A stretch of DNA of 64,000 bases from Kondoa malvinella (Eukaryota; Basidiomycota; Agaricostilbomycetes; Agaricostilbales; Kondoaceae): the NCBI GenBank assembly GCA_039545315.1, contig BCIM01000001.1, positions 2,699,783 through 2,763,782 of the forward strand, given 5' to 3'. The translations under genes were made by a program, and so were the position numbers. Positions 1-64,000 of the stretch are shown piece after piece (within the stretch, counting starts at the first letter, position 1; each line of letters opens with the position of its first letter). A model generated the notes under the pieces. That model was given only the letters and a program-made list of their open reading frames with translations, did not search any database and was not told the DNA's origin.

Positions 1-783
1 GCGCGACAAAAGACATGTTGATGCGATAATGCATTCAGTCAGCTACAGACTGCGCAAGATGCAGACGCTGCCTCTGCAGCAGCTCCACTCTCCTCTGCTC
101 CTGTGGTAGCCTCTACTTCTTCCTCATCTCAAGACTCTGCACCGGAACACGATAGCATCATGCAATTATTGGCGACTCTACAGCCACTTCAGCGTCCTGT
201 CGTAGAAGAACCAGTCGATAATAGTCCCTGGTCCGAGCCACAGATCCTCGAAGAGCCGGAAGAACCAGCGAGAGCACGACGGAAGCTCACTTATGCTCAA
301 TCATTACCCCTGCTTGGTTCATTAGGCAAGACTACGTTCCAGCAACTTGCTGCTATGAGACAAGCACAAGATAATTGGGAATTGAGAACAGTAGATCAGC
401 GGAACTGTATCGCTGCGGATGTTCAGCGAGGCGCAGTATCAGAGTGGGCTTTTCTTTCAGTGGAACGATACATGACTAACAAGCACATAGGAAGGAGCTG
501 GTCGCTTTCGACCGACAAATCATTGAAAAGTTTGACGAGCTCAAACACAAGCATCAGGTCAAGCTGGAAGAGGTGAGCCTGTCGTCATCTCAAGCGAGTC
601 TTAGCTTATGCCAACTGCTAGATGGGCATACCTTGTATCTACCCGACACAAGATCCAGTCGAGATGGCTCGACAGCGGAAAGTCATGCACAGTAAGCCTC
701 TCGCACGTGTTGATGACCAAAAGTTCAGATGCATCGCCATAGCCTTACAGACGATGCTCGACGAAGAGGAAGACGAAGGATAG
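1..783 (+). CDS. Unrecognised protein, C-terminal part (5' end outside window)
   Basis: The 3' part of a gene enters the window. The frame is blocked upstream by TGA at 19-21, so an exon probably begins at an acceptor near 38-48. Two introns can be placed: about 439-495 (donor GTATCA, branch-like CTAAC, acceptor GAAG) and 573-621 (GTGAGC to CTAG). The joined frame runs to TAG at 781-783. It has an Ala/Ser-rich, acidic N-terminal part, a charged helical stretch (FDRQIIEKFDELKHKHQVK) and an acidic end (MLDEEEDEG). The pattern ELVxFDxxI...LEEMGIPCIYPT looks like a conserved eukaryotic C-terminal domain, but I do not recognise the family and assign no function. It converges on glucokinase, with 81 bp between the stops. 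Confidence 0.5.
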
Positions 784-864
784 AGCAGTCATTCGGGCAA
801 GATACCAAGTCACGTATACCTGATTCCATTAGATCCATAGCATACACTGTTACCCAATTTTGCA

Positions 865-2620
865 TCACTTCTCTACAATCTTGGGAACGCCCGCCTCTGC
901 TTGCTTCTTAGCTTGTAAAGCAGTCAAAGCAGCTGTAGCATTGTATCAGCTTTGTATATCAGCTCAGGTGATACGACTCACCACCAACACCGGACCCATC
1001 CTTGGCTAAACCAATCTGAACCCTCTGTTCCGCTTCCTTACCTATCACTTCTCTCAAAGCCGTTCTTACACGCTCATCAAAACGAGGGTAGAATTCAACC
1101 AAGCTACCATCCACGCCAACAGGGAAATCTTCTTTAGACTTGTCCATGTTCATTTGTAGGAAAACAGCAGCGATAGCCGCAGCGGAAAACCGAGCACCTC
1201 TAGTCCCTACGATTTCAGAACATCTTTGAACGAGGTAACAGTCCGAATCGGAAATGTATTTATCTTCTATGCCTAGTTGGGATTGGACGATTTGTCTTAG
1301 ACGTCCAACATCTGAAGAAGTGGAAGATTTTGATGTATCGGGTGAGACGGCTGAAGATGGTGCAGAGGGAGAACCGGCTTCTAGGTCAGACATGACGGCT
1401 GTGTCTAGACCGTAGTGCGTATTGAGGACGGAAGAGTGACGACCTTGAAAGATGAGGTTGGCATCGACGAGGGTGAGGAGAATGTTGCGCAAGACTTCGC
1501 CAAGGTACATGCCGCTGATCATTTTCTCGAATGCTTGTTTCCGCGGGTTGATTGATTCCCTGTCTAGCTTGTTGTCGAAAGGCGTGATTCGTAGGACTTT
1601 GCGTTCGTTGTCGAAGGCTCCCCATTCCTGTTGGACGATCAATGTCATAATACAACAAAGATGGAAGCACTCACAGTGTTGATGATCATGTACTGTTCCG
1701 GAGTAGCCTTCTCCAGCGTCTTGACATTGCTGTACTTTTCCAGATACGCCGCATTGGTTCCCGTTCCAAAAATGGCTCCCAGAACAGCACCACCAGATTG
1801 ATACGCCCTGCTCAACATTGTCCCCACAGTATCGTTGACCAGCGCTGAGCATTTCACGGGTAATTGACGCTTGTCCAAAGCCGTCTGCAACAGCTGCACT
1901 ACATCTTTTCCCTTTGCGTTTCTCGCTTCAAAGCCTTTTGTCCAAGTAATCAAAGTACCGGAATCGAGCGCAGTCTGTTTAACGGGGAAACTAAATGTGA
2001 AGCCAAGAAAGAGCGCTTCAGCTGGTGGAGCAGCCTTGAGGTCAAACAGGTGGGTAGAGAGGAAATGTTCGACTGATTGAGCAATGTAGTCGAACAGAGC
2101 CGAAGCTTCGCCGGTCTTGAGTTCATCAGATACTTTGTACTTTTCTTGCTTGAGCGTAAAGTTTTGCTTGCCGTCCAGGTCTACACTTGCTACTCGAAGA
2201 TTCGTTCCGCCCTGTGAGTACAACCGTCGATGAACACAAGCTTGTATGATCAAGATGCTGAATCTCACCAAATCCAAGGCCAAGAATGTGCCCTGCTCAG
2301 TGCCGTCCGGTACGTTGTGGATGAAAGTAGGTCTGTCATGCCCCGCAAAACGGTAAGCTGTCACGTGCAAAAGAGCCGCTCTAACAGCAAGAGGCAACTC
2401 ACATCATAGGCAAGAACGTATCAGCTTCATCTGCGGTCTTTGCGACTCTTGACAAGCCTTCGTTGAACTCCCATAAGAACTGCTTGACGACTTTGTTTAG
2501 GTCTGAAGCGTTCAAGTCAAAGTCTTGTTCGAGCTTTGTTAGGAATTGCAGCTGTTTAGGAGAGAGGTCCGAATCGTTGAAGGGTGTCAGGTAGGCAGGG
2601 TGCTGGGAAGAGCTCGACAT
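865..2620 (-). CDS. GLK1: Glucokinase / hexokinase family
   Basis: Phosphorylates glucose to glucose-6-phosphate with ATP in the cytosol, the entry step of glycolysis. Five exons: 2403-2620, 2269-2332, 1675-2211, 982-1627 and 865-932; 1533 nt in total, 510 residues, no frame break. Visible motifs in order: VPDGTEQGTFLALDLGGTN (phosphate-1 loop, near residues 80-98), LGFTFSFPVKQ followed by TWTKGF (sugar-binding region, near 165-185), GAIFGTGTNAAYLE (phosphate-2/adenosine region, near 245) and NTEWGAFDNE (catalytic and sugar contact). The C-terminal KDGSGVGAALTALQAK is typical of the family. Length and the Glk-like FSFPVKQ fit glucokinase better than hexokinase II, but sequence alone does not settle substrate preference. 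The start ATG at 2618-2620 gives MSSSSQHPAYL, a normal fungal N-terminus. Confidence 0.95.
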
Positions 2621-3324
2621 GATTCGTTGGTAGAAATTGGCAGCGACGAGAGCGACGAGGGAAATAAATAAGGATTGACGCAAAGTAGCAAGGATGAAGG
2701 CCGTAATGGGTGCAATGATCTGACAGACAGCTGGGCGTTGAGCTTGTTTTAACAGGTTCAGGCGTCGTTGCAGCGGAACATCCACCAAATCATGCTCAAG
2801 CGAATCTGAAAGTCGAGGACCTGACGCTCCGTAGAGGCACAGACCAAGCTACTTGACGCCAATGCAGACATGTCCTGGCCCTGCTTTCCCTACGCCGGGT
2901 CAAACCGTTCGGACACTTTTGAGATATTCTGACGTAGCTCACGCGTAATACAGTCAATGGGCGACAGCCTGCTTCCTTGTCACGCCTGATAGTTGCAGTC
3001 CGATAGAGGAGGTTCTCCAGCTCGACTTGCTTCCGCTATGTCGGCAATAGCGATTCTATCATCTCCTTCTCTGCTTGGTACTTGGTCTGCCGCAGCCTGC
3101 TCTGGGCGTAGCGCACAGCTGGGTACAATTGCTACAACCTGCTTTCTCTCTCCTGCACCGGACGGCGTTGAGTCAGAGTCTGAGAATTTACCCTCTGATC
3201 TTTGAACTGCATTCTTACATCGCGTTGCAAAAACACTGGCTTGCTCTGCACCGTGACTGCGCAGTGTTTTCGAATATCCAGTCTCTTCTCTTCTTCGCTG
3301 GTTTTACCTGTCGTTCGAGTGACA
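2621..3324. other. Intergenic region between glucokinase and amidase
   Basis: Divergent promoter region of about 700 bp between the glucokinase start and the amidase start. I see no supported gene in it. Bases 2841-2967 are the first copy of a repeat whose second copy lies at 5522-5618, on the other side of the amidase. Confidence 0.6.
2841..2967 (+). repeat. Direct repeat copy 1 (flanks the amidase gene)
   Basis: This stretch is closely similar to 5522-5618 in the same orientation. Shared blocks include AAGCTACTTGA, GCCAATGCAGACATGTCC, TCGGACACTTTTGAG and CGACAG. The copy here has about 44 extra bases in the middle (after GACATGTCC) that are missing from the second copy. Confidence 0.8.
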
Positions 3325-5131
3325 ATGGAGATTTCCCGTTTAGACGCCATCACTGCGCTTGCGCTTATCAGAAGTAGCACGATTTCAGTAACTCAATACG
3401 CTCAGGTGAGATTGCTCCTGTTCTCAGTATTGAAATGAGTCTGACAAGTACTAGATTCTGCTGAATCGCATCGAAGAGCGAGATCCAATCATTCACGCTT
3501 GGGCATACTTGGACAGGGACACTGTTTTGCGTCAAGCCGCTGCTTTGGATCGTCTGCCTCGGCATGAAAGGGGCCCTTTGCACGGGCTACCTATTGGTGG
3601 TGAGTTGATTGATCCATTGCTCAGCGTGATCTGACCTCGGCTTGCATAGTCAAGGACGTCATACTCACGAGAGATCAGCCAACTCACTACCATAGTCCTA
3701 TGTGAGCACGATTGTATTAGCGCTTTCTTAGCTAAAGGACGGTAGATATGCCGACGAAGGCTGCTCAAATGTTGATGCAGCGTGCGTCAAGATCTTAAGA
3801 TCAGCTGGCGCTCTGATTATGGGTGAGCAAGTCTAGATACCAGCATCGAAGCTGCTGACTCTTTTTCAGGAAAGACTGAAACAACAGAATTCGCAGCTTC
3901 CGCGATTGGCGGACCTTGCGTCAATCGTAAGACTGTTGTCTTTTGACTTTCTCTTTGATGTCTAGACGCCTCGATAATAGCTCACGATATCAGCCGGACT
4001 CCAGGTGGCTCCTCCAGCGGGAGTGCAGCAGCTGTAGCTGATTTTCAAGTGCCTGTAGTGAGTACATCGGAACTGTAAAGAGTCCAGCTCATCTTTCATA
4101 GGCAATCGGCACACAAACAGGTATAGTGCAATACTGTCTTTCGAAAGTCAGAGTAAATGAGCAAGGCTGCAGGAGGGTCCACAATCCGCCCTGCCTCGTA
4201 TTCAGGCGTCTTTGGCTTCAAACCAACTTGGAACGTCATCTCCCAGGAGGGCGCGAAACCGTTCGCCGTTTCATGCGACACTATCGGATTGTTTTCCAGG
4301 AATGTTGAAGACCTCAGATTAATTTCTCGCGTTCTGCGCTTGGAAGACGATCATCCTGTCTCTCACGAGCCCTGTACCATCTGTGGGGCCAAATTCGCCT
4401 TCTGTCAAGGACCTAATTGGTCAAAAGCTGGACGAGGCACGATCAAGGCAATGCAACGCGCTCGGCAATTGCTCACATCTGCTGGCGCTGTAGTCCAGGA
4501 TCTGCAGTTGCCTCCAGCTTTTGGTTCAGCTTCCGAATGGTGCTTGCAGGTAACTCAAGGGGAGGGAAGAGCATCCTTCACTCCTGAATACTACATGGAC
4601 AAGTCTTTACTCGATCCCGATATTCGCGAGCATGTCGAAAGACCTGTCACAGAGTTATCTCGCAAGGATCTTATGGCAGCTGAAGACGGAATCGCAAGTT
4701 TACGCCCGCAATTTGACTCTTTTGCTTCGGCATATTGCGCGATCATTACACCTAGCGCAGTTGACGAAGCCGAACTCGGCCTAGGCTACACCGGGAGTGC
4801 TGTCTTTAGTGCGTACCTTTGAGTGAATAAGATGCGGCATGTCCTGACCAGACCTGAGTAGATGCTATGTGGACAATCCTTCATGTCCCCGTGATCAATA
4901 TTCCAGGTCTGTGCTCGTCTCTACTCAAGCGCGATCATTCATTCAAGATATGTCAGGTCTCAAAGGCAATTCAGGCCTTCCAGTCGGTATATCCTTGATT
5001 GCTGCTAGACATCGTGAGTTCGCATTGCTTGAAGGAACGAATCAATCAAATCATCTTTGGCAGACGATCTTCACCTGCTACACGTAGCGGAAGCTGTTGC
5101 GAAAGTATTTGCGCAAGCGGGAGAAGCTTAA
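3325..5131 (+). CDS. Amidase (amidase-signature family)
   Basis: Hydrolyses a carboxamide to acid plus ammonia; the substrate is not readable from sequence. Eleven exons (3325-3405, 3455-3599, 3650-3701, 3746-3822, 3870-3926, 3981-4057, 4102-4120, 4173-4808, 4862-4906, 4957-5013, 5064-5131) sum to 1314 nt, 437 residues, with no break. The Ser-cisSer-Lys triad is complete: Lys77 in GVKDV, the Ser cluster at 148-152 in TPGGSSSGSAAA, and nucleophile Ser172 in GTQTGGSTIRP. HVPVINIPG and GNSGLPVGISLI near the C-terminus are typical of fungal amidases. It is shorter than, and unlike, the acetamidase-type enzyme at 41551. The start ATG directly precedes the conserved LDAITALALIRS helix. It is enclosed by two copies of a repeat (2841-2967 and 5522-5618), so it may sit in a rearranged segment. 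Confidence 0.9.
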
Positions 5132-5240
5132 AAGCTAAGAACAGGCAGACCGGTTATTGCGACAATGCATTTTTAAACTCGATCTTCTTTGGCCGCGTGC
5201 TCGACTGATCGCAAGCGTGCAACAGCCATCTTTCTGTTAC

Positions 5241-5523
5241 CAGTCTCGGAGTGAATTGGGGAACAAGCCTCTTAGGCTTTGTTTCGCTTGCTCTCGCTGC
5301 TGTTCCGATCCTCTTCTACTTCTTTGGCAAACGACTGCGAGCTCGATCAAAGATGGCATCGGGTCATAGCAGGCGGACAATAGACAGTAGCAATCCGACA
5401 TAGAGTGTAAATGTACAGTTGCATGGCCTAGAAACCTTTCACCTTGATGATCATGCTCTTCTCTTCCAGCCACATGTCGAGCGACTTGGGCCACCTTCGC
5501 GACCAATGCCCGATGTCTTGAAG
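5241..5523 (+). pseudogene. Truncated copy of the MFS/ALDH 3' boundary
   Basis: This stretch is almost identical to 8134-8415. It copies the last coding bases of the MFS transporter (LLGFVSLALAAVPILFYFFG), its stop, the 45-bp spacer and the reverse-strand 3' end of the aldehyde dehydrogenase. I count about ten substitutions plus two 1-nt indels. One indel (GGGTCATAGC versus GGGCATAGC) shifts the frame of the MFS fragment just before its stop. Neither fragment has the rest of its gene, so both are non-functional. It appears to be a recent segmental copy that was cut off sharply at 5241. Confidence 0.9.
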
Positions 5524-5618
5524 CAGACAAAAGCTACTTGATGCCAATGCAGACATGTCCTCGGACACTTTTGAGGCAATCTGACGCAGCTCATGCGAAT
5601 GTATTCAATGCACGACAG
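5522..5618 (+). repeat. Direct repeat copy 2, fused to the MFS/ALDH copy
   Basis: Second copy of the sequence at 2841-2967, in the same orientation, with about 44 central bases deleted. It begins within a base or two of the end of the copied MFS/ALDH fragment, so two unrelated source segments are joined here. Confidence 0.8.
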
Positions 5619-6102
5619 AGTGACTCGCTAGGTATACGTGGAAACGTTGATGCCAGAGTCGCGCGCGGCAATGTATGCGCATGATAGCCGAAGGAATCGT
5701 TTCGCCCGAAATCTATTTTCTTCGCCTGTGTGCTATTCCAAGCGACCAGCAGCCTCTGTACATACCCACGACTCGAGTCTGGATACCCATCTGCTGTAGA
5801 TCGCTGAGCGAAAGCTGTTCCACCGCATACATCATGGCAGCACAAAATCCCAAACGCCCTCGAGCGATCAGCGCCTCTACAGCTGATCGACTAGCGCGCA
5901 TGCCTTCGTATTGCTGTGACACTCCAGCGGACATTATTCTAGATCGTTTGTCTTCTCGTTGAATCTGCACGACACTGACTGAACGAGATAAGATTAGACG
6001 TCGAAGGGCATCATTCACCACAGTAGGCTGCTCTCAAGTACTACAAGACCTAGATCTAAGTATCTGAATAGCGATCATGAACATTTCTATCGCTCGCCCA
6101 GC
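5619..6102. other. Region upstream of the MFS transporter, no supported gene
   Basis: Bases 5713-6021 on the reverse strand form an open frame of about 100 codons (beginning MVNDALRRLILSRS) with a plausible helical composition. I find no family, no splice-consistent extension and no start context that would make it a gene. It could be a decayed fragment. The rest is the probable promoter and 5' leader of the transporter. Confidence 0.3.
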
Positions 6103-8275
6103 ATGCATCGAGCAGCAAGTACTCGACTTTCACCTCTGCATGATGCGGAATCCGAAGACACTTTACACGATGCCTCTTCTGATCCAGAAAAGAAAAAGAT
6201 TGTCGAGTATCCGGATGATCTAGTCACGTTTGATGGGGATGATGATCCTGCGAATCCAATGAATTGGCCAACGAGCAAGAAATTTCGGGTGGTGAGTTTT
6301 CTATTGCTATACAATGGACTCATCAGATAGTCAGTAGACGATGATCCTTGGTTTCCTAACGATGGGCGCTACGTTGGCATCCTCAATCTTCTCTGCAGCT
6401 TTCGAGCCGCTGACGGTAGAGTTCGACATCGGGATACAAGGTCTGCCTATCCCCTGTATACAGGCTTTATGTTTGCTAATCTCCCCGACTACAGTTGCTA
6501 CACTTGGGATAGCGCTCTTCATTCTAGCTTTCGCTGTTGGACCAATAGTCTTGTGAGTTCTCGCTCTAGCGAAAGCGGGCTGGCTGTTCCAACGCTGACG
6601 TCGAACCAGCGCCCCAGTAAGTGAATGGCTCGGGCGTAGGGTGAGCGTCCTTCCGGCCTACTTCGTCTTTATCTGCTTCACGTAGGCATTTCTCTATAAA
6701 TTCTATGAGATCCGTTTCAACCGCCGCTTTAGGGCCGCAACTGCTGCGTCCAAGGAAATTCAAAGTATCATGATCACTCGCTTCTTCGCTGGTGTTTTTG
6801 CTTCCGCGCCAGTGTCCAATGTCGGTGAGCTAAGCATAAGTCAACTCTCCATGGGAAAGCTGAAAATTGTCTAGGCGGCGCGCTGGCAGACATGTGGGAC
6901 GCAAAGACTAGGGGTATAGCAGTCGTCTTCTATTCCTTTGCTGTTGTTGGTGGACCGACATTGGGTAGGAAACCACTTTGTGCATTTTCGTTTTAGCTGA
7001 GTATATGTACAGGACCGCTCATCGGCAACGCTGCAGCAACCAGCTACCTCGGTTGGAGATGGACACTCTACCTATCTATCATCTTCTCATCGACTGTCTT
7101 TATCCTCACTATCCTATTCGTGCCCGAAAGTAAGGCTTGATACTGTTGAAGTCATTAGCTCTGACACCTGTACTAGCATACGCTCCAGTACTTCTCACAG
7201 AGAAGGCTCGTCGACTACGACTTGAAACACGCAATTACGCTCTGCACAGTAGACAAGAAACGCAAGATCTTGCGTTAAAGGTCTTTATCCAGAAGACTGT
7301 CTATCGTCCTCTGTATATGTTGACCCACGAACCTATCCTCGCTCTTGTTTGTCTTTACAACGCCTTTGCATACTCTGTTCTGTGAGTCACCCGTCTCTGA
7401 TAGCTTGGACTAGCTAAACATTTGACAGGTATGGGCTTTTCGAAATTTTTCCGATCGCTTTTGCACAAGGAAGAGGATGGAGTCCAGTAGTCGCTTCTTT
7501 ACCTTTCCTAGCTGTTTTAGTCGGTGTCTTTATCGGTAAGTTAATCACATGCCTTCAATACCTTGCTAACATGAAATTTCAGCTGGTGGTATCAACATCT
7601 TGTACTCCACAAAGGTCTATGCACCAGCGATGACGCGTAATAAAGGCAAGATAGAAGCAGAGTTGAGACTTCCTCCGATGATTTTAGGCGGTTGTATCTT
7701 TCCAAGTTGGTCTTCATCTTTCCAATTGAGCGGTAGCTCATGTTTATGCAAATCAAGTTGGCTTTTTTTGGTTTGGCTGGACACAAGAGTCACATTGGAT
7801 CAATCAAGTGCTGGCTGGTGGGCTGATAGGCTGCAGTTTTTTGTTAATTTTTCAAACGGGCATCAAGTAAGTTGACTAGACTTCTCTCACAACAATTGAG
7901 CTGACTGCATGTGCTCAGCTACCTTATTGAGTGAGTCAAACCAACTGTATGCGCGTATGACTGTTAACAACCCTATTTCAGCGTCTATACCGTCTATGCC
8001 GCAAGTGCACTTTCAGCAAACGTGCGTATAGCACCTATTCAAGTCAGAGCCCAGCTAATCCCGACAAACACTAGACCTTCATGCGTTCGCTCTTCGCTGC
8101 GGGCATCTCGATGGCAATTCGACCAATGTACAACAGTCTCGGAGTGGATTGGGGAACAAGCCTCTTAGGCTTTGTTTCGCTTGCTCTCGCTGCTGTTCCG
8201 ATCCTCTTCTACTTCTTTGGCAAGCGACTGCGAGCTCGATCAAAGATGGCATCGGGCATAGCAGGCGGACAATAG
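6103..8275 (+). CDS. MFS transporter, DHA1 multidrug/polyamine family
   Basis: Proton-coupled exporter of the plasma membrane. Fourteen exons sum to 1518 nt, 505 residues, without a frame break; one exon is only 12 nt (7919-7930). The cytosolic N-terminus contains DPANPMNWPTSKK, a hallmark of fungal DHA1 carriers. The loop 2-3 motif is APVSEWLGRR, followed by RFFAGVFASAPVSNVG (helix 4) and the loop GGALADMWDAKTRG. GPLIGNAAATSYLGWRWTLY is the helix 5/6 motif, and PESTYAPVLLTEKARRLR opens the central loop. FMRSLFAAGISMAIRPMYNS and LGFVSLALAAVPILFYFFGK are the last helices. Substrate is unknown. It converges on the aldehyde dehydrogenase with 44 bp between stops. Its last 140 bp were copied to 5241-5380. 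Confidence 0.93.
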
Positions 8276-8319
8276 ACAGTAGTAATCCGACATAGAATGT
8301 AAATGTACAGTTGCATGGC

Positions 8320-10400
8320 CTAGAAACCTTTCACCTTGATGATCATGCTCTTCTCTTCCAGCCACATGTCGAGCGACTTGGGGCCACCTTCGCGACCGAC
8401 GCCCGACGTCTTGAAACCACCGCTAGAAAGGACATCAGAAACGCTTCGATGCGCACTCGGACTACTCACAACACCATATCGGTAGCGCCAGAAGGAGAAG
8501 TACAGTTGACGCCTGTGCTTTATCAGCACACTGTCGTTCGAGAAGAGAGGCGACATACCAACTGTGCCAGCTTCTAGACGCTTCGCGACCCGAAGAGCTC
8601 GATCGATGTTCTGACTGTATACGGCGGCATATAGGCCATACCTACGCAGATCATGTCGTCAATTGAGAACCCTAGTGAGGATTTGTCAAGCTTACTCGGT
8701 GTCATTTGCTTTTGCGATAACATCCTCCTCGTCAGAGAATTTGTGCAGCAGGACAACAGGGCCTATTCAGCCTCGATCAGACCGAGTTAAGCATTGCACA
8801 GCTATTGACCTACCGAAGACTTCTTCCTTGTTGATTCTGGAGCTTTCGGAAACGTCGGTGAAAATGGTTGGGTTGAAGAAGCTGTAAACCAAATCAGCCA
8901 GCATAATGAATGACTGAGCAACTACATACTTGTCTCCTGCATCGCTTTTACCACCTCCCAGGATAGCCTTACCCTCCTTGTTGCCAATGTCCAGATACGA
9001 TTGAACAGCTTTTGCCTGAATGTCGTCCGCCTGAGGGCCCATAGTCGTTTCTTTGTTCAAAGGATCACCATGTTTAAACTGGCCGAAAGCGGCAGAGAAC
9101 CTCTTGGCGAACTCATCGTAAATCTTTTCGTGTACATAAATTCGGCTGTTGGCCATGCAGACTGCACAGAGTTCTGAATAAGAGCCTGTAATCGATGCTT
9201 TCCCGACATACTCTGACCACTATTCCATTGGAGGGAGAAGGTACAAGCTGGCACAGCTTCATCTAGATCAGCGTCGTCGAAGATTACGGTTGGACTGGAG
9301 CATCGATCGTCAATTTTGAGCTCTAGAGCACACAAGAGATGACAAACCTCTTTCCGCCAAGCTCTAGAGTGACAGCCTTCAAGTTGCTTTGAGCAGCAGC
9401 GGTCATGATATGGCGTCCAGTCCGTGTAGATCCGGTGAAAGAGATTTTGCGAATACGCATATGTTCAGAGACGAGCTTGCCAGTCTCGCCTAGACCGTTG
9501 AGGCACTGGACGATACCGGCTGGAATACCTGCTTGGGTAGCTAGATCCGCAATGTAGGTGCCGCTGAGAGGTGATTTTTCCCTATACCAAATTGAGCACC
9601 AGTTGGATCCAGTACAAGTGCAGCTCACGAGCTCTTGATAATGATGGCATTACCGGCCGCAATAGAGGGTGCAACCTTGAAGCACATCATAATGATAGGC
9701 ACGCTGCTTGATGCATTAGCGTCCCAGCATTTTGAGCAAACATTGAGCTCACTTCCTGCAAGCAACAATCAGTCGATTCCTTCGTATAGCGGCATAGACT
9801 TACCAGGGAATGACTCCTGCTGTGACACCGTATGGCTGCTTGACGGTCATGTTCATGAAGCCAGGCGAAAGCAAAGAGCTGTGTCCGTGAACATTCGCTC
9901 CCAATCCAGCGGCATATTCGATAGCACCAGCAGCAATCATGCTGTCGTAGTTGGTGCTGACTGGTCGACCCATAGCTAGAGCATCAAGTTCTCCAAGAGC
10001 ACCAGCATGTTCACGCATAAGCGCAGCGAATTTCATGAGTTTTTCTCCGCGCTGGTGAGCAGCTAACGCGGCCCATGCTGGTTGCGCCTTCTCAGCGGCG
10101 ACCACAGCTGCTTCTACGTCCTAATTGTGCTGCTTCAGCCAGTGACAAAATTGAGGAGAGCCAAACCCACCGCTTCGGTGGCACATTGAATCTCTCCGAC
10201 TTTGTCTCCATTTGCAGGGTTCTTGAGGATAAAGGTCTTGCCTAAGTAACGCTCAGCTGTTTGACAGGCCTCCGGCAGCATACTGCTCACCACCTTTGCA
10301 GTCAACGAACTATCGTTCACTATTAGCTTGACACGCGCATGAAGCATGCAACACTCACTTGACCGTCGATGTATGATCTGGGCTCTACTTTAGGTGCCAT
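8320..10400 (-). CDS. NAD(P)-dependent aldehyde dehydrogenase
   Basis: Oxidises an aldehyde to its carboxylate. Fourteen exons, including one of 3 nt (GAA, 9753-9755), sum to 1440 nt, 479 residues, with no break. The catalytic set is complete: Asn151 in IPWNVP, Glu249 in LELGGKS and Cys283 in SGQICMANSR. Other family motifs are SFTGSTRTGR (Rossmann), EEVFGPVVLLHKF and the C-terminal FGGFKTSGVGREGG. The N-terminus MAPKVEPRSYIDGQFV starts close to the catalytic domain, and no targeting peptide is evident. The codons for Trp150 and Asn151 are built across the microexon (TG|GAA|C). Class resembles the broad betaine/retinal-type ALDHs; substrate unknown. The end of the gene was copied to about 5420-5523. 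Confidence 0.93.
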
Positions 10401-11531
10401 TGCGTGTTGTGTATTGGTTGAGAGAGCTCAAAGCGAAAGATCATGGATAGATCAGTCAGCTATTGCCATTCGGCAATATAATCTGCCCGACAGTGGGATC
10501 CGGAGCTCCTCCGTCTCCTTTGAGCTTCATACACGGCTTGTAGACGTGTCTTATTTCTGCATACATTCGTGACATTGCAGTATGTAGCTAGCTCGGCATA
10601 AGTCTGACAGCATCGATCATCGCAAATCTTAAACCTCCATGCCCAATCCCTAGCAGCCGGTTCTCCTTAGTCGCTGACGCTGTGCAGCTGTCCGACGCGA
10701 CTGACAATGTACATCATGATCTGCCCATCATGCAATTTGCCGATTCTGGCCGATCAGCAATCAGCAAGCTTCCGTAGACTGGCAACAAAGCAGTAGCGTG
10801 GATCAGACAACAGATACATGTGGTCGCGGCTTTGAGACACTATCAGTCTAAGGGCTGTGATAGACCTTTGTCGAGAAGATTTGACAATGGTATTGACACT
10901 TGAAGACAGCTTCCGACGGCCTTCGATTGCAAGCATCTTTGGACCTATGAAATCAGACGTCGTAGCATCCATGATGGGTCTGGTACAAGAATCTGCCGGG
11001 CTACAGATGAACATCTTTCTTGAAGCTTGAATCACGGTTCGAGTAGAAGCTTGGATAGGTCGTCACTGAACGGCGAAGTCTTCTTTCGACTCGGAAGCAC
11101 TGTACTATGCGCTGTGCTGCTGTTTGATCTTGCTCCCTATTCCCCTGTGTGTGGTCTGTTGCTGCTCAACAAGGTCAACTTCCGTGATTGGCTACTTCTG
11201 CCTGGGTCTTGCTTCAATGGCCTAGCTCGTACTATGCATGTTATCCTCGAGGTCTATGTATTCATCGACCCGGAAGCCTAACTAAAGAAGTCCAGAGAAG
11301 GGGTTGCTCATTGTAAAGCAATCTGTCGCTCAGAATAAATCGCTTTGTAAGCCCAAGACAGCATGAAGAGTCGCTACGATCTCTGCAAGCTTGTACTCCT
11401 TCTCGCTACCAGAGAGACTTGCTGTTGCTCTGGTCTCAGACATGGCGCTCGGTTCTGATGCAGCATCATGATGGATCAATTTCATCCAGCCCCAGCCGTA
11501 CATACATAAGGCTCGGTCGATTCCTTCTAGA
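10401..11531. other. No gene recognised
   Basis: About 1.1 kb upstream of the aldehyde dehydrogenase. Open frames here are short, lack family resemblance and cannot be linked by consistent splice sites. It may hold the ALDH promoter; I see nothing else supported. Confidence 0.4.
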
Positions 11532-12409
11532 ATGTTACAAGAGGTCGCCTTCGATCATCCGTACATGACAGAAGATGACTTCCTTGAATCCTTTGTTCTC
11601 TTGACGGAATAATCTTGGAAGCCTCTCTCGCTTGCTGTTCAGCAACGGCCTCTCTCTCGTATTATGCCTGCCCCGATCGCAACTCACCGTCGTCAGGACG
11701 TCCCTGGTCTTTCGCGTTCGTGGCTGAAACACCTGGCTTGAACAAGAAGGAAAGGATCCAAGATAGTCTTTTACATCTCGGACGGGAGCTCTATTGGCTT
11801 AGCACACTGAGTCGCCTGGACCAAAAGAAAAGAGAGGAGAGCAAAGCAGAGGTAAAAACGTTCTGTTCTTTGGGGACTTTCAACTAATGCATTGCTTCTC
11901 GTTGCAGAGAGACGTTCTCGTTCGTGCTTCATTCTGTTACATGTTCATTCACTGATCTCATATTCTAGACTCTAGAAATCATCAATCTTTACACTGTACT
12001 CGATCCGTTCAATTCATCTGGCCACGGCACGATTTGGCCTACGATTGGCACCAAGCATTACCTCTGGAAGACGTTTGCACCACCATCACGGCTCACTGGC
12101 GTGCAGGAAAAATTCGAGGTCACCACGATCTCAGCAAATGGTCACACGACAGACTGCCAATATTATACCACAGACCTATCTTTCAAATTCACTCTCGAGA
12201 ACGTTGGAACTGCTGCTGGCTCTAAAAGACATCTGAAGAACCTCGACCTCGAGAAAGTGGTTCTGCTCGCATTCGGGAAAGACGAACGCAAGCTGTTCAG
12301 TCATATAGCGTTCCCAATGGATCACACTCACGCTACTACTCATCGAGAGGCCATTGATAAGCATTACACCGCATGCCGCGGAGTGCAAGTCCAGGTGCAG
12401 CATTCATAG
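11532..12409 (+). CDS. Orphan hypothetical protein (structure uncertain)
   Basis: The best-supported part is the last exon, from an acceptor near 11969 to TAG at 12407-12409. It reads EIINLYTVLDPFNSSGHG... and ends in HYTACRGVQVQVQHS, about 145 residues with normal coding composition. An in-frame intron may precede it (about 11922-11968). ATG at 11532 opens MLQEVAFDHPYMTEDDFLES, and an open frame from 11615 to about 11850 may be a middle exon, but I could not join all parts without ambiguity. I do not recognise the protein and assign no function. Start, exon number and even its status as a single gene are uncertain. Confidence 0.3.
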
Positions 12410-13269
12410 GCTGCCTTCTCGTAGGTGACTATCCAAACCTTGCCCGATAGCACTGATCTAACGCAGTCTCTGAACCGACGTAGTCTACTGAAGGCATCAA
12501 CGAGCTCTAGACGACGGGGCAGATTAGTATCACCTCAATGTATCCCTGTATCTCTCTGTCGCGCGTTTTTGTTTCGCTTTTCGAGTTTTTCGGACGACGA
12601 GAATGCATCGAGCTCGAGCTATGCACAAGTCGATTATTCGCGTAGAAGGCTCTCTGCCTGATCATCCCCTGCGTAATACAGCACCAAGAGCTTGCCTCAT
12701 GAAATTCGAACGTTTCGGTGACGTTTTACGACTTTAAAGAGACTGTCCGGTCTAATTGAGTCGACCGTGCCCAAATCTCGCTGTTGTAAGACGCTCCCTA
12801 GACTTCCTGTTTCCTCTGAAGCTCCCTGAGTTGGCAGAACACAACTTTGAAGACTCCAGCAGGTCTTAGTTTAAGGACTCTTCATGCAAAACAGCAGACA
12901 GATTCCCAGCAGGCAGGATAGAACACATGTACGATACGTGATCAGGCAGAGCGCATAGCATGAGTGGTGCGGTAAAAGCAGTTGTGAATGGACTGATCTA
13001 GCAACAGCTGAGACATAGGATGGCGACTGAAGGCTTGAAGGTCTAGTGTGCATGCATCACGATCGAGCGAAGTAGTGCTGCCAGAGAGCGAGTATCTTAA
13101 GCCATCTACACAAGGTTTTTTGCGACTTCTGTCTGGGTCGACCCAGAGTTCTGGTATCACAGAATTTGCACTGGTATATAGATGTCAGGTATCAACAAGC
13201 CAGATACGTCTAGTCCTCACCCTGGAGGTGCTCGTCGCTGATCAAGGATTTTCTGCTCATCAAGCAACG
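12410..13269. other. No gene recognised
   Basis: About 860 bp between the orphan candidate and RRP46. Only short open frames without family resemblance are visible. The proximal part must contain the RRP46 promoter. Confidence 0.4.
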
Positions 13270-14154
13270 ATGACTAGCCTGCGTTCTGGACTGAGTCTAT
13301 CCCAATCAGGTGAGACTTGTACAGTTGCTATTATCCTGTCGAGCTGAACCAAGAGCAGTGTTGTCCCGCTGTGACGGCTCTGCGAAATTCACCTATGGCA
13401 GCACTTCCGTCCTTGCTGCGCTCACTGGACCCCTTGAAGTCCGCATAAGGGATGAACAACTCGATCAAGCGACTCTGCAAATATCTTCTTTGCCGCTCAA
13501 AGGTCTTGCCTCGCCAAGTCACAAAGCACTCGCATACAGCATCAAACTCATCCTGTCTACTTTGCTGGATTTACGAAGACACCCACGTTCTTTGATCCAA
13601 TTGACGATCCAAACACTTTCTGCGCCGAGTTTGAAATACTCGAAACCGTTCAAGACTTTTACAGAAGAGGATGAAGAGGACGAGCCGGATAGAGATGATC
13701 GATCTTGTGTCGAGTATGCGTCTGCGTTGAATGCGTGTATGGTAGCTTGTCTGGATGCTGGGTTGGATATGAAAGGTCTCGCCGTGGCTGTGGGTGTTGC
13801 TTTTGTGAAAGAAAAAGGGTTGGTAGTGGATCCGAGTCCTGAGCTCGAGAGTCAGGCGGAAGTGTGCTTTGCTCTAGGGTATTCCTTTGGTCAAGATGTG
13901 GGTGGGCAGCAGGGAGAGTTGGTCTGGTGCGAGACTTTAGGTCATGGCAATCAGTCAGATTGGGATGAGAAGATCGTGAGTGAGGATGATTCGAGTGAGG
14001 CTCTGTACTCATCATGGTTCAGCTTGGAGAAGCGATAGAGCTGGGCAAGTCAGCAGCTCAGCATGTCTTGGCTTTCATTCGCAAGTCGATGGAAAGCAAG
14101 TACGAAAACTTCATCGTCAAGGTTGAAAAGGAAGACGAGATCATGAAAGGTTAA
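13270..14154 (+). CDS. RRP46: Exosome core subunit Rrp46 (RNase PH fold)
   Basis: A subunit of the hexameric RNase PH-like ring of the RNA exosome, which handles 3'-to-5' RNA processing and decay in nucleus and cytoplasm. Three exons (13270-13309, 13344-13975, 14023-14154) give 804 nt, 267 residues. The N-terminus has the RNase PH start pattern CDGSAKFTYGSTSVLAALTGP followed by EVRIRDEQLD. Later come CVEYASALNACMVACLDAGLDMKG and a C-terminal helix, LGEAIELGKSAAQHVLAFIR. An acidic insert (EEDEEDEPDRDD) sits in the middle. The first intron is only 34 nt (13310-13343), the shortest I had to accept; without it the frame stops at once. The second, 47 nt, is normal. Confidence 0.85.
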
Positions 14155-15016
14155 ACATACATGCTGAATGTGAGTGCTCCCCTGATCGAGGAGAAAGCAC
14201 CTGCTGACGCAGTCATAGATCTAGCTATCGTCGAAAGCGCATGCCAGTCAATGTGTACGTCAAGCAACGACATCCCATTGTCAAATACTCCCGCAAGTAT
14301 CCCGCAAGCATGGTTGAGAGCCGACATGCTCTGTCTGCGAGAATACAACGCTCATCAAGTCGAATTATGAAGTCGAACCAGTCTTCGATGTGCAGACGGC
14401 TGGCGACACTGTTCATCTGCACCAACCAAATTCAACCCTCAACAGCAAGGCCAGCACGGCCAGCAAGCGCTCTGACGCCCTTCTCGACTTCCGATGTCTC
14501 CGACGTAGACTAGAAGCGGTGTCAATGTCAGCACAGGAGAACAAGTCAGGTCGAAGTTGATGGTATCGCTACGCTTGTAATGCTGTCTGTCAGCAATTGA
14601 GCTTGTGACGTTTCAATCGGAATCTTTTCTGTCGGGCAAAGACATGGGACTAAATTCGTTGTACACATTGACCTCCTACTACTATAAGCTTACAAGCAGA
14701 CAGATACCTTTGAGCACCTCAACAGGGCTTGTAGTAGACGCGCGAGTCGCTCGATACCCCTCTCAGCGCCTCAAGCTCAAGCTTGCTCCACAAAGTTTTC
14801 GAGGCCCGGCTTCTATTTCTGCATAACTCGTGCGATTGGGGGTGATTTGCTGCTACCAGACGACTGCAAGCGCTGTGATTGGGTAGAGTAGGACGCAAAG
14901 AACGCGCTTTCGCTGCCAAGCACCCTTTTTTGGCCTTCAAAGTTTTCTATTGTCCTCGCTTTTTGCCTCAATAGGCTGTCTTGTGCTGCCACAACTGCAG
15001 CAAAGAAGAGGACAAC
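14155..15016. other. No confident gene; one short open frame
   Basis: An open frame at 14241-14513 begins MPVNVYVKQRHPIVKYSRKY and is basic, but I do not recognise it and no splice-consistent extension is obvious. The rest of the stretch would hold the HMG-CoA reductase promoter. Confidence 0.3.
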
Positions 15017-18000
15017 ATGAAGACGCGGAATACATCGCCAATTCAGCGCAGCAAGCTGTCCCTTTTGCCGAGAATAGCAGCTCGAAATCCTGTTGAGACG
15101 ATTGTAATGCAACTTGCTCAATCGAGCTATACCGCCTGTCTGACCTGCTCTCTCACTAGGTTATTGGCTGTATACTCGTCACCCTAGTCTACTTTCAATT
15201 GTTGCAAGCAGTCAAAGATTCAGACTTTCTCAATGCGGTCGCCGAACCGAGCTCGAGCCTTTCGTCATCGATCAGGAATCGAGTATCAACAGTGAGGAAG
15301 CCGAGTGGAAAGGATAGATGGATCAGTGTGAACGCAGGCAGCAGTGGTGAGACGCGAGAAATCTACCTTCAGCAAGTCTTGCTTTCGCTCGATGCACGAC
15401 ATAATGCACCGACCTCGTCCAAATCACTTCAGAACTCGCCCGAATTGCTCTCGGATGTACAAATCGTCGATGCAGCCTTGCGACACCACTTTGAATTGTC
15501 CGACACCAAGCTTCTGTTCGACCCTGATCTATGCTATCAATCACCCGACACCGCTTCTTGCGTGCATTTCACCTTTGATACCTCGCTACATGCCTCGTCG
15601 TACTTTCCTTCGTCACGCAAGACTGTCATCACCTATGCTTTTTCATCAGAAGCGAGAAACGCAGCGGAAGAATGGGTCGAAGGCTTACAAGATCCGCTGC
15701 TACTCGCAAAGCTGAACAGCTACATCTCTTCCCAAACCAACTCAAATGTGGAACTACGTCTACCTGCCTCCTCTCGAGCCCCGACTACCCAACTACCCGA
15801 CAGCGCTGGCAACCTTTCTACTTTGCCAAGAACACAGTCTGGCCTTGGGCTCAGTCTACCTTTGTCGCCTAAAGCTGGGTATTCTTCGTACAGAGAAGGC
15901 AGTGCAAGAGATTTGAGCGGGATAGCTTGGTTCATCTATGCGGCCAAGACTTTCGTGTTGCGATTTTGGACTCTGGCAAAGGTCAGGATTGGATCGAAGA
16001 TGCTGACTGGCTGCTCACTCGAAATTCCTTCGCTGACAGAAAGCCGACTCGGCTGATATTGCGGTCATGCTATGCGGCTACGTTTTCATGCATGGCACTT
16101 TCGTCAAGCTGTTCTTCAATATGAGACAGCTGGGAAGCAAATTCTGGCTAGGTGCGTCGGGCAAGCGATGTATCAGTGTTCCAGCTGATGTCGCCGTTTC
16201 CTCGTCGTACAGCCTGTTCCGTTCTAGTCTCCTCCACTTTCGGCTTCCTTTTCGCTCTCTTGACAGCTTACCTACTGCATATTCCCGTCAGCCCAGTCAC
16301 TCTATCCGAAGCTCTACCATTTCTTGTCCTCATTGTTGGCTTTGACAAACCTTTCGTCCTCGCGAGAGCAGTCTTCAAGAACCCATCCGCGACTCGACCT
16401 GTTTCTCGACCCGATTTATCCGTCTTTGCTCGACCTGATTCACCACAAGATCGACGGACCAACTCTTCCTGGGGCGATGAGGCGATACAACAAGCTACCT
16501 TGCGCGAGAGAACAGCCATGCGTCCAGCAGGCGAGATTGCCATTCACGCAGTCAACAAGCACGGCTATCAATTGATAAAAGAGTATGCGGTCGAAATTGG
16601 CGTGCTTCTTGTTGGTGCTTGCAGCGGAATTAGCGGCTTGAAAGAGTTCTGCCAGTTGGGAGCGTTGATCTTGGCTTTCGATTGCGCTTTCTTGTTTGGC
16701 TTCTACATCTCAATCTTGACTATTATGGTTGAGGTGAGTTGTCTAAAGTGGTGTTAAGATCAAATGAAGTACTAAGGCTGTCTGTAGATTCGACGGATCA
16801 AGGTCATGCGCGTGATGCAGCGATCCGATTCGACTGCCGACTTGGCTCGAATTCTCGACGATGGTAGCTCTTCTCCTGTGATGGAATCACCTGACGAGTC
16901 CAGCTTCAGCTACAAGCAGACCCTCGTGAACTTGTTCACTGGTGAGGGAGGTCAAGCGAAGCCCGCATTCAGCACAATGTCTCGCCTGAAGATCTTCTTG
17001 CTTGCTTCCTTCGTCGGCTTGCACGTCCTCAACCTCTGTACCACCCTTTCGCCAAAAGCGGTCGTCTCACGTCAATCTGCTGCTTCCAGTGTGTACAGCT
17101 CAAGGGTCGATATCTCTTCACCTTCGATCCAAGATGCACTCTCTCAGCTTGCTTCCGCTCATGGCATCGAAGCTGATCTGATCGTCCATGTCGCTGCGCC
17201 TGTGCTTCTGCAAATGTTTGTGTCTGGCATTTCAGCGGGAGCGATCAATGGCGATGCCCTTGGATCAGCATCTGAAGAGATTCGACAAACGCCCTTGGCT
17301 GTCTTGGATCGCTTTATGACTTCCTGGACCCGATTCGTTGGCGACCCAGTCATGAGCAAGTGGATCGTCATCATTCTCGCTATCAGTGTTTTCTTGAACG
17401 GTTATCTGCTGAAGGGAATTGCTTTGGGAACTTCAAGAGCAGAGGCAGCTGAATCTGCAGCTCGAATCTTACTCTCTGCTACTGGTCAAATTGCGATGGA
17501 AGAAGAGAAGCCCGGCAAAGTTCTGAGAAGGCACAGCAATACCGATCAGCCGATGCGAGCTCTTCGTCAAGCACACAACAACAAAAGACTACCTGTCGAG
17601 CCTACAATCGAGGAAGATCAACGCGAGAGAAAGCACAGTAGCGGGTCGGAAGGCGAAGCACTCGCCGCCGTCAAACCTCTTGTTCTTGCTATGCCTCGTC
17701 CTCGCCGGCCAACTGAGAGCAAATTCGTCGACGAAATCGATCGGGATTCGGCCTCCTCTAACAGTGGTGACCAACCAGCTCCATCACGCCAAACAGACCA
17801 GACCTTGCGCTCGCTCAGACAGAAACCATCTATTGAAGTCACTACCCCTTCTGCTGCCTCTGAATACTCTTCTGTCGTTGGAAGCGAGACACCTGCTACT
17901 ACCGTTGAAGAGGGGTCTGAAGATAGCGCCAACACACCTCGAAAGCCTCGCGGTCTAGAAGAATGTATCGAGGTCTTTGCCGGCGGATCTGGCGCTACTC

Positions 18001-19587
18001 TACTTTCCGACGAAGAGATCATCCTTCTGGTACAAAAGGGTAAGATTGCGGCGTACGCTTTGGAAAAGCTGCTCAAAGAGCATCAACGGGCTGTTCGCAT
18101 TCGTCGCGCTTTAATCTGTAAGTGAGGTGCCCTCTCAAATAGCCACGAGCTGAGTGCCATTACAGCTCGTGCTTCCTCCACCAAGACTCTGGAATCATCT
18201 CTGCTACCTTTTATGCACTACGATTATGCCAAAGTCATGGGTCAATGCTGCGAGAATGTCGTTGGCTACACCCCTATTCCTGTCGGCGTTGCCGGTCCAC
18301 TTCGTATCGATGGTGTTGCTCTACCTATCCCAATGGCAACTACCGAAGGTGCTTTAGTAGCTTCGACATCCAGAGGTTGCAAGGCGTTGAACGCTGGCGG
18401 AGGTGTGACCACTGTGCTGCACAAGGACGCCATGACTCGAGGACCTGCTCTCGACTTCCCCTCCGTCACTGCAGCCGCCGCAGCGAAGGGATGGGTCGAC
18501 TCAGAGGAAGGCTCAGACATCATGAAAGCTGCATTCAACTCCACAACTCGCTTTGGTCGTCTGATCTCCTTGAAGACTGCGATGGCTGGACGAACCCTCT
18601 TTGTTCGCTTTGCATGCCAGACTGGGGACGCTATGGGCATGAACATGATTTCAAAAGGATGTGAAAGGGCGCTAGAAGTTATGGGCGACCACTTTCCAGA
18701 AATGTCTGTGACTTCGCTTTCCGGCAATTACTGCACAGACAAGAAGCCAGCTGCCATCAACTGGATCGAAGGTCGAGGCAAGAGCGTTGTTGCCGAAGGC
18801 GTGATTCCTGGGGCAATTGTTAAGAGCATTCTAAAGACGACTGTTGCCGACATTGTCAAGCTGAATATCACCAAGAACCTGATCGGATCTTCGATGGCCG
18901 GCAGTATCGGAGGCAACAATGCCCACGCCAGCAATATTCTTACTGCTATCTACCTTGCGACCGGTCAAGACCCAGCTCAAAACGTAGAGAGCTCCAACTG
19001 TATGACTTTGATGGAAGCGTGCGTCTGAATACTTGCCTTCTACGCAGGCTTACCTTATCAATTGACAGTGTCAACGGAGGAGAAGACCTTCTCATCACCT
19101 GCTCTATGCCTAGCATCGAAGTCGGAACGATCGGTGGAGGCACCATCCTAGACCCACAACAAGCGATGCTCGACATGCTAGGCGTCCGCGGGCCTCACTC
19201 GACTAGCCCTGGAGAAAATTCTCGACGTCTAGCACGAATCATCTGCGCATCAGTCATGGCAGGCGAACTTTCGTTGATGAGCGCACTAGCAGCCGGTCAT
19301 CTTGTCAAGGTCAGTCGGTTCATCCTAGAATCGACAATGTGCTGATAGGCTCTCGTTGTTAGTCTCACATGGCCCACAACCGATCTCAAGCAGCAACACC
19401 CACTGCCCCTCAAACCATCCAAGCCACTGGTGGTCACACTTAGTGAGTCGCAAACTAACATTTGATGTCTATCGCTAAACCGACATGTAGTCTCACTCCA
19501 GCACCCACACGTCCTTCGACACCACATCAAGGTCAAGGCTCTTTCAGACAGCAACCCTCGGGCACCTTCACCCCTCTGCGGCCGTAA
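15017..19587 (+). CDS. HMG1: HMG-CoA reductase
   Basis: Reduces HMG-CoA to mevalonate with NADPH, the controlling step of sterol and isoprenoid synthesis; an ER membrane protein with a cytosolic catalytic domain. Nine exons sum to 4143 nt, 1380 residues. The N-terminus [10 protein letters not shown] precedes [20 protein letters not shown], the first membrane helix. The sterol-sensing region is encoded at 16040-16733 ([19 protein letters not shown], then [15 protein letters not shown]). A Ser-rich linker follows, then the catalytic domain from about residue 950: [48 protein letters not shown], the lysine in [24 protein letters not shown], and the histidine in HLVKSHMAHN. A Thr/Pro/Gln-rich tail of about 60 residues is an extension. 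The sterol-sensing segment suggests sterol-regulated stability, which is inference from the family. Confidence 0.95.
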
Positions 19588-19796
19588 TTTCGCATCCTCT
19601 TCTGTAACACGGGCAGCATTCATTGCATTTTGAGGGTCAGTAAAGTATCTGGACTCTGTAATAACATCTCGTCTAGCATCAGCGCGTTCACAGACATGCT
19701 ATAATGCAAACTATAATGCAAACAATGATACTACAACACTTTATGCATGAACAATGACAACGTGAATGTATATGCACATAGTGTACTTGCTTCTCG

Positions 19797-22183
19797 TCAA
19801 GCCCTTTCGGCGAGTGTAAGGTGTAATTTTTCGATGAATTCAGACAGGTCGTCCTTCTGGATCTCGATCACGCTGTTCTCGAACTTGTCTAATACAGTTC
19901 GCGTGCCTGACAGCTGAGCAGCTTGTTGAAACGCGAGACCGAAGCGGCTGTGGTACGTCAGTCAGCTGCGCAGATGATCTCGAAAATTGCACTCACTTCT
20001 TTCGGACATCTCCAAAGTTTTCCGCTCCGTTAATGCCAACAACCATGAATGAGTCCTTGCGCTCGTCTAGACATGCGACAACGAAAGGCAGAGACTTCTT
20101 TCGCCCAACCTTCTCTTTGTCGATCAGGTCGCGCACCGCATCTACCAGCCAGCCAGCGAGTCTTGATAGAGTTGCAGGATGAGCAAAGACGGCCATATCC
20201 GGACCTTCCTTGATGATAGCTAGTCTGAAGGACCGAAGTGTCTTGATGGCTTGCTTGTCAAGAACAGATGTACCTTGCCTGATAACGGAACGATGTAACG
20301 CCATACTGAGCTGCAGTGATGATCGGAGGACAGTACAGCTATGCCAAAGTCAGCTAGAGCGGCAAGACAGTAACGATGACCTACTCTGATCCAAGCGCAG
20401 CCCACGCAGACCAAAAATTCTGCACCCACCAAACATCTTCCTTCTTGACAACATCTTCCTCATCCTCCTCGTCCTCTGGCTGCTGCTGCTGCTCTTTCTG
20501 TTGCTGGTTCGTTTTGCTTACAGGCCCAGCATTCTCTTTGTCTTCCTCGCCATGCACATACGCGTTCCACGTCTTGAAGCCATCCTCTTTTCCAAAATCA
20601 AGACGCACTCCATGACCCGCTTCCAGTAATGCTCCAACAGCTTCTACCGCATCAGCGGCGGACAGAATGGATTGGTAACCAGCTGCTCGGACGAAAGAGC
20701 CATACACGAGTTCGTCAAGTCCATATTCTGGACAGATAGATTCCACTTTCTCTCGTAGGGCGCGCTTGAGCTTCATGTCCATATGCGCATAAGTTTGTTG
20801 ACATTGTAATAGCGAGAACCTGAATCAACCGGTTGTTCAGCTTGGATCTGCTAGAGCAAAAATGTACTGACCCCATCTTCGCCAATAGTCCAACTAAGTT
20901 CTTCCGTCCTTTCTCTCTCCATAAGCGGAGCTTCCCAGCCACGTAACCAGAATGAAACATTGAATCATACAAATTCCAATGTCGAAAAAGCATGAAGCGC
21001 AATTCCTCGCTTGGTCGTATACTCCGATCTGTGGGTCCGGTGATGAAAGTGCCTGTTGCGCCTGCTTGGTGTAATTCTTGACCGTGGATGTTTAGTCTTG
21101 CTACTTCGTTTGCAAACACCGAGACGTAGGTGTCGTATCTTTCTCTGTCGATGAGGTTCGAGGTAAATTGATACGTTAGGCCAAGAATTGCAAGCCTAGT
21201 CACAATATGAGTATGGGCTCCTCGGTAAATGCAGGAGTGAAAGCATACCATAATGCATCGTTATCTGTCCGCTGAAGCAGCGTGGCGAGAATGTACATTT
21301 GGCCAGCGACGGATTGCCCATAGAAAGTACCTGCGCGATGATACCGGTCGAGCTTGCTACGATGCTGTTTTCTTTCTTTGCGCGACATGCGCTTCGGTTG
21401 CTCTTCGTCCTGCTCAAAACACGTCAGCTCGGACCAAGGTGAGCGCCCGATGAACGGACATCTTCAATCTCGTTCCCTTCCTCATCAAAGCGCTGCCTCT
21501 TCTTGCCTTTCCGCCGTGGCTCGCCGTCGCTATCGACCGATTCATCATCGCTGTCTACTATCCGCCTTCGTCTTCTCATGCCAGGCAATTCTCCATCGGA
21601 GTCTTCCTCGTCCGAGTCTTGATCTGAGTCGCTCTCTGGTTCATACTGCGCCATCGTCAGACGCCTTTAATTGGAGGAAGAGGACAGAACCGACTTGTAA
21701 CGCTTCGTAAGCAATGCGTTCATCACCCAAATCTTCCGCAACATCGCCATCGTCCCAAACGACAATCTGATCCGCTTCTGGACCCGTAGCAAAGACATTG
21801 TTCAAGTTCCAAGGTCGGTGAGAATCGATGACATGCAACTGGCACGTCTCTGGTGGTAGTGTAAAGAATTCGCTCAAGTCGACCAGACTTCCCAGATTCA
21901 ATAGCACGATAGAGCGAAGATCCGTATTGTCTTCTACCATTTCTTGATTGATGCGCGAAAGGTCAGACCAGCCAGAGACGGGCACGACGCGATAACCGAT
22001 ACAATCTGCATTGAGCAAAGCGACGAGGATCCGACAGGCACATAGCGCGTCTACGTCTGGCGCGCAGAGAACCAAGACTGTTGCTGCGCTTGAATTTGCT
22101 TGACGAAGGGAAATTGCCTTGCGCGCGGATGAGAGAATCGAGTTGTATGCCGTGTGGTACTCTTTCTTGCTGAGGAAAACCAT
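19797..22183 (-). CDS. CDC45: DNA replication initiation factor Cdc45
   Basis: Component of the CMG replicative helicase (Cdc45-MCM-GINS) in the nucleus. Seven exons sum to 2088 nt, 695 residues, intact. The N-terminus MVFLSKKEYHTAYNSILSSA leads into a DHH/RecJ-like part with LCAPDVDALCACRILVALL and IDSHRPWNLNNVF. An acidic segment follows (YEPESDSDQDSDEEDSDG) and then basic residues (RRKGKKRQR), as in other Cdc45 proteins. KMGFSLLQCQQTYAHMDMKL is the family signature. FVVACLDERKDSFMVVGING and RFGLAFQQAAQL close the protein. A Gln/Glu-rich, acidic low-complexity insert (KTNQQQKEQQQQPEDEEDE) lies in the C-terminal half. The 3' end converges on HMG-CoA reductase with about 210 bp between stops. 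Confidence 0.93.
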
Positions 22184-22419
22184 CTCGCAAAGTAGCAGTA
22201 GCAAACACACGTCCTGTCTTTGAACTGTTGGCTGTCAATGGTTGAAACTTTTGACAGACTTCACCAAAACAACTTCGACGCGTGCAGCACTTTGACGCGC
22301 TTAAGACAAATTTGAGGGAATTCAATGCTTGTGAGGGCCTTAAGACCATGCCAGTATGTACATTGTAGTGCTAATGATTACAACCAGATAGAGAAGTGTC
22401 CTTAATTTCACTACCTGAT

Positions 22420-24014
22420 TTACCCAATGATCTCCAAGGCCAGCGTCAACAAGCAAACGAGCGATAGCAAGCATATCCCACCTTTCGATGCATCAGACGT
22501 AGTCGTAACAGAGTGCTTGACAGCGTTGACCGTCGCTGCAGGAGTTGCGAGAGCACGCGTAGCCGAAATACTTGCAACGCTTGCTGATGACGCGCTTGCT
22601 ACGGAAGCCGATGAAGCTGAAGCCAAAGCTTTAATGCTGCTGCTTTGTATTTGCGCTGCAGTGCCATTGCCCAAATAGACGACTGAGGAATTGGAGTAAG
22701 CTGTACTGTTCCATGGTGTATAACGAGCGCCGGAAACATAAGCTGCAAAGTTGGGATAGTCTGGTGTTTCGTCTTCTGCATAAGGTCGACTGACGTTGGC
22801 GCACACTTCCAATGGTGTCACATGCTTGAAGGAGCTGAATACAGTCGGGTATTCGTTGACAAACATGCTGACGACTTCAGGGGATATTTCATGGTTGAGA
22901 ACGACAATGCCAACGTTTGAGCTTTGCTCTTGAGAAATGATTCGATTCTGTACGCGATTGAGCATTTGATTTGCCCGTGAGTAACTTGGACTCACATAAT
23001 TTCCCTCGACAACAGCCTGACCGAGCGAAGTGACATCAAAATCATCCGTATCCTGGTTCCATACTTTGACTTTCATCAGCTACCGCAAATAGAATAGATG
23101 ACCTAATGACTCACTATGTGTTCGCATATCCAAAGCCTGAGCGAAGAACCTGACTCGATTGTCCACATCCCCATACGGAGGTCTCCAAGACCGCACAGAT
23201 ACGCCTACTACATCTTTGATGACCTTCTTGGTATCTACGATCGCCTGTCAGATTTTACATGACAGCAAGAAGTTGACGGCATACAGTATAATTCAGCAAA
23301 GACTTGCTCATTGGTCAAGGTCGTCATCGGATGATGACTCCACGTATGTACGCCGATAGCCAGTCCTTGACTATAACCTCGTTGAGCTTCTTCAGGGTGG
23401 GACAAGACGTTGACGCCAATATAATAGACTGAAGCTAGCTGAGGCGGATTTTGAGCTGCCAATAGATCGTACTGCGGGCCATGTGCACATCTGTGAGACG
23501 AAGATGAGCTGATTGAACGCGTCTGGGAAATAGCTGAAGACTCACGTTGGCCCATCGTCTATCTGAATTATTTGCCTTAGAAAGGCTGATAGTCACAACC
23601 GAAGGGGCTTACTGTCAATCCCCATGTGCTAGGCTCTTCACAAAAGCTAATGTCATCCTCCAAATCTGGCACATTAGGCGAGACGCAAGTTGCGAAAGAC
23701 CACCAGCAATAAGGATCGGCACGCCAGTCATAAGTGCCAATCGCTGGCGAGCCAGTAGCTGTATTGACTGCTGAAGGTGGTATAGACAGGTACGGGCTAT
23801 TACTGGACAAGATGGATTGATATAGAGCTGTAGCTTCTGAGTCGCCTGGCAGAATTTGCGCAATTTGACCAGGTATAACGGGCGGATAGGAGCCAACCAG
23901 AGCTTGCGCTTCTGCTATGGGAGTGCCTGAGCATGTAGATGGAATTTCTGCTTGTGCCAATATAGCTGATAGGGTGAAAAGATAGGTGGTTAAAAGAATG
24001 ACAGGGTGATGCAT
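22420..24014 (-). CDS. CDA: Chitin deacetylase, GPI-anchored type
   Basis: Removes acetyl groups from chitin to give chitosan in the cell wall. Five exons (23613-24014, 23546-23562, 23285-23490, 23115-23234, 22420-23063) sum to 1389 nt, 462 residues. A signal peptide (MHHPVILLTTYLFTLSAILA) starts the protein. The NodB/CE4 motifs are present: TIDDGP near residues 134-139 (general-base Asp and metal Asp), HTWSHHP (metal histidines), RSWRPPYGD and IWNQDTDDFD. The tail is an Ala/Ser-rich linker ending in a hydrophobic helix (GGICLLSLVCLLTLALEIIG), a typical GPI-attachment signal. Exon 2 is only 17 nt and carries the catalytic TxDD motif. Which of several CDA paralogues this is cannot be told. Confidence 0.92.
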
Positions 24015-25870
24015 GGCGCGACGCGTTTTAAAAAATGATTGACAGATTACACGGTAGGTAGGAAGAGAATGGACAACAGACGGAAGAGCGGAAGCAAAAA
24101 ACAAGCATAACATGCGGCAGCTATTCTTGTTCAATTTGGTCTTTTTTTGGGCGCGCCGCCCTGGTGCTACCTTGAGGCGATGTTATCAACGGTCTTGCTA
24201 GTGATATGAGGACCCTGATGTATCCGAATCCTCGCTTCCAAGCTGTACTTCTATAAAGCTCAACATCCGAAGAAAGGGCAGACTAGACGAAGGAAGAACG
24301 CATCCATGGAGAGTCGTGAGACACTCTATGGACCTGCTCGCAGGTCGAGAGCTGCCAGACGCACGGACAGATTGTTACAAGAGATCGCGGTGTGGTACGT
24401 GGTCTGGCTGAGACTATTGTATTGACACAGGGCACTTGAAAGGACACTTGTTGGATCAGGAGAATACGCTGCTTTCTGATTGAGCAAGAGCAACTAGAGC
24501 CCGACTGACACAAAGCCTTGAAAACCTCGCTGGCACATTTGTCATTGCGACACGAGAGGTACAGCGGAATCCGTCGACGAGAGATTCAACGCTTGTGCCC
24601 CAGCAAAGGCAAAGCTGGTCATGAACCGGCGCCATTGTACACAGGGCCGCATACGCTGACTGGGCTGGAACTACTACTTCATCGAGCTCGTTGCCGCAAG
24701 GTGTGAAGACCGCCAATGCAATCGCTCTGTACATAGCATGGCCCGTTCGGCCAGGTTCGTTGCGCTAGTCCAGTTCTTGAAGAGCGGCATATATCAAAGG
24801 TCCTCTTGCGTCTTTAGATTGCTGCTGCCGAGTTCGACCTGGCTGTCCGTTTCCAAGAGGCATTCGCTCTTTTTGAACATGTCGACGACGCGGTATACCT
24901 CGAGGCACGTTGAAGACAGTCTCGCAAAGCTGTACTGGACTCTAGATATCTGCTCGGGACTGCGGGCTGCCTCGATTAAGCAAAATTCCGCTGTTCATGC
25001 GAAATCATCTCCACAAGTTCCGGCCAGTCTCTGCGTGACTAGACTAGTAGACTCTCTCACTCTCGATCCAATGTCTGCTCGAGGCTCAGCCTTGTGTCGC
25101 TCATTTGTTTTCGAGTAAAGGTTCATTACCACGCGACGAAATGCATTGGCCTTGTCATGGCTTCTGTTTCCTTTCTCTTGCTTCTCTGCACTCTTTTCCT
25201 ACTGTGACAATATTGTTCCTCTGTTTTCTGCTTGCTGCCAGCTTATCGGATACCAGCTCTCTTGCAGCCGTATCAAGACATTCTTGGCCTACTTCTTCTA
25301 TCTCACAGAGCATGCATGGACAGTGCAGCAGGGCTCAGCTGTATTTCGACTTACGAGCTGCTTTATCTGTGCCGCAGTCGAGAAGCATGGCGTCTGTCAT
25401 GACCAATGGAAGCTTGTTCAGGTAATGCTTCCTGAAAGCCTGGCTGTTCCTCCACCATGCTACGATGCGATGCATTCGTCTGCAGTCTCCGACTATCACG
25501 AGACCTGATATTGTCGATCTTCCACTTTTCCAAGAAGGTCTGAACAGCCAAACATCGTGATCGTCCCGAAACACAGCCTTTGCAAAGCGACGCCCTCTAT
25601 GTATCAATGTACGATCGATGTTCTTTCTGCCTTCGCGTTGCAACGTTGGCTGTTGGACGGTTCCAGCGATCTCTGCCCTTCGTTCCTTCTTTGCTCGCCC
25701 TTGACCTGGATTGTTCATCTGGACTCAGCACCAAAGGCACTGCCCTGGACGTAACGTTAGGAATAGCAGCGCACACATCCATGCGTCAACTGGAATTGAC
25801 GTCCTGAATTTGACAGCGGGGAAGTAATGACGTTGTTGGCGTTTTTTGGCAAGTCGAGGTTCTCGATCTT
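24015..25870. other. No gene recognised (about 1.9 kb)
   Basis: The largest stretch without a supported gene. Several open frames of 60-127 codons exist on both strands (for example 24738-25118 and 25146-25508 on +, 25335-25718 on -). They overlap each other, show no family motifs and cannot be chained through plausible introns. The region lies between the chitin deacetylase promoter and the promoter of the gene at 25960. Confidence 0.4.
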
Positions 25871-25910
25871 TTAGCTCTTCTCTCTCTCTCTCTCTTTCTT
25901 TCCACAACCA
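25871..25910 (+). repeat. CT-rich tract in promoter
   Basis: A pyrimidine tract dominated by repeated TC units (about 25878-25897), then TTTCTTTCC, lies about 50-90 bp upstream of the ATG at 25960. CT-rich tracts of this kind are common just upstream of starts of highly expressed fungal genes; a promoter or leader role is inference. Confidence 0.55.
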
Positions 25911-25959
25911 CCTTTTGGCCTTTCCTTCACCTAGAGTCTTTACCTTGAAAACTCGCAAC

Positions 25960-27854
25960 ATGGTTTCCATTAAGAAAATGTAAGCATTCCTGTAGCCCCG
26001 CTTGATCGCCTGTAGATCTCTACTTACACTTGTTGTCCATAGTTTCGGATCATCCGACGACAAGACCTCGCACGAGCCCAACGACCTTGCTGGCACTGGC
26101 ACCAGCTCTGGACACGCCTATTCCAGCGGAAAGGAATCTGAAGCTCACCGTAAAAATGACGAGTTGGCGCGAGGCCAGACTCCACTCAACAACCAAAACC
26201 GCCAGTCATCTGAAGGCTACAACACCAACAACACCACCAGCAGGTAAGTAGATTCTCGTTTGAATGAGGATTTCTGAGCTCATGTCTCCGAAATAGCACT
26301 ACTGGCACATCTACCGGCCGTACTCTGGACAGCACTACTGGCCGTGGTTTGAACAGCACATCTGGCACATCTACTGGCCGTACTCTCGACAACACCCACT
26401 CGAACCACGACGGCAAGGGCGCCTTCAACAAGGGTCTTGATAACATTGGCTCTCACCGCGGTCTCGTCGGCTCGCACCCTCAGGAAGAACACCCATCTGG
26501 TGTTCGACCTGAAGTAGATGTCTTGGCCGATGAGCGAGTTCATGCTTCGAAGGGGTCTCAAGACCACATTCTTCGCACCGAATCTCACCACAACGACTCT
26601 ACACCTCTTGCTCAGACTTCTGCACCTCTTGCCCAGACTTCAGCTGTGCCTGTCTCGAGAGAAAGGACTGGCTCGGGCCGTCTAAGCCAAAGCTCTTCTG
26701 GTCGTATGTCCCCTTTCGCCGCACATCTGAGCAGTACTGACTGCTTGACTATAGGTGGGTTCAACAACCAGCCTCACGAATCTGGTCACCAGTCCCGCGG
26801 CTCGACCGAATTTGACCCTAAGCTTGCTACTCATGACCACCAGCACCTTCAGCACGTCACCCACCGTGACGTTCGTCACGTCGAAGTTGAGGAAGTCGAG
26901 CGCACTCGCGAAGTCGAGAGACATATGTGAGCAGCTTCTTCACCACTTTCGAGAAAATCTTCTTACAGAACATCATCAGTCACCACGTTCAGACTCACGT
27001 CCAGCCAGTCCTCGACAAACAGGTTCTCCCTGAAAAGATTCACGAGAACCTAGTCGCACCTACCCAGATCAACGAGAAGCACGCTTCTACCGCTGACGAT
27101 GTCGCTCTTTTCGCTTCCCTCGCTTCTCAGCACAAGGACACTGAAGTTCACCGCGGCAAGGAGAGGACCATCGTTGACCTTGGCGAGCGCGTTCACGAGA
27201 ACGTTCACCACCATGTTCAGTGAGCATTCTTCACCTCTACTTGCCAGCATCGTGCTAATGCTTCCGTGCAGCCACGTCACCCAGCCAGTCATTGAACAAG
27301 AGATTGTTGAGCGTCACCGTATTCACACTGTCATCCCAGTGCACCACGTCACTCACGAAGCACCTATCATCCACAAGTCTTCCACCCACGCTCCAGTTTC
27401 CCTCAACGACTTCCTCCAAGGTGGCGGAAAGGCGAGTCCATTCCTTTTCACGCTGATATAAGTCGCTAATATCCTTTTGTTCAGTTGGACTCGCAGGTCA
27501 CCCATGAGACTTCAGGTCTTCTAGCCAACAACGATTGCGAGAGACGTGAAGATGGCCCTGCCACGAAGTTGATCAGCGAGTTGCACCTCAGTGATTCTGT
27601 AAGCCGATCTTGACTCTCATCGCTTCCCTTGCTCATGCTTCTACCTTCAGCACTACGGCTCAACCCCATCAAACTTTGGCACTGGCCGCACCACTCGCCG
27701 TCAAGGCCACAAGCTCGGTCGATCAGGCTCCATGTCGTCCGTCTCCAGCTCAGACGAAGACGAATCTGGTGTCCGCACTTCCCGCGCCCAAAAGAGAGAA
27801 AAGCGCAAAGGTCTCTTCCACAGGAAGAAGGAGACCAACGAAACCCGCGTCTAA
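25960..27854 (+). CDS. Histidine-rich LEA/allergen-like hydrophilic protein
   Basis: Eight exons sum to 1515 nt, 504 residues, no break. The protein is very hydrophilic and probably largely disordered. Residues about 1-220 are Ser/Thr/Gly/Asn-rich with short repeats (GTSTGRTLD twice; PLAQTSA in tandem). The middle is rich in His, Val and Glu (HLQHVTHRDVRHVEVEEVER). A recurring HHVxxHVxQPV(I/L) element follows: HHVQTHVQPVLDKQVL and HHVTQPVIEQEIVERH, then VIPVHHVTHEAP. The C-terminus is basic (KREKRKGLFHRKK). Fungal proteins with this HVxQPV pattern are often labelled allergens or stress proteins; I know no proven function and infer stress protection only from composition. Intron 6 (27432-27484) begins with GC, not GT. 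It is cytosolic by default: no signal peptide or membrane helix. Confidence 0.75.
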
Positions 27855-28122
27855 GCTCTCGTTGACTCTATCTACTATGCAAATCCTCTTAATTTGGTTT
27901 GGCAAATTTTATCGGATACCCTGTACATTAGTATCTGCTAAACCAAAGATGTATCTTTAATGCAAAATTATCGTAACTTATCGCACAATTGTCTACACTA
28001 GCCCGATGCCGTTCTGAAGTTTAGCTGAGGTGACTTCTGCCCGAGCCGCGCTTTGGCACGTCCTTTGTCACCGCGACTTGCCTGCATGCTTTGATACCCA
28101 ATTGAGACTATACCCTGTACAG

Positions 28123-30705
28123 ATGTCGTACGTGCTCCTAGGCGAGTTCGACATCGACGAAGGCTCAATCCTCAAGCATCAATATCCGCACGAAACAGGC
28201 GCAGATGAACATCTTTTGGCAGAGCTCATGCTGCCCGATGGCGCGCATAGTCGAAGCGAAGATTGGACCATCTTTTATTTGAACCAGACTGAAGCTGTGA
28301 CTTGCAAAGATAAGGTTGATGAAGGGGAAGGCAAACTGTTGTATGTCTTGAATCTGGTCAGGACGAAAAAGGACGATAAGGTCAGAAGGTGCGGCACGTC
28401 GCTGGTCTGCTAGATTACTAGCTTACAGCAAGTTCGAACGTCGCACAGAGGAGCTCTGGTCAAGGCGATGGGAATATGTTCGCCCGAGCCCTATGTTCAG
28501 ATTTACAAGGTATGCTGCGCTCCGGTTAGCGCATAGACCAGCACTGAGCTCTTGATACAGCCGTTACTGCTACTCGCGCTCGAGGACTACTTCAACAACC
28601 CATCGATAGATGTCCTAGCGACGCTCTACTACTCAGTCAAAGCGATGGATCTCTCGCTCATGCCGCGCCTCACACACGCCGAACGATTGATACTACGTTG
28701 CTCGGAACGAAAAGATCTGTTCGAGGACCGGTTTCCTGATCTGACGGCGTCGACTGCTTCAGACCCAACTGCTAGCTCTCCTTCACAGTCAGTAGAAGCT
28801 ATGCTGCCTTCTCCACCTACATCAGATGGAAACGATAAACCAACGCGTAGTACTCGAGCTGCATCTCAGTCTTCCCGCAAAGGATCAGTCACTTCTTTCG
28901 AAACCTCTTCATCTGGACACCTTGATCGCTCTACTGGCTCTGGTTCGACATGGGTCAGACCTCGCGTACCATCAGGTAGTGAAATCGGATCAGCAAGAAG
29001 ACCAGACATGCCTACCTTCGGATCTCAGCAGTCCGTCAAACAACGACTTCGCGATACACACTTTTTCGAAACCAAGCTCACGTACAACAATATCAACTTG
29101 CCTATTCGCGTACCAGTAGGTATAGAAGCGGACGAAGTGGGCGATTACTCTCTCATCAACTTGATCCAAGTCTTTAATCCGCCTGGAACCAATCAAACCT
29201 TTCAAGCGCCTTTTCATCCTCATCTCCATACAAGCGGATCGCTTACGCCACCCATAATACTGCTGTTCAATGCTATGCTTACCGGGAAAAGGATCGTCTT
29301 TCTTGGTAGCTCGTTACCGGCAAATCAAGTTGCGCATTTGGTCCTGGCGGCTTGTGCTTTAGGTAGCGGAGGAGGTGCAGGTCTACTCAGAGGGCTGACT
29401 GAGAGATGCTTTCCGTATTCCAACTTGACCAACAGAGGGAATCATGAAGCAGTGTGCGTGATCGATCGTTGTACCCTGATTCCAGGCTAACACGTGAGGT
29501 CTTGCGTACAGATCTGGCTACATTGCAGGAGTCACGAATCCACGCTTTGAGGCTTTCACAACCTCCTACGACGTCTTTTGCAACATCGACACCGGCAAGA
29601 TCACAGTCTCGAAAGATATTCCACTCGATGCCAATCGCGCTACTCCGCCTTCCTCTCATTCGGCCGCACCTAGCTCAGAAGATCCAATCAGCCCTACCAG
29701 CTCTTCCGGTAATTCTGTAGCGCCTTGGGAAGATCAAGTTAGAGATCCAAAGTTTTCCAACCTGTCGGCACTCGCGATGGCCCAAACGAAAGAGTTGAAA
29801 GATGCTAGTGACATACTCTTCATTGAAGAGGTGCGTTCTTCTACAAAAAGCTAGAATACAGATGAACGTCCCGTAGATTCACAACCTCATCACCGCCCAT
29901 GCAGGAGAGACCGTCATCCGTGCCAAATTCTTACAATACCTCGGTCGACTCCTTCGTATAGCAGCTAAATACGAAGAAGAAGTGTATGGCAGTACTGCAT
30001 TGGGGTGGATGAGCGCAAACTTCTCCCCTGCTGGACTTGGCAGTGGGACAGTGTTACAGCCTGAACTTGGTGGGAGGGAAGTAGTCAGTAATGCAGCGAG
30101 GATTGAAGGGTGGAGAGTCACGAAAGGCTATCAGCTTTATAGACAGGTTCGTGCTTACTCTAATTAAACGATTGCGTTCTGATTGAGTTTTATCGAGCAG
30201 GACGTGAAAGATCGACTAGCAACTTCCTCAATCAAATCCTTCGACTTGCATCATCAACTTGCTCGATTACGATATAGCAGAAACGTCCCTCGTGCGGAAG
30301 TTGAAACTATATTTACTAAGCTTGCGAGATCAGTCAAGAGCGATGTACAAATTATAGAGGTGCGTGTCGAAGCGCTGTTTGGGATTGGTTCTCATTCAAA
30401 GATTCCGTCGCGTATAGCTGCTATCCTTGCTTCCAGCTCATACAGGAGGTCTGCTTCCACTTGCATTTGGTCTGTTCCATCCCAACCAAGTCACAAGAGA
30501 CGCGACGGTCGAGCTTTTCCTCAATATTGAAGCGCATCCCGTTCGTCTTTCCTCTTTGCCTACATGTGCTGTCTTCATTGCGATATTACAGGTCGGCGTG
30601 AAGTTCATCGCTTCACTTAATACTTTTCACAAATTAGCTTTTGGTCGTCTAGCCAGGGACAGAACGGAAGCGACCCCAATGCTCGGGTCAGGTCGTTTAG
30701 CATAA
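28123..30705 (+). CDS. AFI1: Afi1/Mesa-like DENN-type trafficking protein
   Basis: A docking and polarity factor; in yeast Afi1 binds the Arf3 GTPase at the cell cortex and takes part in polarised growth. Eight exons sum to 2205 nt, 734 residues. The N-terminus MSYVLLGEFDIDEGSILKHQ, then LAELMLPDGAH and DWTIFYLN, is the Afi1 N-terminal domain. VRTKKDDKVRRGALVKAM and YKPLLLLALEDYFNNPS follow. A Ser/Thr/Pro-rich insert covers about residues 195-310. The DENN-like core contains LLFNAMLTGKRIVFLGSSLP and SGYIAGVTNPRFE. Later segments (KFLQYLGRLLRIAAKYEEEV, GLFHPNQVTRDATVELFLNI) match the helical C-terminal half. The ATG at 28123 directly precedes the conserved domain; an upstream exon is possible. 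Confidence 0.85.
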
Positions 30706-30890
30706 GTGTTTTTGTTTGTAGAGGGAATACCGTGAACAGTGTATTTTAGCATTTTCAATACCCAACGACTATAAACTCGCTTCTGCCGCTGAGTCTTTCC
30801 CCAGATTTACTAGCAACTCTTCACTCGGCGACTGAGAAGTGGGATCAGATAGTATTCCTAGTTGTTGCTTTGCTTTTGCAGAGGTGGAAT

Positions 30891-31624
30891 CTATCGCTGA
30901 ACGTAATTCTGGTTGAAGCTGTAGCCGAGGTAATATCCTCGCGTGAAAGAATTGTTGAGTTTTCGCTGTGCCCTGTTCGTGAGACCGACCAAGTCAGCCA
31001 AATATGATAGCAGACGAGGTAGATCACGAACATAGAAGCCATTCATCCCACCGATCAAACTTTCCACTCCCAACCCTCTGATAGTCCAGAAACTATTACC
31101 CTTCTGCTCCATGATCTGCTTCCACCTCATACTCTTTTCCAATTCAAGCGTATCGCCAACCCTTCTACCCAACGCAGATCTTAGGTCTAAAGCTTCATCA
31201 ATCACTGCAGGTTTGATGAAATGATCCGGTAAAATTGAAGCATGCTGTATCAGGAACATTGCTAAGAAAGCGCGAAGGTGTCGACGACCCAAGAAGGATA
31301 AGCGAGCGTTATGGTTGCCTCGCAAGTCAGGGAAAGATTTATGTGTCGATAGTCGGAGTGCTAGGGAAGCTGGAAGGGGCGGTAGAGGATGTAAAAGACT
31401 GTCGAGGTGTGATTGAACGGCTTCTGCTGATGGAGCGTGCACTTGTGATGGATTAGAGGACGTAGATGCGCGCGGTTGCGTCGAGTAGCCTATTCCTCGA
31501 GCACATCAATTACAGATTTTCAGCGTAGGGATGAAAAGAAGACTGACCTGCTGTACACGTTTGACATGTCGCTGCTCTCCTTTTGACAAGAGGTATTGTT
31601 CGTTTGATGAAAGCTTGCTGCATG
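30891..31624 (-). CDS. Mitochondrial large-subunit ribosomal protein, RNase III fold (mL57-like)
   Basis: Two exons (31549-31624, 30891-31495) give 681 nt, 226 residues. The N-terminus MQQAFIKRTIPLVKRRAA is basic and Ser/Ala/Arg-rich, as in a mitochondrial presequence. The core has the pattern LALRLSTHKSF...GNHNARLSFLGRRHLRAFL, an RNase III-like domain in which the catalytic acidic residues of true RNase III are not evident. This points to a structural mitoribosomal protein. The C-terminal YYLGYSFNQNYVQR is typical of fungal mL57/MRPL15-type proteins. mL44 is the alternative. The 3' end converges on AFI1, with about 185 bp between stops. Confidence 0.7.
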
Positions 31625-31816
31625 ATTTTATCGACTCGACCCAAATGAATGTGCAACCCCTGGCAGATCTCCCTAAGTACTACTGTTGACAGGCCGCCTA
31701 GTAGTCAACCTCTTGAAAGCGCAGCCGAGAAGGACAAGTCGACGTTTGATGGCGAAAAAGTATCGTGTGTTTGACCGGTATCGACCAAGTTGAGAGCAGC
31801 TGAAGAATAACTGAAT

Positions 31817-32999
31817 ATGGCAGCGGCAATAGAGAAAAAGACAAAGTGCGTTATAAAGCCTCTGCTGTTACAGTTTATTGGGTTTGCTGACTTTTGTCTG
31901 TCATGACAGCTGGGCAGACGATGTCGTTCGTCTTCAATCTCATGTCTCGCTGTGATACACGCTTATGTTCTGCGCGCTCCCTCTCCCTCTCTGCCTATCT
32001 CATTGTCTTTCATCTATATCTCTTCATTCCTTGTTATACTTCAGGACGCCGACCAAGCCGGAGCTTTAGGCGAAACCATCACTTCCATCGACCCCGTTAC
32101 AGGCATCAAAACTGTCATTGAGCACAAACTGAACGACAAGGGGCAAAAAGTCAAGATTACACGCAAGATCAAACGAACGCTCGTTACTACTCAAGTCAAC
32201 CATAACGTCGCTGCCAGGCTGCAGCTCAAGAAGTTTGGTTTGGCTACAAGGAGCGATAACGGTACTACTACTACTGTTGGTGAGGATGTAAGAGTGAAAT
32301 TGAATGTTGACAAAAAGGTGCGTCTACTTTAAACCAATCCGTCAGCTTAAATCTCATGGTCAACTCGCACACAGGCCGCAGCGGAGCCAGAGAAAGAAGA
32401 ATCAGCCAATATTGCCAAAACGCTCACCTCGCGCACCATCACCTGTCGTCTTTGCGAAGGCAACCATTACACCACTCGCTGTCCTTACAAAGAAACATTA
32501 GGCGGTATAGCCATGAACGACGAAGCTGCAGGAGTAGATGGATCCGCACCGCCCGATGTCAACGCTCCAGGCGCAACAGCAGGAGGAAAATACGTTCCAC
32601 CTTCTATGCGCGCTGGTGCTGGAGATCGACGTGGTGAAACAATGTATGGCAAAGGCGGTAACCGAGATGATCTACCTACCTTGCGCATTACGAATCTGTC
32701 AGAAGAAACTGCCGAACCTGATTTGTGGGATTTGTTTGGGAGGTTCAAAAACACTTATGGCAGGATTCATCGGATCTTTGTTGGTAAAGATCAAGAGACT
32801 GGGTTGTGCAAGGGTTTTGCGTTTGTTAGCTTTGAGGATCGGAGGGATGCAGAGAGGGCGATGGAAAAGATTAATGGTCTGCCGTATGATCATTTGATTT
32901 TGGCTTGTGCTTGGAGGTGTGTTTCTCTGATTATGCTCGCTGTTGGTGTATTCTCAATCGGAGTTGCACAGTGTACCAAGAACGGAAAGGCCTGCTTAG
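31817..32999 (+). CDS. TIF35: Translation initiation factor eIF3 subunit g
   Basis: RNA-binding subunit of eIF3, acting in scanning and reinitiation in the cytoplasm. Five exons (31817-31845, 31910-31943, 32045-32317, 32375-32916, 32972-32999) sum to 906 nt, 301 residues. The N-terminal half contains WADDV and ITSIDPVTGIKTVIEHKLND with KVKITRKIKR, the eIF3i/b-binding region. A CCHC-like zinc element follows (CRLCEGNHYTTRCPYK). The RRM has RNP2 LRITNLS and RNP1 KGFAFVSF. The protein ends AWSVPRTERPA. Intron 2 (31944-32044) is about 100 nt and strongly pyrimidine-rich, longer than most here. Divergent from the mitoribosomal gene, with 192 bp between starts. Confidence 0.92.
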
Positions 33000-33483
33000 T
33001 CAGCTGTGCTGCTTAGGTGTATCTTCCGGTAAGCTATTCATCTTGATCTGATCGATTCGCGACCTAAACCTTTATCTAGTCTCGGACTCTTGTACTAGAT
33101 TTCTGCAATGTCGTTGCCCTGCTATGAAGATTGCCTACGACTGAGCCAATTGAAGTCTCTGAATCGCTTCTTCATCTCTGTGCCTTTTCCTCTTCACGAT
33201 GAGTGCCAGCACTAACGACCGCCTGCACATACAGCAGTCAGCAATGTATACCAATGCACATGAATATTGCTCAAACAGATTAAACGCTGATACTAATGAA
33301 AGTCTTGTGCTATGTACAAGTATGAATGAATGTAATGAGATGGTTTCGTTTTCTTCGTTATCCACAAGCCTCGTTAACAAGCAGTCTCTTCACAAATGGA
33401 CCGCCATTTGGTTATATTTTGACAATTCGTTTTGTTCAGTGAGGATTGGACTGATTATTGTTGTCCGAGTTGAACGAGTTCAG
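33000..33483. other. Convergent 3' region, no gene
   Basis: About 480 bp of AT-richer sequence between the stops of eIF3g and of the membrane protein gene. Only a 70- to 107-codon open frame of low-quality composition is present (33199-33522). Confidence 0.5.
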
Positions 33484-35035
33484 CTAGAGGCAAGGGTTAG
33501 TGTACTTCCATGCGTTCAATAGAAGTAGACCCACAGTGAATTGCGAGTGGTTGCGAACGTAAAGGTTTTGCATGCCAGTAGTTCGTCTCTCGTCCACCGA
33601 TTCAATCGTACCCATTCTCGACAACTCGTTATCGCTGATCGAATTATTGTCACCTCGATTGTTCTGCGGTACTTGCAGGAAAAGCGAAGAGACGGGAGGC
33701 TGTGGACCAGTATTCGAGTTGCGACGATCGACACCGAAGCCCAGCGAATTGCGCAGCGTAGGTGACCGAGTGATAGGTGGTGCGGGCGCGGGAACGACAG
33801 CAGGACCGGCAAATGGATTGCTAGATGCTGGACCACCATCATAAGAGGGGGTAGTACTGTGTTCAGACATGAAGCTGCCGTCGGTGAATCTTGCGATTCT
33901 AGGTCGCAATGGAGCTTGACGGCGACGTCGAGTGCGGCGGAGCACAAAGAGAAGGAACAGGATACCTGCGCATGCCGCAGCGAACAGGGCAGCTAAAGCG
34001 TAGGTAGCTGAGCGATAAGAGGAATTGGCTGCTTGGAGGTCGGCGAAGGACGCGCCAACTTCAGGACGCATGCCGCCGGTCGGAGCAGCGCCGAGCGAGC
34101 TGGTGTTCTCAATGGCCCAAGAGCTGTCTGCAGTGAAGTCTGCGTCGTCTCTGTTATATGATGTTTAGTTGACGTGCACGAGGTTGACTTGAATACATAC
34201 TCGGCACCATCAAGCGTTTCAGTGACTGTCACAGTCTTGGGAACCTCGCCAGTGTCGCCATCTGCGCTGACCGTTACGGTAGACAGTCCGGTAGTGACGA
34301 CTGTTTCTGTTTGGGTCTGAACAGCAGTCGAGACATCGGTAACAGTAAGAGTCCTTGACGCTTGATCAGGAGAATCTCTTGGATGTCAGAAAGCTGCTCA
34401 CTGTGTGCCAGTAGTAGGCAGGCATGCGTCGTTCCCGCTAGACTGAACTAGAGAGCCAACTTGCACCTGATTGTAGAATCCATCATGTCCGGTGACTGAA
34501 TCCTTATCAGACCATGCACTTGATTGATCTGAATGTTTGCTCACTTGTAGGCCAGACAGCTAAAAGGTGGCAATAATAAGTCAGGCCACTCTGCCAAGCG
34601 GAGATGAGATCGTACTCAGGCCAGCTGGAACATTGATCGTGAAGGTGTGTGACGGTTCATCTATATTGAATGTGTCGCCGACGGTGTGCCAGGGACCCAA
34701 CCCATCTGTACAAGCCTGCTTTAGCTTCGATCAAGGCCGATAAGAAGTCGCTGGCACCTTGATAATAGAGTTCAACACGAGCAGGGTATGAGCCTGGCGT
34801 TGCCTCCCAGGTCAGCGTAGCTTCACCGCACTACACCACTTTATCAGCTTATGCAAAATTAAAAGGCCGGGGTAAAAAGATAGCACACCTGAGTGACAGT
34901 CGAAGGAAACTGTAGGTTAGAGATGGGCATGATCTGATGGAATGGAGCGCTAGGAGCAGCTGAGCTGTCGTCGCCGGATGCCAACACTATTCAGACTAGC
35001 CAGACACAGGACAAAGCTGATGCCAAGGTCGGCAT
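33484..35035 (-). CDS. Single-pass membrane protein with an in-frame TGA in the signal peptide
   Basis: Seven exons (34889-35035, 34758-34830, 34616-34705, 34545-34559, 34402-34495, 34201-34353, 33484-34150) sum to 1239 nt, 413 codons, fully in phase. The only defect is TGA at codon 15 (34991-34993): MPTLASALSCVWLV, stop, then IVLASGDDSSAAPSAPF. Without it this is a normal signal peptide with cleavage near VLA-S. The ectodomain has the beta-sandwich-like pattern LQFPSTVTQCGEATLTWEA...VELYYQ...FTINVPAGLTVWPT, seen in secreted basidiomycete surface proteins, then a Thr/Val-rich stalk. One helix follows (YALAALFAAACAGILFLLFV), then RRTRRRR and a Ser/Pro-rich tail. The name is unknown; a cell-wall or sensor role is inference. 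It may be a pseudogene, a readthrough gene or a sequence error. Confidence 0.65.
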
Positions 35036-35159
35036 GACATGTCTCTCGATAACTTCCACTCCCGCAATAGATGGTGCCTATGTAGCCGAGTAGGATAAGC
35101 TCTGAAGCTATAGCAAATGCAGGTACAGTAGCGCAGCAGTACCCACGGTCGGGTAGCAC

Positions 35160-35318
35160 AGCCCAGAACTTGCTCGCAAACCAGCCTTGTAACTCTGGTC
35201 CTTCGGCTTCTTGCCTCTCGTTCTGGCAAGCCCTTGATCCTCTCACGCTTGGCACAGTTACTTGCCAGTTTCTCTGAATACCCAGCACTGACTTCATCTG
35301 TGTCCTCGCTCTGGCAGA
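35160..35318 (-). repeat. Degenerate tandem copy of the ARP6 tail-coding sequence
   Basis: Bases 35160-35318 align with 35345-35503 at a constant offset of about 185 bp, in the same orientation. Shared blocks include AACCAGC, CTTCTTGCCTCTCG, CTTGCCA, CTCTGAAT and TGTCCTC. In one reverse-strand frame the copy still reads SEDTDEVSAGYSEKLASNCA, against [20 protein letters not shown] in ARP6. It lies between the ARP6 stop and the start of the membrane protein gene and has no start of its own. Confidence 0.7.
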
Positions 35319-35344
35319 TCTTGTGTTTGAAATTTACACAGTAT

Positions 35345-37386
35345 TCAGATCTTGACTCGGAAACCAGCTTCGCTCTTGTCCTTCTTCTTCTTGCCTCTCG
35401 GTTTAGCAAAGCCCTGGTCTTCGATTTTGCGCTTTGCACGCTTCCTTGCCATCTCCTCTGAATGACCAGAACTGACTTCCTCCGTGTCCTCATCCAAATC
35501 AGCTTCTCGCAATGTAGCAGCAGGAGGAGCCCAATCCGGAGGTAGGGGAGCCGTCGCAAACTTCCTTCGACAGATATTGCTGCCGTGCTCCAGGTACTCT
35601 GCGCGAGTGACAAACGTGTCCCTGATGTGTTGCGCATTGCTATATGGCAGAGTTTCCAGGTTTAGATGATGTCGGATGCAATCGAAGGCATGATTGATCG
35701 GACTAAGCAAAGCAGTATTAGGGCAGTATTCGCGCTGCCGAAGAGGTGAAGAGCTCACTCTGATGGTATGCGCACACCAACAAAGTAGTCTGCCGGTGCT
35801 AAAGTTCGAAGATCTCGTAATCTGTCAAAAGCTTAGCCTAGACAAGCACAGATGGATCAATGCCCTTACAATCGATCTTTAAAGCCTGGAAAGAGAGCGT
35901 TCCCGCCAACGACAGTAATGTTTGCCCAGAAAAGCCCTTGCAATTCCTCAGGTAAGGCAGAGATTGAATTGGCTATCGCTTCTGCCAGACCCATCTGCTG
36001 CATACCTTTGCGTTGGATCAATCAGTACAGTATAACGCATTGAAAGCGAGTGCTCACCTATCATGCCAGGCTGGAACAATAATTCCGGAACGATGAACCG
36101 CTCATTGGCCAGAGTCAGAATCTGGTCTTCGCCCTCGTCAACTGTGTTAGCCGCTGCAAAACCGCCTTTCTGTTTTGAGCGTTCAGGTGATCGGTTGGAA
36201 GGACCTGTAGCACTTGCTTGTGCTTGAGATTGGATGTAGCCTGTTCGATTGGTTGATGAGGAAGAGTAGTCTGGCAGGACATAATTCTGGACTATATCGT
36301 TTGCTTTGGGTTGATACCTTTACTTCAGGTCAGCATGGAACAAGATGTCAAAACGCCAACGTACTTGCAGATTTTTTGATCGCGGTCAAAGTCCATAGCA
36401 ACATAGCAGCAACTCTCTTTAGCGGCGTTGATGACGTATGTATCTTCCATCATGTACCATTGTCGAAAGGAGACGAGCTCTTTGAGGTAATTCGTCAATA
36501 GCTTTCCGCCGATGTTAACCCTACCGCAAACCTTCAGCGGCAACAAATTCGTGCGGAAACGACCAACCTCCGCACAGCAGGCCATTGAATCTGATTGGAC
36601 AGCACAGGCGTAATATGAGTAAAGCTGTAACCGGTATCCACTACCGTTACGCATTCCGGCAGAGCCCCTTCGTTATAAGGACCATCGACATCCTGATCGG
36701 AAGGCGGTAGATCTCCGTAAGGAATGAATTGCGACGCTATGGAAAGATGAGCCAGGTGTTTTAACAGGGAATTGCAACTCACATGAACATCGACTGTATG
36801 CCGCGAATTCATACTCTTCGAAAATCATTTGATCATAGTGCATCGCTACGTTTGGTAGATTGAAGCACGGTTCTGTTATGAGCAGGGAAGAAGTTGCTGG
36901 TTCCACCTGAGATCACACCGAATCAATGTTTTACGCAGGTCGAAAAGCAGAGGAGGCTCACCTCGCAGGCTTCAAAGACTCGATCAAAGACTGGCTTTTC
37001 GACATCCTGTTAGCGAAGCTCATGCATTAGCTCGTACCGCGCAAACGTAACGGCCAGCCAACCCAATTTGTGAGTATGCCCTACGTCGTTCGGTGGTCAG
37101 TGGGTCTCGAGACCTTTACAGAGCAAGTCGTACTCACCTTCTCGAATGGCAGATTGTATACTAGCCCGCTATAGTCGTTGCAATCCGTGTCGAGCTGATC
37201 GGCAACGTAATTCTTCTTGTCAGGTTTGGAGCGAAAGATGCCATTGGGAAAGGTGCTGAGAGCGACATGTGAGATGCTATAGCATGATGGATATAGCGAT
37301 AGAGGGCCTCACTGTACATCGTCTTGATGCGCCCACCCAGCTTTAATTTTATGCGCGCCGTTATCGAGAATCAGAATAGGATCCAT
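35345..37386 (-). CDS. ARP6: Actin-related protein 6 (SWR1 complex)
   Basis: Nuclear actin-related protein of the SWR1 chromatin remodeller, which deposits histone H2A.Z. Eleven exons (37313-37386, 37138-37255, 37063-37080, 36962-37006, 36783-36906, 36568-36736, 36365-36520, 36058-36323, 35870-36005, 35759-35821, 35345-35702) sum to 1527 nt, 508 residues. [18 protein letters not shown] is the phosphate-1 loop. [34 protein letters not shown] (phosphate-2), [14 protein letters not shown] and [14 protein letters not shown] (adenosine motif) follow, then [14 protein letters not shown], a feature of Arp6. The C-terminus extends by about 45 residues into an acidic then Lys-rich tail ([13 protein letters not shown]). 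Exon 3 is 18 nt. Divergent from the MYST gene, so two chromatin genes share a promoter of about 160 bp. Confidence 0.92.
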
Positions 37387-37546
37387 TCAGCCGCGAGGAA
37401 GCATAGAATACACAGCGCAGTAGGGCCACTGTAGAAATAGGATGTATGTGACAAGTCGTCAAGCTTTGGGAATATTGTTGTTTTTCGTCTACAGCCATTT
37501 CTCTTCGCTCAAGCTTGCAGCAAGAGGTCCTGTCACTGATGCAGAG

Positions 37547-41299
<3,753 letters not shown>

Positions 41300-41550
41300 G
41301 TGAGCTCTGATACATCAGTCCTCTTGAGTGTCCAAAAGCTGATGTCGCTTGTAGTAGATGATCGGCGAAGCAAAGTTTAAAGGGCGATAGTGTAGGCTGT
41401 ACGGAAGGTGTCAAGGGCCACTCCAGGCTGCAATGCTATATCTGAACATCGCACTTTGCTGCAGCGCGTGACATGAGACGTCGCCTAAACTTGTACCGAA
41501 GCTATTGCTAAACTTGCGCCGAAGCTATTTCTTATCATCGAACAGTCAAG

Positions 41551-43773
41551 ATGGCCATCGAGAACGGAATACCAGCCTATCACACTACGCTGCCTAGCAT
41601 CACCAAGGATACTTGGAGAGACGCTTGCGCAAAGAGTCTGTCTTCCCCGCATTCGCTTGACAATTCCGCTCATGCTGTCCTGTCCTCGCAGAGCGACAAG
41701 AGAAGCAAGTGCAAATTCCACAAGAATGGAAACTGTCTTCAGAAGTGCTGTCCAACCTGCCCACTAATGTGCTGGATGTACCGAGGACTTGTGGTTTGCT
41801 CAACAAGCAAGAGCTCGAAATCACCGAATTGGACGATATCAACGAGCTGCTGGCCAACATTCATGGCCGCAAATGGAGCTCAGTCGATGTGACTGCAGCA
41901 TACTGCAAACGAGCCGCCATCGCAGATCAGTTGACCAACTGCTTGACTGAGACCTTCTTTGATCGGGGAATGGCAAGAGCTAAAGAGCTTGACGAATACC
42001 TAGAGAAGAATGGGAAACCGATGGGACCGCTGCATGGACTGCCTGTTTCACTGAAAGAGTACGGGACTTATCAAATGACGGGCTATTCTAATGTTGCTGC
42101 TAGTCAATTCGATATCAAAGGAATGGAACTAAACATGGGCTACGCGGCATATCTGGGGCGTATCAGTCCTGAAGATTCTGCTATCGTCACTTGCTTGTTG
42201 AAAGCGGGAGCTGTTGTGAGTCGTAGTCTTGAGCATAGACTGTTTGCCCAGGCTCACTCGTAGATCCAGCTATACACTCGCACGAATATCCCTCAGACGC
42301 TCATGTGGGTGAGTACACTTGTAGTCCCCATCTCAAGGTTACTTTGCTCACATACATACTTGTGACAGGGCGAGACCAACAACAACGTCTACGGTCGGAC
42401 TTGTGCTCCACACAACACGCAGCTTACTTGCGGAGGAAGCTCTGGAGGGGAAGTGAGTGTCACATCCTCAGGTCACTGACAGTGCTGACTTCAAGCAGGG
42501 TGCACTGATTGCATTGAAAGGTTCTCCTTGCGGTTTCGGCACAGACATAGGCGAGATCTTTCTTGTATGCATATCATACATTGCTAACTTGTATGATAGG
42601 AGGATCCGTGAGGATACCTGCCAACTTCAATGGCCTGTTCGGATTGCGACCAAGCTCTCTACGAATCCCGTATGGCCGCAGCACCAACTCGTTCTTGGGA
42701 CAAGAATCCGTCGTGTCCGTCATTGGACCGCTCGCTAGAACAGCATCAGGAGTACAAACACTGTTCAAAGCTATTCTCGACCAAGATCCGGCCGAGTAAG
42801 TCTTCAGCTTGTTTGGTATGACTTTCATTTGCTCATGTGAACGCTCGCGAACTTTTCAGTATTGATCCGTATGCTATCCCTATGCCCTTCCGTCAGAATC
42901 TCGCTGCTCTAGAGGGCAAGAAGGATAAGCTCTGCTTTGGCATGGCCAAATGGGACAATGTCGTCATGCCTAGTCCTCCTATATTGCGAGCTCTGGAAGA
43001 GACACGAGCAGCGCTAGAGAAAGCTGGACACACTGGTAATGCATCTCCCTGCTGCTTTTGACAAGTTCTGACATTGTGCTGAAAGTCATCGACTTTTCCT
43101 TGGAAGGCTATGAGCGCATTCAATACGTCTACAATCACATTATGGCTGCGGACGGCTGGACAGATGTCAAGAAAATCATAGACCCGATCGAAGAGGTGTG
43201 TCTTCATCTATGCCTTGCACTGTAGTGCTCACCTACCGGCAGACCGTTGTACCAGAAATCAGCCACGTCAATGGCCAGCATGAACCTCATTCGGTCTATG
43301 AGCTGTATCAATTGAATCGAGAAAAGGAACAATTGCAAACTCGCTTCCTCGAACAATGGATGGCTACCACAACAAAGAATGGCACCAATCGACCTATCGA
43401 CGGACTGATTGTTCCTGCTGCTCCATTTACCGCACCGAAATTCACACAAAACGATTATGTCTACTACACTGCATTGTTCAACATTCTCGATCTGCCAAGT
43501 ACCGTCTTTCCCGTCACTACAGTTGATCCAGCCAAAGACCCAGTCAACAAAGATTATAAGCCTACTGGCGCAGTAGACGAGAAGATCCAGAAGAGATGTA
43601 TGTCGCTGGCCTCCTCTTAGGTGGAAGATGACTAATCTGGTTCTACAGATGATCCTGAGCTCATGAAGGGCAGTCCAGTATGTCTGCAGGTCGTCGCGCG
43701 CAAGTATCGATGCGAAGAGTCGTTGGGTGCTGCGGCGGTCATTGACGCTGCTTTGAAGAAAGGAAAGCAGTGA
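41551..43773 (+). CDS. Acetamidase-type general amidase
   Basis: Hydrolyses amides such as acetamide (AmdS-like) to acid and ammonia; cytosolic. Ten exons sum to 1752 nt, 583 residues, intact. The N-terminus has WRDACAKKRQEKQVQIPQEW and EITELDDINELLANI, typical of fungal AmdS relatives. The triad is present: Lys in GPLHGLPVSLKE, the serines in LTCGGSSGGEGALIA, and the nucleophile Ser in GTDIGGSVRIPANFNG. GDKK-like middle and C-terminal RKYRCEESLGAAAVID agree with the family. Intron 5 (42551-42599) starts with GC (GCGAGA); conserved GTDIGGS across the junction fixes it. It belongs to a different subfamily from the amidase at 3325. Which amides it uses is unknown. Confidence 0.92.
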
Positions 43774-44071
43774 TTGCTTGTCAAACTAAGCTACTCGAAT
43801 GTACAGCATATTCAATCCGAGCTGTGAAAGACTTCGCGACGGCCCTGTTTGTTTTGAGCTCTTCAGCTTTCCTTGTCGACAGACCTCCTTCTCGCGTTGC
43901 TGCTAACGATCATACAATCAGCTCGTGCTATACCCTGCCTTTGCTTGAAATACCATCATACAAAGCCTGAATCAGACTCTCGCGTCATGACTTCTATCGC
44001 AAAACTTCAAAAACTCGTAGACGCGAACGCGAAAGAAGCCAAAGCTGCTACGGCCAAGGAGAAATGGCTCG

Positions 44072-45172
44072 ATGCTACCAAAGATGGCATGCAAGCGAGA
44101 GAGGCACTCGACGCTGCAAAACGCCAGGAAGCGATGGCTGCGTTACCCGGCATCGACGCTACTCCCTCATGAAATCTGGGCAAACGTAGGCTCTCACTTG
44201 CTCTCGATGGCCTGGGCTAATATGCCAAGACAGATCTGCTCTCATTGTCGCACGTATCGCGGAGGTGGTGCACTAACTTCTCAGGCGCGGTGAGTTCAAA
44301 TGTACACCAATTGCGAGTTTGATTGGCTCATGTCTATCCTGTAGTGTCAATAAAGCGCTGTCCAAACTCGCATTGGCTGAGCTCTGGCAACATCGTAAGC
44401 TGGCATGCGACAAGTGCGAATGAATATCGCTGATCCGTTATTCCAGTCGAGGTCAAAGCAATCTGTGGACCAGACAAGTGTGTATCGCGTCTCTATTACT
44501 CTCATGTCTGAACGTCTACACAGAGATAAGCCAAAGGCTGGAATTGCGAAAAGCATGGCTTCGATGAGCGCAACCATCGAGTCTAAGACTGCCGAGTACA
44601 TTAGGACATTCGACAGTCCACTCGCAAGCGCCAAAGCGCCGAACAGGAAGGGTGTACCCTTATTGATCGAGGCACTTTCTACCAATCCAAAGCGATTGTC
44701 GCACGTCGCGTATTTTTGCGAGAAACGAGCTGTATCGGAGGAGGACGTTTCTATGGCTCTAGGCTTGGTCACCAGCGCAGCAGACACGATTACTTCTTTC
44801 ATCTTCGCGGCACGCTCATCCAATACGACAGCTTGGCAGCTTGCGACTTCCATCATCGAGGCATTGCCCAACTTGAAGAAATGCAAGCTTTTGGAAGAGC
44901 AGTTCTTTTCAGCCGATGTACCAATGTCGAAACCATCTCTTTGCAAAGCTATCGCTAACAAGACAAAGCTCAAGCATCTCAGTCTATGCTTTGACCCTAT
45001 CTCCGACTTGGACCTTGTTCAGCTACCCGACTCCATCAGGCATCTGACTCTTGTCTTTGGTCAGTCTATCGATAGTGTATGCCACGGTTACCAGCAACTA
45101 CTTCTGAAGCGATACCGATCCGATCAAATGGACATTGTATTGGTGACCAAAAAAACAGCACCCTGCGTCTAG
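44072..45172 (+). CDS. F-box-like protein (5' end and first exons uncertain)
   Basis: A consistent model is 44072-44185, 44230-44264, 44345-44394, 44447-44477 and 44524-45172: 879 nt, 292 residues. It joins LPHEIWAN to TDLLSLSHVSR, which look like the two halves of an F-box (LPxEIW and DLLSLSxVSR), then ALSKLALAELWQHLEVKAIC. The last exon is well supported and has LRR-like spacing (ALPNLKKCKLLEEQFF, KTKLKHLSLCF, LPDSIRHLTLVFG). F-box proteins select substrates for SCF ubiquitin ligases; no target can be inferred. A separate Ala/Lys-rich open frame (43987-44172, MTSIAKLQKLVDANAKEAKA) overlaps the first exon in another frame and could be the true N-terminus if a frameshift or missed intron exists. 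Confidence 0.45.
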
Positions 45173-45581
45173 CATGCTGAAAGAAAACATGCGTTTGTCT
45201 TATAAAACGAGACCGAGGCCATACAATTTCGGGTGCGACAGAGCGCGATTGAAAACGAAAGGGGCAGTCCCAGACGTGCGATGATGAGTCTTAAAGACTC
45301 GACTAACTGTGATATGAGCTACCAAAGGGAACCGGCTAATTTTGAGTATATATCAAATGAAATGAAACTTGCAGTGTTTACGATTCGAATCTTTGTCCTC
45401 AAATGGATCACGTAATCTATCTGAGAACATGATCCGGGACTACTATGTAGAGAAACAGCCGGGCATACCCTGATCATTGATATTCTGCAGTGAAACGACA
45501 AATCAGGACATCGCCTCTGAAAAGGCTACTCAGGCTGTGTCATCTCCACTGCTACACTTTCGTCTCTTGTTCGCACTTGGC

Positions 45582-47702
45582 CTAATCGGCGCCTGATTTG
45601 CCCTTCGCCCCATCATCCTGCTTGACCTCATCCTCCGCTTTCGGCCTCAACAACTCATCTCTCGCTTCACCATCTTCCACCCTCAGCCTTTCTTCCTGTT
45701 CTACAGGTCGTGTTTCGGTAAGCGCATTGAGCAGATTCGAAAGAGACGATGTCCCTGTTCTGAGAGGAGTTCGTCGAGGAGAAGGTACGGCGATGAGCGG
45801 GAAAGGCGGCGTTGGTAATGCAGTTGTGCCACCGGGAAGAGACGGAGTTGCTGCTTCTGACTTTGGTTGAGCAGATTGATCCTTCGCACTTTCTTCCATT
45901 GTCGAGGCAGAGACTGGCTCAGCTTGTGATATCGGCTGGATTGAGCTACTCTCTCTTTTCGGTACAGGATTTGCGCGTGCTTCAGCTCGCGACACTATTG
46001 ACTGGGCTTGACTGCTCTCTTCTTTCGCTAGCGAGTTCGGGGTTTCCGCTATCGGCAATACGACAAGAGCTGTTGAAGACGTAGGCAGCTCGACAGACTC
46101 CAGCTTCGACGCATTGCTATCTGTGGCAGGTGTCGTCTGTTCGTTCTCGAGAGGCATATTCGCCAGAGGAGCTTGCGTTACTCGGCCAGGTTGCTGGCCA
46201 GGTGTAGAAGCAATCGGAGTCAATTCTTGGCCCGCACTAAGAACTGCTGACAGTGCTTGACCTCGCTCGACAGACTGAACAGGCTTCTCGTCCGTTTCCA
46301 TGGATGTGTTGACCACTTCAGCAGACTGCATAGGCGCCGTCCTGTCGTCCGTTTCCATTCCAGTAGACTTTGCATCCTGTTCAACAGGCTGAATAGGCGC
46401 TGTCCCCTTATTCGCGGTAGAGAGACCATCGGCTTGCTCAAGATGACCAAATAGATTAGGCATTCGAGAGTCTGGTTTGAAATCGCGCGTGCGACGTCGG
46501 AGCTATGATCCGTCAGACCTCATTGCGAGATGAGATGGGTGACTTACCTCTTGTAAGTTATTGACATCCGGTAACATTGACATGGTGTCCATGATCAGAT
46601 TCGTCGCCCCTTGCTCATCATCAGATACGGTAGCGAAACTATTCGAGAGACAGCTCACATGTAGTAAATCTCTGATCAGTCTGTAGCAGCGAGAACCACT
46701 CTTCCGTCACCGGCTCTTCATCACCAGAATACGGAGCCATTGATCGAAACCAATCCCTATACCTTGCAGGCAGATCCACACCCAAATATCTAGTCGTGAG
46801 AAGTAGTCCAGCCGCAGCGGTGACATTGGGCGGCATAAGCAGACAGATCGGAGAGTAAAAGCTGACAATATACATCAACACTGCTTAAGAAACCAGGTGA
46901 AAGATATACCTCATTCCAATCAGATTCCATGCAGACTGATTGAGGTACCAAGCTAAAGGCTTTTCTGGTGGAGGACCGTTATCCCATACAGGTCTTGGGG
47001 CTTCCGAAGTACCAAAGATCCGATAGATTGCTTCTACCGCATATGTGAATGGTAAATCCGCTCCGAGGTCATAGCCTAATGTTCGAAGCAGGACGTCTTC
47101 ATAGTAGATGACTCTGCGAACCAGCTCTTTGTGTTCCTGAAGGGTATGTAAGCTAGATAACATGTGTAGTCTTTAGATACTGCACTGGAGTAGATTCAGA
47201 TATTTTAGGATCTGCCTTTGCCAAAATTGCTTCGCGTTGCATGAACATCGTAACTACTTCTGAAAGTTTCTTGCTTTGATCAGCCATCTTGCAGCCCAAG
47301 AAGAGGCAGGTCACAGCAATATCCTGTCATGAGTCTTTCAGACAGACGAAGGGCAATAGATTCTGAGAGACCAAGCGCACACGGATAGGAAAGTCTTGTA
47401 ACGAATGAATAGCATAAAAGCGATGCAAGTAAACCGCGGCTGTATAAGTAGCTTGAGGCGGTCTTTCGTATACCAATTTCAGACAATTTTGCTTCCTTCC
47501 ATGGACATGACTAGACAAACGGTTTCAAGAAGTGCAAGGCAGTTTCGAGCAAGCTGTGAATGCCTTGAGCGCGAGTGTAGAGTTCTTCTGTCCAACTCAT
47601 GCCTGCTGCGACGGAAGGGCTATGGGCGCAAACGTGTTTGAGATCCCATAACCAGTCTGTTTGGATCTCTTCCACCTCGATTGGCAGCAGCGGGGAAGAC
47701 AT
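45582..47702 (-). CDS. Cyclin K/T-like transcriptional cyclin
   Basis: Regulatory partner of a CTD kinase (CDK9/CDK12 or Bur1/Ctk1 type) that phosphorylates RNA polymerase II. Seven exons sum to 1815 nt, 604 residues. The first cyclin box starts WLWDLKHVCAHSPSVAAGMS and holds ATYTAAVYLHRFYAIHSLQD and DIAVTCLFLGCKMADQSKKL. The helix VIYYEDVLLRTLGYDLGADL links to the second box (SFYSPICLLMPPNVTAAAG). The last 310 residues are disordered, rich in Glu, Ser, Pro and Thr, with repeats such as QPVEQDAKSTGMETDDR and QSAEVVNTSMETDEK. Exact partner (cyclin T, K or Bur2/Ctk2 type) is open. It is divergent from acetate kinase, with about 170 bp between starts. Confidence 0.82.
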
Positions 47703-47875
47703 TTCTTGCAGCAGTTCACACGGTCTTTTGGTATACACCCGGTAGTCTGAGGGTATCTCTAGCTGTGAAGGGGTATGTGCAGTTCGCGGTGTCGGGCAAG
47801 CCTGCAGCGGTCAAGAATAGCTATGCATGCCAGTTGACCGTATACACCGGTGTCTCCCTCATCACCACTTCCAGA

Positions 47876-49524
47876 ATGCCGCAACTCCTCGCGCTGAACT
47901 GCGGATCGTCATCCTTCAAATTCAAGCTATACTCGCTTCCTTCGCTCAAAGTCGAGTCGGAAGGTCAAGCATCCGCTATTGGCACAGACAAAGCCAGTCT
48001 AGACGTCGCAGGCTCGGAACATCCAGTCAAAGGCGAAAGCCATCATGATATATTCTCAGACATCCTTCAAGCCTTGGGCGAGCAACATGACATCTCCGTC
48101 ATCACTCATCGTAGTTCCGTTCTCTCTTCTAGTCTCTTTGCCTCTTCTTTCTCTTATATTCGTGATCAGTCGTACACGGAGCGGAAGAGAGCAAACCTAT
48201 GCTCGTCACCAAAGATCACCAATTAGGATTGCAGTTCATGGAGTCACTCTCGAGCTTTGCGCCGTTGCACAAGTGAGTCCAGCACTTGTAAATCTGTACC
48301 TGTGCTGAATGGTACCAGTCATCATGCTGTTCTCGTCGTCAAGTGTTTGTCTGGCCTTCATCTGCCTTACGAAGCTGATGTTTCCAACAGCCGCCCTTGA
48401 GCTGCTACCAAAAGCCAAGAACGTTCTATGCTTCGACACACTCGTATGTTTACTCACTCATCTCGAGCCTTCTGCTTACTGAATGCTCCTGCGGTCATTC
48501 AGTTCCACTCGACTCTCCCTCCAGAAGTATACACCTACCCAATAAGCGCACCAGAAATAAAAACACCCATCCCTTTACGGAAATATGGTTTCCACGGCTT
48601 ATCCTATGCAAACATTCTGAAAAGCGTCTCGAAGCATTTGGGAAAATCGAAAGAAGAGACGAATTTGATTGTTTGTCATTTGGGTAGTGGTGCTAGTATG
48701 TGCTGTATCAAGGATGGAAAGAGTTTGGATACCACTGTGAGTGCTCTTCCTTGTCAATTCGATGAATGCTGATCTGAGAGCAGATGGGTTTAACACCGCT
48801 CGAAGGTAAACTTCTCTATTTTGCTTCAGGAATAGTCGTGCTGATTAAATTTCTAGGTCTACCTGGCGGCACTCGATCGGGATCAGTAGATCCATCACTC
48901 GTCTTCCACCTCTTTGGGAAAGATAATGCTTCAGACGACGTCACTTCAAAAGGCATAACGGTCTCGAAGGGAGAGTTCAACTTGAACAAAACTGCTGGTG
49001 TAGGTCTTCTTGCTCTGACAAGATGTATTCTGATGGAAGTGCAGTTCCAAGGCATGTGCGGCACGACCGATTTCAAGGCTATTTCAGATAAGGCCGCACA
49101 AGGGTCGAAAGTGGAAGGGCTGGCTCTGGGAGTTTTCCAGAACCGAATACTGGTAAGAGACACCATTTTGTCTCCAGAAGGCGACTGAGCGAGGACGCAG
49201 CATTATCTTGGAGCTTACCATCTAGCGCTGAAAGGGAAAGTAGACGCTATCGTGTTCTCAGGTGTGCCTCCTGCTTCCTTCACCAATAGGTCAGCTTATC
49301 GTTTCTCAGGTGGTATTGGCGAAAAGTCCGTACAACTTCGAGCAAGCATCGCCAAAGAGCTAGACTACCTCAGCGTTTCTGTCGATCCGAAGAGGAACGA
49401 GAAGGATAGCGCCGAAGTGGTTTGGCAGATTAGCTCGGACGACAGCAAGATCGCTCTGCTACGCGTGCTGACTGACGAGGAACTACAATGTGCAGAGATG
49501 GCAGTGGAGCAGGGTCATGCTTGA
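47876..49524 (+). CDS. ACK1: Acetate kinase
   Basis: Interconverts acetyl phosphate plus ADP with acetate plus ATP. Nine exons sum to 1248 nt, 415 residues, close to the usual 400. Motifs in order: [15 protein letters not shown] (PHOSPHATE1), ITHRIVHGAEE (contains the conserved Arg), VLCFDTLFH (catalytic Asp/Phe loop), [18 protein letters not shown] segment read as [36 protein letters not shown] (PHOSPHATE2), [20 protein letters not shown] and [12 protein letters not shown] (adenosine). Acetate kinase in fungi usually works with phosphoketolase, and that gene is the next one, tail to tail. Its eight introns resemble those of its neighbours, so nothing suggests recent acquisition from bacteria. 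Confidence 0.95.
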
Positions 49525-49656
49525 TCTACAGCTCGCATTTGCATTGTTCATGTACAATCTAGAGAAGTTTCCATAATTTCGGCACATATAGCCTACTGCT
49601 CGAAGAGTGTTTTGCCTGTTATATTGATCAGCAAATGGTCGTAAAAGAACAGCCTT

Positions 49657-52600
49657 TTAATCACCTCCTTCGAACCACGCGTCGTCTTCTCCGTTTTCGA
49701 GGGCATACTTTTCAGCGATTCTGTTCTGATGCTGGAAATGGGTGATGAGCACATGAGCATCGATGTCGAACTTGGTTGAGTTGGCAGCTGCACAGCGAAT
49801 AGCAGCTTCAGCTACGTCGAATCGCCCAACACCTGGATCCCAGCTCAGTGCAATTCCCTGTGCACTAAGATCGAACTTACCATTCAATCGCAGCATGCTG
49901 TAGGGAGTCGTGGTAGTTCCTTCCTCTGTGCGAAGATTCAGCAAGCGGCGAGTGGAGCTGTTTTGGGGGGTTTACCTTGATAGCCCTTGATAGTAACTCT
50001 TCTGCGCGAAACATGACTGGTCCGAGCGAAGAGAAGGGAGGCGACTGCACTGGGGTAGCCATGGAAGTTGAAGACTATGGGCTTGTCCTTGGTGAAGATA
50101 GAGTTGAAGGACACTTCATCAAGTGCGTGAGGGTGAGACCCGGGCTCTGACAGAACGAGGAGATCTAGCGAAGAATTAGTTGTAACCCTCAGCAGCATCG
50201 TCCTTTGACCTACCAACGACATTGACCACACGTACGCGCAACTTGGGTGCTTTCTCCTTTAACAGAGATGCAGCATAGATGACTTCCGTAGTAGTTTCGA
50301 CACCGCAACCACAGAGCACAACATCTGGGTCGACGCCGTCGTCGGTCGAGTACTTCTTCCAGACAGAGACACCAGCAACACAGTGGTCTTGAGCTTCTTT
50401 GGGCGACAACCAGTTGTTTCCTGGTTGCTTGGATCCAACGAGAAGGTTGACATAGCCCTTGGACTTCAGCATGTGGTCCATGCATGAGACGGCACAGTTG
50501 CCATCTGCAGGCAAGTACACTCGAACAAGATGGGCAGGGAGAGTTAGCAGAGTATTGATCACTGACGAAACAATCAATGAGATCTTTCTCTGAAGACAAG
50601 GTATACTTACGACCAGGCGCTTGATGACTGTAGCCGTTGTCTAGAAGCGAAACCATTAGCTGCGAGCCACTCCTTACGATCAGAACAGCGCACGCTCTTG
50701 ACGCCAAAGAGTGCTAGTCTCGATGCTGAACAGCAGTCAGATCAAGGACAAAGTAGAGCGAGACAAAGCTTACTAATTTAAGGAAGGAACTTCAGTTCTC
50801 CATCCAGTCTCTTTCGCTACCTTGACAAACTTGGCGAATTGTAAGATCATGGTGTCGACCTGCCGGGAATGATTCAACCAGATTAGAGCAAGCACGAGTG
50901 AATTCACTGACGATAGCGAGGAAGGCTTCGTAGGATGGGAAAATACCAGTGCGCCCAGTCAGAGTGTAGCCCTGCTCCCGATCAGACAAGCTCAGACCGT
51001 CGCTTTGACATTCACCTGAAGGAAGCCTTGCAGAGTGTGTTCCGAAAGCATCTCGATGACACGTCCACCTCGGTGTGCAGTCTCCGGGTCCCATTGGAAG
51101 TCCCTGTTGGTGAAGTTCAAGATCGAGTCGAGTTTGTTGGATCTCAGCTCTGACAGGATATCAGGCTACTATCCTCCAGGCAGATGCGAGACACACCGTC
51201 GGGAGAGAACATGCGAAGACGTTTAGGGTTGGCTTTGAAAGCTTCGTTAAGGTAAAGACCGACTTGGGCAACATTCAGACACAAATCCAGCGAATCTTTA
51301 AACAGACGTACTAGCTTTCATAGGTGAAGTATTCTCGCCTGCTGCAGTAGTGAATTGCTGCCAGTCAGGAGGTAAGTTGAGTGCTTGGTACTCTGGCCAT
51401 GCTTCTTTAATTTGACCCAGACGCATGTTTGGGTCGGCAGGCAAGATCTTGGTGACGGCCTCGCGAACAAAGTTTCCGTTGGGAGTCTCATCGAAGAGCT
51501 CTTCTGGCTTGTAAGATGCCAACCAGGACTTGAGCATTTCAAATTGCTCGTCGTCTGTTCCTGCAGCTGGTAGAGGAACTTGATGAGCTCTGAAGCTGTT
51601 CAGAATAGGGTTGCCGTCGAGCTCGGCAGGACCGGTCCAGCCTTTTGGAGTTCTCATCTGATGCGACCGTTAGCTATATTGAGCCCTAGACCAGCTTGCG
51701 ACTGACGAAGATCATGGGCCATCTCGGTTTATCAATAGGCTTTTTATCAACCCGAGCAGCGTGTTGGATCTTTCTGATTTCTGCATACGCCCATCGCATG
51801 GCCGCATACATGTCGGCTTGGACCTTCTTATTGGCAGATTCGGTTGCTTTGGTCATATCCTCGTATTCCACGATGCAAACTTGATAGCCGTAGCCAGTGA
51901 AGAGCGCGGTAACTTCGTTGTCATCCATAGTACCAAAGATGGTTCTCTCGCTGATTTTGAAGCCATTTGCATGCTGAGGATGCCGCAGTGATCAGCAATT
52001 TTACTTGTCGCAAAAGTATTCGTAAACATACCAGAATAGGCAGGACAGCGCCACTCTCTGCAGCATCCAGATATTTGTGAGCATGCCAAGCTGTAGCGGT
52101 CGGACTGCAGCGAAAGAAGTCGTGAGCAATCGATGTTGTAAACACAGATGACAGACGTACCCAGTCTCGGCTTCGCCATCACCAATGATAGCGATAGTAA
52201 TCAAATCTGGTGAGTCAAAGACAGAGCCATAGGCTACTGCAAGAGCATAGCCGAGTTCACCGCCTTCGTGAATTTGGCCTGGAGTCTCAGCATTGACGTG
52301 CGAAGGAAATCCACCTGGGGTATATAGATGAGCGAGTCGAATTATAGTGCCGCTATGCGGGTCAAAGACTTACCGGGCCATGAGAAAGATTTGACGAATG
52401 CATCAAGACCAGGCTTGTTCATGCCGTATTTGCTATGAAGTATCTCAGCGAAAGCGCGGCACAATCAGAGTCAGCTTACCCATAGAAGCGAGTGATGGAG
52501 CCTTCCAAGTACAAAGTCGACAGAACACCAGGTGCACCGTGGCCTATAATTGGATCAGCAGGAAGAGACAACCAAGGATATCAACCTACCAGGGCCAGTG

Positions 52601-53104
52601 ACAGTCATAATTTTGGCTTCGGTCTCTTTGATCAAGAGCGACGTGTGCGCAAAAACGAACGTCAGTCCAGGACCTGTGCCTATTCATGACACTCCTCATC
52701 AGCATGATTGATGTAATGTTTCCCGAGCCCTGCTGACCGAAGTGACCTGTTTTCGTATCTAGTCAGTCAAGCAGACTGGAGAACGACAGCATAGCAGCTC
52801 GGACTTGCCTAGCAAGCGTTTCTTGACATGCTCCTTCTTGAGCTCTTGCATCCTTAGAGGGGCCCATGTTAGGAAGATCTGAGCAACAGCGATGTAATTT
52901 GCAGCAGCTTGGAAGGTTTCTAGGTCCTTGATGGTCTGCGCATCACAGTTGTACGTGGATTTGTCCGGAACGACCCTCAATTCTTTCAAGCTGTCGGGCA
53001 GTGAAGAGGCAACTTGAGGCGATCGCAAGCACAGAAATGAGCGAGCCGAGTGTACCGCAGAGATATACAGACTGACTAGGCTCAGTAGTAGCTTCAGGCG
53101 CCAT
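49657..53104 (-). CDS. XFP1: Xylulose-5-P/fructose-6-P phosphoketolase
   Basis: Thiamine-diphosphate enzyme that splits xylulose-5-P (or fructose-6-P) with phosphate to acetyl-P plus glyceraldehyde-3-P (or erythrose-4-P). A many-exon gene, about 800 residues. I read the N-terminal half exon by exon: [112 protein letters not shown] (ThDP/Mg site), and [12 protein letters not shown]. Later parts ([35 protein letters not shown]) and the C-terminus [15 protein letters not shown] also match. One exon is just 9 nt (52738-52746) and follows a GC-AG intron (52747-52808, donor GCAAGT). I did not verify every exon of the C-terminal half. It pairs functionally with the convergent acetate kinase. Confidence 0.92.
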
Positions 53105-53228
53105 GGTGTCGACGTTTTGGTGAAGAAATGGCAATGACCTAATTAAAGTTTGTTCCGCCCGCCTTCGGGCAACTCGCTCCGTCTCATAAATACAGCATGG
53201 CAGGACATTGGCTTGGACAGTCATCTTT

Positions 53229-55060
53229 TCATATCATCTTCTTCCCGCCGCGATAGCCCTGAGACCGCGAAGACCATATCTTCATCCCACCAAACCCTAC
53301 TCCCGCTAGCCCCAATAACCATGCCAGAGCCATCAGCAGCCGCTTCCCTGTACTACTAGCTGCTGTTGCTGCGATTTGGTTCTGCATCTTTTCGCGGTCA
53401 AGCGTCATTTGCTGTAACGAGCGATTCAGGAGCGAAAGAATCTCGCCCGTCCTGCTCTGAATCGACTGGGTCGTGCTTCCAAGTTTGCTCTGTTGCCATG
53501 TCAGAGAAATCCTAAGCGAGAACAAGTGAATACCTGAAGAGCATCGATGGTTGGCTGCATCCGAGCCAAATCCGCAACAATCTTGTTTGTCTGCTGCACC
53601 AGAGCAGGCATGTTCGTGTTCCCAGGGCTGTTACCAGCAAAGTACTCGCTCAACCGCGAGTCGAGTGTTGTCAACCGCTGCTCAAGCTGTCCGCTTCCTG
53701 CTGCGTTTCCTCCAGTCGATCCGCCTGTCCCTAGCTGTGCTGATAGCTGGTCAAGACGCGCTGAGATAGCTTCGATCTGTTTAAACATCTTGGCTTGAGA
53801 TGCAAAGACTTCTTGGGCAAAGTTGACAGTCTGCTTAGATATAATCAGCTATTTCGTCCATTTCAACGGTACTGTGCTGACCGCTTCAGCATCTTGCCCC
53901 GATGTTCCTGCTAGAGCATGATTGTTCTGCGCTCTGCTTCCAACATCTTTTCCATACTCGTCCCTCTCTGCACTTGCTCCCTTCAACACCTCCCAAGCTT
54001 CAAAGGCATATACATCCACAGAATCTGCATTTGGATTACCTGATGCTAATCCAGTCAGACCAATGTGGTAGCCTGGAGGTAGTCGAACGCCCTTGATGGT
54101 AAAGCAATGATGGCTGAAAACGCGAGAAGAAGTGGACAGCGTAGTATGCGGCGTCAAATCGAGATCTACCCTGATCTGGTCGTTAAGATGCGTCACTCTT
54201 GCCCATACTAATCCAGGCGCGTTCCGGAAAGCAGCTTCGCATTCGCCTTGACTGTTATCGAGGTATTTCGCTTCATGAAATGCTTGTCCAGCAGTAGAGG
54301 CGCGGAATTCTGGCGTTTCTAACCAATCTCCCGAGCCATCATCCAACATTCCCGAAATGACGCCTGCTGAATCTGCCCCAGCTATACTTTGCCCATATTC
54401 ATCTGTCGCGTAACCTTTCTTCTCTGATCGACGATAAAGCGGTGATGACGGTGCTGTATCAAAGATGACGCCTAGACCTTCGAAAGGAGCCTTATAGCCA
54501 AAGAAGCTGACTGAATGATCTTCTTTGTTAGAAGGGAGTGTAGGCGGGACTGGGACGATAGGTTTCTTTGGATCCCCAGGCAGAGTAACCAAAGTCGGGT
54601 TCGCAGACTTGGACACCCAAAGAGCCAGACCTCGTCCTCCCGCTGTTGTAGTCTGAGCTTCCTGGCCTGGCACGACAATAGATCGTTTGGCTTGGCCATG
54701 TACGCGAAAAGCGACTTCGACCACCCAATCTTTTGCTGAAGAAGGTAAAGGTTTACTTGAAAAGACAGCGCCGTAGCTGAGAGGTAGCGGAGGCACTAGC
54801 CTGAGGAAATCATTTGACGTGGGCAGTTTCGACGAATGTCCGCTGATGTCAAAGCCTGGTATCCTTGAATCATCTTGTATCGCTCTAAAAGAGTGTTCAG
54901 GCAGTCTTTTGAGCGGTGCTGCAGTCCCTGTGAGCTGATGGACGAAATAGTGTTACTTCGGCGTACGAAGTTCTAGCGCAGGCTCGTCCTCATCTTGAGC
55001 CTCTGCGAGTAGGGGAGACATGGCTGCAAAGAGGAGCAGTGCAGTATGTCGCAGTCTCAT
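53229..55060 (-). CDS. L-type lectin cargo receptor (Emp46/47, ERGIC-53-like)
   Basis: Transmembrane lectin that escorts glycoproteins from ER to Golgi. Four exons (54967-55060, 53873-54927, 53534-53830, 53229-53489) sum to 1707 nt, 568 residues. A signal peptide (MRLRHTALLLFAAMSPLLAE) precedes the lectin fold, which has DWVVEVAFRVHG, GRGLALWVSK, FEGLGVIFDT and DLDLTPHTT-type strands, ending in GYHIGLTGLASGN. The coiled-coil stalk follows (MFKQIEAISARLDQLSAQL). One helix (LLMALAWLLGLAGVGFGG) leads to a short cytosolic tail ending GGKKMI. The last four residues, KKMI, are a KKxx COPI retrieval signal, so the protein should cycle between ER and Golgi. Introns are short (39-44 nt). Confidence 0.9.
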
Positions 55061-55270
55061 ACTCAGACGTCGTTGATTTATGACACAACAAAAGATATGA
55101 TAAAATATTCCTTGAGTAGATTGCCAGCTGAAGTCACGCGTCTGAGACTTCGTAACGGCGGAGAGCAGTCAGCAGATTCTGCTACATCGATACAGCGCGT
55201 CCAAAACAACTCGGAGCAGAATTGAGCCGAGCAACCTGTACACCCAATGCATTGAAAACGACTAGACTGA

Positions 55271-57141
55271 TCACAAAGGCGCTATGCTCGCGTTCGCTCC
55301 TTTCGATTGATTCGTCCGCAAACTGTCATGATCCACTCGCTCAGCCATTGTAAATAGCTCAACCAAGCGATCACTGACCTGTAATCATCACCCTGCTGTG
55401 TGATATACCGCACCCAAGGCAGCGCTTGATAGCCACTCTTCTCTACTATCTTGAGATACCGCACTTGTACACCAGAAACAGTAAAGTAAGGGATCTCGAA
55501 TTTGACTGTGATAGGTGCTTTTGAGTCGACGACCTCCTCTGCTCGACATGTCAGCGTTTGCAATCCAGCACGAGCATTGCTACATACCTCCGCGCACACT
55601 CGGTAAGCCGAAATGCGCTCGCATGAGATACTCTCGACCACCTCCGAGCTGCTTGATCTTCCATACAAAGGCTGACTTTTCTGGTAGGTACTGCACTGTC
55701 CCGACTGAGGCCTGTATCAGATCGATTCTGGTAAGTGACGGGTCATAAATCGCAGAGACGTTTCATACCCTGAATTTCGGCGAATCTGCATCTTCCGGTA
55801 CTGGCACATAGATCTCGACGTTATTTGCTGTAGACCTTCGCTTGAAATGTGCTTTAGCCTGTATGGAGCGAGAATCATCAGAGACACGAGGGACTCGAAT
55901 GCTCCAGCTTCATACCTTGACCATGTATTCGACTCTGCTTCCTTTATGATGTTCAATCACCGCTTCGGTCCAGATCAATGGCTTGACTTGAGTATTGAGG
56001 CGATAGCTCATCAATTCGAATTCACCATCAGGTGGGATGAAGGAGATTGTCCGGTCGTTCTCGAAGCGCGATAGTCGAACACACTGGTGGAATTTGACAT
56101 CTTCCATTTCGATCGCTTTCCCTCTTGATGCTGTTCATATCATCAGAGATAGCATCCATCTGGGAAAGCGAGGACCTACAGCGACCCGTGCTCTCAAACA
56201 TGACTTTGTCGTTTAAGCCAAGCCGAAGCTCGGGCATACCGCTCAGGTAGCACTTCATCTTGACTGCTCCAAGAATCTCACTTCGTACCACATTGCCATT
56301 CGCGTTGACCTGTCAACTGGCATTGATGACCGACTCTCATTAGAGATGGCCAGAAACCACTGACGAGCAAGTTGACGGATTCCACCACATCCAAAAAGAC
56401 TTCGTTCTTCCTATAACGAATACCCTCTGATCGCCACGAAACAGCATTGGTAACAGCTATCGGTGGTCTGACCTGCTGTATTTCGAGTTTGTGTGATTCT
56501 TGTGTAATGTATCTGTGCAAACCAGGATAAGCATTCCACGCTCAAGCGAAGTTGCGACCAAGCGTACTCTTGCAAGATCTTGCTTTCTGTCGTTTGCACG
56601 TGCCCCCAGTCCACCATCTCGTCTAACAGTTCATAGATGATGACAAAGTTGTCTCGTATACTCTCCTCTTCTAGCTCTTTAAAGTATTCGGTGAGGACCT
56701 AACACGCGCATCGGATAAGCCTAGGTAATGGTGAGAGAGAGTCAAGACCTACAGAAGTGAGCTTGTGTAAGAATGACAGTAGAACGGCCGCGTTCGAGTT
56801 GGTCTTTGACAGGGCCAATACTGCGGCGCGACAACAGCTCAGCACACATCTACACGACAGCGTAGACGCACGATAGAGGTTGTTATGCCTTATGTGCAAG
56901 TAGTTGACGCCCTCTTGAGTGAAGCAAGGTGTAATCATCTGGTTCTCTTCTTCCATGTCCAAAATGTAAGGCATGAACTTTTCGACTGTCGTTGATGGTA
57001 TATCATCCCGGTATGAACGCTGGATTAAGCTTTTGCCCTTCAAGTCGAGAATTGCAATCACGGAACAGCCTGTGTGAACAAGGCATCAGCGCCAAGCACA
57101 ACGCGTACAGAAGCTTGCTATGACTCACCTAGTGCACTCAT
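55271..57141 (-). CDS. APM1: AP-1 clathrin adaptor mu subunit
   Basis: Cargo-binding medium chain of AP-1, sorting proteins between trans-Golgi and endosomes. Eleven exons, the first only 13 nt (57129-57141), sum to 1329 nt, 442 residues. The N-terminal longin part reads [20 protein letters not shown] and HNNLYLLALSKTN, with [18 protein letters not shown] as the hinge. The mu-homology domain begins [20 protein letters not shown] and contains [34 protein letters not shown] and [20 protein letters not shown]. It ends with the AP-1-type [17 protein letters not shown]. The RDDIP segment favours mu1 over mu2. It has a short extra C-terminal tail ([13 protein letters not shown]). Confidence 0.93.
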
Positions 57142-57285
57142 GGCTGCTGTAATAGGCAGAGTATCGAGGTATCAAAGCGCGTTTTAGGTCGAGTGACGGT
57201 ATAAGGTTGACGACGGGCATGCATTTTAACGCACGACGATGCTGCTGTTGTATACAATGTCCCATTGCTCCCAGTAACTTGCAGG

Positions 57286-58927
57286 TCACTTCTTGCCAAA
57301 GATCAAAGCCAATGGAGTCAAGAGAGCAATGACCACGCCCATCTTGAGTCCACCAATAGCCGACAGAGCTCGATCTACTTTCCTCAGACCCGCAGCGACG
57401 TCCATCGCCATTTCTGTTCGGAAAGCTAGCTGGTCATATACTTTATGAAAGTTTAGTAACAGCTTTCCGGAATGAAAAAGAGGGACTTGCTATTGTTCGT
57501 CTCTTCAATGGTAGCGTCGTAAGGGTGCGAGAAGACTCTGCGCGACACTTCAGTCTTCTTACGAGCTTTGGAATTAGTTCCTTACCCAGCAGGATCAATG
57601 ATGAACGAGCGATCTAGACAACCCTATCAGAGCTACATCCAAGTAGATACGAGTCAGGACGTACTAGCTGATTCAGGCGAACTGGCAGAGAAGAGCATAG
57701 CAGCAACGACATCTTCTATTTTCGCCAATTTGATGCCTTTGAGCAAGAATTTTACTTCTTTAGTGATGATGGGTGCTGTGGACATCATGAGCAAAGATGA
57801 CAGATTGCGGTAAAGAGACTTGCTATCAGTGAAGAAAGGCGCTATTTGACATATCCGAATGCCTTCGATAGCAGCTTGAGGCGGTAATGACTTGAATAAA
57901 CCATTGATGGCGTGTTTCGCAGCGCAATCTGATACTCTTTCAACCGAAATCCGTATCAGCGAGCAAAAGGCGTACAAATTGAACCCTGTTACGCTATCAA
58001 ACATTGCCCTTGGATGGACAAAAGATGAAGACTCACTCCTGGTAGACCGAAATACCCGGCCATGGAAGCGATCAATACCAACGCTTTATCCTGCGAAGGG
58101 TTGTGCTTCATGTAGCTCAAACCAAGTTGAACCGCTGTGCTCAAATCAGCCGGATACTTCTAGAGCGAAACGAACGCACTGTACAGCACTCCAATGAGGT
58201 TGACTTGCAATTGGATCATTCTCGGTTTCTGATACTCTCCATCCTTCTCTGTTCGTACTGCTTCAGGATTTCGGTTCTTCGGGTGGGAAGTGTCAACGTA
58301 CTAGGTAGCTCATTTTCCAGCCTATCGTTCTCTCCTAGTCCAGCACAAGGTATACAGACGTCAATGACTTTGTACGTCTCGATCGCGAGCTTGAATAGCT
58401 TGACTTGATCCTATAGAGCGTGTTAGGGAGGAAGAATGCTTTCTCCAACAAGATATACCTCGAAAGACGTCACATCGCAACGCTGGAATACTGCTTCCCT
58501 ATCCGTCCCATCAGCGTATGCCCACCGCAGAATAGAATACTTACCCTCCGGCAGCCTTGATTTCGTCGACTACGCTCTGACCGGCGTCGCTCAAATCACC
58601 AATGACCAATTTGGCTCTGCTCTTGCAGTGTTATAGATCTCCTTGATATGCACTAGAATGCTTACCCGTGCTTGCCCTAGTGTAGTCACATCAGGAAACA
58701 CCGATATACTAGACAAGAGACTCACAGCTTCTCGAGAGAACCTCGCTCCAATCCCAGATGCTCCACCTGCTCTAGCGTCAGACCTAGAGTGGCACAGAGA
58801 GGAGTAACGCGCCAGTGATCAAGACTACCCTCCCTCGCAGTTTGCCGATATCAGCATACATCTGTTCCGTGCTTGTGGCTTCCAAACGCTTCATGCTTGT
58901 CAAGTTCTGAGGACGTAGCTCGGCCAT
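57286..58927 (-). CDS. Short-chain dehydrogenase/reductase with C-terminal membrane anchor
   Basis: NAD(P)-dependent oxidoreductase; substrate unknown, with 15-hydroxyprostaglandin-dehydrogenase-like layout. Thirteen exons sum to 1047 nt, 348 residues. The Rossmann motif is RVVLITGGASGIGARFS (near residues 33-49), then AKLVIGDLSDAG and RCDVTSFEDQVKLF. The active site is complete: Ser in LIASMAGYFGLPG and YxxxK as GSIYCAAKHAINGLF. FIIDPAGVFSHPYD follows. The C-terminus has a helix (MGVVIALLTPLALIFGKK) that could anchor it to ER or lipid-droplet membranes; this is inference. Two exons are tiny (10 nt, 57976-57985, which carries codons just before the catalytic Tyr; 11 nt, 58666-58676). Two introns start with GC (58767-58812 and 57426-57490). 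Divergent from the transcription factor at 59433. Confidence 0.85.
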
Positions 58928-59432
58928 ATTGCGACTACGGGTGCTTGTATGAAGTCAAGCTGTGAAAGGGCTCCGGTTTCGACTTGTTGACTTTGAACCA
59001 TGTGAAACCCTTGTCATGCGATATATTCGACCTTGAAGGGCTTCAGGCCGTGTAGAGTGTTATGCTTGCTGCTAGGTACTGCGCGTCAATCTCCTACGCG
59101 TTTCATGCGAGCTCGAGATTAGACCGAACGAAGTACTATCAAATCAAAGTTTTGCGATGTCTTGCTGGCAATGGGCGCAGGGCAGCCTGGATAGCATCGG
59201 CATACCAGCACACAGTATAGTACTGCAAGCCCGTTGCTTAATCTTGAGGTTTTGACGAGCACTCGAGCAGCGACTTGTCGCATCTACCACTCCGTTGGCC
59301 TCTGTTTTGAACAATCAGCAATCTCGTTATCAGCATCTTAGAAAATCCGCAAGACGTACAGCTATACCCTCTTGAGGTGGAATTTGGCTAAAGACATTGT
59401 CCTCGCTCCGATAAGCGCGATAAGCTTGCATC
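58928..59432. promoter_or_regulatory. Divergent promoter region of SDR and C2H2 regulator
   Basis: About 500 bp between two start codons that point away from each other. No coding sequence is evident. The arrangement allows shared control of the dehydrogenase and the regulator, but I see no specific operator that I can name. Confidence 0.4.
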
Positions 59433-62400
59433 ATGGCGGAAGTCAGCACAGAAGAGTCAGTCAAAGTGTTCATATGCCATCATGCAGGTATGTAGAGCAG
59501 TAACATACAGCATGGCCAAGCTCAGATACGGCCCAAAAGGTTGCAACAAGTCGTTCAAGCGACACGATTATCTCACAAGACATCAGCTGAACCACGCTGC
59601 CGAAAAGCCCCACGGTCAGCTGGGTCTATCACTGGGCTGCATAAAGGCTGAATACATCTCAGCATGTCACTTGTGCGAGAGGACTTTTGCTCGAGCGGAT
59701 GTCTGTCAAAAGTAGGTGCAAGTTGTCGCGATAAGCTTTGCGCTAATCCATACGCACCAGGCACATCCTCCGACACAAGCCTATCGAAGAGCGAGAGCCT
59801 CATGAGCCAAAACAGAAAGCACCGAAACGACGCAAACTCAGTGAATCGAAGGAAGAGGCGGCCAATGCTATCCAACAGCCTCAAGCTTCGACTTCATACT
59901 TGCCTCCTAGCAGCAACCCGCCTCAGGCAGAATATCCGCAAAGCAATCCCGTCAATAACTTTATCCCGACTGATCCTCTCTTTCCCCCTTATCACCTACC
60001 TGATGCAAGCTATATCAACAGCAATTCTTTCGATGGCTTGCCTGGTCCAGGTCAACCAGAATGCATGGATGAAAACGGGATGAACGATATCTTTTCATGG
60101 CTCTTTCAAACTACACCGGTAGCAGCGAACGCACTACCAGAAACATGCATCGATACACACAACCTCTTTGGTGGAGATACTTCAGGCTCGTTGATGGCTC
60201 TGGCTCATATAGCTGAAGATTCTACTAAAGGCCCATCATTACCCACTGCAACTGAAATCATGCCAGCCTCAAGCGCAGAAGTACCTAATTTCCGCGAGTC
60301 GTCCGTCTTCAACACCCGATTCTCAGATCTTCCTCATCTTGCATTCACATCAAGCAGAGATATACCATTTCAATTACCTACTCCTCCTTCTATGGCTCAA
60401 GCACAAATCATTACAGACGAAATCCGACATTCCATGATTGACCTGTTTGCGCATGACACGAGCATCGATCTGAATGTACCTGCTTTCTGCACTGCCGCCT
60501 TGCAAGTTTACTTGGAACTCTACTTTATGCACATTGTAAGGCTTTGCCCTCTTTGAGAAGAATCTGGTTGAATGTGTTTGTAGGATATCATCTACCCAAT
60601 CATACATCGTCCTACGTTGCTTTCAAGACCGGGTGGTCCGCAACCTTTGGTGTTGCTTGCTCTGGTCTGTTTATCATGAGCGGTTTTTGCACATAGGCTG
60701 AACACAGTTGGTAGATCTGCATTGGCACAGCTTTCGCTCAAGACAAGTCCGGTTTCAAAATAGCTGCTGTACTGCATAGCAAGATTCGAAGGATGATCTT
60801 CGATGTTTGTGACCTTTGCTATACCACCTGAAGAATGCTAATGATGAAGCAGCATGTCGAAACCAATCCAAGGGTCGAGATTCATTACTTGCAAGCTATT
60901 CTTTTGGTCAACTACTTCGGTGAGTAGCGCTCTATACATGTTGAAGGAGATGCTCAGGAGTTATTATCAGGTCGCTACTTCTCCTCTCCATCTTCGCACG
61001 ATGTCGCACAAGTGTTCCACAGTCCTTCAATGATGATGTGTGCAACTCACATACGTCCTTATCGAGACGAGCTGATCTTGCTTGTTTAGGGCCAAATTCG
61101 CAGGCTTGATGAATAAAGACCCTTTTGAAGCAGAATCCGTCCCGCCAGATCATGCTGGATGGACGACTTGGGCTTTGGCAGAAGAAAGACGTCGACTTGG
61201 CTGGGCATTCTTTGTGTTTGACACGCAAAACTCGGCTCTCTTCCGACATGCGCTCATGATCCAGTGCTACGATATGAAGATTGGTCTTCCTTGTCCTGAC
61301 GTATTATGGAGAAGTTCCACGGCACATTCTTGGGCATTGACCTCGAACGGGACAGAAGGAACTCCGTCCAGCTTCAGAGTCGCTTTGAGGGAATTGGCTT
61401 CGCAAAACACTATTCGAGCGGATACGAGTGACTTTGGCTCTATGATTCTTGTGCACGGTCTTCTCTCGGTGTCGTGGACTCTGATGTTTCGCGACATGGG
61501 GGACTTGTCTAGTAAGTGGCTTGGTCGCGTGTGAGTAGCGCTAAGTGTGTGTTCAGTGGTTAGCGAAGGTCGGATATCAGGCTGGAAAGACTCTATGACT
61601 AGAGCATTTGCAGCATGGTGTGGTCTGTGCTTGTACATTCTTGAGTTCGCTAAGGACCTACTCTAGGCACGACTTCAATCAAAAGTCGGTCCAGTTGAGG
61701 GACGACAAGTCATTCTATTGGACTGTAAGCTGATCTGCGAGGCCTACAAACTGTGCTGAAGTCGCATAGTCTCAACCGTTTGCCCAATTCGGGACCATCC
61801 TGCTACTTACAGATACGGAGCGTGTACGAGCTCTGGCAGGTCAGTGTCTCAATCGTTTGGCGCTATACGAGTCTTACATCCGCGCAGGCGCTCCTCGTGT
61901 CGCAGGCCGAACTATCAGCAATGGAGAGCGTATTATAGCGCACAGGTCATTGCTGGCTTGGGCGAGCTCGAGCGACGGCGATCAAGCTGCCTGGAGTGCA
62001 TTGGAGCTGCTGCGACACCTGTTCTCTTGGGCCAATGGTATGTCCGTGCCAGTGTAAAATAAGTAAAATAACAGAGGCTGACTCATGTACCGGTACAGAA
62101 GACCGCTTGAAGCGAGCTCCTAGCACACCTTGGCTAGCCTATGTCACAGTCTTGACGCTATGGGCGTATTCTTACGTCCTGGAAGGTAAGCGCGATTTGG
62201 CGACAGACGCCAGCGACTTTGCTTCTGGAACCACCTCGAACTATAAGATCGATGCTGCCAAAGCGAGGACAAGCGCTCTAGATTACCTTCAACGGCTGCT
62301 AGTAGGTCTGCTGGCCTTCCGATTGTCCTTTCACTGATTCCTTCGGCAGTGTGCTGGACGACCGCGCAGTCTTTCTCGTGTACAAGACAAGCACGCGGTT

Positions 62401-62611
62401 GCTGGAGTATTGGCATACACAGCGTAGGTAACACGCCTTTCCACGAATGTACAAAGCTACATCTGTGATACAGTCATCTGATTGAACCTTTGGATTGGGG
62501 AATAAGTAAGTACACCTTCAAATCCTCCGGCTGTTCTAAGTGGATGTAGTGGTCGGCCCTTACAAAATGTTGATCAAGCTGCTAGGCGCCCAAGATGAGT
62601 CCAGCGAGTGA
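59433..62611 (+). CDS. C2H2 zinc-finger transcription factor with fungal_trans domain
   Basis: Nuclear regulator. Sixteen exons sum to 2439 nt, 812 residues. Two C2H2 fingers lie at about residues 13-70: FICHHAGCNKSFKRHDYLTR...H and ACHLCERTFARADVCQKHIL..H. A basic stretch (KQKAPKRRKLSESKEE) is a likely nuclear signal. A Pro/Ser/Asn-rich region covers about 85-300. The fungal-specific regulatory domain begins near 310 (LYFMHIDIIYPIIHRPTLL, LLALICIGTAFAQDKSGFKI, HYLQAILLVNYFGRYFSSPS) and includes EERRRLGWAFFVFDTQNSAL and YDMKIGLPCPDVLWRS. The C-terminal half is helical and ends VGPYKMLIKLLGAQDESSE. Targets are unknown; the divergent dehydrogenase is a natural candidate by position only. Confidence 0.85.
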
Positions 62612-62781
62612 GGTGTTCATCTTTGTATACAGGGACGCTAGATGAGCTGTATCAAAATGTACTATTTTTCGACCGTGTTCCAACGTCAAATGTGATATAT
62701 TACAAAGGACTGATAGATTAGTAAGCCTATTAACAAAAACCTAGGGAGATGCGGCATGCCCGCACAGCATGTTGAAAGACT

Positions 62782-64000
62782 CTACTTGACATAGGTCGCA
62801 TTCAGGCGCATGCTCACTAACAGAAGCAGAGAATGAGCGAGCCGAAACGTGAGCAAATAATCGATGCATACAATAGTCCTTACTGGTGATTGGATCGTAC
62901 TTCTTCGGGCGATCTTCAGTGACGGTGCCTGAAGCATCTCTCAGCCAGGTTACCTGGCAGCGAGAATGCAACTCACCTGGCATAGCATCTATCTGCTTGT
63001 CTCCCTGTAGAAACTGTCAGCGAGTCATCACAACCCGAATTGCATCGGACCGTACGTCTGCGGAAACGAACTATACCAGTCATTCAGCAATGCGTAGTGA
63101 AATGAATAAGGTTGCTCACGTAAGGGATAGAATAGCGAGCACGAGTCCAGGCAGTGTCGTCTGCCTTCGGAGGAGGAGCACGAACACGGTGAAGTGTTGA
63201 TTTGAGCTCGTCTGTCCGCGATTGATCAGCATTCCGTCGCACCAATACAATCTACTAACCATTAGACCACCGCATACAAAAGTCACCAATGTTGAAGACG
63301 ATGGCCCCTTTTACGGGTGGAGCAGGGAGGAAGACGCCTGGACGGGCAGGCGATTCGACCTCAAGACCACCAATGTCATCCTGGAACAACATCGTACAAC
63401 TAAGAGCACATCAGAGTTGGACATAGTGTTGAAGGCATAGACATACGTTCCGAAACCGGTATGAGCATTAATACGGCCTTTCTTGCCAGAGTCAAAATCG
63501 CCTCGAGGCGCGGAAGGGTAGTGCAGGAGACGAAGCTGGTTGTTGCTCTCCAAATGATAATCCAGTAGGAAGTCTTTGTCGAGCTTCATGCCCATTGCCA
63601 GAGCCATGAGAAGCTTCTTGCTTAGACCAGCGCATCTAGAGACTTGTCAGCTGCGAACGGAAATTTTACTTCCGACGTACTCGGAGAGAGAAGCTATTGG
63701 CATACTGACGGAAACCTGGCAGCTTCTCTTCGGGCAGCCAGATATTCAGCTTGACCTTCTCCTCTTTACGTTTTCCACTCGTGTTGTATAAGCTATCCAA
63801 ACCCGAGATCAACTTAAGCCTTTGGCCAGCAACGACTATCATTCTCAAATGCTCTATGATATCCTGTTTGAGATCGAGCCTGCACAAGATGCGCCATACA
63901 AGGCAGAGTGCTTCAAGGTGATGCGCAGGATTTACCTCGGTGCGTTCGGCTCAAGATGTCCCCGAAAGCCAACGTCTAAGCGAGTACAGGCGAAGAAACT
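62782..64000 (-). CDS. 2-oxoglutarate/Fe(II) oxygenase, isopenicillin N synthase-like (5' end outside window)
   Basis: Non-haem iron oxygenase of the IPNS/gibberellin-oxidase type; substrate unknown. The N-terminal part lies beyond base 64000. Visible segments, in order: KLNIWLPEEKLPGFRQYANS, LLMALAMGMKLDKDFLLDY, LRLLHYPSAPRGDFDSG, RINAHTGFGTITLLFQDDIG (first iron His; the usual HxD Asp position reads Gly here), FLPAPPVKGAIVFNIGDFCM, STLHRVRAPPKADD (second iron His) and RYSIPYFVSAD. The end is best read as PKKYDPITMSMRLNATYVK with stop at 62782-62784, using an intron of about 65 nt from ACCA. The HTGFGT in place of HTDFGT should be checked, since Asp is the expected iron ligand. Confidence 0.8.

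What the first reader, a model, noticed from the sequence alone, without database searches (positions are those of the whole stretch)
9704..9803. A 3-nt microexon supplies catalytic-site codons of an aldehyde dehydrogenase
On the reverse strand, exon 4 ends ...CCCTG and exon 5 begins CGTGCC. Direct joining gives IPCVP and loses the near-invariant Trp-Asn. Between them lie two complete introns of 48 nt (9756-9803, GTAAGT...GCAG) and 49 nt (9704-9752, GTGAGC...GCTAAT...GCAG) separated by exactly GAA (9753-9755). Including it gives TGG AAC, hence IPWNVP, restoring the oxyanion-hole Asn151 that every active ALDH needs. Three-nt exons are among the shortest possible and cannot be defined by normal exon recognition, so spliceosome recognition or recursive splicing here is of interest. 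Both readings keep frame, so skipping would produce a full-length but probably inactive enzyme, a possible switch.
Basis: partly seen in the sequence, partly recalled or inferred. Interest (0 to 1): 0.78.

Follow-up and report, generated by a model that had tools for sequence, protein, structure and literature searches.

The report
Three-base exon in aldehyde dehydrogenase gene
A fungal aldehyde dehydrogenase gene appears to carry an exon of only three bases that supplies part of its catalytic centre; this is probably a real but extreme case of the very small exons already known from fungi, plants and animals.

Summary
The window is from a basidiomycete-like genome (19.09 Mb, 20 contigs). The gene (10400-8320, minus) encodes a 479-aa aldehyde dehydrogenase through 14 exons. 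Two ordinary introns (9803-9756, 48 nt; 9752-9704, 49 nt) flank GAA (9755-9753). Including GAA gives P-W-N-V-P. In a spliced alignment that allows exons of any length, 107 of the 120 best-listed homologues choose the 3-nt exon and 13 choose another splice. All 120 keep the Asn. A 79%-identical paralogue in the same genome encodes IPWNVPII around a single intron between TGG and AAT. Best explanation: a constitutive 3-nt microexon joined by two successive intron-defined splicing events. The 'switch by skipping' idea has no support: skipping needs a 100-nt intron where 79 of 82 modelled introns measure 43-65 nt, and retaining either intron gives an immediate stop codon. Such microexons are known (3 nt in animals, 1 nt in plants, 5-6 nt in basidiomycete yeasts), so this is an extreme member of a known kind. 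No RNA from this species was available. The same Trp-Asn codons carry introns at four positions among this genome's ALDH genes.

The parts
8320..10400 (-). aldehyde dehydrogenase gene (14 exons, 13 introns of 46-54 nt, 479 aa)
   Evidence: spliced model, PF00171 E 3.4e-152; same 13 introns recovered by spliced alignment with P0001, P0004 and P0007
9804..10120 (-). exon 4, ends ...ATT CCC TG (first two bases of the Trp150 codon)
9756..9803 (-). intron 4, 48 nt, phase 2; donor GTAAGT (97th percentile), acceptor TTGCAG (93rd percentile), branch-like CTGAT at 9772-9768
9753..9755 (-). 3-nt microexon GAA (exon 5): last base of TGG (Trp150) and first two of AAC (Asn151)
   Evidence: chosen by 107 of 120 homologues
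9704..9752 (-). intron 5, 49 nt, phase 2; donor GTGAGC (74th percentile), acceptor AAGCAG (17th percentile), branch-like CTAAT at 9719-9715
9629..9703 (-). exon 6, begins C GTG CCT
9707..9708 (-). alternative tandem acceptor AG, 3 nt upstream; weak (4th percentile); with donor 9803 it gives P-C-S-V-P
10291..10309 (-). 19-nt exon 2 (TTCGTTGACTGCAAAGGTG), a second microexon in the gene; a 19-nt exon 2 is also in the C1 paralogue

Best explanation
GAA at 9755-9753 is a genuine, constitutively included 3-nt exon of an aldehyde dehydrogenase gene. Each flanking intron (48 and 49 nt) has its own complete donor, branch-like site and acceptor and is recognised across itself (intron definition), so exon size hardly matters. 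The two introns must be removed one after the other, since complexes on an acceptor and a donor three bases apart would collide. Intron 4 has the stronger sites and is transcribed first, so it is probably removed first; intron 5 then follows, using GAA as the exonic -3 to -1 part of its donor. Shown here: the sequence anatomy, the homology, the signal strengths and the coding outcomes. Inferred: inclusion in mRNA, the order of removal, and enzyme activity.
For: A spliced aligner that allows any exon length chose both introns with 107 of the 120 best-listed homologues. All 120 have Asn at this place: 108 WN, 12 FN. PF00171 scores 507.7 bits with GAA, 487.3 without it and 493.8 with the 97-nt intron. 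Both introns lie inside the 43-65 nt range of 79 of 82 modelled introns. Both have a CTRAY motif with 13-14 nt from its A to the intron end; 31 of 76 introns have one at 11-16 nt. P0001, 81% identical, is a 479-aa protein from a 1590-bp JGI contig and reads ITPWNVPII; that contig is too short for a gene with this one's introns, so it is probably a transcript. The 79%-identical paralogue L012/L041 encodes VIPWNVPII. Retention of either intron gives an immediate stop.
Against: No RNA from this species was seen. The alignment margin for inclusion is small (0 to 8 score units, median 8, at intron cost 10), and the choice depends on that cost: 19 of 20 sampled homologues choose the microexon at costs 10, 15 and 17, and 0 of 20 at cost 19. 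12 of 120 homologues, exactly the FN ones, preferred one 97-nt intron, and 1 of 120 (P0019) preferred 9803-9752. The intron 5 acceptor is weak (17th percentile). The close paralogue does not have the microexon. P0001 and P0002 show that relatives' proteins keep WN, not that relatives have the 3-nt exon.
Confidence: 0.86

Rival explanations
1. Regulated skipping switch: donor 9803 is sometimes joined to acceptor 9704, dropping GAA and making a 478-aa enzyme with PCVP that lacks the oxyanion-hole Asn.
For: The frame stays open without GAA, and the donor of intron 4 is strong. In Neurospora crassa rtnA a 33-nt exon is skipped in three ESTs and kept in ten, and exon skipping is described for A. 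niger rtnA (PMC6616335, passages).
Against: It needs a 100-nt intron, where 79 of 82 modelled ALDH introns are 43-65 nt. The acceptor is weak (17th percentile). No isoform data were available and no regulatory element was looked for. Splicing errors in short-intron fungi are expected to give intron retention (general knowledge; Romfo 2000 on S. pombe cgs2 recalled, not seen; one search found no paper).
Confidence: 0.06
2. A single 97-nt intron (9803-9707) using the upstream AG of a CAAGCAG tandem acceptor; the protein has P-C-S-V-P and keeps its length.
For: Chosen by 12 of 120 homologues in the spliced alignment; needs one intron instead of two, and when the intron cost is raised to 19, 0 of 20 sampled homologues still choose the microexon.
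Against: Those 12 are exactly the FN homologues, which still keep Asn. The acceptor ranks in the 4th percentile and the intron is longer than 79 of 82 modelled ones. It loses the catalytic Asn and 13.9 bits against PF00171.
Confidence: 0.03
3. The gene has lost Trp-Asn and is a decaying or non-catalytic aldehyde dehydrogenase; the AG-GAA-GT arrangement is chance.
For: A closely related second copy exists (L041), so loss would be tolerable. A copy of the gene's 3' end lies at 5241-5522.
Against: The 13 other exons are open with matching phases. Glu249 and Cys283 are intact. The arrangement arose in 0 of 200,000 resampled stretches with branch motif and GTRAGY.
Confidence: 0.03

Closest known systems
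3-nt microexons of animals (Drosophila homothorax micro-Ex8, Drosophila troponin T, mouse Ncam)
   Same: An internal exon of exactly 3 nt (PMC7392893 passages; PMC8042270 passages).
   Different: The homothorax and troponin T cases are alternatively spliced; here the exon supplies part of two catalytic-site codons and appears constitutive, between 48-49 nt introns.
Microexons in basidiomycete yeast bglA genes (shortest exon 5 bp in Sirobasidium magnum, 6 bp in Rhodotorula minuta) and Phanerochaete P450 genes (shortest exon 6 bp)
   Same: Very small exons between short introns in basidiomycetes; the bglA structures were set by comparison with cDNA (PMC9142197 passages; PMC1184071 passages).
   Different: Shortest there is 5-6 bp; here 3 nt, without cDNA.
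1-nt microexons of plant APC11 and VPS55
   Same: Tiny coding exons missing from reference annotations, confirmed by RNA-seq and RT-PCR there (PMC8831610 passages).
   Different: Plants; 1 nt; conserved across diverse land plants, whereas conservation could not be tested here.
Spliceosomal twin introns (stwintrons)
   Same: Adjacent short fungal intron sequences removed in succession (PMC6616335 passages; abstract starts).
   Different: In stwintrons one intron interrupts a splice element of the other; here both introns are complete and 3 coding bases remain between them.

Membership tests
Aldehyde dehydrogenase superfamily (PF00171) | profile match over the whole domain | tested here: met
   507.7 bits, E 3.4e-152, residues 16-471
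Aldehyde dehydrogenase superfamily (PF00171) | catalytic Cys, general-base Glu and oxyanion Asn present | tested here: met
   Cys283, Glu249 and, only with GAA included, Asn151; roles are general knowledge
Microexon (internal exon up to 30 nt) | internal exon of at most 30 nt between two complete introns | tested here: met
   3 nt, with donor, branch-like site and acceptor on both flanking introns
Microexon (internal exon up to 30 nt) | included in mature mRNA | not testable with these tools
   no RNA of this species; a probable transcript of an 81% relative has the WN codons
Stwintron | internal intron interrupts donor, branch site or acceptor of an external intron | tested here: not met
   both introns have intact elements; removing intron 4 leaves CCCTG-GAA-GTGAGC, which creates no new donor (read from the sequence printed)
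Recursive splice site (zero-length exon) | acceptor AG directly followed by donor GT | tested here: not met
   AG-GAA-GT; the three bases are coding
Introner-type intron | many near-identical intron copies in the genome | tested here: not met
   a 126-bp query over both introns matches only itself in the own genome at E 0.001; the introns were not searched one by one

The most novel reading that the evidence does not exclude
The microexon may be a snapshot of how introns move by a few bases: a second intron is gained a few bases from an existing one, leaving a microexon, and later loss of either intron looks like 'intron sliding'. In this genome's ALDH genes the Trp-Asn codons carry introns at TG|G (window gene and C9 gene L033), TGG|AAT (C1 paralogue L041), AA|C or AA|T (window gene and C4 gene L039) and AAT|TTT (second C9 gene L037). 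The window gene holds two of these sites at once, and L033 has a 7-nt exon ending at the same TG|G site.
Probability: 0.14. Interest if true: 0.62.

Novelty: new member of a known kind. Interest (0 to 1): 0.4.

Why it matters
If cDNA confirms it, this exon would be shorter than the 5-6 bp fungal exons in the passages read here. The gene would be a clean natural substrate for asking how closely an acceptor and the next donor can lie when introns are recognised one by one. It also warns that automatic annotation could merge the two introns and delete the catalytic Asn. The cluster of intron sites in the same codons makes intron gain next to an old intron testable across relatives.

Tried and rejected
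Skipping switch, tandem acceptor, pseudogene, stwintron, recursive splicing and introner readings were considered and set aside.

Viral-contig scan for relatives with DNA: one stretch encoded a relative, but 0 loci were returned. A scan of the window for CTRAY, 4-18 nt, YAG, k nt, GTRAGY found two places at k=3 (the GAA, and TAG at 16274 on the minus strand) and 0 or 1 at each other k from 1 to 12, so it shows no general excess of 3-nt exons.

Cluster of intron sites: 6 of 86 intron units fall in one 7-nt window (max-scan P 0.0037, 20,000 random placements). If the two positions shared between genes are inherited rather than independent, about 4 count, and 4 or more occurred in 8057 of 20,000 placements, so the cluster is then unremarkable. 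Of the 13 ALDH models, 10 were used for this test; L030, L032 and L038 were dropped as weak.

Species: the HMG-CoA reductase search put a tomato-named record first, and my notebook called it a contaminant. One search gave only 49% identity over 365 residues, so I withdraw that note. The best fungal match was Rhodotorula graminis at 82%, so a Pucciniomycotina placement is only a guess.

Literature: 8 searches. I noticed no fungal 3-nt exon in the listings, several of which were capped (20 of 51 papers, 40 of 125), and I read passages of only some papers. Searches (cgs2 + microexon; intron sliding + microexon) returned 0 papers.

Full report
OBSERVATION. Reading the minus strand directly and assembling the gene by script confirm the coordinates in the finding. 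Exon 4 ends CCCTG at 9804; intron 4 is 9803-9756 (48 nt); GAA is 9755-9753; intron 5 is 9752-9704 (49 nt); exon 6 starts CGTGCC at 9703. The gene runs 10400-8320 with 14 exons and 13 introns of 46-54 nt, and encodes 479 aa matching PF00171 over residues 16-471. The window lies in an unnamed 19.09-Mb, 20-contig genome. Among the best 120 of 7994 matches, the ALDH's nearest named relatives are Phenoliferia and other Microbotryomycetes (60-61%) and Kwoniella (57%). HMG-CoA reductase from the window is closest among fungi to Rhodotorula graminis (82%). So it is most likely a basidiomycete; a finer placement is not established.

IS THE 3-NT EXON NEEDED? I wrote a protein-to-DNA spliced aligner that allows GT/GC-AG introns in all phases and exons of any length, and ran it with the 120 listed homologues. 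107 of 120 chose the two introns around GAA. The 12 are exactly the 12 homologues with Phe-Asn instead of Trp-Asn, so their preference comes from a lower score for Trp against Phe, not from lack of Asn: all 120 have Asn here (108 WN, 12 FN). The score margin is modest (0 to 8, median 8, at intron cost 10) and depends on the cost: 19 of 20 sampled homologues choose the microexon at costs 10, 15 and 17, and 0 of 20 at 19. The argument therefore rests on the invariant Asn and the splice signals, not on the aligner alone. Against PF00171 the three products score 507.7 (GAA included), 493.8 (97-nt intron) and 487.3 bits (100-nt intron).

SPLICE SIGNALS. From nine ALDH gene models of the same genome I collected 82 introns; 79 are 43-65 nt and 3 are 106, 132 and 160 nt (in models of the C3 and C16 genes). 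76 (at most 70 nt and starting GT; 3 with GC were left out) were used for leave-one-out site scoring. Intron 4: donor 97th percentile, acceptor 93rd. Intron 5: donor 74th, acceptor 17th. Both have a CTRAY branch-like motif, 13-14 nt from its A to the intron end inclusive; 31 of 76 introns have one at 11-16 nt. A single 97- or 100-nt intron would exceed the 79; the 9707 acceptor ranks in the 4th percentile. A later modelling run of 13 ALDH loci gave a few introns of 67, 87, 92 and 106 nt in the low-scoring models L032 and L038.

CHANCE. In 200,000 first-order Markov resamplings of the 100-nt stretch, a central AG-N3-GT with both halves at least 43 nt occurred in 4.2%, with GAA in 0.054%, and with GAA plus branch motif plus GTRAGY in none.

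RELATIVES. P0001 (81% identical) is a 479-aa protein on a 1590-bp JGI contig and has ITPWNVPII. A gene with this one's introns would not fit, so the contig is probably a transcript, which is an inference. It shows that relatives' proteins carry WN, not their exon structure. In the same genome a paralogue at C1:2435 kb (79% identical; L012/L041) encodes VIPWNVPII with one 46-nt phase-0 intron between TGG and AAT, and shares 9 intron positions with the window gene.

HOW IT MOST LIKELY WORKS. Both introns are short and complete, so each can be recognised across itself. A U1 complex on the intron 5 donor would cover GAA and the intron 4 acceptor, so the two removals should be successive; stronger sites and earlier transcription make intron 4 first the likelier order (inference). 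Work on animals ties microexon inclusion to intron definition helped by PRPF40A/PRP-40 (PMC11463390, a preprint, passages). Mistakes by retention are not silent: keeping intron 4 reads P-W-stop, and keeping intron 5 reads P-W-K-stop. Exon skipping would give an in-frame PCVP protein, but nothing here suggests it happens or is regulated. Against my reading, three ESTs show skipping of a 33-nt exon in Neurospora crassa rtnA (PMC6616335, passages), so skipping cannot be excluded in fungi.

WHAT IS KNOWN. 3-nt exons are documented in animals (homothorax; troponin T and Ncam), 1-nt exons in plants, and, in basidiomycete yeasts, cDNA-based gene structures with shortest exons of 5 and 6 bp, whose authors call microexons a putatively common feature of such genes (PMC9142197, passages). 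Phanerochaete P450 genes have exons down to 6 bp (PMC1184071, passages). A regulated microexon was reported in Trichoderma Xlr2 (PMC11121469, start of abstract and passages). So the kind is known; the length is extreme for a fungus among the passages I saw. The gene is not a stwintron or recursive site, and shows no introner copies (see membership test).

EXTRA FINDING. Small exons are frequent in this genome's ALDH models: 12 internal exons under 30 nt in 13 models (3, 7, 9, 13, 16, 16, 19, 19, 19, 20, 23, 29), some in weak models. The 7-nt exon of L033 (CACCTTG, plus-strand locus 2576-2582) lies at the same catalytic codons and was chosen by 26 of 30 sampled homologues of the 120 (margin 0 to 21, median 13). 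Its downstream intron sits at TG|G, the same place as intron 4. Intron sites in the WN codons are TG|G (window, L033), TGG| (L041), AA| (window, L039) and AAT| (L037). The cluster of 6 of 86 units has max-scan P 0.0037, but is unremarkable if shared positions are inherited (4 or more in 8057 of 20,000). This is the basis of the novel case: gain of an intron beside an old one, with the microexon as intermediate of apparent intron sliding.

LIMITS. No RNA of this species, no DNA of relatives outside this genome, one genome only.

Noticed in passing
window 5241-5522 and 8134-8415: A 282-bp direct repeat at 96.8% identity: most of the ALDH last exon and its 3' flank are copied about 2.9 kb away, leaving an orphan copy of the ALDH C-terminal codons.
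   Followed up: partly
L033 plus-strand 2576-2582 (G000:C9, about 601.4 kb): A 7-nt exon (CACCTTG) in another, distant ALDH gene, ending at the same TG|G site of the catalytic Trp codon; chosen by 26 of 30 sampled homologues. A 16-nt exon follows it.
   Followed up: partly
window 10291-10309: A 19-nt exon 2, also present as a 19-nt exon in the C1 paralogue L041.
   Followed up: no
ALDH loci L033, L037, L039, L041 of the own genome: Introns at four different places within the Trp-Asn codons among the window gene and these paralogues.
   Followed up: partly
window 959-2403 minus; 4157-4822 plus; about 16788-19565 plus: Neighbouring genes: hexokinase (PF00349/PF03727) and amidase (PF01425), and HMG-CoA reductase by homology.
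   Followed up: no
P0019 (Sporobolomyces salmonicolor model): The annotated ALDH carries extra sequence on both sides of GILPWN that may be retained introns, so this motif may be hard to annotate in relatives too.
   Followed up: no
P0121: A tomato-named HMG-CoA reductase record scores highest (739 bits) against the window's HMG-CoA reductase, yet is only 49% identical over 365 residues in my local alignment; the high score is unexplained.
   Followed up: partly
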